Assembly (NCBI RefSeq): GCF_016808335.1
Contig: NC_053153.1
Location: 31,503,590 to 31,567,589 of the forward strand
Reading direction: 5' to 3'
Source of the DNA: Panicum virgatum
Lineage: Eukaryota; Streptophyta; Magnoliopsida; Poales; Poaceae
DNA length: 64,000 nt
Shown: piece after piece, positions 1-64,000 of the stretch
Layout: each line of letters opens with the position of its first letter
Numbering within the stretch: the first letter of the stretch is position 1
Translations under genes and position numbers: made by a program
Notes under the pieces: generated by a model
What the model was told of the DNA's origin: nothing
Database searches by the model: none
What the model saw: the letters and a program-made list of their open reading frames with translations, nothing else

Positions 1-231
1 TTTCTAATTCAAACAAAGTTTGAATTCAAATTTGAATTTGAATTCAAAACACACTCAAATAAAAGTATGCACCAGCATGATTGCAACAAAAATTTAAACT
101 TATGATAAATTTTAATTAATTAGGAACAAAAATTAGATTAAATGCCAACTAAACACAATAAACCTTAGAAAATTTAAATAAAGCCAATTTAATTTATTAA
201 TAAATGCTGAAATTTAAATTAGGGTGTTACA
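1..231 (-). mobile_element. TEK-a: 5' tip of a Tekay-type LTR, reverse orientation
   Basis: The segment ends at 231 with GGGTGTTACA, the reverse complement of the TGTAACACCC start of the Tekay-type LTRs at 1707, 35058 and 55984. It contains the same AT-rich opening and the palindromic run of GAATTCAAATTTGAATT-like words. The rest of the element lies left of the window. It interrupts another Tekay LTR at 231/232: the sequence from 232 on matches the interior of sTEK-1 (minus strand, near 35965) without a break. The TSD cannot be checked because the other end is outside. Confidence 0.85.
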
Positions 232-1134
232 GGTAAGCTTCTATGTCCCTCGTACTGAGTGGCCTCGTCTGTGCTTCGTGTCTTGATGCCCACTAGACCT
301 GCTCCATAGTCGCCGATCCACCCTCGCGGTTACTCCCTACCAACGAGATTCTTTGTAAAGGCCTCGTAGTGAGTCGCTAGTCATCTCACCTAAGGAAGTG
401 TGATGAACAACTGGCGTAGCTCACGACTTGTGGGTAAAGATGTGCAACCTCTGCAGAGTGTAAAACTGGTATACTAGCCGTGCTCACGGTTATGAGCGGC
501 CCAGATCATCCTTTTGATTAGTGGGGTTATCTCCTTCCGACGAGGGAGTTGCCTCTCGGGGTTACCTTGGTGGCTTGGTTTCGGTTTGGTTCTCAGTAGT
601 AACATGTTTAATTCTGATTAATTACTATGTAACTGGGTTAATGGTAATTCATCAACTCGTAGTAAATAGCTTTAATAAAATTTTGCCAACACTTAAAAGC
701 TAATGCAGTCAGTCAGCCAACCTTAGAGCCTCATAGTTTGTGTTATACTTGTTGAGTACAAGTTGTGTACTCACTCTTGCCTCTTCTCTACTTTTTCCTC
801 TTGGCTACGCTACTGCTGCTCAGTTCCTGCAGACACGAGGGAGTTCGTTCAGCGCTACCAGGACTACGAGGACTTCTAGGTGTTCGTCTCCCAGTCGACG
901 TCCCTGTGGCGCCCTGCTCAGCTTCGGAGAGCTTTTACCGTATTTGTACTTCGCTTTCGCTGTACCAGACATTTTGTCATTAATGTAATAAATAACATTC
1001 GTATTTCGATTTATTATGTCTTATTCATGATATGTGCTGTGATATACTGTTCATTCTGTTGTATATACGTGTGACTTGATCCTGGCACGTATATGATTGC
1101 TCGGTTTATGTTCTTTTATAAACCGGGTGTTACA
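232..1134 (+). mobile_element. TEK-b: 3' part of a Tekay-type LTR inserted in TEK-c integrase
   Basis: The sequence is collinear with the last 900 bp of the LTRs at 1707-5092 and 55984-59416 and ends in GGGTGTTACA at 1134. It is followed directly by integrase codons rather than by a primer-binding site, so this is the 3' end of an LTR (solo or 3' LTR) inserted into the coding region of TEK-c. It contains the terminal 56-nt exon-like block of the LTR-embedded reading frame at 824-879, with acceptor CTGCTCAG before it and stop TAG at 877-879. Confidence 0.85.
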
Positions 1135-1670
1135 ATGATGCAGAGCAGATGGTTCAGGCTGTGCGAGAAAATCTGAGGATTGCACAGAGCAGACAAAAGA
1201 GCTATGCAGATGGCAAACGGAGAGACCTGACCTTCAGTGTTGGTGATTATGTGTACCTGAAGGTGTCTCCGATGAGAGGTATCCGCAGATTCAATGTCAA
1301 AGGGAAGTTAGCACCTCGATATGTGGGGCCATTCAAGGTGCTAGAGCGGAAAGGCGAAGTTGCTTATCGCCTGGAGTTGCCTACCAGCCTCTCAGGAGTT
1401 CATGATGTCTTCCATATATCTCAGCTGAAGAGGTGTCTGCGAGTACCCGAGGAGCAGGCGCCACTGGATGGAGTAGATGTGCAGGAAGATCTGACTTATA
1501 CCGAGCATCCGGTAAAGATTCTGGAGACATCAGAGAGGGTTACTCGAAACAAGCGCATCAAGATGTACAGAGTTCAGTGGAGTCACCACAGTGAAGCTGA
1601 GGCTACATGGGAGCGAGAAGATGAGCTGATGAAGACATATCCAGATCTCTTTGCTAGCCAGCCCAGCTAA
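1135..1670 (+). pseudogene. TEK-c integrase C-terminus with chromodomain (5'-truncated by insertion)
   Basis: This is the 3' end of a Ty3/gypsy chromovirus polyprotein. The frame is open from the insertion junction to the stop after AGCCCAGC at 1668-1670. The integrase C-terminal GPF/Y-like module is visible (YVGPFKVLERKGEVAYRL, about residues 57-74 counted from the Met at 1149), then VHDVFHISQLKRCL. A chromodomain follows near the C-terminus (HPVKILETSE, then YRVQWSHHSEAEATWE), with the aromatic residues typical of the family. In chromoviruses this domain is thought to steer integration to heterochromatin. The upstream gag-pol is not in the window because TEK-b interrupts it. No frameshift is seen in the visible part. 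Confidence 0.92.
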
Positions 1671-1706
1671 ATCTCAGGGACGAGATTTCTTTAAGGGGGT
1701 AGGGTC
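1671..1706 (+). other. TEK-c polypurine tract
   Basis: The purine-rich run TTAAGGGGGTAGGGTC immediately precedes the LTR start at 1707. This is the expected position for the plus-strand priming site. Confidence 0.8.
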
Positions 1707-4700
1707 TGTAACACCCTAATTTAATTTTTCCGCATTTAGTAATAAATTTAATTGGCTTTATTTAATTTTTTTTCTTCTAAGGTTTATTGTGTTTAGCCTT
1801 GCATTTAATTTAATATTGTTTCACAAGTAATTAAAATTTGTCTAGGTTTAAAAATTTGTTGTGCATTCATGCTAGTGCATACTTTTAATTGAGTGTGGTT
1901 TGAATTCAAATTTGTATTTGAATTCAAACTTGTTTGAATTAGGAATAGAAAAGAATAGGAAATAGAAAGGGAATAGGAAATAGAGACAAAACCCTCAACC
2001 CAACCCGCTAGCACCAACCCCCTCGCGGCCCACTACTCCCTTCCCTTGGGCCCGCTCCTCAGCCCAGCACATGGCCCAAACCCCTCCTCTGTGCCAGGCC
2101 CAGCTTTCACGGCCCAAGCGACGCCAGCCCCTCGGCCCGCTCCGCATAGCCCACGCCGCGGCCTGCCTCCACCCGCTCACCTCGCGCCCACAGAGCGCGT
2201 CGCCCCCGCTGCCACCTGGACCCCACCTGGCAGATCCGTCCCCCTCCCGAGTCGCTTGCCCGTGCAACGGAAACCGGCCGTGATCCCCGGAGAGATCCTC
2301 GCCCGCGTGCTCAACGGCACGGACGCCCAGACCCCGCCCGCCTGCTTTATATCGCACCCCGCGGCCTCTGCACCTCATCCCCATCGCAGCCGCCGCCCCA
2401 AACCCTAACTCTGATTGCCCCGCCGTGCCGCCGTGCCTCTGCTCCGCTGCGAGCACACCTCCCCGCTGCACCACGGCCCCCACAAACCCCCGCCTTAGCC
2501 CCACATCGATGCCCCGAAGCTCGCCGAGCCCTTGCTCGCGACTCCCAGGCCCTGCAGCACAGGAATTTCTCCTGTGTAGCGCCGCCGGTGAGCTCGACCG
2601 CCGCTGCAATCCCATGCCGCTGTTGCCGCTCCGTGCCTGCTAACCCCCTTTTCGCCCTCGCAGGATCTTCATGAACCGATCCGAGGACACCAGGACGCCG
2701 GAGCACACCTCGACGTCCACTTCCGCGAAGCACCGAGTCGACCTCGCCGCCGTTTCACACCGTCAACCCCCTGCGCTGCGAACCCGACCGTCCCGCGCCC
2801 TCGGTGAGCCACATCCCGGTCCGCCCTATCTTTACGCGCTAAATTTTGGTAGCCGTAGCCCCCGGGAGTCATCGAACCGCCTGCTCCGGCGAGGTCTCGC
2901 CGTCCAGAGCCGCCATGGCCAATGAACTCCGCGCTCCGGACCTCCCCAGACCCAACCCGCACCTCAGGTGGACTACACGTGCCACGAGAATCCTCCACGG
3001 CCAAACCCCAGCCCAAGCAAAGCCCTGTAGCCCCCAGGACGCTTTCTCCGGTCGTGCGCCGCCGCGGGAGCGCGCCGCCGCCCGCGCGCCCTTTAACCCT
3101 GAGCCGTCAGATCTAAAATAAACGCGCGAGATTAGAACCCACCTCGATCGGATCTGGACCGCTAGATCTCGATCCAGCGGCCTGAATCCCCCCGTACCGG
3201 TTCGGCCTGTCTTTTTTCTAAAGAGACCCCCGGTTTTGTTAAAATCAACCCGCAGTCCGATCTTATTCAAAAATAATTACGCAGAGGTCCTGTTTTTAGC
3301 GTTTTAGCCCCTGGAGTTCTTTAAAATCAAACCCGCCGTCCAGCCCTTGTCTTTTTGCACGCTAGCCCTTGTATCTAAGGTTTAATTACGTTTTAGTCCT
3401 CGGTTTTTGCCCAGAAACCCACTGGAACTTAGTTTTTATCGCAAATAAGCCCCTGAACCTTGTTTTTAGCCTAGATTATGCGTTTTAGCTCCGTTTTAGG
3501 CGTTCTTTATATCCACGCGATCGTTGTAACGCGTAGAATAGTTTTAAACTAGTTTAGTGTGTTGTTTTTATGTATTGATGTACTGTTTCTTAGTTTTTGG
3601 TTATTGTTTGCTTGTATGCTTATTGTTGTGCCTCGTTTTGGCCATGTGTTCGTGAGTAGACGTTGAGCTACCGGAGGAGCCCCAGTACCAGTACCCGGAG
3701 CAGCCGTCTTCTGAGCACTTTAAGCAGTAGCAGGAGCAGTACGAGGAAGGCAAGTATAACATGAACAACCTATCATCTTTAAATACAATTTCATACTGTA
3801 TTTTAATACTGTATGCCTATAAGGATTTCCTAGCCACTTTATATCCTTTATATATATCCTTTGGGTTGCATTTTGGTTAGTTGTGCTAGGTGTTGCGCTA
3901 TAACACATAATGGTCCTTTTTAATTAATTTGATTAATGGTATATGCAACTTAATTCTGAGAGTGGCACTCTGTGTGGCTTGAGTGGCTCACTTCTCGTTA
4001 AAATTGGTTTTGTTAGAAACATGGTTTAGGGGGACAGGACGGTGCTTACTGCTGGGTTGGCCACTCTCCATAAGGACCAGTTCATAGAGCGACAACCTGG
4101 GACAACAGCTCTACCACAAGACTGGAATGGGACGGTCTTAGCTTACTAATTAGGTCATTTTGGTTCGGGAGTAACTTACCTGCGGGGCAAGAAGGGAGTC
4201 GAGCTTCAATGGTCCCTACGCTACGAGGCTGGTCTGTGTTGTCTTGTACCCCGTCGAGGTGGGCCCCATCGTTGCATTGACTGAATCCTTAGCGGTTACA
4301 CCTTACCAACGTGTCCTTTGTAATGGCCTCGTAGTGAGTTTGCTAGTCATCTCACCTAAGGAAGTGTGATGAACAACTGGCGTAGCTCACGACTTCTGGG
4401 TAAAGATGTGCAACCTCTGCAGAGTATAAAACTGGTATACTAGCCGTGCTCACGGTCATGAGCGGCCCAGATCCTCCTTTTGATTAGTGGGGTTATCTTC
4501 CTTTGACGAGGCAGGTTTCCCCGGGTGGTTTGGTTTGGTATGGTTCTCAGTAGTATCATGATTAAATTTGATTAATTACTATGTAACTGGGTTAATGGAA
4601 ATTCATCAACTCGTAGTAAATAGCTTTAATAAAATTTTGCCAACACTTAAAAGCTAATGCAGTTGAGTAAGCCAACCTTAGAGCCTCATAGTTTGTGTTA

Positions 4701-5092
4701 TACTTGTTGAGTACAAGTTGTGTACTCACTCTTGCCTCTTCTCTACTTTTTCCTCTTGGATACGTTACTGCTGCTCAGTTCCTGCCGATGCGAGGGAGTT
4801 CGCTCAGCGCTACAAGGACTACGAGGACTTCTAGGCGTTCGTCTCCCTGTCGACGTCCCTGTGGGGCCCTGCTTCCGAGAGCTTCTCGTATATGTTTTTT
4901 TTGTACTTCGTTTCCGCTGTATCAGACATTTTCGTAATTAATGTAATAAATAACATTCGTACTCGCTTTATTATATCTTTTTACGTGATATGTGCTATGA
5001 TATACTGTTCATTCTATTGTATATACGTGTGACTTGATCCTGGCACGTATATGATTGCTCGGTTTATGTCCTTTTATAAACCGGGTGTTACA
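1707..5092 (+). mobile_element. TEK-c 3' LTR (Tekay/Del type, about 3.4 kb)
   Basis: The LTR starts TGTAACACCC at 1707 and ends GGGTGTTACA at 5092, a perfect 10-bp inverted terminus. It has an AT-rich first part, a GC-rich block at about 1980-3130, and then AT-rich sequence again. It carries exon-like blocks of the LTR-embedded frame (separate entry). A TATA-like TTTATATC lies at 2346-2353. The insertion host is TAT-1, whose 3' end resumes at 5093. The long simple-composition frames on both strands in the GC-rich block are mostly a product of low stop-codon density. Confidence 0.9.
2664..4834 (+). pseudogene. LTR-embedded spliced frame, copy in TEK-c (one in-frame stop)
   Basis: Three exon-like blocks share boundaries and phase with the copies in sTEK-1 and sTEK-2. 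Block 2 is 2664-2803 (140 nt, acceptor CCTCGCAG, donor CTCG/GTGAGC). Block 3 is 3660-3749 (90 nt, acceptor GTGAGTAG, donor GGAAG/GCAAGT, a GC-type donor). Block 4 is 4779-4834 (56 nt, acceptor GCTGCTCAG, stop TAG at 4832). Block 3 encodes EEPQYQYPEQPSS and has an in-frame TAG at its 24th codon. Block 4 encodes PADAREFAQRYKDYEDF. A preceding block ends at 2587 before a 76-nt GT-AG intron. In this copy the expected frame of that block has a TAG just upstream, so the methionine at 2671 could be the effective start. Function is unknown. Confidence 0.5.
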
Positions 5093-5605
5093 AGCAACCA
5101 GAAGGATGTTCTGAGTACTTGAAGTACTCGAAGACGCCCAGCCAAGTACTCGACGCCTGTAGGACTCGGCTACGAAGAGCTCGGGGGCTTGTCAGACCCG
5201 GGACTGCGGGACTGCTTATAGACATAGAATGTTCTAGAGTAAGGGATATCTCATGGATGTACCTTACCTCTTTTGAAACTACCCGAATAGGCATAGAACT
5301 AGCTGCAGTACAAGGGAAACAACCCGATTATATTGTAGTAGAACTCCAACTATACTCGGCTAGGACTTTCCATGTAACCCTGTCCCCACAGATATATAAG
5401 GGCGGGCAGGGACCCCCACCAAACAATCATCAACACCTAAGGCAATTCAAACCACACAGGACGTAGGGTATTACGCAAACTCGCGGCCCGAACCTGTCTA
5501 AATCTTTGTGTTCCTTGTACCATCGAGTTCTAGAGCAGTCAATCCCTACCTACAAACCCTACTGCTAAGGGTATCCCTGAGCAGGCTTGGCAGTAAACAC
5601 TGACA
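5093..5605 (+). mobile_element. TAT-1: 3' end and LTR of a Tat-type element
   Basis: Positions 5093-5189 match the sequence just before the 3' LTR of TAT-2 (16790-16885), including the repeated AGTACTCG words and the tract CTCGGGGG. The 416-bp LTR runs from TGTCAGACCC at 5190 to CACTGACA at 5605, with a TATATAAG box near 5394. It is closely similar to the LTR at 16886-17299. Since internal 3' sequence precedes it, this is a 3' LTR. TEK-c interrupts the element at 5092/5093, so its pol is outside the window. Confidence 0.85.
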
Positions 5606-6648
5606 CTCTATCATGTCTGTTGTGCCTAGTTTGAAAATAAAAGTTCTCTTGAGTTTATATTCGTTGGTTATACAAATATGTCTATTGTGCCGAGTCTAAG
5701 TTGTTGTGAGTTCAGATATGGTAAATAAGGTTGTGCAAGCTTGTTCTAGTGATGCTTGAAGTCTGAAGTTGTTTTTGAAAAATTAAAAGGCAAGTTCCCC
5801 AGCGATATGCAATGTCCTACCAGAGCCATATGTCATATTCCATGAAAAAAACCCTTATACATATGCTGCTTGATGTTCTGTTGAGTTTTGTCAAATTGGG
5901 TGACCCTATTGAGATACTCTTCATGTTTTCTCGATCATAAGCACGTACACGTCCTATCCATTTGCTATATTCCTACACTGGGAATTAGCACCACCATCCA
6001 TTCCACATCAATAAATGCTCCATGTCTCAGTGATCTCTCTCGTAGAACATTCCTGAAATAAAATAAAGTCAGACTATGGTTGCCCTAAAAAGAAGAGAAA
6101 AGATGGCATGCCAAAGAAGCATGACCCAAAAAAAAGAATAGAAAAAGGGGGTAACCATGTCTCAAAAAAAAAGAGAGAGATAGGGATGATTCGAAAGAGA
6201 AAAGACATTACATCAAGGAGTAAGCCATATTCATCCATCTATCCATCCATTCATACACTTGCACCTTTTTTATTGAGACTGCATGACTTGTTTCTCTATG
6301 GATCCTCTCTTTGACTTTACAATAAATAGAATACAAGTGTGCCCTGTTCTTATCCTACCTTGAGCTCCACAAAGGCTTGTAGTAGTAGGGAAGATCAAAG
6401 GCAAGCACTGCCCTCGTAAGGAAATACAAGATGAGTGCCTCGAGAGAGTTATCCTGGAGCTTTGCCATGTTTTCAAAAATCTTTCAAAAAAGTGTCTCCA
6501 GATGGATTGAGGATCTATGAACAAATAAGTACTGTTTTATGAACCAACTTATTTAAGCTTATAGATGAATCTCTTTGCTTCAGACTATGACATGACAGGT
6601 AAGGTACGAGTCAAAGTGATTTTCTGATCAACAACCTGGTTTGTCCTA
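5606..6648 (+). other. ATH-1 internal 3' region, non-coding
   Basis: No convincing reading frame is present. The text is AT-rich, with a purine-rich A/G tract at about 6085-6200. It belongs to the element whose 3' LTR begins at 6687, because the last 90 bp (CTGATCAACAACCT onward) match the minus-strand sequence just inside the ATH-4 LTR at 61719-61790. TAT-1 is inserted at its left edge. Confidence 0.7.
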
Positions 6649-6686
6649 CTTTGCTCGGGACGAGCAAAGGACAGCTTGGGGGATCT
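6649..6686 (+). promoter_or_regulatory. ATH-1 pre-PPT hairpin and polypurine tract
   Basis: A perfect 9-bp stem, CTTTGCTCG (6649-6657) and CGAGCAAAG (6661-6669), has a 3-nt loop. It is followed by the tract GCTTGGGGGATCT next to the LTR. The same arrangement is present in ATH-4 and, with one mismatch, in ATH-2. Confidence 0.75.
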
Positions 6687-8206
6687 TGTTGACGCTCACT
6701 AACGACCATTTCCAGGCGTCAACTTGATCAGAAAATCATGAGAGTTTGTATTTCTTACACGCATCCTTATCCAATAAAGTTCCTAAATCACACTTTACCT
6801 TTTAGAATATGCAAGTTGTGTTTTCAAGTTAATATGCAGGTTACAAGCACACTTTGGCCCAACACAAAATTACATAAAATATCAGAGTACCGATTCAGGC
6901 TCAAATGGACCAAGTGAAGCCCAAGAACTGAAGCAAACCCAGCTGGGGCAGGCCGTACCTCAACTTTAGGACAAGGGGAGACCAAGACAAGCCCACTCCA
7001 GGAAGTTGGGGGCGGTTGGAGGCCCGGGTAGGCCGACCGACCTACCTGGTCGGCCGGCCAGGCCTGTGGGACCCACCGCCTCAACCAAGGCATGTGGCGC
7101 TTCCCTGTTGGCTCACAACGTCAGTTTGGTTTGCTGCAGTCCGTGGCTCCCTACTATAAATACAAGGGGGGTAGAGAATAACACACACACACACACACAC
7201 ATCTTCCTCTCTTGCATTCCTTGCATAGTCTTTAGGCTTAGTGGAGTTTAGGAGAAGTCTAGGAGTCATCGAGTCGCCGGAGTTGCTCGAGAGTCTGGTA
7301 TGGGTTCATCTCTAGCTTTCTCTTGTAATATTTGGTCGTTTGTAATAGAATTAGACTATGGTTACCGATATCTGCTTGAAGTATATTCTGAGTTATCGAG
7401 TATATGCTTCTTGTCATGGTTGTGTTATTATTCAATGCTTGCATTGCATGAACGCCCTATACTGGAGATGGTTAGTCTTTTGTTCTTAGAACTCTATCAA
7501 CTGCTGCAGTATTCGTATGATTGCTCCAATGTGATGTCTGTCCATCCAGAGGGTGGGGGCTCCGCGCGGGACACTAGAGTACCCCTTACTAGTGTAGACA
7601 TGGTGTCTAGATTAGCTAAAAGTTGCTGGATGTCAACTATACCCATGGTTTGTAGAGGTAGCCGGCAGGTGGTGATAGCCCTGTCCATGCCTTTTAGTAA
7701 TCTTCCACGTTCGGTATGGGGGGTAGGAGGTATAAAGTCGCCAGGGTGTACGGGCTCCTCCCGTTACTTCGATAGCGATCCCGCTGTTGTGTAGTTTAAT
7801 CTCTGACGAGCTAACTAATGAGAAAGTGTATATATAGCTAGCCTAGCACAGCTGACTCGAGCTCTGACTTTTACCTTGCTCCCGGCCTAAAGTAACCTTT
7901 ATTCTTTTATAAAAGAGAGTAGTCTGTGTGTGTGTGTGTGTCACACTATCTCCTACCATGTTATTATCTTACCCCTGTTTATGCATGAGAATATCCAATC
8001 TAGATAGAGCTCACCAACTGATCTATATATTCTCTCACTCATCGCCTTCCCTACGGAAATATAAATGACACCCCGGTATACTCTCGGGTAAAATGCTACA
8101 GCGGTATTCCGTGCGCTTGCGGATCTATTCGTGGTTCATGAAATACTGCCGTCCCAAATTGGCGTCTGCGGGCGTCATCGCTAGGTGACGTTGGTAGGCG
8201 CCAACA
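6687..8206 (+). mobile_element. ATH-1 3' LTR (Athila-like, about 1.5 kb)
   Basis: The LTR begins TGTTGACGC and ends GCGCCAACA at 8206, where TAT-2 gag codons resume. The first 37 bp form an inverted repeat, GTTGACGC (6688-6695) with GCGTCAAC (6716-6723). A core promoter TATAAATA is at 7155-7162, followed by an (AC)n run at 7181-7200. A block GTAGCCGGCAGGTGGTGA at 7658-7675 recurs in the other Athila-like LTRs of the window. There is a (GT)n run near 7925-7941. No coding capacity is evident. Confidence 0.85.
7155..7162 (+). promoter_or_regulatory. ATH-1 LTR TATA box
   Basis: TATAAATA in the middle of the LTR is the likely U3/R promoter of the retroelement. Confidence 0.65.
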
Positions 8207-9060
8207 GGCCCTGGAGCATGCACCTCTCACCTGTTTGGAGAGATTGACGCGCGAGTCCATACAATCGTGGGAGGATCTCAAGAAGGTCTTCATCGACAAC
8301 TTCCAGGGATCTGTACATCGAGTAGCTACTTGACATGCTCTTGCAATGTGCAAGCAAGAGCCAGGCGAAGCCATCAGATCCTACGTCAAGCACTTCTTCG
8401 ACACAATAGCCACCATTGCCAATGTCGCCGATGACGACGTCATCGACTACTTCCACGATGGCATTACCACCCAATCACTCTATCATGATTTTGGGCGTAA
8501 CCGCCCCAAAACGGTGGTGGAACTACGCGACATGATGCAGCGTTGGGCAGACGAGGAGGAACAAGAGCGTAACCGCTTCTCATGCTATAACATCGACAAC
8601 AATGGGAAGCGCAACAATGATCGTGGAGGCCCTAGTAACCAGCGGGATCCTGCGCGCAAGTGCAAGCCAGACGACACCGTCGGCACTATGGATCACACAA
8701 CGCGTGGTAAGAAGACAGAAAAGCCTATGGATCAGTTCGACAAGATCCTACATAACAAGAGGTGCCCAACCCACCCCAAGAGTAACCACTCGATGTTCGA
8801 GTGCTCAATCATACGCAAGTCCTTCTAGTGCCCGCTGCCAGATGCACCAAAGAAGAAGCCCAGCAAGTAGGATGACAATGATGACAAGAAAGACCCTGAC
8901 GGGTTCCAGAAGCCCGAAAATGTGGTCAACGTCATATTTGGAGGAGATCCAAGATTCTCGATGCGTGCCCAAAAGCTGCTACTGAGGGAAATCCTTTCGG
9001 TCGAGCTCGCAACTCAGAGACCCTTGAAATATAGTGAGGTCCCCATCACCTTCTCTAGGG
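8207..9060 (+). pseudogene. TAT-2 gag, middle and C-terminal part
   Basis: Gag is the structural nucleocapsid polyprotein of the element. From 8214 the frame reads a retrotransposon gag segment (LTRESIQSWEDLKKVFIDNF, then a stop, then CKQEPGEAIRSYVKHFFDT and FGRNRPKTVVELRDMMQRWA). These are typical of grass Tat/RIRE2-like gag. Stops occur at about 8333, 8826 and 8868. A basic Asn/Arg-rich stretch follows the helical part. The N-terminus is cut off by the ATH-1 insertion at 8206/8207. Confidence 0.82.
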
Positions 9061-9733
9061 AAGATCAATGATTCAGCTTCTCTGAACCAGGAAAGTTTCC
9101 ACTAGTACTCGACCCTGTTGTCCAAGGATCCAAGCTTACTCGAGTACTTATTGATGGTGGAAGTGGGCTCAACTTGATGTTTGCAAGCACACTAATGAAG
9201 ATGGGCCTCAACTATATGAGCTTGCTCACGCCAAGCAAAGCCCCCTTCTACAGTATTGTTCCAGGAAGCTCCTCTACACCAATTGGCTCGGTTACCCTCC
9301 CAGTCACATTTGGTACAGAGCAAAACTTCCGGACATAGTACATCAAGTTCGAAGTACCCGACTTCGAATCTTCTTACCATGCCATCTTGGGAAGACCAAC
9401 ACTGACCAAATTTATCGTTGTACCTCACTACGTCTACTTACTCCTCAAGATGCCGGGTAACACAGGAGTCCTTTCTCTATGCGGGGACCCCCTCAAATCC
9501 TTTGAGTGTGATAAATAGGCAATTGTCCACGCCTCCAGCATTCGAGTTCCTAGATCCGTGAGTGAGATACTTGCTGCCGCCAAGGAGCTATCACTCAACA
9601 AGGACTCGATGCCCTCGAAGAAGTCAAACCAGTCATCAGTAAAACCAGCCGGGGACGTAGGCACCAAGACCATCCAGCTACAAGTGGGAGATGACTCCAA
9701 GACTGCTATCATCGGAGCTGGCTTGAGCGACAA
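9061..9733 (+). pseudogene. TAT-2 aspartic protease and linker
   Basis: A retropepsin-like segment carries the active-site motif VLIDGGSGLNLMF and, further on, the flap-distal HAILGRPTL motif. In this family the motif is a D-[TSG]-G triplet; DGG is present here. Stops at about 9337, 9518 and 9736 break the frame. Linker sequence to the RT follows. The protease would cleave the Gag-Pol precursor. Confidence 0.8.
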
Positions 9734-10766
9734 TTAGGAACTCGAGCTCGTCAACTTCCTTAGCGCCAACCGAGACGTATTCGTGTGGAAACTAGCGGAT
9801 ATGCCAGGGGTGCCCAAGGAGTTGATTGAGCATGCACTAAAAGTTGACTCAAAAGCCACACCAAAGAAGCAACGACTACGGCGTTTCTCCCCAGACAAGC
9901 GAGAAGCCATCAAGAAGGAGCTGGCAAAACTACTCGCAGCAGGGTTCATCAAAGAGGTTCACCACCCTAAGTGGTTGGCCAACCCTGTACTCGTCCAAAA
10001 GAAAAATAACAATGAGTGGAGGATGTGCATCGACTACACTGATCTGAACAAGCATTGTCCAAAGAATCCTTTTGGGCTACCTCGCATCGATCAAGTAATT
10101 GACTCAATAGTAGGATGTGTCCTATTGTCCTTCCTCGACTGCTATTCAGGCTATCACCAGATTGCCTTGAAAGAAGAAGACCAAATCAAGATGGCATTTA
10201 TCATCCCATATGGGGCATACGCCTACAAGACCATGTCCTTTTGGTTGAAGAACGCTAGTGCTACTTACCAGCGCATGATACAGCTGTGCTTCGCTGACCA
10301 GCTACATCGCAAAGTTGAAGCATATGTTGGCGATGTCGTTGTGAAGACCAAAAGCCAGGATCAGTTCATATCTGATCTGGAAGAAACCTTCAACAGCCTC
10401 CGAAAGTTTCACTGGAAACTTAACCCAAAGAAGTGCGTCTTCGGCGTACCCTCTGGAAAACTACTTGGATTCATCGTCAGTCACCGAGGAATCGAAGCTA
10501 ATCCAGAGATGATCAATGCCATCATGGCTATGGATGCTCTAGCAACTGTCAAGGATGTTCAGAAGCTTACAGGCTGCATGGCAGCCCTAAACCGGTTCTT
10601 CTCAAGATTTGGTGAATGGGGCCTACCTTTCTTCAAACTCCTCAAACAACAAGACAAGTTTGAGTGGACTACAGAAGCCGCGGAAGCACTTGAGAACCTT
10701 GAGCATCACCTCCAGTCACCGCCAATTCTTACAGCTCCACTACCAGGAGAGGAACTACTCCTCTAG
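9734..10766 (+). pseudogene. TAT-2 reverse transcriptase, active site changed (YVGD)
   Basis: The open stretch is about 340 codons. It starts after the stop at 9736, with the RT core around WLANPVLVQKKNNNEWRMC, then DYTDLNKHCPKNPFGLPRID, LDCYSGYHQI and MSFWLKNASATYQRM. The catalytic box reads YVGDVVVKTK at 10323-10352, whereas functional Ty3/gypsy enzymes have Y-x-D-D. The first Asp is replaced by Gly (codon GGC at 10329-10331), which should abolish polymerisation. The thumb and connection follow (LGFIVSHRGIEANPEMI). The frame ends in TAG at 10764. Confidence 0.9.
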
Positions 10767-11444
10767 GTCGCCGCGACTACTCACGTGGTCAGCACGGCAA
10801 TTGTAGTCGAACGCCCGGAGGAAGGCCATGCCTATGGAGTCCAGAGACCAGTATACTTCATCAGTGAAGTACTTTCGTAATCAAAGGTCAAGTACCCTTC
10901 AATTCAGAAAATTCTTTATGGAATTCTAGTCACCTCCAGAAAGCTTCGCCACTATATTGACGAGTACAAGATCTCAGTTATCACTGACTTCCCATTGGCG
11001 GATATACTCCACAATCGGGATGTCACTGGAAGAATTTCAAAGTGGGCAGTAGAACTGGGAGCCTTGGAAATCAAGTTCATGCCAAGAACAGCCATCAAGT
11101 CACAGGCACTAGTCGACTTCTTAGCTGAATGGCGGGAAAATCAAATCCCAGCACCTCACAACATCCCAGAGCATTGGGTAATGTACTTTGATGGCTCACT
11201 CAAGCTCAACATAGGCGGCACTGGAGTCTTATTCATCTCTCCCAATGGAGAACAACTCAAGTACGTGTTCCAGATCCTATTCAAAGTCTCCAACAATGAA
11301 GCAGAATACAAGGCATTGCTACATGGGCTGCGCCTTGCAGTTTCCCTTGCATCAAGCGACTACTGGTATACGGCGATTCTCTACTAGTCATTCAGCAAGT
11401 CAATAAAGAATTGTACATCGACAAGGATACAATGGACGCGTGTG
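10767..11444 (+). pseudogene. TAT-2 RNase H region, 5' part
   Basis: After the TAG the same frame continues as the gypsy RNase H (VYFISEVLS, a stop, KVKYPSIQKILYGILVTSRK, LRHYIDEYKISVITDFPL). The second, archaeal-type RNase H characteristic of the Tat lineage then begins at about 11175 (MYFDGSLKLNIGGTGVLF, NNEAEYKALLHGL). A frameshift lies near 11366. The domain is split by a solo LTR inserted at 11445. Confidence 0.82.
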
Positions 11445-12902
11445 TGTTGGCACTCCTTAGCCTAACGAATTACTCCGCAAGCGCACAGAGACCGATTGTA
11501 GCTTTCACCAGGTGAGTAACCCTGGGATATCAATCCAAGAAACGATAAGCGTTGACTAGTGGTATGGAGCATTTTAGCCAGACCCACTAAGGAGCAGAGG
11601 TACGAGGGTAGAGGGCTTATCTCTAGATAGAATCCTAATTACTTAGATAACTTGAAAAGCTACTAACTTGATCTGCTTCGGCGGCCTAAGTGAAGAGCTC
11701 AGAAAGGGATGAGAAGGGGCCTAACATACTTTTGGCAATCCTACTACTATGAAAACACCCGAATGTGGAGGACTACTAGGGACGGACAAGGTTGTCACCA
11801 CTTGCCACCTACCACTGCGGTACCGTGGGGTAGAACACAACCCGAGGTAACTACCAAGCCTAAGCGCCACGCTTAAACTATCGAGTCACTGACTTCCGCC
11901 TCGCGTTAAGGCGAGAAGAAACCCCAAATGGATAGAACTTGCTATCCACGCAAACAAGGGATCCCATAGATCAAAGAGAGCAACTAAGCAAGTAACTTAA
12001 GTAAAAAGTAAACTAGCAAGAAACTAAAAATAAGTGAGGAAAACTTACTCAATTATAAGATTCCCCTGAGGTGCGTACAAGATGGGGTAAGGTCGAGAGA
12101 ACTCGACTCCGCCCCTTTAGCCTAGCTTCCGCCAAAGCTCTCACCTCACACTCCCTATTCTACTAAGGATGAAACTGAAATTGTTAGGCACTCAATCTCC
12201 CAAGGTGTGTGTTACAAGTGAGGTGAGGGGGTCCTATTTATAGTGTGCCAAAGTCGGTTCTTGATGGTTATTTCAGGTAGCGCCAGTTGTACGCAACAGT
12301 AGAGATGGTGCTTGATCTTCACACGAAAGCTGGACACCAGAGGCTACAGTCTGGGGCCGGGCGGCCTGGCCCTACCTCCATGTGGCACCGCCTTTCCGTG
12401 GGACGGTCCTGATCTCCTCTAGGCATCGGTTCTTCAGGCGGTTTGATCAACCGACCTCGTCCTGGGTCGGGCGGCCTGCCTTTGGCGGCCTCTCGGTCCT
12501 CCTTTGTACCAACACGCTCCTCTCTGGCCATGGATCAATCCTGGATGGGGTGGATATTGCATGCTTGACCATGGCCTAGGTTGGCTTCTCTTTTGGATTG
12601 GGTCCAAGTTGTGTACTTCTGGATTTAGCCTATTGAAATGGCTTGGATTCTCCCTCAATGTTGTTTTGGTAAAGTTTCATGCCAAGATTCCACCGAAAGT
12701 ATGCCGGTCGGCCAGATTCGGGCCTTCCGGTCCAAACAACGTCCATTTTGGGTCAAATTTGGATATGTTGTACCTGAAGTTAAATAAACACCAGAACTTG
12801 TGGAACTCATTAGTAATAATGGTTATGGCATGGTTAGGGCCTAAATTTCATGAAATCAGGCGGAGCGTTGGTGGTGAAAACTATCATTATCGACCGCCAA
12901 CA
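11445..12902 (-). mobile_element. Solo Athila-like LTR in TAT-2 RNase H
   Basis: Read on the minus strand, it starts TGTTGGCGG at 12902 and ends GTGCCAACA at 11445 (1458 bp). It is flanked by GTGTG (11440-11444) and ATGTG (12903-12907), a TSD with one change. It has the 5'-tip inverted repeat in a one-mismatch form and the conserved GTAGGTGGCAAGTGGTGA block (minus strand of about 11793-11810). No internal region is present, so it is a solo LTR left by LTR-LTR recombination. RNase H codons resume right after it. Confidence 0.85.
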
Positions 12903-12907
12903 ATGTG

Positions 12908-13087
12908 GAAGAAATCAGAAAGCTCGAGAACAAATTCTCAGGATTGGAAATCCACCACGTAGTTTGTGATGACAATGCAGGAGCTGATGTACTTTCGAAA
13001 CTCGGACCTACTCGAGCAGCTGTCCCACCTAGAGTCTTCGTCCATGAATTACACCACCCATCAGTCAAGATTCAAAATCGATAAACC
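12908..13087 (+). pseudogene. TAT-2 RNase H, 3' part
   Basis: The frame resumes with VRKLENKFSGLEIHHV-like codons (one frame change) and DDNAGADVLSKLG, which is the end of the archaeal-type RNase H with its AD.LSK motif. It runs to a stop at about 13082 before the integrase. Confidence 0.75.
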
Positions 13088-14384
13088 ACTGACGCGGAGG
13101 CTCCAGCCATGGTCAGAGGGGTAATGATGATCGAAGAAGACTGGCAGATACAATTCATCGGCTTCATCAGGGAATTCAAACTTCCACCTCATGTCGATGC
13201 CAAAAGCGCTGAAGCAGCACGTATCATCAGGCAAAGCAAAGGTTTTGTCCTTGTTGGCGACAACCTATACAAACGCTCCGCCTCCGGCATACTCATGAAG
13301 TACGTTATACTTGAGGAACGCAAGGATATCCTCAGAGAAATTCATGAAGGTGTATGCAGCAACCATGCTGCATCAAGGATACTACTCGGCAAGGCTTACA
13401 GATCAGGTTTCTTCTGGCCAATGGCTGTATCAGATGTAGAAGACCTTGTCAGAAGATGCCCCGGCTGTCAATTCTTTGGCAAGAAAACTCATGTCCCAGC
13501 ACACAACTTGATTACAATCCCTCCATCATGGCCGTTCACCTGCTGGAGTCTGGACATGATCGGACCCCTCACCGTAGCTCTAGGAGGATTCAACCATGAG
13601 CTGGTAGCAGTCGATAAGTTTACCAAGTGGATCGAGTACAAGCCTATTGTCAAGATCTCATCAGATAGGGCAGTGGATTTCATCTCCGACATCATACATC
13701 GGTTTGGTTTCCCTCACACTATCATTACAGATCTGGGTTCTAACTTTACCTTGCAGTCTTTTTGGGATTTTTGTGAAAACTCCTACATAGAGGTCAAATA
13801 TGCTTTCGTGGTCCACCCACGGGCAAATGGTCAAGTAGAATGCATCAATGGCTTGGTACTCGACGGCTTAAAAAAGAGACTATGACGCCAACTCTAAGAA
13901 AGGTGGCAAGTGGATTCAGGAACTACCCCATGTGGTCTGGGAGCTGCGAACGCAGCCCAACGAAGCAACTGGAAAATCTCCTTTCTTCCTCACCTATGTA
14001 TCAGAAGCTATACTACCCGCAGACATCATGGGGAAATCTCCAAGAGTAGAGGCCTATCAAGGAGAAGCGGATGAAGCTCGACAACTTGAGTTAGATATAG
14101 TCGAAGAAGCAAGGATCAATGCTTCGGCTCAGTCGGCTAGATATCTCCAAGGAGTCAGGCACTATCATGATCGCAATGTCCAGTAAAGATCTTTCAACGT
14201 GGGCGATCTAGTTTTACGATGGAGTCAAGATGAAACAAGATTGCACAAGTTAAATTTCAGATGGGAGGGACCTTTCATTGTTTCTAAATATACAAGACCA
14301 GGTTCATACAGAATTACAGATGCTGATGGTAATGAGGTACCCAACTCTTGGAATATCGAGCACTTGTGCGAGTTTTATCCTTGA
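13088..14384 (+). pseudogene. TAT-2 integrase
   Basis: The HHCC zinc-binding region is seen as EIHEGVCSNHAASR and RRCPGC. The catalytic core has SLDMIGPL, then TIITDLGSNFT, then ANGQVECINGL, giving the D,D(35)E residues. Stops after KKRL (13885) and at 14184, plus a frameshift, split the frame. The C-terminal GPF module (WEGPFIVSKYTRPGSYRI) is at 14259-14312, and the end HLCEFYP stops at 14384. In an active element this enzyme inserts the cDNA. Confidence 0.88.
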
Positions 14385-15276
14385 CTCAGTTGTATGATAA
14401 AGGTGTCAGTTGATCTCTTTAATAAAGCCATGGTTTCTACTACCTCTCGACTACATTAAAGGCAGCAATCAACCTGATATCATCAAATATCGGCTACTTT
14501 ATAAAGGGATTTTTGTTTCTAAAATAACTTCCTCCAAATCCTTGAATTAGAACGAGCATGACTTTCGTTCAAAGTATCATAAGAGTCAATAAGCAAAAGA
14601 TCTGATGATCCTAACATAGTTAAGTTCCAAAGGCATGTAAATACTTGCATTTAGAAATAAAACTCATGCATGTGTTTATTTTCATGAAAAGATTTCATCT
14701 TTCTCTAAGTTCTTGTTCAAATTTTAGTTTATAACAAACCAGGCACAATTTGAACTGATCTTTTAGAGAAGTGAGCTATAGGAGTTGCAAACCTGCAGCA
14801 TGAGAAAGATCTCGGCGTTTCACTGACAGTGGGGCCGGACGGCCTAAACTTAGGCCGGGCGGCCTAATCTTCCACCGTTTTGCAAACGGCCAGTTGCAAT
14901 GTGTCCGTTGTGCTGCGTGTGTCACAATTCCGTTGGGTGTTGTAGCAGATCGCAGAATTGGTATGCCGGTCGGCCTAGATTTGGCCTCCCGGTCTTCTAT
15001 CCAATTGCGGAAATCTTGAAGCTGGGCCTTCTCATGCTCAGGGAGGTATTGTATCCTAGCCACTGTCAAGATCAGCACAAGACAATTAAGATTAAACTGG
15101 ATCTGACGAGGAAAGCAAGGCACTTACTGGCTGCTGTCGAGATGATATATTTTCCTCTGCAACAGATATCCAGGGGTTGCCTTCCGCTTCTTTTCGCCAC
15201 CAGACTGGGCGGCATCAGTGAGAGACAGAGGCATACAGTATCATGATTTGTAGTTCTTCTGCAAGAAGTGGTTTCA
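14385..15276. other. TAT-2 region between integrase and antisense gene
   Basis: No convincing sense gene. On the minus strand, 15276-15100 looks like the downstream exon of the antisense gene, with an acceptor-like CTTCTTGCAG just before a lysine-rich stretch (GGEKKRK). The GC-rich palindromic words GGCCGGGCGGCCT near 14830-14860 also occur in several LTRs here. Confidence 0.5.
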
Positions 15277-16236
15277 TCAGAAAGCTAAAGAAATTACACA
15301 TAAAAGTACTCGAATATGCTTACTGGATCTTACCCACGCTTTCTCGGGAGGATTACCCGCCCAGAACAACGATGGAAGAACTAGGGACTTGTTGAACCCA
15401 TCGAGTACTTTGCAGCATCTTTTGATTAAAATAGAATGAGCCATGGGTTCAGGAGACATCCTGAATGGAACTTTCATTCCTTCATATCTGAACGCGGGAT
15501 GTGTCCGATGTTGCAAAGGTTGTACTCGACGACTCAGAAAGGAGAACACTACATGATCTCCAGTGACTCCATTCTTCTTAAATTTTGCAAGAGCTTTGAG
15601 GAGGCATGTTACTTGACCTCCACCAGGCCCGGCACTCATCCAATTTGCCTGGGCCTTGGGGGCACCAAGAGTTCTCTCAGAAAGTGGAGATTCAAAGTTC
15701 CCAACATAAAACCAAAAACTTTTCCACTCAACTCCCTTACCAGATGGCTGGTAAGATAAGTACTCATCTCGGTTTTTAGGACAGAGTACTAACTCACATC
15801 CACCGACGACTGCAGGTTTGCTAGCGTTAGGGATTGGTACAAGGAAAAAGAAATGTTTGAAAAGATGAAAATGAGGGAGGATGCCAAGCAATGCTTCACA
15901 CAAATGTGTGAATATAGAAGGATGCAAGATAGAATGTGGGGTCAAATGATGTAATTGGATTCCCTAGAATTGAAGGAGGGCATGGAAGAACTATGAGACA
16001 GGTACTGCAAGACTGCGTTCTACAAAAACACGAAAGATAACGGTCTTGAGAGTACCCTCATAAGGACGATCCTCCGCCTCAGCGCTACACCATTGGATAA
16101 CGACGCGACTTTGGAGTAGCTTCATGTCCTCCAATTCTTGAACGGCCGCATCGGACATCTTACTTTTCCTCCATCCCATGGCAAGATCAGGAATTTCCTC
16201 GACATCAAGCTTGGACTTGTTCTTCTTGGGAGCCAT
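15277..16236 (-). pseudogene. TAT-2 antisense cargo gene (putative gypsy-type transposon domain)
   Basis: Read on the minus strand, a single frame runs from ATG at 16236 (MAPKKNKSKLDVEEIPDLA) to a stop at 15277, with two in-frame stops at about 15991 and 15964. The segment HLCEALLGILPHFHLFKHFF followed by VEWKSFWFYVGN resembles the family annotated as putative gypsy-type transposon domain (Pfam PF04195, from memory). A GT donor at 15333 (TGG/GTAAGA) suggests the real exon ends there and the next one begins at about 15258. The gene is convergent with gag-pol and lies between integrase and the 3' LTR. Its function is unknown. Extra antisense frames at this place are known in Tat elements. Confidence 0.72.
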
Positions 16237-16885
16237 CTCAGCGTCACGAGTAGAAATCTTAGCTCGGGGCTACGAGAGGGGCTAATGGACGGCAAACAGA
16301 GCAGGGAAAAGCTTGGAAGTATTTGGATCTAAAAATGACGGCGGCCAGGAAAAGAAAGGGTAGAAACTCTAAAAGTTACCGCATGGTTAAATAAGATTAC
16401 GAGTGGCAATTTTGTAAATTTCTGGAAGTTCAACGGTCATCCCCCATTCTAAGCGGTTTTGCATATACCATGAGAACAGGGATGTATGCCACGAGTTTTA
16501 AAACCTTGAATCTAATCAAAAAGATTTAAATTTCAAGCTCGGGGCTGCGGGATATGTGGCATCAATGATTTATTTTTCAAATTTTTGAAAAATAAAAGAA
16601 GAAAAAGACTGAAGTGACCCTCAGCCTGATTTTGCGATTCAACCTAAGGCTCGGGGGTTACTCCATATGGAGCGCGAGTATTTCGCGCACCATATATGAT
16701 CAAGATTTCAGGGCATGAGCACCACACAGCCTCGGAGCAACCGGAAGTACTTGGAAGACTACTCACCGTACCTGAAGGAAGGCTTAGGAGTGACCAGAAA
16801 AATGTCCCGACCACATAAAGTACTCGAAGACGCCACACCAAGTACTCGACGCCTGCAGGACTTGGCTACGAAGAGCTCGGGGGAT
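16237..16885 (+). other. TAT-2 3' untranslated region and polypurine tract
   Basis: No gene is seen. On the minus strand this is the upstream region of the antisense gene. The last bases, CTCGGGGGAT, form the polypurine tract directly before the LTR at 16886. The AGTACTCG words at 16820-16850 are shared with TAT-1. Confidence 0.7.
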
Positions 16886-17299
16886 TGTTAGACCCGGGGC
16901 AGCGGGACTACTTATAGGCATAGAATGTTCTAGAGTAAGGGATATCATGTGGATGTACCTTACCTCTCTTATAACTACCCGAATAGGTGTAGAACTAACT
17001 GCAGTATAAGGAAACTACCCGATGATGCTGTAGTAGGACTCCAACTGTACTCAGCTAGGACTTTCCATATAACCCTGTCCCCCTAGATATATAAAGGCAG
17101 GAAGGGACCCCCTTGAAACACATCAACACCTAAGGCAATACAAGCAACCACATAGGACATAGGGTATTACGCATCTCGCGGCCCGAACCAGTCTAAATCC
17201 TTGTGTTCCTTGCACCATTGTGTTTCAGAACAGTCGATCCATACCTACAATCCTACTGCTAAGGGTATCCCTGAGCAGGCTTGGCAATAAACACCAACA
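16886..17299 (+). mobile_element. TAT-2 3' LTR (414 bp)
   Basis: It runs from TGTTAGACCC to CACCAACA and matches the TAT-1 LTR at 5190-5605 over its full length. The promoter TATATAAA is at 17088-17095. The 5' LTR is not in the window. Confidence 0.9.
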
Positions 17300-17319
17300 C
17301 TTAGGTGTTGTTATGTTTC
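17300..17319. other. 20 bp between TAT-2 and TAT-3
   Basis: This is the only stretch in the window not assigned to an element. It should contain one TSD copy for TAT-2 (CTTAG if 5 bp) and one for TAT-3 (GTTTC if 5 bp). Confidence 0.6.
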
Positions 17320-17666
17320 TGTTGACACCCAAAATTGGCACGATTAAGGTTTTCTGGACAATCTGAGCAGACCGGTCGGACCTCTCATATAAACCGGTCA
17401 GACCGATCTAGACAAGTTTGTCAAATTGCCAATTGGACTGCACCATTGTGTAGATCTCATCGAGATGATTGAAAATCATATATAGAACATCCAATTTGGG
17501 GCCCGGATGAGGAAGTTATGCCTCCCAGAAGACCTACACCCTGGTCTGACCGGTCAGACCAGTCTAGGGCGGTCAGACCGGTCCGAAACGCCCAATCTGA
17601 GTTAGGTGTTGTATTTTGATTCGGGATTTGATAGGGTTTCGACTCCTAATGGGTACAAACCTCCCC

Positions 17667-17752
<86 letters not shown>

Positions 17753-18107
17753 GGGCCACTGCCTATTGAGGGTATCCCAATCGATTCAACAACCCGTACC
17801 TTACTTTTTATCTCCAAACCCAAGCTTTTCCAACCCCATCTGTTGTTCTTCGATCGTCTCTATGGCGTTCGAGGATGTTCTGAGTGGCCTACTAACCTTA
17901 GGGCAACCCTAGATCCACGAGCTCCGACGGGTTCCATCCCGAGCTTGAGGTTTTAGGTTTTCGTGGTGTTCTCTGTAGAACCGGTCTGACCGGTTGGCCT
18001 AACTGGTCTGACCGGTCTGTGCGCAGGGAGCTCATTTGTGAAGACCGTGCCGACGATCAATGCGCATTCTAGCGCATTCGAGTGTGTGACTAGATTTTAT
18101 GTCAACA
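17320..18107 (+). mobile_element. TAT-3 5' LTR (788 bp)
   Basis: The LTR starts TGTTGACACC and ends TATGTCAACA and is followed by a primer-binding site. It holds several near-palindromic words of the type ACCGGTCAGACCGGT (17370-17410, 17540-17585, 17980-18025) and a (TA)n tract. The 3' LTR lies right of the window. Confidence 0.85.
17671..17749. repeat. (TA)n microsatellite in the TAT-3 LTR
   Basis: About 79 bp of pure TA dinucleotide repeat sits roughly where a TATA box would be expected in this LTR. Confidence 0.95.
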
Positions 18108-18114
18108 CACTTTT

Positions 18115-18132
18115 TGGCGACTCTGCTGGGGA
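18115..18132 (+). promoter_or_regulatory. TAT-3 primer-binding site
   Basis: TGGCGACTCTGCTGGGGA lies 7 bp after the LTR end. It has the TGG start complementary to a tRNA CCA end. The sequence resembles the tRNA-Arg-type site described for Tat/Ogre elements. The tRNA assignment is from memory and unverified. Confidence 0.7.
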
Positions 18133-18181
18133 ATAGTTAATCTGGTTATTCAAAACCGATCTAATCTACTCACTAGAAAAG

Positions 18182-20043
18182 ATGGGCATCATCGTCAACC
18201 TCGACGAAGGCAACATCTCCACTTCTATCGAGGAACTCAGTGAGGAGGAGCGCCAAGATTACTTGGTGGTCAGGGAGCACCTCAAAGCACAATTCTTGAA
18301 GGGATTCAAGAAAAATCAGCAAGGTCAGGTCACGAGGGTTCAAGACTTCATGATTCCTTCCTTCACGCTCAAGAATAAGCAAGTCGAGGTAATAAGCAAT
18401 GTAAGTACTTCATCTTCCGACTTGCTCAGCCAATTATTATCTATTATGGATCAGAAGATTGGTGATATATATTAGCCCGCGAATGATTTGCTTGGTAATT
18501 TAAAGGATCAATTAGATATCATGAAAAAGGGCAAAGTTGTAGATGATAATTGTGTTTTCCAAACTGCTAGTTCATCGGCTATGCCAACATCTACCCAAGA
18601 AGCATCATATGCTATGCCGATGACATATTTTGTAGGGCAAATGCCACTTCCTTCATTGGTCCACACAGGACCGGTCAAACTGGTCCATGTAACCTGTCAA
18701 ACCGGTCAGATGACTAGTTCGACTGGTGGTTTGGTGGTTATCTTACTGATTATGTCAACTCCTTGTTTGGCAGCTCCTAGCTGACTAAATGAGTTGACAA
18801 ATTCTGTCCCACCTTTGCCTCCATAGGAATCTGGTTTTCTACACGAACCGATTCCTAATAATGTGCATGTAGATCTTTTGAGGCGTGCACCAGTGAGTTC
18901 ATTTCAGACGATGGCACAAATTGATCCTATAGAACATCACCTTGCTTCCACAGCACAAGTGTCTACAAGTGGTAGATATGAAGCTGATCTTGCTAGGATA
19001 AAAGAGGATCTGGCTAGTGCAATGACAACAAAAATTGGTGTGGATATGGATAATTTTAGATTATACCAAAAGCCATATCACGTTGAATTTGATTTGGTTG
19101 CTTTTCCTGATGGTTGGTGTGTTCCTGATTTTGTGAAATTTAGTGGTGATGATAATAGAGCACCTTGGGAGCACATTGACCAATATATGTTACAACTAGG
19201 AAAAGCTGGTTTCTATGATGCTTTGTGTATTCACTTATTTTCATTATCTTTGACTGGAACCGCTTTTTCTTGGTTTTCTTCATTGGCCCCAAATTCTATT
19301 CAATCTTGGAATCAGTTGGAACGTAAGTTTCATGATCATTTTTATAATGGGGACAATGAGGCTAAGCTGTCGGATTTGACATCGGTTACGCAAGGCCAAG
19401 ATGAACCTGCTTCGGATTACCTCCGAAGGTTTAAAGATATAAAAAACTGATGCTTCAATTTAACAGTTTCTGAAAAGGAATTGGCAGATTTGGCCTTTGA
19501 TGGTTTGTGTTCTTATTTGAAAGAAGAACTTGAAGGCTTTGAATTCCATACTGTTAATTATTTGCAAATGAAAGTCTTGGGTTTGGAATTTAGACTCCAG
19601 AACGCAAAAAATACCCATAATACTCATCGGTCCATAAATGTTGATTGTAAATCTGATTCGGACAATGAGAAAAAGGAAGCTTATATTGCTGAATTCATAT
19701 GGCCATCAGATGCGAAGCCATGTTCTTGTTCATCACTTAAGCCGATTCCAAAGAATCGACAAGAACAAGCTCGTTTTACTTTTGATGTTTCTAAGTGTGA
19801 CTGTTTATTTGATGAATTGCTTAGAAATAGAAACATCAAGTTGTCTCACGCCATACCGTCGCTTGAGGAGCTAAAGCTGCATGCATTTTGCAAGTGGCAT
19901 AATAGTTTTTCTCATGCAACTAATGATTGCAATATCTTTGGTCAAAAAATCCAATCGGCCGTTAATGAAGGACGATTGGCAATGCATGGGATGAAAGATG
20001 ATAAGGCATCATTCCCTGTCCATACGATTGATTTGGATAATGT
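18182..20043 (+). pseudogene. TAT-3 gag, first part
   Basis: One frame runs from ATG at 18182 to the ATH-2 insertion, with in-frame stops near 18474, 18782, 18824 and 19448. The helical retrotransposon gag core is at about 19060-19440 (WEHIDQYMLQLGKAGFYDAL, GTAFSWFSSLAPNSIQSW, DEPASDYLRRFKDI). A variant knuckle, C-x2-H-x4-H-x4-C (FCKWHNSFSHATNDC), is near 19890-19930. The same fold and knuckle occur in TAT-4 gag. The frame continues after ATH-2 at 33665 and after ATH-3 at 59642. No pol of this element is in the window. Confidence 0.85.
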
Positions 20044-21500
20044 TGTTGGCGCTCCTTAAGTACCCACTTTATCCCTTGTTTATCCTTGATAATGGCATGA
20101 ATTTAATATCAAAATCACTAACCGTCCTAACCCCGTCCTAATTATTGGTCATTTTCACACTTGCACATATATTTTGGAGGAACTTCATTTTTATAGGTTT
20201 TTGGCCTATTTTGGAGCATGAAATGACGAGGCCCGTGATCGAGCGCTAACATGGAGAAAGACGAAGGACAAAGCCCAAAGAAAGGACCAAAGCCCATGTT
20301 GATTCGAAGCCCATTCATGCACATTCATCCTCCAAGAGAGCCCAAAGGACCAAGCCTACGAAGATATCAAGATACTTCGGGATTAAGCAAAGCAAATGAA
20401 GATTTAAGGAAGGATTCCCTATCCTATCCTTTCCTCGAAGATATCTCCAAGATAACGACATCAAAAGGGGTGCAATCGTGAAGGACATAAACTCTAGAAG
20501 ATGCGAGGAGTCTGCACGCGAAAGGAGGACACGAGATGGCGAAGGAATGAGCCAGGCCGGCCAGCCTAGGCCCATTGGGCTGGCCGGCCCAGCCCTTTTT
20601 TAGGTCGGTTCGACCTCCCCTTCGACTGGTGGCTTCCTCGGCTTATAAATAGCTCGCACCTTATTCAACTCGAAGCATCCATCCACCCAGAACTCGACGA
20701 AAACCTAGGGTCAAGACCGGAGGGAGATGACGGCCACCGCAAGTCTTCGAAGTTGTCTAGGAGATGGCTTAGGCCGACCCTAGCCGCCGTGGCCTCCCTG
20801 CGTGGTTGTGCCATGGCGGAGTTCAAGAGCTAGTTGGATTCATCAATGGTGTGCACATGGCGGTGATGATCCAAACGAATCTATTATGTGAGTAATGATA
20901 ATCATGTCTTCCGAATCTATTAGCGATCATGTTCTCCTATTTCGATTTCGTTCTTCTCTTTGGGTTTGCTTCATCTTAGATCTATTATCGAGATAGATCG
21001 CTTAGCGTGATCTTGTAGTCATGGTGGCTAGAGGTTCATGGTGTAACTACCAAAGGGGGTTCGACTTGCTTCAGGGTATCCCGTTGAAAGGGGTGGCGTT
21101 GTGACAGGCTGTTGCCACTTAGTAGGTTGGGTATCGAGGGATCGGATTGGAGATTTTGAGTTTAAAGATGCTTTTGATTGAAATGCATGATTTATCCGCT
21201 CGTTAGCTTGAACTACAACTAGATGACGATAGGCCTAGTCATATCTTTGGTTTTGCTATGATTAAGCCTATATTCATGGATGAGATCAACCTTTACATAT
21301 CACTCATATCTATTAAAGGTTTACCCTTTATATGCAATCAATGCTTCATGTTAGGATAGATCCATTAGATTAGATGGAAAACCTTAGGTAGTTCTTTGTC
21401 GATCCATGGATTGATAAACCTTGGGGGAATACTCTAACGGAAAAGCTACACGAACCGTGCGCTTGTGGTATATAAATCGGGGCGCTAAGGAGTGTCAACA
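20044..21500 (+). mobile_element. ATH-2 5' LTR
   Basis: It runs from TGTTGGCGCTCC to GTGTCAACA. The promoter TATAAATA is at 20644-20651. Paired with 32200-33659. Confidence 0.92.
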
Positions 21501-21508
21501 AGCTTTTC

Positions 21509-21526
21509 TGGCGCCGTTGCCGGGGA
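21509..21526 (+). promoter_or_regulatory. ATH-2 primer-binding site, tRNA-Asp
   Basis: TGGCGCCGTTGCCGGGGA is complementary over 18 bases to the 3' end of plant tRNA-Asp as I know it. It lies 8 bp after the LTR. Confidence 0.88.
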
Positions 21527-21948
21527 TCGGCAACACGAACCCTAGGGCGATCTATCTAGTTTTTGGACTAACCCCAATTTTATTATTGCATATATCCTGT
21601 GTTTCTTGTTTGTGTCCATGAATGTAGGTGAAACCCTAGACACAAAGTGATTGAGAAGTTCTCAACGTCCGTACTTTGACAAGTCCAATCTCACTCAAGC
21701 AAGTTGATGGCTACGTGAAGACCCGCTCTTTAGTGGTAGGTGCTAACTTTTGTTAGTGGCCCAGCATCTGCTATCGAGTCCTCACTCCCCAAAGCAAAAG
21801 ATGATAAATAAGGTACACCGCCATATCAATTAATTTTAAAGACTAATGTTTTTGGGAAAAATTGTTTGTTCAAGCAATAGGTATGAAGCATGCCCGCGAA
21901 GAAAATCGTGCGATCGGATCAACATCATCTCCAAAGTGTTACTGTTGT

Positions 21949-22330
21949 AATGAGTTTTTCGTCCAAGATCAGAGAAGTACCATGAGCAAATAATAGATTA
22001 TTTTGAAGCTCCATCAAGTCTACTTTCCAACGCATCAAGAATCATGAATTTTGGAGATCGGTGTGAAGAGTTATGGTAAAATCTTTCAACGCTGCGTGTT
22101 CTGAAATGTCTCGGGACAGAGCGTAGTTCCGGAGTAAAACGACCATAAGTTCTTTATCCGGAGTCTGTTTGGGATCAATGACCACTCGTTGAAAAGGTAA
22201 TTTCATACGGCTTTCCATGGAGTAGAATTTTGGCACATGTTCTGTGCAGGATGATGAAGGAATTCAATGAAGAAGAGGCAGCAACAAACAATGGAGAAAG
22301 TGATGACGATGTCACAAGATGTTTGGAGAA
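21949..22330 (+). repeat. ATH-2 internal module, copy 1
   Basis: The module is marked by CCAACGCATCAAGAATCATG, then GTTCTGAAAT, ACAGAGCGTAG, a CATAAGTT.TTTATCCGGAGT stretch, ACCACTCGTTGAAAAGG and ACATGTTCTGTGCAGG, ending in a GAAGAAGAGGCAGCAA word. It is non-coding. Confidence 0.65.
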
Positions 22331-22632
22331 CCTTGTGCACAAAAGTTGATGATTTGAAGTTGACCAACGCTAGAGGCAACAAGATTAGAGGAACCATGAT
22401 GCCACCCATCTTCTCCATGGGATGCTCAAGAAGCTTCTAGTCGAGTGCAATCAAAGAAAGAGACCGCTCTGATCATCGACACAAAGCACGGGAGCCTCCT
22501 TCGATCCCGACACCTTAGGCAAAGAAAGAACCATGGAGACAGACCATTGGTGCCATGCTACTCGCTGGTGAATCAATGGTGATGACCTCGAAGCCAAGGA
22601 TGCACAACAAGACGCTCCGAAGACCACAAGAT
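22331..22632. other. ATH-2 spacer before sDEL
   Basis: Purine-rich non-coding DNA between module 1 and the sDEL insertion. No gene seen. Confidence 0.5.
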
Positions 22633-25600
22633 TGTAACACCCTAGGTGTTTACACAATCAAATTGCACTCATTGTATGCATCTTGTGCTTAGTTTACTTG
22701 AAAAAGGACCTTTTTGTAATTATAAAAGGTTATATGTGTAATTATGATTTTATGCAAGGTCCTTTCTGCAGTTATATTTGAATTGGGTGTAAAATTATAG
22801 CTTTTGTGGAGGGTGTTTTTGCAAAATGTGGTGTAATCATTACATGGCAGGGAACTTTTCAAATCAGCCCAAGATTGAAATGAAATTTCATTGAAAAAGA
22901 CAAATTCCTTTAAATTCAAATTCCCTTCTATGTTTTCAAATTTAGCTCTCTATCCTTTGATCAAATAAATTTTTGCACAACATCAAAGTTGTAGATCTTG
23001 AAAAACTGAACAACTTTCATGTTGGGCACTTTTGCATTTGAGCCCTGGTTTAAAAGTTATTGCTTGTTTATAGTTTGGCCCCTGGAACTTTTGGAAATTG
23101 CAAAATAGTCCTCATCTTCTTCTCCAGCCTGCTTGCCTGCTCTGCTCCTCTGTGCCGCCGCTGTCCAGCGCCGCCTGCCGCCGTGGGCCGCCCCCGCGCC
23201 ACCTCCTGCTTGCAGAGCTGCCCACGCGTCACGCCGAAGCCCCTCCACCGATCCTTGGCGTCGCGTTGGCCCTCTCCCTTCCGCGCCACGCGCCCAGTGA
23301 GCGCCCGCCGGCCGCCACCTCGACGCCGCCGTGGCCCGGCCAGGATAGAGCCCCAGGACCCCAGCTCACACGCGCAAGAGCACTACAAGAAGCCCCGCAA
23401 GCTTTTCCCCTTGCCCTTTCGTTTGCTCCCCACTCAGACACCCCGGAACGCCGCCGCCGCTCCACCGAACGCAGGCGAGCCTCCAGCCCGTCGTCGAGCC
23501 GCGCCTCCACAGCCGCTCCGCCCAAATCGACCCCACCTCTAGCTTCGCCTCGACCCCGCGCAGCTCCCCAGCCCCTTCTCTCCCACCCTCAACCACTGGA
23601 ACCCCCTCGCCGTCGAGTCCACTCCGCCGCAGACCGCCCTCCTCCGTCGATCCGCCTTCTCCGACCATCTCTCATCGCGCCACGAGCCCCAGAGGGTGCG
23701 GTTCGACCTCCTCTAGCGGTTCCCCAACTTTCCCCATGCCACCGGAGCCGGACTTCGCCGGGAAACGCCGTGCCCCCCTGCTCTGTTCTTGTTTGCCGGC
23801 CAGGGACCCCGTGTTAGAATTTGGAAAAGTCCAGGGGGCTGTCTGTGAAGCTCAAGACTCATGTGAATAGTGCTCTAGGGACTTCTTTGTGATGATTTTC
23901 AGTGAACTTTGAAATTCAATATCAATTCATAGGAAATTCGTAAAATAGCAAATATTGATGTTTTGGAATCCTCTTGAAGATCTCTAGGCAGTAGAACCAT
24001 AATATGTTAGGCTTTAGTTGCAAGTTTTTGCTGAAAAATTTGATTTGTGTTACTAGTGCATATATATTAGTTGTTTTTATCTTTTTCTTATCTACTGTTT
24101 GAAGCCTGATCTTGCAATGAAATTTTTATGGTTATTTACTCATATGTATATAGTGTTGCTATAAAAATTTCGTGCTCAGTTCTCATGTATAGCTATTTAT
24201 TTTATTTAATCCTTGTTTAATATACTTTAATTATGGTAATTAGTTTATTTTCGTAATAAATCATGAAAATATTTCTGCATGTTCCCCTGGAGCAGCTTAG
24301 CTTGTCCAGGAAGTTTGAGCCTCAGTTCATGGCTAGAACAGGAGCTAAAAATGAATCTTGCTAATCTGTTGTTCTGTTTTGTTTATTTTCTCATGTTTAT
24401 TTCTTTGTAGATAAAATCATGAAAAATTCACAGTAGCTAGTTCATTTCTGAGTAGATCTCCTGTTAAATTTTGAGCTTCTTATTTGTTCTAGTTTGACAT
24501 GTATAATTCAAGTTTGTTCTATGTGCTGTCTGAATGACTGATTTGTTCTGATTAAATGGTTAGATGTTATGGCATGATTTTTACAGGGTAGGTTACATTG
24601 TTCATGTTCTGTTTAGCGTAATTTTGGCAGAAATTATTACTGTTTGTACTCTAAGTAGTTGATTTATTAGCAAACTATGTTTTGTTTGTTATAGAAAACC
24701 ACCCCCCGCTTGTTTATGGAGTAGTCAACATCATTTGTGCTGTTGATCATGATGCCTTGTGTAGTTAGGTTTGATAGTTAACTACTCTATAAACGATTGC
24801 CCATGTGTTATGCTTGATTGCCAGTTGTTAGCCTACAACTTTACCATGACAGGAGTATGTTTATAAGTTTGTCACCTTTTGCATTTCATATAGATACGAC
24901 TACGTTGACGGACGGGACGTACGAGTTGATCCCGGAGTCTGACGGAGGTGATCCAGAAGTCCAGGTGAACGCAGCTGAACTAACTGAAGCCCCGAACCAA
25001 AGTTCGAAAGAACCCCAGGCTGTGTTAGCTAGCGACTACCGAGAAGGCAAGCCCCGGACATAACCTATACTTCAAATTAATATCATTTACTGTTATTACT
25101 TGCTTGTGCATTTACAGTTCTTAGGATTTGAATTGAAACCCTAGATGCATGATCCAAGGAACCTATGTACTAAAAACTAGACTTGAGTTCGACTACTTGC
25201 TAAGCTTATAGGACCGGTAAAAGTCGAGTGATTGCCTGTCACTCACGAGCTTTATAGGAATTACTTGTTTACTTTCTGTTATCAATATAAGGACGACGGA
25301 CGGGGTCATGTTCGATATCATGACCTTTGGTGAGACCCCGTCTGTATTGATGAACTTGCTAAGGTCGCGGTGTGTGGTAGCGGTGGTTAAGTTTTTGAAA
25401 GTACTAGCCACATGCCGTAAATATGGTACGCGGCAAGCCTAGTAGCCGATTGGACCGGGGAGTGGATATACCTGACACTCTCTCTTAGGGATAGGTTTTA
25501 TTTTTATGTTGCGCAACACAGCGACTTCAAGGGACAAGGGTGGACCTCGTAGAAGGGTGGACCTTGGAGCCCTGTAGTCGGGGAGAGTGTTCCTATCCAC

Positions 25601-26508
25601 AAGCCGGAAAGAAAGGTCAACGGTTGTTTGGGAACGACCCGACGGTGTTCCAGACGTGTGTGCTAGGTTTATCCTTGCAAGGTTGAATTTCGATTCAGAA
25701 TCGTCCGCCTCTCACGATGATATGAGACTGCTTGATCCCTTTGCCACACAGAGTAATAAGAGCAACAATATTATTTATCAATCTTGTTGTTTGCTTAGTT
25801 TTCTACCATGTTTGGATAGTAGTTGCTTACATAGAATGGTTAAATCAACTAGAATCTTGAAAGCTAAAACTTGAAAGTAAGGACCTACTCTTTATTGCTT
25901 TTCAGCAAAAAGGAAAACCAGAGCCTCACAAACCCTGCATAGTCTAGCTATAGTGGGCTACTTAGACCCGTTGACGGTTAAGTCTTGCTGAGTATTAGAA
26001 TACTCAGTCTTGCTATTGAAAACCTTTTCAGGTATGAGTTTTGAGGAGCAAATCGCTAGCTTGACCTACCCTTGCTCGTTGCCTCCTGGCTGGTCCGTAG
26101 AGTGGGACACGTCTTCGACCGGCAATGACTATGGCGAGTGATACCATGCTTGGGCTAGCCTGGTATCCTTTTGCGACGTGTTGTAGCCGTCGTATTTTAT
26201 CTTCCACTGTCTAAACTCTGAACTTAAGTTATGGCTTGTATAACTGTTTACTAAGGTTGGTCTTGTAATAATACTTTAGAACTGGTTTGTAATAACTTTT
26301 ATGCCTGTGATGTAAAACTTGTGGTTGTAATATCTCTGGACTCGCCTTCGTGCGGGGTATGCTTGTTCGATCTGAGAACTGGTGGTTGTATCGGGACGTT
26401 ACCCAACAGACCAAGGATTGTTCCGTTTGAAGTGCGTTTGAGCCGGTGTTGCCTTTATGGTGATGGCCTGCGCACTTGAGCCGGGATAATTCAGGTGGTT
26501 CTGCCACA
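22633..26508 (+). mobile_element. sDEL: solo LTR of a Del/Tekay-related family, TSD AAGAT
   Basis: It starts TGTAACACCC and ends TTCTGCCACA (3876 bp). It is flanked by AAGAT at 22628-22632 and again at 26509-26513. No internal region is present, so this is a solo LTR. Its start matches the Tekay LTRs, but the body and 3' end differ. It has a GC-rich block at 23120-23820 with Pro/Arg-rich open frames, followed by AT-rich sequence. Two exon-like blocks in the 3' third form a spliced frame (separate entry). Confidence 0.88.
24894..26141 (+). CDS. LTR-embedded spliced frame in sDEL, last two exons (putative)
   Basis: Exon-like block 24894-25046 (153 nt) follows acceptor TTTCATATAG. It encodes TLTDGTYELIPESDGGDPEV then ASDYREG and ends at a GC-type donor, GAGAAG/GCAAG. 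The terminal block 26032-26141 (110 nt) follows acceptor CCTTTTCAG, encodes MSFEEQIASLTYPCS through STGNDYGE and stops at TGA 26139. Entry phase (two leading bases), exit phase (one trailing base) and the GC donor are identical to blocks 3 and 4 of the Tekay LTRs. Upstream exons are presumably in the GC-rich block but I could not fix them. The predicted product is acidic, with no known domain. Confidence 0.45.
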
Positions 26509-26960
26509 AAGATCAAGATCATCGACATCTTCGGATTGATTCGTAAGAAGTCATTGTTATCATCAATATTCTGCTCAACCTCAGAAGCAAATAGCAGCAT
26601 ATTTTTGGATATTCAAAAGCTCCACAAAGTTCCCGTCCCAACAAATCAAGAACCAAGTCAATCGGCGATTCCTACAAGTGGGTATGGCCAAAACATTGAA
26701 GGTTGTGCACTCTGAAAATTTCTGAACAGCACGCAGCGCCAAAAGTGAAACGGGCATAACTCCCTCATTTGGACTCCGTTTAAAGCGAATGACCACTCAT
26801 TGGAAAGATAATTTCATAAAATTTTCAATAGAGCTATATTTTTGTATATGTTCTGTTGAGTATACAGGAGAGATTCCACGAAGAAGAGGCAGGAGCAACG
26901 CGATGAGAACAAGATAGAAAAGATGACGATGACAAAAATGAAGGGGAGCTTGGGCGATGT
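26509..26960 (+). repeat. ATH-2 internal module, copy 2
   Basis: It carries the same order of words as copy 1: a CAAC.AATCAAGAACCAAGTC stretch, ATGGCCAAAACATTGAAGG, CATAACTCCCTCATTTGGA, ACCACTCATTGGAAAG, ATGTTCTGT and GAAGAAGAGGCAGGAGCAA. It is non-coding. Confidence 0.65.
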
Positions 26961-27519
26961 TTTCATCAAGCGTACATGATAAAATTCAGAAGCTTGGAGC
27001 AAAGGAAGAACCCCAATGACATTGGCAAATGAAGGCACAAGCGGTCGACCTTCGACAAACGAGGATGTTGCAAACAAATCACGACGGATTACAAGAGCGC
27101 AACATTCAACACATGGAGACGTGAGAAGCAAATCATAACGGACCACGAGGAGTGCTTCAAGATGACATCTCGCACAAAGCACCATGACTCCAATGAGTAT
27201 GAAAAAGCTCCGAGGCTAGGGTATACATTGAATTCTCAAGCTTCTATTGGTTTTGTTGATAATCGTTAAAAATCTCATGCTCGAACCAATAGTCGGAATG
27301 AAAGTTTAAATTCTATGCCTTGTTCTTTTCATGATGATAGGCTAGAGTTTCTTGAGAAGGTTGATTTCATGCTTAAAGAACCTCTGACTAATAATGAGTT
27401 CCGCGCTATGCAAGAAACACATGCTGGATTTAATTACACCATGACTTGTTGATGAAATTTAATTGAGGATGTGATTATGTTGCATATGTTTACAAATAAT
27501 TGCAAATCTCGATCTTGCT
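26961..27519. other. ATH-2 spacer, non-coding
   Basis: No supported gene. The sequence is A/T-rich with short frames only. Confidence 0.5.
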
Positions 27520-28200
27520 TTGCGCTTGGTCAAGCTCATGACCCTAAAAGAGCACATGTCGGGAGAAGCCCCGAATTTCACTAACCATGCAGGACATGAA
27601 ACTCAAATGATGAGGAGGGAAACTGTGCCCAAAATTTTGAACACCATCATCAACATCTTCAAGTTTCAAGAACGGATGTCGCTAAGCCTCATCAATTTTG
27701 TGCACAAGTCCAGAGATTTACAATGCAAGAAAGTTGAATATTCAGGATCTCCATCAAGTCCTCGGTTCAACGCATCCATGATCGATACAATTGAAGACCC
27801 ACGGGAGGAGCTATGTCTCAAACATCGGAGATGCACGTGCTGAAATCAGCACGGGGCAGATTGCAGTGACGGGAAAAAGGGTCATAACTCCCTCAATTGG
27901 AATGCGTTTTGGGCAAATGAAGACTTGTTGGAAAGAAGATTTTGTGCACCTTGCATTGGATCAATTGTTTGGCGCAATTCCCAATCTGGACAGAGAGGAA
28001 AATCCGTGAAAAGAAAGGTAGCGACAAAGGACAACAAAGAAGGAGGTGACCATGATGTGAGAGACGATTGGGCAAGTTTTCCATTAAGCGTGATTGATCA
28101 TGTCCAACATGGGAAGTGGAATAAGAGCTGCATGGAACACCTTCACCTCTTGCATGAAGGACCATGGCTTCTCATCAAAGAGAAGGTATGTAAGAAAGTC
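27520..28200 (+). repeat. ATH-2 internal module, copy 3
   Basis: It includes AACGCATCCATGATCGATAC, TTGAAGACCCACGGGAGGAG, GCAGATTGCAGTGACGGG, CATAACTCCCTCAATTGGAA, GACTTGTTGGAAAG and TTTTGTGCACC. The order matches the other copies and the divergence is high. Confidence 0.65.
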
Positions 28201-29629
28201 GAGCTCTATGACTCTAAATGAAGCGCTTTGCGGGAGGCAACCCGATCTTTTATTTTATATATATTAATATGACCGTCTACATTGCACTCTTTAATCGGAA
28301 TATCAAGTAACATTGTACCATTGCTCTAATAAAAACCACAACTTCATGTTGTTCATTCTAAATGTTATTGAGGGAGCACTTTGTTATTTGATCTTGGGAA
28401 ACTTGTAGATCTTTTTGTGTGCCTTTTAGTGTTTAGAGTCTTTTTCTTTGTGTCCCTTTTAGAGAGATTTATGAAGCATTGTACCACCCTTTGATTCTAA
28501 ACTTGTGGCTAGTTAACTTAGGCTAACTTTTTGTTTTGTTTTAGACCACCTCTTCATGTCATATTATTTTGTTCACCCACTCCGTGTTGCATTGCATACC
28601 ATGTTGTTCGTCTCACCCTTGCATTGCATTGCATGATGCATTTAAAAAAAAACCTTTTCTAAAAATATTGACTAGCCTCGCTTTTGAGATCCTAAAACCC
28701 TTAGGAAAACCACTCATAGAGCAATCCCAAAACCATAGGGTATGTTTTTTTTATTCAAAAAAAATCTAACTTTTGTTTCTCTCTAGTTTTTTTGAAACCA
28801 CCTTAGATAGAATTTCTATACCCAACACTCTCTCTTCAAAATTTTTGTTTTAAGACCAAAATATAGGAAACCCATAAACCTAAACCTTGTTAGCTCGGTT
28901 GCTTGATCCTTTTTCGATAAATAACATTTTCATTGACAAAAGCCTCACTTCTTATGAAGTGTCGCGAAGGCTTTTTGTCACTCATAGCAATTGTTTTTTA
29001 ATAAACTAGTTGCGGAACAACATCGAAAGGTCCTTTCAACCTTGCTAACACTTGTTTTTGCTAACATTGCATTTGCACTTTGCATCCATTCCATTGTTCA
29101 TGCCCTCATTTTGCTAGCTTGGTCTCAATCTTATTGATGTATGCTTTCCTATCCATGTAATGCTTATCATGACAGCATTTACCTTTTGCAATCTTGTGTA
29201 AACGTGGTGTTTAAACTTATTTCCGGACTTCCATCTTTAAGCTCTTTTGACCAAGATAACAATCCATTTTGTTCTCATGTTGCATTTGGTTGGTTTATAA
29301 GCTTTGCAATGCGCTTTATTTTTTTTCTTGTGCTATGAAGGCATATTGATCTTGGGATAGACATGGTGTTTTGACCTTGGTTAAATAAGTCTTTTTGGCT
29401 ATGGAGAAGTTCGGCAACCTAGTTGTAAACATGGTGTTTAGAACTAGGTGTAAACATTGTCTTTGTTTATATACCTTCCTCTCATTTGCATTTACACTAG
29501 CACACACGTACACTCACTAGGTTTTTATTTTTTTTCGCTAAGCTAGCTATGCCACAAATTGAGATCTTAGGAATGGTAGGTTTGTTGGCGATTGTCTCTA
29601 CTCCCGACTGTCACCTTGGGGGTAGATTG
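28201..29629. other. ATH-2 AT-rich spacer, non-coding
   Basis: Low-complexity T-rich and A-rich runs. No supported gene, no LTR boundary seen. Confidence 0.5.
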
Positions 29630-30180
29630 TGCACTTGAATTGTTTTGCAGGCATGACAAAGCATTCCCATGAATTCGTGATCAAAGAAGAAATCAAATTC
29701 GTCAACATCTCCAACGTTCGAAAGCAAGCCCCGCTGTTTTCATCAAATTTTGCACATGGACAGAGATGTACAAGGAAGAAAAAGTTGATATTCAGAAGCT
29801 CCGGGAAATTTGCGTTCCAACGCATCCAAGATCAATGAATTTGAAGACCCGTACAAGGAGATATGGCAAGAACATTGGACGTTGCGCGTTCTGAAATTCG
29901 TCGAGACAGATTGCAGCGCTGGGATAAAATGGACATAACTCTCTTGTTTGGAATCAATTTTGTGCGAATAAGAACTCGTTGGAAAGGAAAATTCGTGCAC
30001 TTCGCAATGGAGCAATGTTTCAGTACATGTTCTGTTCTGGAAATTGAAAGAAAAAAAATTCATGAAGATGAGGCAGCAATGAGACAACGAGGAATTGAAG
30101 GAGGCGACGACAATGTGAAGCAATGATTGGGACCATGATGACTTAGTACAAGAAGAAGTTGAAGGAAAATTGAGGCAACA
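29630..30180 (+). repeat. ATH-2 internal module, copy 4
   Basis: This is the best-preserved copy: CGTTCCAACGCATCCAAGAT, ATTTGAAGACCCGTACAAGG, ATATGGCAAGAACATTGGAC, GACAGATTGCAGCGCTGGGA, CATAACTCTCTTGTTTGGAA, GAACTCGTTGGAAAGG, ACATGTTCTGTTCTGG and ATGAGGCAGCAA. Confidence 0.7.
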
Positions 30181-32161
30181 AAGGTGAAGACACATTGAAG
30201 ATGATATTCATACACATGAGGGAAGGACTTCAAGAATTGAAAGATGGTCCATCTTTTCCTTCCACGCCTAGCATCATGCTAAGCATGGGGGAGGATTTCG
30301 TGGACAAGGAAGAAAGATCTCATGGAGTAAGACAATCACAGTTGCCACAAGATGCTCATGATTCTTCTTCCATGCTTAGCACAATGCTTAAGTATGGGGG
30401 AGGTCGCGCTACACTTCATTACGAGCATCGAGAAGGACGGTAATTCTTCCTCAACTCTCTCTTTTTCTAAATGCTTGTACATATATGCCTTCAACCATAG
30501 ATGCAAACTTTGTATATATCTCTCAACCTATCACATGGCTTCTAGGAGGACAACCTAGTTTTGTTTTCAATAAGTGTAGGATCACCATCACTTTGTGCTC
30601 ACCACATTGATACATTTTGGCAATGCCTTATGCTTATGGAAAAATGATGGAAGTTGCCGCTTTGTTTTACCTACGCTATGTTGTATATGACTTGACCATT
30701 TGCTCTCAATTAAATGGAATTAAAGTGATTAAATACTGGCTCTTTTATTTGTGGAGGTTAAATGACTAAATTCTAAACCCACATATTCTATGTTGCTCTT
30801 TGATTTAAGTCTACCGATGACCTTACACCTTGTGTTGTTTAATTTGAAAACTTAATTCCTATGCTATCTACATTTGTGAATCTCTTGCAAAGTTCTACCT
30901 ACCAAAGCCTATAGAAACACATTCTTTCATGATGAAATCTTTAGATTGCAAACTTATATTTTGATGAGTTGGATTAAGATTGATTTCTTTGGTACGAGAC
31001 TAAGAAGCTGGTCATTCCGTTTTTTAAGTGTAACCTTCTTTTTGCTAGCCTATTTATCCATGCATTGTGAGTTTCTACTTCGGGAATCTTACAAACCTCG
31101 CTGGATATCCACCCTAAACCAAAAATATCTTTTTGTGATTACCTCCTTGACCACAACCCACTTTGAGTATGGATTATCATTTCGACGGAATCAAAAGAAT
31201 CTAAGGCATCATATAAAGAAAAGTTTTGGGAGACAAGGCTCCCCGAGATTCAAGTGGTTCTACGAAGAAGAAGGTGAATTTGAGATACTTACCCTAGCTA
31301 GTTGGTTCTCCCACTATTCATACTCGAGGACGAGCATTCGTTCAAGCATGGGGGGATGGCTGGGTAAGTATTCTATGTTATCAAAAGTTCTAAGGAGCAA
31401 AAAGAAAGAAAGAAAAAGAGAAAGAAAGAGGAAAATAGAAAATTATAGAAAAAGAAAAAAAAAGAGAAGAATAAAATGCTCCTTAGCTCTTTTTGGCTTC
31501 ATTAATTTTATAAGTTACTTTGAAGAACTATTCCATACTTAAATCTTCCAACCATGTGCAATCCGATAACGAGAACTTCATTTGTGTCTCGGGATCATCC
31601 ATTTGCCACTTGCACATGTCCATCTATCTAAATGTGTGTGTTTCATCTTTCTCCCTCTCCAACATTATTTTCCAATGGCCTTTTTGACTAGTCTCAGTAA
31701 ATCCAATAGATCTCTCTCTTAGTTTGACAATATTTTAAGTATAATGTTTTGCTAGGATTGTTTTTACCTACCAAGCTCCATATAAGCCTTCCACTTTTAT
31801 ATATGAGTAGAATAGGTTGAAAACAATCTAATGTAGGCTTGAGCGACTTGATGAGATGAGTATTTCCATGATCTTTTGCAAGAGAACCTCACTTATGTTT
31901 GATATGCATTATTTTGAAAACTCTTCACGATGAAACAAGGTAAAGGTTTGAAGTTCGCTTAAGTTTAAGAGCATTGTATTTATTTATTATTGTGGCTTGT
32001 CTTTAATTGCTAGTCTATCTTCCATAATGAAAAAGTAGCAGGTCACAACATGAACTTAAATGCTAAATACTTGAGAGAGCAATATGTCATGTTATGTATG
32101 ACTAAGTGCAGAGAGGACATTGAGGGGTAACGCTGATTTCTTTATAAGCAAAGCTCCTGGA
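30181..32161. other. ATH-2 3' internal region with extra polypurine motifs
   Basis: No supported gene. Three PPT-like runs occur before the real one: CTAAGCATGGGGGAGG near 30278-30293, TTAAGTATGGGGGAGG near 30388-30403, and CAAGCATGGGGGGATGG near 31344-31360. The last is preceded by the same ACTCGAGGACGAGCA word found before the real tract. A long A/G-only stretch lies at about 31388-31475. Confidence 0.6.
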
Positions 32162-32199
32162 CTTACTCGAGGACGAGCAAGGTTTAAGCATGGGGGGAA
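32162..32199 (+). promoter_or_regulatory. ATH-2 pre-PPT hairpin and polypurine tract
   Basis: CTTACTCG and CGAGCAAG form an 8-bp stem with one mismatch around AGGA. They are followed by TTTAAGCATGGGGGGAA next to the LTR at 32200. Confidence 0.72.
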
Positions 32200-33659
32200 T
32201 GTTGGCGCTCCTTAAGTACCCACTTTATCCCTTGTTTATCCTTGATAATGGCATGAATTTAATATCAAAATCACTAACCGTCCTAACCCCGGCCTAATTA
32301 TTGGTCATTTTCACACTTGCACATATATTTTGGAGGAACTTCATTTTTGTAGGTTTTTGGCCTATTTTGGAGCATGAAATGACGAGGCCCGTGATCGAGC
32401 GCTAACATGGAGAAAGACGAAGGCCAAAGCCCAAAGAAAGGACCAAAGCCCATGTTGATTCGAAGCCCATTCATGCACATCCATCCTCCAAGAGAGCCCA
32501 AAGGACCAAGCCTACGAAGATGAGATCAAGATACTTCGGAATTAAGCAAAGCAAATGAAGATTTAAGGAAGGATTCCCTATCCTATCCTTTCCTCGAAGA
32601 TATCTCCAAGATAACGACGTCAAAAGGGGTGCAATCGTGAAGGACATAAACTCTAGAAGATGCGAGGAGTCTGCACGCGAAAGGAGGACACGAGACGGCG
32701 AAGGAATGAGCCAGGCCGGCCGGCCTAGGCCCATTGGCCCGGCCGGCCTAGCCCTTTTTTAGGTCGGTTCGACCTCCCCTTCGACCGGTGGCTTCCTCGG
32801 CTTATAAATAGCTCGCACCTTATTCAACTCGAAGCATCCATCCACCCAGAACTTGATGAAAACCTAGGGTCAAGACCGGAGGGAGACGACGGCCGCCGCA
32901 AGTCTTCGAAGTTGTCTTGGAGATGGCTTAGGCCGACCCTAGCCGCCGTGGCCTCCCTGCGTGGTTGTGCCATGGCGGAGTTCAAGAGCTAGTTGGATTC
33001 ATCGATGGTGTGCACATGGCGGTGATGATCCAAACGAATCTATTATGTGAGTAATGATAATCATGTCTTCCGAATCTATTAGCGATCATGTTCTCCTCTT
33101 TCGATTTCGTTCTTCTCTTTGGGTTTGCTTCATCTTAGATCTATTATCGAGATAGATCGCTTAGCGTGATCTTGTAGTCATGGTGGCTAGAGGTTCATGG
33201 CGGAACTACCAAAGGGGGTTCGACTTGCTTCAGGGTATCCCGTTGAAAGGGGTGGCGTCGTGACAGGCTGTTGCCACTTAGTAGGTTGGGTATCGAGGGA
33301 TCGGATTGGAGATTTTGAGTTTAAAGATGCTTTTGATTGAGATGCATGATTTATCCGCGCGTTAGCTTGAACTACAACTAGATGACGATAGGCCTAGTCA
33401 TATCTTTGGTTTTGCTATGATTAAGCCTATATTCATGGATGAGATCAACCTTTACATATCACTCATATCTATTAAAGGTTTACCCTTTATATGCAATCAA
33501 TGCTTCATGTTAGGATAGATCCATTAGATTAGATGGAAAACCTTAGGTAGTTCTTTGTCGATCCACGGATTGATAAACCTTGGGGGAATACTCTAAGGGA
33601 AAAGCTACACGAACCGTGCGCTTGCGGTATACAAATCGGGGCGCTAAGGAGCGCGAACA
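32200..33659 (+). mobile_element. ATH-2 3' LTR
   Basis: TGTTGGCGCTCC to GCGCGAACA, collinear with 20044-21500. The last bases differ from the 5' copy (GCGCGAACA against GTGTCAACA). The TSD AATGT follows at 33660. Confidence 0.92.
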
Positions 33660-33664
33660 AATGT

Positions 33665-33729
33665 CAAGGTACTCATTCGGCCGGAATAAGCCAAAGGAGC
33701 AAAAGGAAAAAAATGTTATCATTGGTGAG
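33665..33729 (+). pseudogene. TAT-3 gag, short middle piece between two insertions
   Basis: These codons continue from 20043 (VKVLIRPE, stop, AKGAKGK, then a run of seven A with a probable 1-nt gain, then VIIGE). They are cut off by ATH-3 at 33730. Confidence 0.7.
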
Positions 33730-35057
33730 TGTTGACGGCCATTATTTCACATTTTGTCCGTCAACTTCTCGAAAATAAATCGAGTTTTTGCACCATGTTC
33801 CATGCATACTTTATTTAATCACAATAAGTTCCACAAGTTTTGGATGAGTTGTGCTTGCAGGAATTCAATGTCCAAAGATGGTCGAAATCAGAGAAAATCC
33901 CGGCCGCCCGGCACATTCCGTGCCAACCGGCCTGACACCTCCACATACATGGGTCCAATATTCTTACTGGAGCAATGTGACATGTTCATAAGGTTCCAGA
34001 ACAAGGCGAACATCTCATATCCTGTCGATGGACCCAGAAGGCACAAGGTTCAAACCAAAGACCCACATGCCAGTGCCAAGAACGTCAAATGGGGAAACCA
34101 CCCAGTCCAGAGGCAATATGGAGTGTTGATGTGCAATGTCGGCGAAACGGAGGGCTGAGGGGCTCTGGAGGCAGGCCGCCCGGTCCACTCCGGGTCGCCC
34201 GGCCTAGGATTCGAGCATCCGAGGAAACTACCCGACTTACCGACCTCCCAGAGTGATCAGGAGCCGTCCACGCGAAGTCGGTGGACAAGTGGCAGCAGGG
34301 CCTAGGCCAGGCCGCTCGGCCCCAGAAGTCAGCCACTGGAGCTCCCCTTTCGCGTGAAGTTCAAGGCAAGTCAGGGGTAGCGTGATCTTGCAGCGGATAC
34401 CTGATTACCGACATTAAGCACCTATAAATAGCACTCTTCCCCTCACTTGTAAATACACACCCAAAGGAGCAATTCTCTCTTCTCAAGTCTAGAGTAGGTT
34501 AGTAGTTGGGAGTTAGAGTCGAGTCGAGCTTGTCTCGGGGATCCGGAGTCGTCATCGGAGCTCGGTATAAACTCTTGTATCTTTTCCTTTGACTATTTTA
34601 ATATAAGTAATCTTATTTATTTACTTGAGTCGGCTTTACTTTTTGCAAGTTATTTATCTTCCCAAATACTAGTACTTGTCTGCGGGAGTAAGTTTTACCT
34701 CTAGTTCAGTTTAAGTTCTCTTTCTTGCCTTGTCGGAGTTAGTCTTACGGGTTTTCTCGCCTGTACTAGTGTAACTCAAGTTAGTTCACTAGGTTGAGGG
34801 GGATTTCTCTTGAAGTCCTCAAGAGAAATCCTAGTACCGAGAGCAGATGTGGTGTCTGACTCAGTGCTAGCTAGGAAGTGTGTTCCTCCCCACAGCACTG
34901 CAGTGGTAGGCGGCAAGTGGTGACAGCCTTCTCCGTCCCTCGTAGTCCACCATGTTGAAGTGCTTTCATAGCAGTAGTTGCCGAAGGAACGTTGGGCTCC
35001 CTTCTCATCCTTGTCTGAGCCCTTCTCTTAGGCCGCCGAAGTAAGCTCCTGGTTCCG

Positions 35058-38000
35058 TGTAACACCCGATTTATAAAAGAACATAAACCGAGCAATCATA
35101 TACGTGCCAAGATCAAGTCACACGTATATACAACAGAATGAACAGTATATCATAGCACATATCACGTAAACAGATATAATAAAGCGTATACGAATGTTAT
35201 TTATTACATTAATGACAAAATGTCTGATACAGCGGAAGCGAAGTACAAAATACAATAAAACCTCTCCGAAGCTGAGCAGGGCGCCACAGGGACGTCGACT
35301 GGGAGACGAACGCCTAGAAGTCCTCGTAGTCCTGGTAGCGCTAAGTGAACTCCCTCGTGTCGGCAGGAACTGAGCAGCAGTAGCGTATCCAAGAGGAAAA
35401 AGTAGAGAAGAGGCAAGAGTGAGTACACAACTTGTACTCAACAAGTATAACACAAACTATGAGGCTCTAAGGTTGGCTGACTCAACTGCATTAGCTTGTA
35501 AGTCTTGACAAAATTTTATTAAAGCTATTTTCTACAAGTTGATGAATTACCATAAACCCAGTTACATAGTAATTAATCAAAATTAATCATGTTGCTACTA
35601 AGAACCAAACCACAACCACCAAGGTAACCCCGAGAGGCACCCCCTCGTCGGAAAGAGTTAACCCCACTAATAAAAAGGAGGATCTGGGCCGCTCATGACC
35701 GTGAGCACGGCTAGTATACCAGTTTTACACTCTGCAAAGGTTGCACATCTTTACCCACAAGTCGTGAGCTACGCTAGTTGTTCATCACACTTCCTTAGGT
35801 GAGATGACTAGCAAACTCACTACGAGGCCTTTACAAAGAATCTCGTTGGTAAGGAGTAACCGAGAGGGTGGATCGGCGACTATGGAGCAGGTCTAGTGGG
35901 CGTCAAGACACAGGTACGCAGACCAAGCACAGACGAGGCCACTCAGTATGAGGGCCATAGAAGCTTACCGCCCTTGCCCCGCATGTAAGTTACTCCAAAC
36001 CAAAAAGACCTAATTATTACGCCAAGACCGTCCCATTCCAGCCTTGTGGTAGCGCTGTTGTCCTAGGTTGCCGCACTATGAACCGGTCCTTATGGAGAGT
36101 AGCCAACCCAGCAGTAAGCACCGTGCTGGCCCCCTAAACCATGTTTCTAACAAAAACCAATTTTAACGAGACGTGAGCCACTCAAGCCAACACAGAGGGC
36201 CACTCTCAGAATTAAGCTGCATAAACCATTAATCAAATTAATTAAAAAGGACCATTATGTGTTAAAGCGCGGCACCTAGCACAACTAACCAAAATGCAAC
36301 CCAAGGGATATATATAAAGGATATAAAGTGGCTAGGAAATCCTTATAGGCATACAGTATTAAAATGCAGTATGATAATGTATTTAAAAGTGATAGGTTGT
36401 TCATGTTATACTTGCCTTCCTCATACTGCTCCTGCTACTGCTCAAACTGATCAGAAGACGGCTGCTCCGGGTACTGGTACTGGGGCTCCTCCGGTAGCTC
36501 AACGTCTACTCACGAACTCATGGCCAAAAACAATGCACAACAATAAACATACATGCAAACACTAGCAAAAACTAAGAAACAGTACAACAATACATGAAAA
36601 CAGCGCATAAAACTACTCTAGAACTATTCTACGCGTTACAACGATCACGTGGACATAAAGAACGCCTAAAACGGAGCTAAAACGCATATTCTAGGCTAAA
36701 AACAAGGTTCAGGGACTAAACTGCAAGAAAACTAAGGTTCCAGGGGGTTTTCTGCAAAAACCGAGGGCCTAAACATAATTAAACCTTAGTTCTAGGGTCT
36801 AACGCACAAAAACTACCAGGCTGGACTACGGGTTGTAATAGGAAAAAGCTCAGGGGGCTGTGTGTTAAAAAGAGGGTCAAACTGGAATTATTTTTGAATA
36901 ACGGTGGACTGCGGGTTGATTTCGGGGAACCCCGGGGTCTCTTTTGCAAAACATGCAGGCGCTGACCGGTACTTCTCTGTTTGACTTCGGCCTGAGCTGC
37001 TGTACGCCATCGGATCTTGATCCAACGCCTACGATCAAAGGGACGCGAGAAGGGGGTGGTGCTGCTCGCCGGAGCAGAAGCTCCCGCGGCGGCGCCTCAC
37101 CGGAGTAGGCCGATCTGGCGTTCCCGGGCTCGTTTTGGGCTGCGGTTTGGTGCAGAAGAACGAGTGCGGCATGTGTAACCCACTGGGGGGTTAAGTCAGG
37201 TTCGGGGAGGACTTGGGACGTAGCCGCGACGGTGGGGGCGGTGCTGGGCCATGGTGCTCGCCGGGGTGGGGCGTATCGGCCGAACTGGGGTGGAAGAATG
37301 GGCGTCAAAAGGATGCGCGTGCGCGTGTTTAGAGAGCGCGAACCCAAACTAGGGTTGCGTGGGAATGTGTCGTGCTGCGGGATCTCCGCCATGGAGGATC
37401 CGTGGCGTGCGCAACGGCGGAGCACCGGCGCATGCTGCGACGGTAGCTAGGGTGGCCTACGGGCTAGGCTAGTTAACGCAGAAGGGAGCAAAGGTTGGTG
37501 CGTGGCTCACCGAGGCGCGAATCGAACGGAGAAGCAGCGTAGAGGGGACCGGCGACGAGGCCCGGGCGGCGGCGCTCGGACGGGATTGGAGACGGGTCGA
37601 AGCAAGGGGCCTCCGGACGTCTGGGCGGCGCGGATCGATGCGGGGTGTGCCTGCGAGGACGAAAGGTGGGTCAGGGCGGGCCAATGGTCACCGGCGGCGA
37701 GTAATTCCGGTGAATCCAGAATTTACCGGAGTTGGGGCTCGAGCGTGATTCCGAGGAAGCTCGGGTCGATTCTTCGATCAGGTGGCTCGGAGAGCTTCTG
37801 GACGTCGAGGCGGGGCGGTTGCGGCAGTTTGCAAGACCTGGGAGGCGGTGGCGTGGCCGGTCTGCGGCGGCGCAGGGAGGTTTGCGCGGCGGAGCGGGGT
37901 GGTGGCGGTATGCTAGGGTTAGGAGCGGCGGCTGTGATGGAGGTGAGGTGCAGGGGGTGCGGCTGCGGGCTAAAAAGAGGGGATGCCGAGGATCTCGGCG

Positions 38001-38785
38001 TGCGGGCCTGGGGGAGGGGATCCCCGGCCATTTCGCCGGCGATCTCGGGTGCGGGAGTTGCGCGGAGCAGAAAAGGAAGGAGGAAGAAGGGCGCTGACAT
38101 GTGGGTCTGGGGTGGCAGTCGCAGAGCGGGCAACGGCGTGCGAGCAACGCGGGCACAGTGCCGGCCACTGACGCATGGGCCTAGTTGAGCGGGGAGAGAG
38201 CGAGTGCGGAGGGTCGGGCTGGCTCACGGGCCGGCCTTGTCAGCGAGTGTGGGCGAGGGCGCTGCGGGGTCGGGCGAGCGTGCGACGGTGTCACGGGCTA
38301 GAAAAGAGGAGGGGCGCACGGAGAGGGGGAAGCCGCGGCGCTTGGGCCAAGCTGGGTCGGTGCGGCTGGGAAAAGGAGAAAGGTGAGCGGGCCGGGCTGC
38401 TGGGCCGCGGGAAAAAGAAAAAGGGAAGCTGGGCTGGGCCGATGCGGAAACAAAAGAGGTAAGGGCTGGGCTGTTTTCTGGGTTGGGCTGGATTGCTAAA
38501 GGGTTTGGGTTTCCTTTCTCTATTCTAATTCAAACCAAACTCAAACTAATTCTCTTCGAATTCAAATTTGAATTTGAATTCAAAACCCTAGCACTCAAAC
38601 AAAGTGAAAACCATGCACCAGCATGAATGCACGAATAAGTTGAACCTAAGATAAAATTTTAATTATTTAAGGAACAAAAAAAAATCGGATCAAATGCAAG
38701 ACTAGCACAAAAAAAATCCTTAGAAATTTGAATAAAGCCAATTAAATTTATTATTAAATACTGAAATTTGAATTAGGGTGTTACA
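35058..38785 (-). mobile_element. sTEK-1: solo Tekay LTR, TSD TTCCG
   Basis: Read on the minus strand it runs from TGTAACACCC at 38785 to CGGGTGTTACA at 35058 (3728 bp), with TTCCG at 35053-35057 and 38786-38790. There is no internal sequence. A GC-rich block lies at about 37060-38460. It carries a copy of the LTR-embedded frame. Confidence 0.92.
35314..37650 (-). pseudogene. LTR-embedded spliced frame, copy in sTEK-1 (two in-frame stops)
   Basis: The minus-strand blocks have the same boundaries and lengths as in TEK-c. Block 2 is 37650-37511 (140 nt, acceptor GTCCTCGCAG, donor CTCG/GTGAGC). Block 3 is 36505-36416 (90 nt, donor GGAAG/GCAAGT). Block 4 is 35369-35314 (56 nt, acceptor GCTGCTCAG). 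Block 2 is open in the expected phase although its amino-acid sequence has drifted. Block 3 has a TAG at the same codon as TEK-c. Block 4 has CAG changed to TAG and otherwise reads REFT, stop, RYQDYEDF. Confidence 0.5.
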
Positions 38786-39159
38786 TTCCGGCATCAAGAT
38801 AGAAGCTTAGATTAGTTCTAATGAGGCTAGCTCAGTAGTTTAGAAGTGTTTCAGGAGTCCTTTCTCGCTCGTTGTCCTCCCAGCTGCTACCTCTCTAAGG
38901 TATAGAACCTCCTGTGTCTCAAGCGGTCATAGACTGGCCATTTATCCTATCCATTATCTATCTTACCCCTGCTGAATTAGTCGGTTGATAAACTCAGTAA
39001 AGGTTGCCACTACAATTTACGATACACTTTACCATAGTGCTTCCTTGAGGATTTCACGATACCCCGGAATACTCCGAGGTGAAGTGCTACACCGGTGAAT
39101 TCTGTGCGCTTGCAGAATACCTATTCAGATTGAGCATAAGAGACACCAACAAGCATTTC

Positions 39160-39177
39160 TGGCGCCGTTGCCGGGGA
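39160..39177 (+). promoter_or_regulatory. ATH-3 primer-binding site, tRNA-Asp
   Basis: TGGCGCCGTTGCCGGGGA lies 8 bp after the LTR end and is identical to the ATH-2 site. Confidence 0.88.
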
Positions 39178-39301
39178 AGCAATTGGCTAAAGTTATCGTA
39201 TAATTGAGTGAAAAAAAACTTTACTGTTTTATTACCACTAGTTTTAGCGGGCTTACCATTGCTCTCTCTCTCTCTCTCGTTTATTCAATGCAGAGTAGTG
39301 T

Positions 39302-40400
39302 ATGACCAGTTTTGATCTACCATCCAACTTCGATCCGAATCCTCAGAGAATTGTGCGAATTGTGAGATGCCGCATCGTCCCACCCCAGAAGAAACCCACT
39401 TGGAACCCTTGTTTGTCCGTCTCAGCACCACCCATGGCCAAGACTCTCAGGCAGTACTCGGCCCCGTCCAGCAGTCACATCCCTACTGGACTGAACAATG
39501 ACCAAGGCAATGATGGCTTTGAGCTTAAATCGGGACTGGTGAACATGGTTCAAGCGAATCCATTTTGTGGCAAGGCATCAGAGGATGCCAACGCTCACCT
39601 TTAGAACTTCCTGGAAGTGAGCAGTACTATCAACCCCAGAGGTACCATGATGGATAATGTTCGTCTTCGTCTTTTCCCATTCTCCTTGCTAGGCAAGGCG
39701 AAGACATGGTTCTACACCAACAAGGCAGACTTCACCACATGGGATGCCTGCTCCAATGCATTCCTGACAAAATACTTCCCGATGGGCAAAACCAATGCCC
39801 TTCGGAGCAAAATCTCTGGATTTCAGCTGCTGCTGGATGAAGCTATTCCGGAAGCTTGGGAGAGATTCCAGGAATATATTGCAGCATGCCCCCACCACGG
39901 CATGGAAGAATGGCTGATCATATAGAGTTTCTTCCATGCCCTGAACATGCCAGCCCAGAACCACATCGATGCAGCATCAAGTGGTTCCTTCCTTTCGCTC
40001 AGCATCATTGCAGCGAAAGCGCTGGTAGAGAAGATTGCTTCCAACCAGAGTTGGAAAGGTGAAAGGCAGCAACAGCCCCGCAAGGGAATTCATCATATCA
40101 ACAGTGTTGATATGCTTGCTGCCAAGATGGACCTTCTCATGAAGAAGCTAGAGTCTCCGCACTAGGAGGCCAACCAGGTTATGGATTCTCACATGACATG
40201 CGAGATGTGTGGAGAAACTGGACACACGGGCAACTCTTGCCTGATTAATCAGGACGAAGCTCACTTCGTTGGAGTGAACAACTCCAACAACTCTGGCTTC
40301 CGTCCTCAGCAGGGTTGGAATTCCAAGCCCAACCTCCCCTTCGGTCAATAGCAAGGTATGAACTTTAATAACAATTTTCAGGCTTCTCTAAAGGACCTAG
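39302..40400 (+). pseudogene. ATH-3 gag, part before TAT-4
   Basis: Athila gag in one frame, with TAG codons at 39602, 39923, 40163 and 40348. The gag core is seen as NVRLRLFPFSLLGKAKTWFY, DACSNAFLTKYFPMGKT and AWERFQEYIAACPHHGM. A classical CCHC knuckle, C-x2-C-x4-H-x4-C (CEMCGETGHTGNSC), is at about 40198-40240. TAT-4 interrupts the frame at 40401 and it resumes at 53982. Confidence 0.88.
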
Positions 40401-41617
40401 TGTTATCGCCATAAATTAACAAGATTAATTTATGGACCGAAAGCAAGATGGGCTTAAAGCAGAAGATTGAAGAAGACTTGTAAATCGGCTCCTGCGTGAG
40501 CATCTGGGCCACATGGGCCATGTATCCTTAGATTTAGTTTAAGATTAGAGATAGAGTCCGATCGGGACAAGATTAGTTTAGATTGTTTCCCAAGTCTCCG
40601 GACTATAAATATGTACCCTATGTTATTCATGAAAGGAGAGCGTCATCACGTCTCGCAAACAACAATCTCGGCGCATCGCCAACCCTAATCCTAGGGTTTC
40701 ATCCAAGTAAGCGCCATGCTGCCCTGATCGCTTCTCGCAATCAGGGCAGCGTTGTTCTTGCTTTTACCTTGGTATTACTCGTACTGAAGCATTTTTGATG
40801 GCGAGTAATGCTAGTTATCTTGATGTTCGTAGCATGGCTTTTAGTAGATCTATCGTGCCTTGTTGTTTATCATCTATGAATATCATGTTGTCTCTGAGCA
40901 GTCACGTTTCAATCTTATGCTAGTTCTTGTCATATAGGATTAGTTGCACAGAGACGACATCCTGCTTCTTTCATGTTTTGTAGATCTGATCTGTTACAGT
41001 TTGCTCTTGTTCTTAAGAGTTGGCGTAATATCTGCTAGGTTAGGCCTTGCAAACGGGTTGGATGATCCGGTGGCGTGTTAGATGCTTTGCTTTAGTCTTA
41101 ACAGGGAATTGATCCGGGAATCGGCTCTTGCTTGTTCTTAGGCCTCTATTTTGGTTATGTTTTAGTTATCTGTTACGTTTATTAGGCCAAGTCACGTGTA
41201 GGATGTTCCGATCTAGCAGTGAAGCCTTTACCGTTGTGGATTAGATCAATTAGATTTAATTGAAGCATCTTTATAGTTATTCGCTTTAATCATCAATATC
41301 CGGATGCAAACAGATCCCATCTGACACCGGGACTCGATCGGCTCTTTAAAGCCGATGCAAGAGTCGTCCCGGGGAGCCGACCATGACTCGGACTTATATT
41401 TCCACGTGTTTGTGTATGCAGGTCAATCATCGCAAGCACGTCCGCACCTTCCTGATCGGGTATAGGTCAGGTGGCATGCCCTGCGTCTTCACAAGCCGCG
41501 GCGCGTTGCTAGAATTGCGGGCTGTTGACGAGGGAGCAGTGCCTGCCAGCGCCATGGCGACCTCCCGGCTCTTCGTGTTGCCTGTCGCTGCTCGCCGGTG
41601 GGTTTCGACCGACAACA
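40401..41617 (+). mobile_element. TAT-4 5' LTR
   Basis: TGTTATCGCC to CCGACAACA. The promoter TATAAATA is at 40604-40611. Confidence 0.92.
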
Positions 41618-41622
41618 CATTC

Positions 41623-41640
41623 TGGCACGCCCAGTGGGAC
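41623..41640 (+). promoter_or_regulatory. TAT-4 primer-binding site
   Basis: TGGCACGCCCAGTGGGAC lies 5 bp after the LTR, with TGG complementary to a tRNA CCA end. I do not assign the tRNA. Confidence 0.75.
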
Positions 41641-41669
41641 CCTTCTCGGCAACAACGTCCACTGCAACA

Positions 41670-44018
41670 ATGACTGGAGCTCAAGATCAAGAACCCGCTC
41701 CCAAGCCCGTCACGTATGAAGAGCTCTCTCCTGAACACAAGAAGAAGTATGATGAGATCAAAGCTCTGCTGGAAGCCGATCTCATCGGCTCTTTTGAGAG
41801 GACCCGCAACCATGGCATCAGGTGGAAGGGGTTCTCACCAGAAGGCGCTCTCGACAACGTAGACCTGTCTGTGCCATCAGAAGAGCGCACCAGAGCCCTG
41901 CGTCAGGAGATGAACTACATGGTGGCCCATGTACTTCATCGGCACTCTCAGAGCCTGATGAACGAACTCGAGCGCATGTCGCATCGCGTCATCCAGGAGA
42001 TGATCAAGAACTAGTACTCTCTATCGGGGCCAACCCTGGGGAGTCACACAGAGGAAGCTGCACTGCATTCTAGACCGGTATTGCCGTTCTCATTTGCGGC
42101 TCCAAAACCACAAAATTCGCCAATCTACGTCGTCCACAAGATCGGCGGCGATCCTGGAGAAGGCCAATTCCTCACCGAGCCACCCAAGTAGATTCCGCAC
42201 GGCTACACGTGCGCCTACATCCCTGACAGCGTCAATCCAACACGCTCGGTGCAGATGGTAAACCTAGGAGCTTCTGGAGCAGACGCGGAGAAACAAGCGT
42301 TGCTGGCAAAGTACGCTACTGGGCGGAGTGCTGAGCCATCGACCCCAGGAGTTCTTAGTGTGGAGCAGGTCAGTGCAATACTGAGAGACCAGTTCGGCAT
42401 CCTGCCCAAAAGGAAAACGATCGGCTATTCCAAGCCGTATCCAAGTGACTATGACTTGATCCCACTGCCACCCAAGTATCGGCTTCCTGAGTTCACCAAG
42501 TTCAACGGGTCAGAAGGAGCCAGCTCCATCGAGTACGTGAGCCGATACTTAACGCAGCTTGGGATGATCTCAGTGTCGGATCCGTTGAGGGTCCGGTTCT
42601 TCGGCCAATCTCTTACAGGCCCAGCTTTTGGATGGTATGCATCACTGGCTCCGTATTCGATTCGAACTTGGAGGCAGCTTGAATTGCCGACCTCGCCCAA
42701 GTCAGGCAGAAGCGAGGAGAGACTGTGTCAGAATACATACAACGCTTCAGGGAGGTCAAGAACCGATGCTACTCGTCGCGCATCACAGAGAAGGAGGCAG
42801 TCGATCTGGCTGTCCTGGGACTCGCTAAGCCGATCAAGGATGCGGCTTTTCAGTTGGAGTTCACATCTCTGGCGCACCTGGTGCAGAAGCTTACAGCATA
42901 CGAACATTACCATCCTGAGCTGTACCAGGACAAGTTCAAGCGCCATGTAAACATGGCCCAGGTGGAAGAATCTGATGACTCTGGCGAGGAGCAAGAAGTA
43001 GCCGTGGCGGAGTGGACTCGGGGGGGCAAACCCTGTCCCGTGCAAGTGGGTCAAACAGCAGGGGCTTGTGAAGGGCTTTGACTTCGATGTGACCAAGGCA
43101 GAGCAGATATTTGATCTGCTCCTCAAAGAAAAACAGCTGAAGCTCCCAGAGAATCACAAGTTACTAATAGCACAAGAGCTGCAAGGAAGATTGTACTGCA
43201 AATGGCACCACTCGTTCACTCATTCCACGGGTGAATGCAAGGAGCTACGTCGTCAGATACAATCGGCTATCGAGCAAGGCCGGTTAATCCTGGCTCAACA
43301 CACGATGAAGGTTGACACAAAGCCCTTCCCACAAGCTAACATGGTGGAGCTGACAGATTTCGGATCCAAGGGCCAGGATTTGGCATTCCAGATCAACATG
43401 GTGGGACCCATGCGCCGCCATGACAAGCAGAGGAGAGAGGCCGCTTCTGGCAAATGGCCGCAGGATGAACGTGAGCTGGATCAGCAGCATGTGACTGAAG
43501 AGCAGGTGCGTCACATCCGCAATCAGCTTCCAGCTTCTAATCGGCTTCTGGAAAAGTACTAGTACCAGTACAAGTTGCGCCACCGATACGAATCGGAAGA
43601 GGACGAGTACGAGCACCGCTCAGGAAGGACACTGGGGAGACGCCAAGCTATACGCGACCACTGGCATTGCCCATTCTTTAGGTACTGTTGGAATTCCGGC
43701 ATGAGCCGATTGCCTACTATAGATGATTGCTTGGAGTGCAGGCCTCGAGGACACCAGCAGGACGAGACATCAGTGTTCCGGCGCTTAGGGCCCGGAACAC
43801 GTCATGATGACCATGTGAGGAGGCCATCCAGGGGTGATTCCGAGCAAGAAGAAGAAGAAGACAGGTACCATCGTTCACGGTGGTGTCCTGACGGGCTTAA
43901 TCGCTCGCAGAAGCGCAGAGTGCAGCACTTGCGCAATCTGGAAAAGGCAGAAGCAAAGTACCTCGACGTGCTGAGGAAAGCGCGTCCGGATCTCGCGGAG
44001 CAAGTCAGGCGACCATGA
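41670..44018 (+). pseudogene. TAT-4 gag with frameshifts
   Basis: Starts at ATG 41670 ([20 protein letters not shown]). A stop at 42012 is followed by the gag core (LPEFTKFNGSEGASSIEYV, FFGQSLTGPAFGWYASLAP). A small deletion and frame change near 42688 separates WRQLE from DLAQVRQKRGETVSEY. The knuckle YCKWHHSFTHSTGEC (C-x2-H-x4-H-x4-C) is near 43195-43238 and matches TAT-3. An Arg/Glu-rich C-terminal part ends at 44018. Stops and frame changes near 42190, 43015 and 43560 make it non-functional as a single protein. Confidence 0.85.
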
Positions 44019-44036
44019 AGGGAGGAAAGGCGCCCT

Positions 44037-44750
44037 TTGAGAAAAGAGTGGCGCCCCAAGAAGACAAAAGCCAATGAGAAGCCGTCGGCTGATGTGAACA
44101 TGGTGTTCGTGCTCCCATTGGAGTTTCGGGCACCCCAACCGGAAGAATCGGCCATCGCACAGCTGGATCTGGGCCCACAACCGATCATCTTCGAGAAGCC
44201 CAAGGAGAAGAGCTACAAGCACCTGGAGGGATTGTACCTCAAGGGCTTCATCAATGGCAAGCCTGTGAACAGGATGTTGGTCGACACTGGTGCCGCAGTC
44301 AACCTGATGCCATATTCTGTGCTGCGCCGATTGGGTCGTTCTTCTGCCGATCTGATCAAGACCAATGTGATGCTCAATGACTTCAACGGACAACCATCAG
44401 AGGCAATGGGGGTCCTTAATGTGGAGTTGACAGTGGGCCGCAAGACGATCCCAACTTCGTTCTTCATCATCAACAGCAAAAGTAGATACACGGTATTGCT
44501 TGGGAGGGATTGGATTCACGCCAACTGTTGTATCCCTTCCATAATGCATCAGTATCTCATCCAATGGGATGGCGATGAAGTGGAGGTGGTCCGTGCAGAT
44601 GACTCTAGTGAGGTCTCGCTCGCAGACATGAACGCCTGGGATGCGGAAGGACAAGAGCCGATCTCAGGGATCGCCCTAGAAGACTGTGATCGGATCGAGG
44701 CGACAAAAAACGGACTGAGGCTGGTCTTATCCACTGGCCTCACAGAATAG
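44037..44750 (+). CDS. TAT-4 aspartic protease
   Basis: An open stretch of 237 codons with the retropepsin active site MLVDTGAAVNLMPYSV (canonical DTG) and the YTVLLGRDWIH motif downstream. Positions of both match the family. It would normally be part of a Gag-Pol polyprotein, so the GTG/TTG at the left edge need not be a start. A stop (TAG, 44748) separates it from the RT, so a processed fusion is not possible in this copy. Confidence 0.88.
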   Translation: MRKEWRPKKTKANEKPSADVNMVFVLPLEFRAPQPEESAIAQLDLGPQPIIFEKPKEKSYKHLEGLYLKGFINGKPVNRMLVDTGAAVNLMPYSVLRRLGRSSADLIKTNVMLNDFNGQPSEAMGVLNVELTVGRKTIPTSFFIINSKSRYTVLLGRDWIHANCCIPSIMHQYLIQWDGDEVEVVRADDSSEVSLADMNAWDAEGQEPISGIALEDCDRIEATKNGLRLVLSTGLTE

Positions 44751-44845
44751 ACGCATCCTGGCATGCCACGGGATGTAATAGAAATAGAGAGGCCGGTCCC
44801 AGTGATCGGCCCCAAAAAATAGAAAAATCCTGTTTTGGTTCGGAG

Positions 44846-46235
44846 TTGTTACGTCATGTACACATGATGGCCTGCTCTGGCAGTAGGCCACTCATCGACT
44901 ATTTGGTTTCGAATGATAATGGAAGTGTAGAAGCGGCAAGCCCACGCGGTTGGCCGGATAATTTTTCTCGTCATCTCCCTGTGTTTGCCGCTGATCTTGT
45001 TGATAACGAAGACTCGCTTGCATTCGCAGCTAGTTTTTCAGAGGACGGCAAACTCGGATACGGGTTCACGTCAGCTGACGATTTGGAAGAGGTTGACATC
45101 GGTCCTGGGGATAAGCCACGGCCGACATTTATCAGCAAGAAGTTGGATCCGGCCTTACGAGAGGAGATGATTGCATTACTGAAAGAGTACCGGGATTGCT
45201 TTGCATGGGACTACACCGAGATGCCCGGTCTGGATAGAAGCATCGTCGAGCATCGGCTCCCGCTTAAGAAAGGGTTTCGGCCGTTTCAGCAACGAGCACG
45301 TCAGATGAAGGCCGAAGTCCTAGAAGAAGTCAAGAAAGAGGTGGGGAAGATGCTGGATGCTGGGTTCATCAGGCCATGCCGGTATGCAGAATGGATCTCC
45401 AGTGTGGTACCGGTGCAAAAGAAGGATGGCCGATGGCATGTCTGTGTCGATTTTAGAGATCTCAACAGAGCGACGCCAAAGGACGAGTACCCGATGCCTG
45501 TTGCAGAGACATTGATCAACGCAGCTGCCGACCACAAGATGATGAGTTTTATGGACGGTAACGCCGGTTACAACCAGATCTTCATGGCCCCAGAAGACGT
45601 GAACAAGACTGCGTTCAGAGTACCAGGCGCAGTCGGCTTGTTCGAATATTTGGTTATGACCTTTGGACTGAAAAATGCCGGTGCAACGTACCAACGTGCC
45701 ATGAATTACATTTTTCATGATCTCATCGGCAAATTGGTAGAGATCTATATTGATGATGTCGTGGTCAAGTCCAAATCAGCTGGGGGGTATCTAGAAGATT
45801 TGCGTCAAGTTTTGGAGCGGACTCGAAAGTTTGGGCTTAAAATGAACCCAAAGAAGTGCGCCTTTGGAGTATCGGCCGTTCAATTTCTGGGATTCTTGGT
45901 GCATGAACGGGGAATCGAGATCGGCCTAAAAAGTAAAGAAGCTGTGAAGACGATGAAGCACCGACTACGAAGAAAGAGTTGCAGAAGCTCATCGGTAAAA
46001 TTAACTTTGTTAGGCGATTTATTTCTAATCTGTCTGGGCGTATTGAACCGTTCATGGGTTTAATAAAGATCAAATCCGATGATGAGTTTTGCTGGGGGAC
46101 AGAACAGCAACAAGCTTTCGATGAAATCAAGGAATATTTGTCAAAGCCTCCAGTGTTGGTTCCTCCTCAGCAAGATAGGCCGTTCTACGTGTACCTATCC
46201 GTGGGTGACACTTCTATTGCTTCGGTGTTAGTCTA
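44846..46235 (+). pseudogene. TAT-4 reverse transcriptase with gypsy RNase H start
   Basis: The RT core is intact to about 45950: ISSVVPVQKKDGRWHVC, VDFRDLNRATPKDEYPMP, FMDGNAGYNQIFM, MTFGLKNAGATYQRAM and the catalytic YIDDVVVKSKS at 45749-45781 with both Asp residues. The thumb (AVQFLGFLVHERGIEI) follows. A frameshift near 45955 moves the connection (KKELQKLIGKINFVRRFISN) to the next frame. The RNase H start (QQAFDEIKEYLSKPPVL) reads to a TAG at 46234. Upstream of the core there is a long linker from the first codon at 44846. Confidence 0.9.
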
Positions 46236-47017
46236 GAAGCACGACGCCCAAGAAAGGGTGGTTTTCTACCTCAGCAGGCGCATGTTAGACGCCGAGACCA
46301 GGTATCCTGAAATCGAGAAGCTTTGTCTTTGCTTATACTTTACATGTACAAAGCTTCGCCATATTTTGCTCTCGGCGGAAACAATTGTCATGCAAATCGG
46401 ATGTCATAAAGCACATGTTGTTGGCTCCTGTCCTAAAAGGTCGGCTAGGAAAATGGATGTTTGCATTGTCAGAGTTCGATATTCGGTATCAGCCTACGAA
46501 AGCGGTCAAAGGACAAGCACTGGCGGATCTTGTTGCAGACAGGATCAGCACTGATATTGCTGCATTATTTATTCGTGCTTGGGCTATGTTTTTTGACGGA
46601 TCGGCTTGTGATGATGGGTGCGGTGTGGGAATTCTGTTGGTCTCGCCGTGTGGGGCGACTTACTCCTTTTCCATCAGAATGACTGCCCCATGTACCAATA
46701 ATTTGGTGGAATATGAAGCCGTTCGCAAAGGGATGGAACTGCTCCTCGAAGCTAGTGCAGAGGCGGTGGAAATTTTTGGAGATTCAAAGTTGGTGATTTC
46801 CCAGCTCACGGAAGAATATAGATGTGAGAGCGAGGCTCTATTTCCAATATGGATGCAGTGCCGTGAATTGATGTCACAATTCAGGTACATCAATTTCCAC
46901 TGGATACGCAGAACTCTGAACAATGAAGCCAATGGTTTGGCACAAATGGCTTCCGGGTACAGGGAAGCAGCCGATGGAGTTGACGTGGAGATTCAGTTTC
47001 TAGAACCCGGAGACTAG
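46236..47017 (+). pseudogene. TAT-4 RNase H and archaeal-type RNase H
   Basis: The gypsy RNase H continues after the stop (VVFYLSRRMLDAETRYPEIE), with a frameshift near 46390, then FDIRYQPTKAVKGQALADLV. The second, archaeal-type RNase H typical of the Tat lineage follows: MFFDGSACDDGCGVGI (first Asp), NNLVEYEAVRKGMELL (Glu), IFGDSKLVISQL (Asp). At the last position the copy reads NNEANGLAQMASGY, with Gly where I expect the fourth acidic residue. Stop at 47015. Confidence 0.85.
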
Positions 47018-48270
47018 AGAGCCGATATCTTCAATTACCTGAAGGATTCGGCTCGGGGGGCACCTAGAAGGATAAGACTCAAGGCCATGAAGTATGTTCT
47101 GATAGGGGATAACATGTTCTACAGGACCTTGGAAGGACTACTGCTTAAATGTCTGGGACCTTCAGAGTCAAATCGGCTCCTGCATGAGGTTCATGATGGA
47201 GCCTGCGGTACTCATCAATCGGCTCACAAGATGAAGTGGCTGATTAGGCGATCTGGTTATTACTGGCCCACTATGCTTGAAGATTGTTTCAAATATTACA
47301 AAGGATGTCAGGCATGTCAGAGGTTTGGCAAAATTCAGATAGTGCTAGCGTCAGTAATGAATCCTATCATCAAACCGTGGCCATTCAGAGGCTGGGCCAT
47401 GGACATGATTGGTCAGATCAACCCGTCGTCTAGCAAGGGTCACCAATGGGTCTTAGCTGCCACAGATTATTTCACAAAGTGGGTGGAGGCAGTACCCATG
47501 AGGTCAGTAGCGTCAAGAGATGTGATCAGCTTTGTCAAAGAGCACATCATCCACAGATTTGGAATTCCTCAGACTATTACGACCGATGGAGGATCGGTCT
47601 TTATATCGGAGGAATTCAGGAAGTTTGCCGATGACATGGGAATTAAGTTGATCAGATCATCTCCATATTATGCCCAAGCTAATGGACAGGCTGAAGCATC
47701 CAACCAGAGCCTCATCAAGTCATAAAGAGAAAGATCGATGAATATCCTAGGCGCTGGCATGAGGTGTTATCAGAAGCTTTGTGGGCATATCGTATTTCAT
47801 GTCATGGGTCCACCAAGACGTCGCCGTACCATTTAGTCTACGGCCAAGACATTGTGTTACCATGGGAGATAACGGCCGGATCAAGGCGTGTCGAGTTCCA
47901 GAATGATCTGACAACTGAACAGTATGCAGCCTTGATGAATGACAATGTGGAGGACCTGACAGAGCTAAGGCTTTGGTCGCTGGAGAAGATCAAAGAAAAT
48001 AAGGCTAAAGTTGCTCGCGCATACAACAAGAAGGTTAAGCCGAAGAATTTCCAGATTGGAGATTTGGTTTGGGAGGCAGTTTTACCATTGGGAACTAAAG
48101 ATAGAAAATATGGCAAGTGGTCTCCAACTTGGCACGGGCCGTACAAGGTTGATCAGGTTTTGCCTGGGAATGCATACATGCTCGAGGAATTGGACGGTGT
48201 CAAGTTTCCTGTCACTGTCAATGGTCAACACCTCAAGAGGTATTTCCCGAGCATGTGGGAAAGCGAGTAA
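47018..48270 (+). pseudogene. TAT-4 integrase, one frameshift
   Basis: The HHCC domain (LLHEVHDGACGTHQSAHKM, KGCQACQRFG) and the core with AMDMIGQI, TITTDGGSVF and NGQAEASNQSL keep the D,D,E residues. A frameshift at about 47723 breaks the frame. It then reads LSEALWAYRISCHGSTKTSP to the C-terminal SPTWHGPYKVDQVLPGNAYM and ends at 48268 (PSMWESE, stop). There is no chromodomain, as expected for Tat. Confidence 0.9.
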
Positions 48271-48308
48271 CAAGAGCCGATGAGATCCATCTAGCTGTAA
48301 TCATGATA

Positions 48309-48491
48309 GGCCAACACGTTGAGTTGGCCGGTAAAAAAAATGATGACAGGCCAACACGTTGAGTTGGCCAGTAAAAAAAATGATGACGGGCCAACACGTT
48401 GAGTTGGCCAGTAAAAAAAATGATGACAGGCCAACACGTTGAGTTGGCCAGTAAAAAAAAGAGAAGGGGCCAACACGTTGAGTTGGCTAGT
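48309..48491. repeat. Five tandem 40-bp hairpin units at the convergent gene ends
   Basis: Units start at about 48309, 48349, 48389, 48429 and 48469. The period is exactly 40 bp for the first four and 40-41 for the last. Each unit has stem GGCCAAC, loop ACGTTGA, stem GTTGGCC, then a GTAAAAAAAA run and ATGATGACA. The last copy has one change in the 3' stem (GTTGGCT). The array lies 38 bp after the sense integrase stop and 113 bp before the end of the antisense gene. Confidence 0.95.
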
Positions 48492-48603
48492 AAAATATAT
48501 ATAAAAAGCAAGACAGCCGATGTCTAACCATAGACTTAAGATGTTTTTAAAACAGTTACAAGTTTTAGGTTAACAGGCAGTACTAATTATATCTTGAGCC
48601 TAT
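48492..48603. other. Short spacer between hairpin array and antisense gene end
   Basis: AT-rich DNA. On the minus strand it is the 3' UTR of the antisense gene. No gene seen. Confidence 0.6.
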
Positions 48604-51553
48604 CTACTGGTTCAGGAATTCTTCTATGACATGGATGGCTTCTGTGCGGACGGCGTCTGCTTGTGCTATGATTGCTTCGTCATCCCTGTCATCGCCTGTT
48701 ACTATCTGCCGACTCAAGGTGCTTATCTCTGCAAACTCTGCTTGTATCTGCTTGGCTATTTCCTGGGTTTCTTGTTTGGAGTTTGCAATGGAAGCTTCTT
48801 CGGCCTGGATGAGTTCCTTGGTGGTGCGGAATTTTTCTTCGAGTTCCGCCAGTTCTTTCTTCAGGAGGTCGAGTCGGTTCATGTTGCCAGACACTCAGCT
48901 TTGATATCTAGAGTTGCCTTCTTCTGGTTAAGGGACTTGCACTTTTGGGTAATGTCAGCTTTCAGAGAATCTTGAGAGCGACGTGCTTCCAACCGTTGTT
49001 GTGCTTTATTCACTTCTATCCGAAAGAATGGAAGGTTACTGGCTGGCCAGAGCTTGATTTGCAACGGCTCCGGGAGTTGGGTTTCTATTTGCTCGAAGAT
49101 GTTCTTTATCTTGCTGGAATCATCATCCAGAGCAGTGATCGGAGCAGATAGTAGATCCTTGATGAGTTGAAGCTGATGTGCCAAGTTAGCCGATTGCTGC
49201 AAAGATGATGTCTCCGCTCCAGGGACAGTCAGACCCATTGATGCCGGGTCAAAGGAAAGTAAACCTGAAATGTCAAAATCCTATGGACATATCTAGAGTT
49301 AGAGTAGGATGCATCTATGGAGCTATCGGCTGGTTCAGAATTGGTTTTGTAATGTTACCTGTTCTGAAGAAGTGTTGGGCGGTTCAGGAGCAACCGTCCT
49401 GTTAGAGCTGGTGTTGATGTCAAGAACATCAACCGTATCGGCTTGTTCCTCGTTTGCCTCTATCAGAGTTGCAGTTATCTCATGTTGTACTGGGCTTTCT
49501 GCATTGGAGATGTCTTCAGCTACATCCTTGGAATAGGATTACAGTCAACCAGAGTACATATATATGAAATGAAGAAGAAGTTTTAGAAAGATGAGTTACA
49601 TGGTTGGTGTTGGACTCTGATGGACTCGGAGAAGCTGGTGCTAGTTTCTTGATCACTCGCCTTGCGATCATCTTCCTTTTCTTGGTCAAGACTCGGGGGG
49701 CAACGCTTGCAGAAGTTTGTCTTCGTTTGGAAGCCAACTGAAGTAAGTCTGGCTGAACAGTCATTATCACTTTCTTCATTGTTGGCGATCCTTTGCAGAA
49801 GAGTACATTAGGAGCAGTTGGAAGAAAGTGGAATGGCTCTCCGTTGCTGGTCATAGGTTCTGGACCATCTTGTTGCTGCAAACAGAGTGAGTTAGAATTA
49901 GACAAATGGAAGGATGGATGATCTGGAAAGAGCAAAATGCATAAATTCAGTACCTCTTCCTCGGGGATTACATATTCAGGATCAATCTGCTGCAGTCGAG
50001 GACCTAGAGCTTTCCTGAATACATGTGTTTTCCACATTCCCCACCATGTGCTGAAGCCGATTGATGAGGAGATGAAGGGTAGATCGGCTGGTATTAGGAT
50101 GTGGAGGTCATCAAACATGCTGTAGCATCTTGAACTGGTGAGACCGTCAGGCAGATCGGCTCTGCTCTCCACCAAGTGGTGAATATGGAAGTGGGGAGGG
50201 ACCTGTCCTAGGCCAAATTGCCGAGCTGCTATGGCTGGTTGGTAAGATTCATAACCTGGCTTGATAATTCTATTAGAGGTGCTAATGCCAATAGGTAGGA
50301 AGCCAGGTAGGATCATTAAAGAGTATAAATGCCGAGTGCTGTCGTCATCGGCAAAGTTATCTAATCTGAAGGCAGTTGGGTTCTCAAAGGATTCAGATTC
50401 AGTAAATGGGAAGTAGAGTGGATTATCTAGTCCTTTGTAGAAGATTCTGAACCAATTTGCTGCATCTGCTGAATTTAGTTTACTGCCAGGGAGACTAAAT
50501 AAAGCTTGGCCGTAACTAGTACATCTGATTGGTTTGCCACTCTCATCGGGGAAAGAGTTCTTGGTCAGGCCTTGGAAGTTGGGAATATGGTGCTGGAAGT
50601 ACAGCTGTGCCCACAACTGAATAAACCACCAAGGGCCTCCAGTTCTCAGTTTCTTGTGGTTAAGAAGGTTAGATGTCATCAAATGGAGATATCTATAAGT
50701 TTCTCCAAGGAAGAGTTTGCCTAGGCCGGTGTGATTGCCATGGTCCAGGTGATAGGCCAAGGGAAGATAGTTCTTAGTTGGAGCTAAAGAAGGACCACAG
50801 AAGATGAAGTGCTCTAGCCAAAGATTTAAGAAGGCTGTGTGTTCCTTCTCAGTCACTGGACCTTTTGTTTTCATGTGCTGATTCATGTAAGTGCCCCAGT
50901 TTGTGCAGTTAACTTTGGAAGAAAGTTTGAAGGGGACTTCTGCCATTTTGTGTGCAGCAGGATTAGGAGATCCTATGTCTAGGCCAGTGATCATGGTAAC
51001 ATCTAGCAGAGTAATGGTCATGGGTCCATGACCAAAGAGGAAACAATTCAGAGCATCAGACCAGAAATAGCCGATGGTTTTCAGAAGATTTTCATCTTTG
51101 TCAAGTGGAGACAATGATAAACTAAGTGCATCGGCTATTTTCAAATCCTGCCACAAAGGCATATGAGCTTTTGCTACTCTGCTGTACCATGTAATCCTGC
51201 TCTCAGGGGGATTAGGCCAGGCTCTTAAGCAGTCGGCCCAGAGGTTCAGATCGATGTTTTGACTCACAAAAGGGATCCTATTTGCTTCACAAGAGATCAA
51301 ATCTATGGGGTTTTCATGGGTTTGTGGGCCAAGACAGAAAGATTTTGGATTGGAGGGATGCGGCAGAAGGATGTCTGACACCTGAAGTTCAGAAATTCAG
51401 AAGTATGTGTATGGTGTCATGTTTCAGAGTTTCAGTTTTAGAAGCTTAGTAAGCTGAAGAAAACTAAAGGATTAGGCCGAATAATACCTTCAGGCCGCAG
51501 ATTGCCGCATCATCGATTGCAGAGTTTGTCGTCTGAGCTGCAGAATCTGCCAC
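48604..51553 (-). pseudogene. TAT-4 antisense gene: five-exon plant mobile domain protein
   Basis: Minus-strand exons: 51553-51488, 51381-49954, 49875-49600, 49526-49359 and 49264-48604. Introns are 106, 78, 73 and 94 nt, all GT-AG, and the first three join in phase 0. Exons 1-4 give 646 codons with no stop. The plant mobile domain (Pfam PF10536 family, from memory) spans most of exon 2; PMTITLLDVTMITGL is at about residues 142-156. Exon 5 encodes heptad-rich coiled coil (LDLLKKELAELEEKFRTTKE) but needs two 1-nt shifts, at the exon start and near 48885. The first codon is GTG in the context AACCGTGGCA, where an ATG would be expected. A TATA box lies at 51758-51765. The cellular role of such domains is unclear; some act in silencing or development. 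Confidence 0.82.
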
Positions 51554-51757
51554 GGTTCAGATCTGTTGATTTAGGGTTTGGTTGCTGATGGGTTCTGATT
51601 CGAATTCCGGCTGCGTGGAGAGTTCTTGCTCGAATTTGTAGAGCTTGGTTTTCGAATTATGCTCGGATTTGAGAGTTCGTCGAATTCGGTTCAAGTTGGA
51701 AGTGATACTCTATTCTTGTGCGGGTTGCTTCTAGTTTGAATTTCGTCGGCACTTGGA

Positions 51758-51765
51758 TATTTATA
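51758..51765 (-). promoter_or_regulatory. TATA box of the antisense PMD gene
   Basis: TATAAATA on the minus strand lies 205 bp upstream of the expected start codon at 51553, with a C/A-rich leader lacking long frames between them. It suggests the cargo gene has its own promoter. Confidence 0.6.
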
Positions 51766-51929
51766 GAAGCCTGATGCGTTGCCATCGGCTTTTTGGAAAG
51801 TAGGCGAATGTACACAGAATTGAAGGAAACTTGATTTCATTAAAGGAAAGTTCATTTCAAGGAAAGCCGATTTTACAAAGGAAATAATCCTTCGGCTTTG
51901 TGATTCTACCCCTACAATGCTACCTATTT

Positions 51930-52493
51930 CTACCAGTCGTAGGTGTCTGAATTCCTACGGCGCTTCAAGCTTCGCGACGGTGTGTCTCCGCCATCGTCGT
52001 CGTCATCATCGCCGTCGTCGCCGCTGTTGCTGCCGTCGTCCTCGGTGCTGCTGCTGTTTCGCCTGCCGCCGCTGCTGCTTCCCTCTTCGCTTCCCTCCAT
52101 GGGGGCTTTGAGGAACTGGTGGGGGTTTCCTCCTGCCGCCGTGTCGTCGCTGGAAGAAGAGCCGATCTCTTCGGAGGAGTCGGCTCCTTCCTAGGAGAAG
52201 GCGTCGTCTTCACTGCTCTCCAGTTCCTCTTGGAACAGGAACTGGAGGTCTTCCTCTCCCTCAGTTGTGGGTTCGTCCTCGTCGGTGGCGACCCCGAAGT
52301 TGAACTCCTCTGCATCCCAGTGCAGAGGAGCCAGCGCCTCGTAGGCTGTTGTTGGGTCCCATTTGGGGGTCGGCTCTCGGCTCTCTGAGATAGGATCAAT
52401 GGAGGAGGTGGAAAGGGAAGAAGAGGAAGAGGGAGAAGAGGAAGAAGAGGAATCTCCAAAAGAGTTGGAGCCGGAGGAAGAAGAGATCGCCAT
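51930..52493 (-). pseudogene. TAT-4 second antisense gene: acidic Ser/Asp-rich protein, one stop
   Basis: Minus-strand frame of 188 codons from ATG 52493 (context GCAATGGCG) to TAG at 51930-51932, with a single in-frame TAG at 52191-52193. The N-terminus is Ser-rich (MAISSSSGSNSFGDSSSSS). A conserved-looking core reads PTPKWDPTTAYEALAPLHWD. A long acidic Ser/Glu/Asp tract follows, and the end is basic (SRSLKRRRNSDTYDW), which could act as a nuclear localisation signal. I know of no function. A frame with a similar WDP..AYEA.APLHWD core is common in predicted grass transposon proteins (from memory). Confidence 0.7.
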
Positions 52494-52583
52494 TGCTGGT
52501 GCTGGAGGATTGGGGTTTTTTCTGTGCTACTGGCTTGGGAGGAAGAAGGAGTTTTTGCTATGAAGAAGAGCCGATTCGGGGCG

Positions 52584-52594
52584 AGATTAAATAA
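52584..52594 (-). promoter_or_regulatory. TATA-like box of the acidic antisense gene
   Basis: CTTATTTAATC on the minus strand lies about 95 bp upstream of the ATG at 52493. It is a weak match. Confidence 0.35.
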
Positions 52595-52740
52595 GCGAAA
52601 AGATGGAAGACGGATCGGCAGTTTTCACGTACTACGAGAAGCCAGTTGCAGAGACGTTGCGTCTTCCTTGGTGGTTGCAGTGTGTTTAATAAGCATTAAC
52701 GGGAAGATGAAGCGACAGATTGGTTTTGGAACTATCATTG

Positions 52741-52759
52741 CCAAAACCAGGGGGGCATG
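52741..52759 (+). other. TAT-4 polypurine tract
   Basis: AAACCAGGGGGGCATG lies directly before the 3' LTR. Confidence 0.8.
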
Positions 52760-53976
52760 TGTTATCACCATAAATTAACAGGATTAATTTATGGGCCGAA
52801 AGCAAGATGGGCTTAAAGCAGAAGATTGAAGAAGACTTGTAAATCGGCTCCTGCGTGAGCATCTGGGCGACATGGACAATGTATCCTTAGATTTAGTTTA
52901 AGATTAGAGATAGAGTCCGATCGGGACAAGATTAGTTTAGATTGTTTCCCAAGTCTCCGGACTATAAATATGTACCCTATGTTATTCATGAAAGGAGAGC
53001 GTCATCACGTCTCGCAAACAACAATCTCGGCGCATCGCCAACCCTAATCCTAGGGTTTCATCCAAGTAAGCGCCATGCTGCCCTGATCGCTTCTCGCAAT
53101 CAGGGCAGTGTTGTTCTTGCTTTTACCTTGGTATTACTCGTACTGAAGCATTTTTGATGGCGAGTAATGCTAGTTATCTTGATGTTCGTAGCATGGCTTT
53201 TAGTAGATCTATCGTGCCTTGTTGTTTATCATCTATGAATATCATGTTGTCTCTGTGCAGTCACGTTTCAATCTTATGCTAGTTCTTGTCATATAGGATT
53301 AGTTGCACAGAGACGACATCCTGCTTCTTTCATGTTTTGTAGATCTGATCTGTTACAGTTTGCTCTTGTTCTTAAGAGTTGGCGTAATATCTGCTAGGTT
53401 AGGCCTTGCAAACGGGTTGGACGATCCAGTGGCGTGTTAGATGCTTTGCTTTAGTCTTAACAGGGAATTGATCCGGGAATCGGCTCTTGCTAGTTCTTAG
53501 GCCTCTGTTTTGGTTATGGTTTAGTTATCTGTTACGTTTATTAGGCCCAGTCACGTGTAGGATGTTCCGATCTAGCAGTGAAGCCTTTACCGTTGTGGAT
53601 TAGATCAATTAGATTTAATTGAAGCAGCTTTACAGTTATTCGCTTTAATCATCAATATCCGGATGCAAACAGATCCCATCTGACACCGGGACTCGATCGG
53701 CTCTTTAAAGCCGATGCAAGAGTCGTCCCGGGGAGCTGACTACGGCTCGGACTTATATTTCCACGTGTTTGTGTATGCAGGTCAATCATCGCAAGCACGT
53801 CCACACCTTCCTGATCGGGTATAGGTCAGGTGGCACACCCTGCGTCTTCACAAGCCGCGGCGCGTTGCTGGAATTGCGGGCCGTCGAGGAGGGAGCAGTG
53901 CCTACCAGCACCCCGGCGACCTCCCGGCTCTTCGTGTTGCCTGTCGCTACTCGCCGGTGGGTTTCGACCAACAACA
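52760..53976 (+). mobile_element. TAT-4 3' LTR
   Basis: TGTTATCACC to CCAACAACA, collinear with 40401-41617, followed by the TSD CCTAG at 53977. Confidence 0.92.
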
Positions 53977-53981
53977 CCTAG

Positions 53982-55057
53982 TTTATGGCCAAAAGCAGAT
54001 TAATGATAACATTAGTAAGAAATTTCTTGCTAAAAATAAAATATTGAAATCTTTGGCCGGGCAACTAGAGGGCATAAATTCTATTATTAAAAACCAGTTG
54101 AGCTCCAATAAAATGATAGAACCTCAGGTTGCTCAACTCACCTCATCTTGTCCTAACAATAACTCAGGAAAACTTCCTGGGCAACTAGAAGTTTCTCTTA
54201 AGGAGAATGTTAGTGCGGTGACTACGCGGACAGGTAAGTCCACGCAGGAACCACCATATCCCAAAGATGCAGGATCTCGGCAAAAAGCCATACCCGCCAG
54301 CAATACCTCTGCTGCAGACGAAGATCAGGAGGTGGCCGAAGAGTCCAACACAACTGCTACCCAGGAGGAAATCGTGGAAGCCCCTAGAACTTCACGGGAG
54401 TTTCATGACACTACTGCCTTACCGTTTCCAGAACAGATAAGGAAGCCGGTGGCCGATGAGCAATTCGGCAAGTTCGTCGAGGTAATAAAGAAGTTGTATG
54501 TCAATATACCGCTTCTTGATGCTATGCAGGTCCCAACCTATGCCAAGTACATCAAGGATATACATGGTAACAAGAGAAACCTGCCCACCACCGAGGTCGT
54601 GCAACTCACAGAGGAGTGTAGCGCAGCTATACTCAATCCTCTCCTGGAGAAGAAGAAAGATCTTGGATGCCCCACAATCACATGTTCAATCGGGAGCCAA
54701 CACTTATCGCACCCTCTTTGCGATCTAGGAGCAAGCGTCAGCGTCATGCCTAAGGTAGTTTACGATAAACTAAATTATCATGAGCTTGCCCCTACTGCCA
54801 TGTGCTTGCAACTAGCGGACCAAACGGTCCGTTACCCCGCGGGAATTGCCGTGAACGTCCCGGTAAAAACCCGAAACTTCTTTATTCCATTGATTTCGCC
54901 ATCCTTGACATGGAAGTCGATGCCAAGACGCCTCTCATTCTGGGAAGGCCGTTCTTGAGTACAACAAATGCACACATTGATATTGGAGCAGGAGAAATCT
55001 AGCTCAATATTAATGGGCAAATGGGGAGGTTCGCCTTCAGACCGAAGGTCGAACAAT
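53982..55057 (+). pseudogene. ATH-3 gag C-terminus and protease, then deletion
   Basis: The ATH-3 frame resumes after TAT-4 ([20 protein letters not shown]). A Gln/Glu-rich linker is followed by the Athila protease region: NIPLLDAMQVPTYAKYIKDI, then SHPLCDLGASVSVMPKVVYD with the DLGA active-site variant usual in Athila, near 54718-54735. A frameshift near 54890 is followed by TPLILGRPFLSTTNAHIDIG. The sequence ends at FRPKVEQ, where it joins LTR sequence at 55057/55058. RT and everything after it are absent. Confidence 0.85.
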
Positions 55058-55983
55058 GTCGGTGGACAAGGGGCAGCAGGGCCTAGGCCAGGCCGCCCGG
55101 CCCCAGAAGTCAGCCACTGGAGCTCCCCTTTCACGTGAAGTTCAAGCCAAGTTAGGGGTAGCGTGATCTTGCAGCGGATACCTGATTACTGATCTTGAGC
55201 ACCTATAAATAGCACTTCCCCCTGACTTGTAAACACACACTCAAAGGAGAAATTCTGTCTTCTCAAGTCTAGAGTAGGTTAGTAGTTGGGAGGTAGAATC
55301 GAGTCGAGCTTGTCTCGGGGATCCGGAGTCGTCATCGGAGCTCGATATAAGCTCTTGCATCTTTTCCTTTGACTATTTTAATATAAGTAATCTTCTTTAT
55401 TTACTTGAGTCGGCTTTACTTTCCGCAAGTTATTTATCTTTCCAAGTACTAGTACTTGTCTACGGGAGTAAGTTTTACCTCTAGTTCAATTTAAGTTCTC
55501 TTTCTTGCCTTGTCGGAGTTAGTCTTACGGGTTTTCTCACCTGTACTAGTGTAACTCAAGTTAGTTCACTAGGTTGAGGGGGATTTCTCTTGAAGGCCTC
55601 AAGAGAAATCCTAGTACCGAGAGCAGACATGGTGTCTGACTCAGTGCTAGCTAGGAAGTGTGTTCCACCCCACGGCACCACAGTGGTAGGCGGCAAGTGG
55701 TGACAACCTTGTCCGTCCCTCGTAGTCCACCACGTTCGGGTGCTTTCATAGCAGTAGTTGCCGAAGGAATGTTGGGCTCCCTTCTCATCCCTGTCTGAGC
55801 CCATCTCTTAGGCCGCCTAAGTAAGCTCCTGGTTCCGGCATCAAGATAGAAGCTTAGATTAGTTCTAGTGAGGCTAGCTCAGTAGTTCAAAAGTGTTTCA
55901 AGAGTTCTTTCTCGCTCGTTGTCCTCCCAGCTGCTACCTCTCTAAGGTAAAGAACCTCTTGTGTATCAAGCGGTCATAGACTG

Positions 55984-58900
55984 TGTAACACCCTAATTTA
56001 AATTTCCTATTTAGTAATAAATTTATTTGGCTTTATTTAATTTTCTAGGATTTAATTTGTTTAGCTTGCATTTAATCTAATTTTTGTTCCATAAGTAATT
56101 AAAATTTACCATAGGTTTAAAATGTTTGTGCATTCATGCTGGTGCATTGTTCTTTTTGTTTGAGTGCTAGGGTCGAATTCAAATTTGAATTTGAATTCAA
56201 ATAGTTTGTGTGGTGTTTGAAATAGGAAGTAGAAAAGAGGAAAATCAGAGGAATAGGAAAAACCAAACCAACCCAACCCAGCTCGGCCGGCCCAGCACCC
56301 CGGCCCACCTTTTCTTTTCCCCGGTCCGCTTCTTTCCTTCCCTGGCGGCCCAGACCGCGCGCCCGCAGCCCAGCACTGCCCACCCCGCGCACACGGTCCG
56401 CTTCTGTGCCGGCCCAGCTCATCCTCACCCGCGCTCCCGCTCAGCCCGCAGTGCACGCCCACGCTCGCACGCCCTCTGGCTGACAAACCGGGCCTAGGCG
56501 GCAGCGCCATCCCCCGCACCACACGCTCACCGTTAGAGCCTTCCCTCACTGACGCCGGGACCCCACCAGTCGGCCCCTTCTCCCTCCTCCCGCGATCCTC
56601 GCCCGCACAACAGAATCCGGCCAGATTTCTCGCCGGCCTTCCTTCCGGGGCACGCCCACCCAAGATGCCCGGGCCTCCTTAAAGTGGCTCCTGCGGCCCT
56701 CTACGCCCACCATCTCATCCCGCAGCGCCGCAGCAAACCCCAGCCGCCGCCTCCGCGTTGCCCCGTGTGCCGCCGCTCTGCGCCACCGTGACCAAGCCGC
56801 TCCGATGCACCGGAGCCCTGGCCAAGCAGCGCTCCGGCTCCGCCTCGGGCCTAGGAATGACCCTGAGCCCTCCTTCCCCGGCCTAGACTCCTGCATCACC
56901 GGAATTTGGATCGGACTTCGCCGCGGGTGAGTTTCGCCGCTGTCGAAATCCCTCACCGCCGTTGATGCTCCGGCCGCCCTAGCCCCCTTGACACCTTCGC
57001 AGCACGTCAACGCACCTTCCCGTGGAGATCCGAAACCCGGAGGACGACCCTAGCCCCCGGACCACGCGAGCAGCTCCGAGCGCCGCCGCGGGACCACACC
57101 GTCAACGACCCGATGCCGCTGCACTGCCTTCCTGCTCGCTCCTGAGCCTCGGTGAGCACCAGCGTCCCTTCCCTGCTCCTTTGTGCTAATATTCATAGCT
57201 GGTAGTACCCTCTGGGTGCCGGCGCACCGCTCGCCGGTGCTCCGCCACCGCGCAGTCCCGCCCCTCGCCGTGGCGAGCCCCGTCCAAGCCGGTCGTGCCC
57301 CGCTTTTGCCTCCAGTGGCTTACTCATGCCGCGTAGATGCTTCTCGACCCAAGCCCCACTCGAATCCGCCCCGGGAAGACCAAGTTCGGTCTTCTCCGAC
57401 GCAACGCCGCCGCGGAACCCCTGTTCCGGCGGTCCGCGCCGCCACCCGCGCACCTAGAAGCCGTCGGCCGTTCGATCTGAGACCAGCGCCCAGGATTAGA
57501 TCGTGCGTACCTCTTCGCCCAGAGCCGACGGATCGCAATCCAACGGCTCAGATCTAACCATACCGCTTCAGCCAGGATCATTTGCTAAAGAGACCCTGGG
57601 TTTTCCTTGAATTAACCCGCCATCCCAGCCTGTTCAAAAGTAATTACAAACCGGTCCTGTTTAATTCACTTAGACCCCTGAGCTCTTTAGAATTTGAACC
57701 CGCCGTCCAGACTTGACATTTTTGTGTGTTAGACCTTAGATCTACCCGGTAATTACATTTAGGCCCTTGGTTTTTGCAGAAAACCCCGAGAAACTCTGTT
57801 TATCTTACAGTTAAACCCCTGGACCTTGTTTTAGCTCTAGTTTTCACGTTCTAGCTCCGTTTTAGACGTTCTTTATGTCCACACGATCGTTGTAACGCGT
57901 AGAATAGTTCTAGCATAGTTTTGTTTGCTGTTTTCATGTATTGTTGTACTATTTCTTAGTTTTTGCTATTGTTTGCATGTATGTTTATGTTGTGTATTGT
58001 TTTTGGCCATGTGTTCGTGAGTAGACGTTGATCCATCTGAGGAGCCCCAGTACCAGTACCCGGAGCAGCCATCTTTGGATCAGTTTGAGCAGCAGCACGA
58101 GCAGTTTGAGGAAGGCAAGAATAACATGAACAACACCTATCACTTTAAATACATTTTACATACTGCATTTTAATATTGTATGCCTATAAGGACTTTCCTA
58201 GCCCCTTTATATCCTTTATATATATATATCCCTTGGGTTGCATTTTGGTTAGTTGTGCTAGGTGCCGCGCTACAACATACTCGGTCCTTTTTAATTAATT
58301 TGATTAATGGTATATGCAACTTAATTCTGGGAGTGGCCCGTTTGAGTGGCTCACGTCTCGTTTAAAATTGGTTTTTTCTAGAAACTTGGTTTAGGGGGCT
58401 CGCACTGCGTTATGTGCTAGCTACTCTCCATAAGGACCGTACGTCATTAGAGTGACAACCTGGGACAACCGCGCAACCACAAGACTGGAATGGGACGGTC
58501 TTGGCTTACTAATTAGGTCATTTTGGTTTGGGAGTAACTTACCGACTGGGCAGGAGGGGTGGTGAGCTTCAATGGTCCCTGCGCTACGAGGCTTGGTCTG
58601 CATACCCCTCGAGGTGGGCCCCATCGTTGCTGAGCCTGAATCCTTAGCGGTTACACCTTACCAACGTGTCCTTTGTAACAGCCTCGTAGTGAGTTTGCTA
58701 GTCATCTCACCTAAGGAAGTGTGATGAACAACTAGCGTAGCTCACGACTTGTGGGTAAAGATGTGCAACCTCTGCAGAGTGTAAAACTGGTATACTAGCC
58801 ATGCTCACGGTCATGAGCAGCCTGGATCCTCCTTTTGATTAGTGGGGTTACCTTGGTGGTTTCGGTTTGGTTCTCAGTGATTCATGGATAATTTTGATTA

Positions 58901-59416
58901 ATTACTATGAAACTGGGTTTATGGTAATTCATCAAACTGTAGTAATTAGCTCTCATAAAATTTTGCCAAGATTAAAAGCTAATGCAGTTGAGTCAGCCAA
59001 CCTTAGAGCATCATAGTTTGTGCTATACTTGTTGAGTACAAGTTGTGTACTCACTCTTGCCTACTCTACTCTTTTTTCTCTTGGGGATACTCTACTGCTG
59101 CTCAGTTCCTGCCGACGTGAGGGAGTTCACCCGGAGCTACCAGGAGTATGAGGACTTCTAGGCGTTCGTCTCCCAGTCGACGTCCCTGTGGCGCCCTGCT
59201 TCCGAGAGTTTCTCGTATATGTTTTTACGCTTCCACATACTCTGTATCAGACATTTTGTCATTAATGTAATAAATAACATTCGTATTCGCTTTATTATAT
59301 CTTTTTACGTAATATGTGCTGTGATATACTGTTCATTCTGTTGTATATACGTGTGACTTGATCCTGGCACGTATATGATTGCTCGGTTTATGTCCTTTTA
59401 TAAACCGAGTGTTACA
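55984..59416 (+). mobile_element. sTEK-2: solo Tekay LTR, TSD GACTG
   Basis: TGTAACACCC at 55984 to GAGTGTTACA at 59416 (3433 bp), flanked by GACTG at 55979-55983 and 59417-59421. There is no internal region. A GC-rich block lies at about 56270-57560. Confidence 0.92.
56805..59161 (+). CDS. LTR-embedded spliced gene in sTEK-2, uninterrupted 138-codon frame (putative)
   Basis: Blocks: 56805-56926 (122 nt from ATG, donor CGCGG/GTGAGT), 57003-57151 (149 nt, acceptor CTTCGCAG, donor CTCG/GTGAGC), 58025-58114 (90 nt, acceptor GTGAGTAG, donor GGAAG/GCAAG) and 59106-59161 (56 nt, acceptor GCTGCTCAG, stop TAG). The total is 417 nt, exactly 139 codons, with no internal stop. Introns are about 76, 873 and 991 nt; the last is GC-AG. 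The product would be Arg/Pro-rich at first, then acidic and Gln-rich (EEPQYQYPEQPSLDQFEQ), ending REFTRSYQEYEDF. No domain is recognised. The start could lie further upstream, since the GC-rich frame stays open. The alternative is that block conservation only reflects recent common descent of the LTRs. Confidence 0.5.
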
Positions 59417-59641
59417 GACTGGCCATTTATCCTATCCGTTATCTAGCTTACCCCTGCTGAATTAGTCGGTTGATAAACTCAGTAAAGGTTGCCACTACAA
59501 TTTATGATACATTTTACCATAGTGCTTCCCTGAGGATTTTACGATATCCCAGAATACTCTGAGGTAAAGTGCTACACCGGTGAATTCTTTGCACTTGCAG
59601 AATACCTATTTAGATTGAGCATAGGAGACACCAACAGTGAG

Positions 59642-60075
59642 CCAAAGCCAAAGAATGTCAATGACAAGATTCTGGCCAGGGAAGTGACAATGAAGAATAC
59701 TCCTAATGGAGAGGAGTCACTAAAGATCATTGTCAAAGATTCAAGGCCCGGGGGGCAAGAGAGTTCCTCACGAGACACGAGTCGGCCTGCTGCCCAGACA
59801 CGACCGATCGCTTCAACCGGTCAGACCGGTTAGGCAAAAAGCCGACCTAGAACTTTCAAGCCTAAGCGCCCGGAAGAAGGTACTAGGAAGGTTAATGAAT
59901 CAAAGGTGCAAGGGAGTTTTACAAAGCAGAAGCCCACCTTTGCTCAGCTACTAAACAAGTACACAAAGGTCGTTCCAAGAGATTGGCCACTAAAAAAAGA
60001 ACTAAGTTCACCTCCGCGTCAAGGCAAGTGTTTTTCTCCTAGAGGACAATCCAGCAAGTGTAGGGGTGACAGTAC
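59642..60075 (+). pseudogene. TAT-3 gag, C-terminal piece
   Basis: The frame continues from 33729 (EPKPKNVNDKILAREVTMKN), with a stop at about 59830. It then reads KPKRPEEGTRKVNESK and QKPTFAQLLNKYTKVVPRDW, a conserved segment of Tat-type gag. ATH-4 interrupts it at 60076. An ACCGGTCAGACCGGT palindrome lies at about 59817-59831. Confidence 0.75.
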
Positions 60076-61718
60076 TGTTGACATTTCTTAGCGCAATCAC
60101 TAGAAATGGTTAATCCTTAGGAACAGTGCCAGAAATGCCTGTTGGCAGTCCTTAGTGCAATCACTAGAAATGAGGGCGCCGAACCCATCCTAGCAACTGC
60201 ACCCAAGGGGTGCCACTCTCGTGCTATAATCAATACCATTACAGATGGATCCGCAAGCGCACGGATATACCATTGTAGCATTTCACCCAGAGAGTAAGGG
60301 TATCGTCATTTATTTGTGTCCCAAAGGATGGCAGCGGCAAAGGTATTGCACTCAACATTAACTGCGACATTGTGCCTCAAGCAATAGGCAATACTCTAAC
60401 AAGGGTAAGTACAGATAAAGAATAAGCAAGGGTAATGTGACACAGCACACAACCACACTCCAAGAGGAAGGAATAAAGGAGAGAAACTATAAAACAAAGA
60501 ACTACTCTATCCTACGTCAAGTCAGCTGGAGCTTAGGCTAGGTTTGGTGTCCTAGTGCTTCTATCCAAAGCTGGGGTCATGTTAGATCATGGTTAGGACT
60601 GCAGGTACCAGGAAAATGGGATAGCGGGGAGAAGGTCCCGCACCGGAGTACATCCAGTCCCGTTACCTCTTTGCATGAACTCCTACACTAAACCCAAACG
60701 TCGGGGAGTACGCTTAACGCAACACCGCTGTTACGCCGGACGGACAGGGCTATCACCACCTGCCGTCTACCCCAGTCACACCGTGGAGAACGGTTATATC
60801 CGAAGGATCCCGCATACCCGAGCACCACGCTCGTGTATGAAGTCACTACTCTAGTGCCCCTAGGTCTCCCACCCTTCGGATGGACGAGTAAACACTAGAG
60901 TATGCCCGAAAGCACAACGAACCTCTATCCGTACCCGGATCATCTGGCCTAACCAAGACCGTAGCATAAATTATGAACGATCTAAGCATGGATTGATAAA
61001 CTATCAAGATAGTAAAGCAACCATGGCAAAACTCTATATTATGAATACAAGTCTGACAAGTCGGATAAAAAGCCATACCAGGAGCCGAGGATTACTCAAC
61101 GACCCCGAGGATGACTTGCTCGCTAAAGAGAACTAGCCTAGCTCCACTACCTAGCTAAGAGAGCAAGAGAGAGGAGATCCTTCTTGGAGAGAATGGAATG
61201 AAATGTGTGTGTGTGTGTGAGAGAGAGAGAGGGGTGAGAGGGGGCCCTGTTTATACTAGTGGATGTTGGTTCCCGCCAAATGCACATATGGAAGGTAATC
61301 AGGAGACTTGGAGCCGACTCCTCCTCGAAATGCACCTGGACGGGAGGCCGGCCAGGTTCGGCCGACCCAGGGGGTCGGCCGGCCCCACCTGGCTGCCTTT
61401 CATCCTTATCCTTCTCTAGCAGGCTGACATATGGGCCTTGATATCTTTCCTTGTATGCATTATGCATGGAGCACCTGTTTGTTCTGCCAGATGGGCCCTC
61501 CTTGTAAGTGGGTGACGCCGGACGCGATATTCTGCGTAGTTGTATGGCGTCTGCTGCATGTTTTCGTCTTATTCCGCTCTTACTCATCTGAAATGTACAA
61601 AACTCAAAAACAACTGTGGAGCAAGGTTAGTGATACAAATTTGCGAGTAAGGCATGCAGTTTTCCTTTATTATTGAGTATAGTTGACGGGTGAAAATGGC
61701 ACTTAAGCACCGTCAACA
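60076..61718 (-). mobile_element. ATH-4 3' LTR (1643 bp)
   Basis: On the minus strand it runs from TGTTGACGG at 61718 to AATGTCAACA at 60076. The 5'-tip inverted repeat is GTTGACGG (61710-61717) with CCGTCAAC (61682-61689). The conserved block GTAGACGGCAGGTGGTGA is on the minus strand near 60743-60762. A near-duplicate of the LTR end (CTAGTGATTGC.CTAAG.A words) occurs twice at 60080-60110 and 60145-60172. A (TG)n/(GA)n run lies at 61204-61232. Confidence 0.82.
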
Positions 61719-61756
61719 ACTCCCCCAAGCTAGCCCTTTGCTCATCTCGAGCAAAG
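61719..61756 (-). promoter_or_regulatory. ATH-4 polypurine tract and pre-PPT hairpin
   Basis: Minus strand: stem CTTTGCTC and GAGCAAAG (61749-61756 and 61736-61743, 5-nt loop), then AGCTTGGGGGAGT next to the LTR. This is the same order as in ATH-1. Confidence 0.78.
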
Positions 61757-63239
61757 TTTTAGACTTAGGTTGTTGATCAGGAGTTGCTACAATGTCGCAT
61801 TCCTGACTTATGCCCAAGGCACAACCGAGTGTTCTTACCTTCATTCTGAATAAGTTGGCCTTGTTCGCACCTTTTACCTTACTCCTGTGAGGCTTATAGC
61901 ATCATCCTCATCTTTGGCGGTTTAGGGTCAGAACAGCTTGTAGAGTACCACTTACCACTCCTTTGTAAAACCGTCAATCTGGAGGTTTTATAAAGTTTTT
62001 GAAAAGAAATTTTGTAAGTTCCTCGGGTGATCTCTCGGATCGCTCAATGTGTTTCAATCCTCACCAAGGCCATTTTATGTGCCTTTCTTTTCCATCCAAC
62101 TTCTAATGGCTCTTTTTGGTGGATCTGTAGGTATGGAGGATGTATAGGCAAACTTGCTTCTCATATTTCGCTAAGTCAAAGACCGGATCCAAAGGAGAAA
62201 CAAGTAATAAACCTTGATCAAGATGTGCAAGTGCGTGGATATTTTTGGTGGATGGTGGATGAAACTCCTTTATATGAATTCTCTCTCCCTTGTATAAATA
62301 TACTTTTTTTGGTATGGGCTATATTTTCTTTTTCTTTTTCTATCTTTTTTTTACATGTCTTGTGGGGATGTGGCATACCTTCTTTGGGTATGCATCTTTT
62401 CTCTTTTTTTTGTCATTCCTTGTGGGCATGTGGCGTACCTTCTTTGGGTATGCATCTTTTATTTCTTCTTTTTGCGTAGCCCATACATGATGATAACTTT
62501 GGAGAGAGATAGACATGGTACAACATGGAGTTTTATTTGTGGGTGGATGGATGTACTTGCTATCTTCCAAATGTAGAAGTATAGCATGTGAGTGGATGTG
62601 TACGTGATCTTGATCATGGGTGTATGAAGTGATTCTCGCAAAGGGTCACAACAATTTGACAAAGCTCAATGAGAAGACAAGTTGCATATGCAGAAAGGCT
62701 GTACAAACTTGTAACTCATATGTCTTTGGATGGGAATTGCATATCATCGAGGAACTTTATTTTATTTTTTTTGTATTTTTGAAAAGAAATACTCTGGATA
62801 TCAAGCATCACATAGAAGAAGATCATAGCAACTCTTTTCAGCCATATCATAACCCACAACAACCTAGATTTGAATTTTGCTTTTTCGCTTCCCACAAGTT
62901 TAAAGCTTAAGGTTTGAACATCTAGCCACCAAACTAAGAACTTAGGGAGAGCACAAGGTTGTAACTAGGCATATGAAAGGAACTAATAGAGCAACTATTC
63001 ATCATCTCAACAAGGAAAAACTACACATGCTTACTCCACATACTGGAAAGCAAGTAAATATTTTTTGAGGTTTTTAAAGGTTTTGCCAATTTTTATTTGA
63101 TTTTAGTTATGCGAATTTTTATGGATTTTTAAAATTTTGCAAATTTTTGTTTGGTTTCATGCAAGGTTTTGAAAACAGTAAAGATAGAGTTTGATACAAG
63201 GTACCTCTTATGGGGGTCCTCTCCCAAGCTAGCTTCAGG
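61757..63239 (-). other. ATH-4 3' non-coding internal region
   Basis: No supported gene. The minus-strand sequence near 61757-61790 matches ATH-1 (CTGATCAACAACCT). A duplicated word of about 70 bp (CTTGTGGG.ATGTGGC.TACC followed by TCTTTGGGTATGCATC) is at about 62357-62400 and 62423-62462. T-rich low-complexity runs at 62300-62480. Confidence 0.55.
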
Positions 63240-64000
63240 CTCACTGCTGCTGGTTGGGATTAAACCCAGCCCAACGGTAGTAGGCCCTCCACTCCTCCTG
63301 TGATTGCTGCTGTTGCTGCTCCAGATTGCGGATCCTTTTGCCTGTGTATCGCTGCCAGTTTTGAGTTGACTCGATGTGCTGGCCCAGTGACTCGTCGATG
63401 TTGGTGGTGCGCATATTCAGCTCGCCCATCTACCGAGTTAGAGTGGCGAAGTCTCTAGACGAAGCTATACGTCACGGAGGTCCACTGGAGCTGGAACTGG
63501 TGGACCGGTGCCCTGAGGCTTGCCGTGCCCACTCAGTGGAGATAGCACTCTGCCATGACGAACCTCCAGCCTCATATTGTTGTGGTTGAGGCTGAGGTTG
63601 CTGCTGCATGAATTCCTCCCTTCTGGCCCTACTTCTTGTAACCCTGCCAGGAAGACCAGAAACACTATGCTGGCGGCTCTCCTCTTGTGGAACAAGAGGG
63701 ATAGTTAGCGAACGACAGTTATACAAATGATACCCCGCATTTGGCAACGAGATTTCATTTGCATAACCAAGTGAAAAGAAAATCAAGGAGTCATCCGGGC
63801 CTTTCTTGAGCGTGTGGCCTTGAACCAAGTATGCCTCATCGATCATAACACGGGGCTCCTCAACGAAGGGAACGGGGTTCCCATCTAAGATTCCCATGTT
63901 TGATGCGATGCGGGTAACCAAATAAGTGCATTCAATAGGACTCGTCATCCAAAAATTTGTGCGCCATTGCTTAACCATTGCTTGTGCGGGGGAGATTTGG
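63240..64000 (-). pseudogene. ATH-4 C-terminal part of an Athila-type extra ORF
   Basis: One minus-strand frame is open from the right window edge through KQWRTNFWMTSPIECTYLV and GMILDG-like text (NMGILDGNPVPFVEEP). It passes a Gln-rich low-complexity tract (QQQPQPQPQQYEAGGSS) to a Ser-rich run, then a TGA and a TAG at about 63470 and 63430, and continues in the same frame through ELNMRTTNIDESLGQHIEST to TGA or TAG at 63240. It resembles the ORF found beyond or beside pol in Athila elements (Athila ORF-1-like, from memory). Function unknown. The two stops suggest decay. Confidence 0.6.

Follow-up and report, generated by a model that had tools for sequence, protein, structure and literature searches.

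An LTR of a Tekay-type chromovirus in Panicum virgatum looks like a conserved spliced unit with coding-like 3' exons

LTRs are usually regarded as promoters and terminators that encode no protein. A solo LTR in a stretch of 64,000 nucleotides of Panicum virgatum DNA, here called the window, raises the question of whether an LTR can carry a spliced gene of its own, because four of its blocks had been predicted to encode a complete protein of 138 residues. We compared this LTR with its relatives in the window and elsewhere in the same genome. Judged by sequence, it looks like a conserved spliced unit with coding-like 3' exons, and we found no description of such an LTR in the open-access library searched.

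The solo LTR and its relatives in the window

The LTR in question, sTEK-2, occupies positions 55984 to 59416 of the forward strand, begins with TGTAACACC and ends with GTGTTACA. It is flanked by GACTG at 55979-55983 and 59417-59421, and sTEK-1 (35058 to 38785, reverse strand) by CGGAA, 5-bp duplications as expected of solo LTRs. TEK-c (1707 to 5092, forward strand) lies just behind an integrase C-terminus with a chromodomain (1149 to 1670, forward strand), and thus reads as a 3' LTR; at window positions 1149-1667, Pfam gave Chromo at 27.2 bits (cut-off 25.1) and SH3_Tf2-1 at 90.9. The fourth relative, TEK-b (326 to 1134, forward strand), is the 3' part of an LTR. TEK-b is rearranged (window positions 1-1134): its 5' end is inverted beside the 3' part, ahead of the TEK-c integrase end. 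Positions 34277-39151 and 55058-59636 are two copies of one repeat, alike by 93-95% in pieces, and hold sTEK-1 and sTEK-2 at different points; these copies may be the LTR pair of a further, larger element.

A chromodomain at the integrase C-terminus, TG...CA LTR ends, 5-bp target duplications and a PBS adjoining the LTR are features of Tekay (Del) chromoviruses, and all of them were found. From these features the family reads as a Tekay-type chromovirus. The PBS-like sequence TGGTATCAGAG, which we take to be an initiator-Met PBS, followed the LTR in 12 tails, of which 11 are distinct.

Inspection of sTEK-2 confirmed that blocks of 122 nt (56805-56926), 149 nt (57003-57151), 90 nt (58025-58114) and 56 nt (59106-59161) join to 417 nt, which run from ATG to TAG as 138 codons plus stop without an internal stop. 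The blocks are separated by a GT-AG intron 1 (56927-57002), a GT-AG intron 2 (57152-58024) and an intron 3 with a GC donor (GC-AG, 58115-59105). When the sTEK-2 block sets were Markov-shuffled with their boundaries fixed, 3.0% were open throughout; given this figure and the free choice of start and sites, one open copy in three is weak evidence alone, and it is the comparison with copies from elsewhere in the genome, described below, that raises the splice sites and blocks 3-4 above chance. The same boundaries were recovered in the other copies as predicted, with aligned lengths for blocks 2, 3 and 4 of 140/90/56 in both TEK-c and sTEK-1, and 56 nt for block 4 of TEK-b, which is open. Read in the sTEK-2 frame, TEK-c is interrupted by two stops in block 1 and by a TAG in block 3, and sTEK-1 by one TAG each in blocks 3 and 4; both lack the ATG. 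Identity among the three window copies was 51-54% in blocks 1-2, with the neighbouring sequence no worse (intron 1, 58-68%), and 84-96% among window copies in blocks 3-4, similar to their flanks.

Searches with the 138-residue product returned DUF3391 alone from Pfam, at an E-value of 0.38 and under the cut-off. Rfam gave no match. No relatives were found at the sensitivity used in a viral contig collection, searched by protein and by two exact DNA patterns, or in a genome contig collection, searched by protein.

Splice sites, transcription signals and the leader

Further copies were drawn from the window's own genome, the sample being picked by similarity to sTEK-2. For exons 1-2, 39 matches other than the window's own were chosen from the 40 scored; with L042 left out, 38 fetched copies and sTEK-2 made up 39 rows. 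For exon 3, 40 of the 3,116 candidates seen at first look were scored, and the first 20 non-window ones were added, so that 43 rows became 63. The 40 rows of exon 4 later became 59, representing 58 copies since L040 and L041 overlap and one row is repeated. Window copies are included in these counts, and matches not spanning a block were dropped by coverage thresholds. Between copies, the 3' half of the LTR (57840-58200) is far more uniform than the 5' half (56700-57580), intron sequence included.

All six splice sites are conserved. Of 39 rows, 37 have GT at donor 1, 37 have AG at acceptor 1 and all have GT at donor 2; acceptor 2 reads GTAG in 62/63 rows, donor 3 is GC, as GCAAGT or GCAAGA, in 60/63, and acceptor 3 is AG in 59/59. 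In the 39 rows, exons 1-2 vary by 0.33-0.39 per site between these near-invariant dinucleotides. A regular expression located a TATA-like box in 27 of 40 rows, as CTTAAA at 56678-56683 in sTEK-2 and as TTTAAA, CTATAA and similar forms in other copies; some of the 13 rows without a match have near variants by eye. Behind the stop, the poly(A) signal AATAAATAA was found by pattern at 59269-59277 in sTEK-2; of 31 matches, 29 have it no more than 170 nt from the stop. With its splice sites kept between a TATA-like box and AATAAATAA, the LTR resembles a complete spliced transcription unit. From these signals we infer that transcription would start near 56710, pass through four exons, three introns and a stop, and end at about 59300. 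The R region would then span about 2.6 kb and contain introns.

We then considered whether exons 1-2 encode protein. The dN/dS ratio was 0.88 in block 1 (0.97 and 0.91 in the other frames) and 0.70 in block 2 (0.84 and 1.00). Over the 39 rows, block 1 varies from 100 to 125 nt and block 2 from 138 to 152 nt (140 nt in 18 rows, 141 in 8, 139 in 7, other lengths in one or two each), so that the 9-nt, frame-preserving difference claimed for block 2 is not a rule. No in-frame ATG that could serve as a start for blocks 3-4 is conserved in exons 1-2 of 40 rows. In the leader, 39 ATGs were seen against 70 expected and 129 of the reverse CAT, and 18 of 40 rows have no ATG; TGA too is scarcer, and TAG commoner, than expected, and composition therefore plays a part in this scarcity. 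Exon 2 as an N-terminal coding exon was ruled out, since it does not change length by multiples of three and single-base indels close to its end shift the frame. Exons 1-2 (block 1 being the 3' portion of exon 1) have the appearance of an untranslated leader, which would be fast-evolving and AUG-poor while keeping its splice sites.

These results bear on the original prediction in different ways. The anatomy of a spliced gene within the LTR holds, but a 138-residue protein from exons 1-4 starting at 56805 is strongly disfavoured and in our judgement highly improbable: the frame is open in sTEK-2, yet no more than two of 39 rows, one of them sTEK-2, have the ATG, blocks 1-2 have neither a frame nor a dN/dS signal, and the frame is broken in TEK-c and sTEK-1. 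The acidic character ascribed to the product belongs to blocks 3-4 (15 D/E and 2 K/R in 48 residues) and not to the first 90 residues (8 D/E, 11 K/R). Nor is every solo LTR a potential gene, as had been proposed, given the lack of a conserved start and the stops in block 3; at most, an intact solo LTR may be a potential spliced transcription unit.

The 3' exons and their possible upstream partners

Exon 3 (DVDPSEEPQYQYPEQ...QFEE) and exon 4 (VPADVREFTRSYQEYEDF followed by TAG) behaved differently from the leader. In 60 of 63 rows, exon 3 measures 90, 93, 87, 84, 75 or 72 nt; the other three have 89, 91 and 74 nt. Exon 4 keeps a length of 56 nt in all but one of 59 rows, whereas flanks of like size fall into 4-11 length classes, mostly not three apart. 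In-frame changes of 6 and 12 nt lie outside simple triplets. The NG86 dN/dS ratio of exon 3 (43 rows) was 0.29 in frame versus 0.75 and 1.26 in the two other frames, that of exon 4 (40 rows) was 0.50 versus 0.73 and 1.32, and flanks ranged from 0.42 to 1.44. At first and second positions of exon 3, diversity was 0.136 and 0.101, values that fall between those of the two flanks (about 0.16 and 0.08), which means that the low ratio comes partly from high third-position change. In 400 tree-based neutral simulations at flank rates, values as low as that of exon 3 arose in 2 for all branches and in 16 for internal branches; substitutions in exon 4 alone were not significant (26/400 and 286/400, respectively).

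In-frame stops occur in 26 of 63 exon-3 rows and internal stops in 5 of 59 exon-4 rows, while the terminal stop is at the same place in 58 of 59. Stop-making changes numbered 2 on internal and 37 on terminal branches, versus 81 and 294 for other deamination-type changes (P = 0.011); all remaining changes numbered 209 and 373. When the comparison was limited to deaminations in CHG context (13 internal, 76 terminal), the bias was not significant (P = 0.15). Exons 3-4 thus look coding, clearly for exon 3 and mainly through the absence of indels for exon 4, and the coding signal that had been anticipated for all four blocks relative to their flanks is confined to these two. With no conserved start codon, they most likely encode the C-terminal part of a protein whose start lies elsewhere; the acidic, Gln-rich segment of about 48 codons, ending YEDF-stop, may form its tail. 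The frame would be kept in transposing lineages and decay after insertion.

Directly before the gag start, [CT]AG is present in 8 of the 12 PBS-bearing tails (L015, L016, L018, L025, L028, L039, L042 and L046); of the remaining four, some are short or rearranged and others lack [CT]AG by pattern. We infer that in whole elements the LTR leader would be spliced to the start of gag, which in most copies lies right behind an acceptor-like CAG. An intron in gag was found in the autonomous relatives L028 and L049 (read through), in L028 with CAG/GTAATC at the donor and TTCACTTCAG/GG at the acceptor; the donor is also present in L025, L039, L042 and L046, and its GT is kept in 5/5 copies aligned. This donor is in the wrong phase for exon 3 as read from the sequence and was ruled out as its partner, and so was the C-terminus of pol, whose sole conserved donor-like site is also in the wrong phase. 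At the protease/RT border, a pattern search located a phase-compatible donor, CCA G/GTATGC, in three copies, L043, L048 and L049. Scored with site weights, it is the top phase-1 donor-like site of the internal region in the two copies compared, and in five non-autonomous copies (L013, L014, L027, L029 and L045) a deletion starts exactly there. As six donor-like sites were listed and three are in phase 1, the protease donor is a lead. The leading, though tentative, candidate for the upstream part would be a Gag-protease isoform, made by splicing from the interior of the element into the 3' LTR. The non-autonomous pairs L013/L015 and L009/L018 (C2 and C7) have about 2 kb inside and LTR pairs 95-96% identical, and the L013/L015 pair carries the deletion from the protease donor-like site.

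Another possible start lies at the border of exon 3 itself, where the genome reads ATG TGT TCG TGA (58009-58026). The TGA is present in 61 of 63 genome rows and the ATG in 50 of 63. Protein searches with exon 3 read through gave two and then 1,092 matches, and the spliced form gave 743; 120 proteins were listed per large search, and 189 were retrieved in all. These proteins come from short contigs, most from ENA. Their reading is MCSWVDVDPSEEP; of 188 aligned, 183 have W where the genome rows have TGA, and those looked at continue into intron 3. The exon 3-exon 4 junction was not found by pattern among the 189 retrieved proteins, among the 120 listed of 743 in a search built to rank the fusion first, or in the genome loci fetched. 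L021, which lacks exon 3, was ruled out as a spliced copy, its deletion running from intron 2 into intron 3.

We therefore weighed several explanations of the 3' exons. It is rather unlikely, though the strongest of the alternatives, that the LTR is spliced but non-coding, exons 1-4 forming a regulatory or leader transcript and the codon pattern of exons 3-4 reflecting triplet slippage and base composition. Exon 3 is rich in CAG/GAG triplets, whose slippage could explain part of its in-frame indels, and the lack of a conserved start, the tree-based result for exon 4 and the exon-3 stops agree with such a transcript. It accounts poorly for the dN/dS ratio of exon 3, matched in 2 of 400 neutral simulations, for stops nearly confined to terminal branches, for in-frame changes beyond simple triplets, and for an exon 4 with so constant a length and terminal stop. 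Less probable again is a relic, in which exons 3-4 were coding in ancestral elements, as a captured gene or their own, and are now decaying; the many stops in present copies, the TGA just upstream of exon 3 and the weak exon 4 signal would fit, but constraint on exon 3 is seen among present copies, on internal branches too.

We consider it similarly improbable that the LTR of other lineages encodes a self-contained small protein. Its translation would begin at an ATG (MCSWVD...) that precedes the acceptor by 15 nt; intron 2 would stay in the transcript and intron 3 alone would be spliced out. The tryptophan of the database proteins is far too frequent to be explained by single-step escapes from TGA. 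On the other side, the database set was selected for open frames, the genome rows carry TGA and most keep the ATG, and the acceptor GTAG is kept in them. The reading that we prefer, and hold to be probable, is that the LTR is a four-exon transcription unit in which exons 1-2 form an untranslated leader and exons 3-4 encode part of a protein starting elsewhere. Beyond this, we tentatively suggest a Ty3 element in which the 5' LTR leader is joined to gag, a Gag-protease transcript is spliced into the exons of the 3' LTR as an acidic tail, and unspliced RNA alone is replicated, so that the LTR would serve as promoter, leader, coding exons and terminator; this fuller scheme is more doubtful than the four-exon unit itself.

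Comparison with known elements

If the four-exon reading is right, a long R with introns could be replicated intact, which would demand strict separation of spliced and genomic RNA. Thousands of LTR copies (3,116 exon 3 candidates, 40 of them scored) could serve as ready-made spliced promoters, and the arrangement could help account for the great length of grass Tekay LTRs.

In MMTV sag and nef-type retroviral genes, coding sequence in the LTR is reached by splicing and forms a single open frame with its own start. The LTR studied here resembles them in having coding-like sequence inside the LTR, predicted to be reached by splicing, and differs from the sag type in having two exons without a conserved start; an open frame with a conserved start in the LTR was not found (ATG at 56805 in 2/39 rows, none conserved in 40). 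Conserved splice sites, a feature of spliced-Gag retrotransposons of the BARE1 and EVD type, are present.

BARE is a Ty1/copia element. According to the accessible parts of its report, BARE1 has two TATA boxes and makes a spliced, translated Gag RNA apart from the unspliced, replicating RNA, and spliced DNA copies were not found in the genome (PMC3735527). It is thus an LTR element with separate spliced and unspliced RNAs, as we predict here from sequence; its intron is at the end of gag, however, and the same parts mention no LTR introns or coding exons (PMC3735527). Splicing of Arabidopsis EVADE likewise yields a short Gag-only mRNA, shGAG, but EVADE is Ty1/copia and is described, in the portion consulted, as using an internal early poly(A) site instead of LTR exons (PMC8892269). 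In rice MIKKI, a solo LTR (BAJIE) participates in splicing, as the accessible sections relate, although MIKKI is one rearranged locus and its RNA a microRNA decoy (PMC5599236). Retrosat-2 is assigned to the Tekay/Del group in the classification of Neumann et al. 2019 as far as its consulted sections go (PMC6317226). The available text on rice Retrosat2, RIRE3 and RIRE8 describes LTRs longer than 3.2 kb and ORF0, an extra grass-specific ORF of unknown function (PMC3485330). Retrosat-2 shares with the present family the Tekay/Del group, and these elements share its long LTR, whereas ORF0 is placed by that text upstream of gag-pol rather than in the LTR, and the main text does not use the word 'intron' (PMC3485330).
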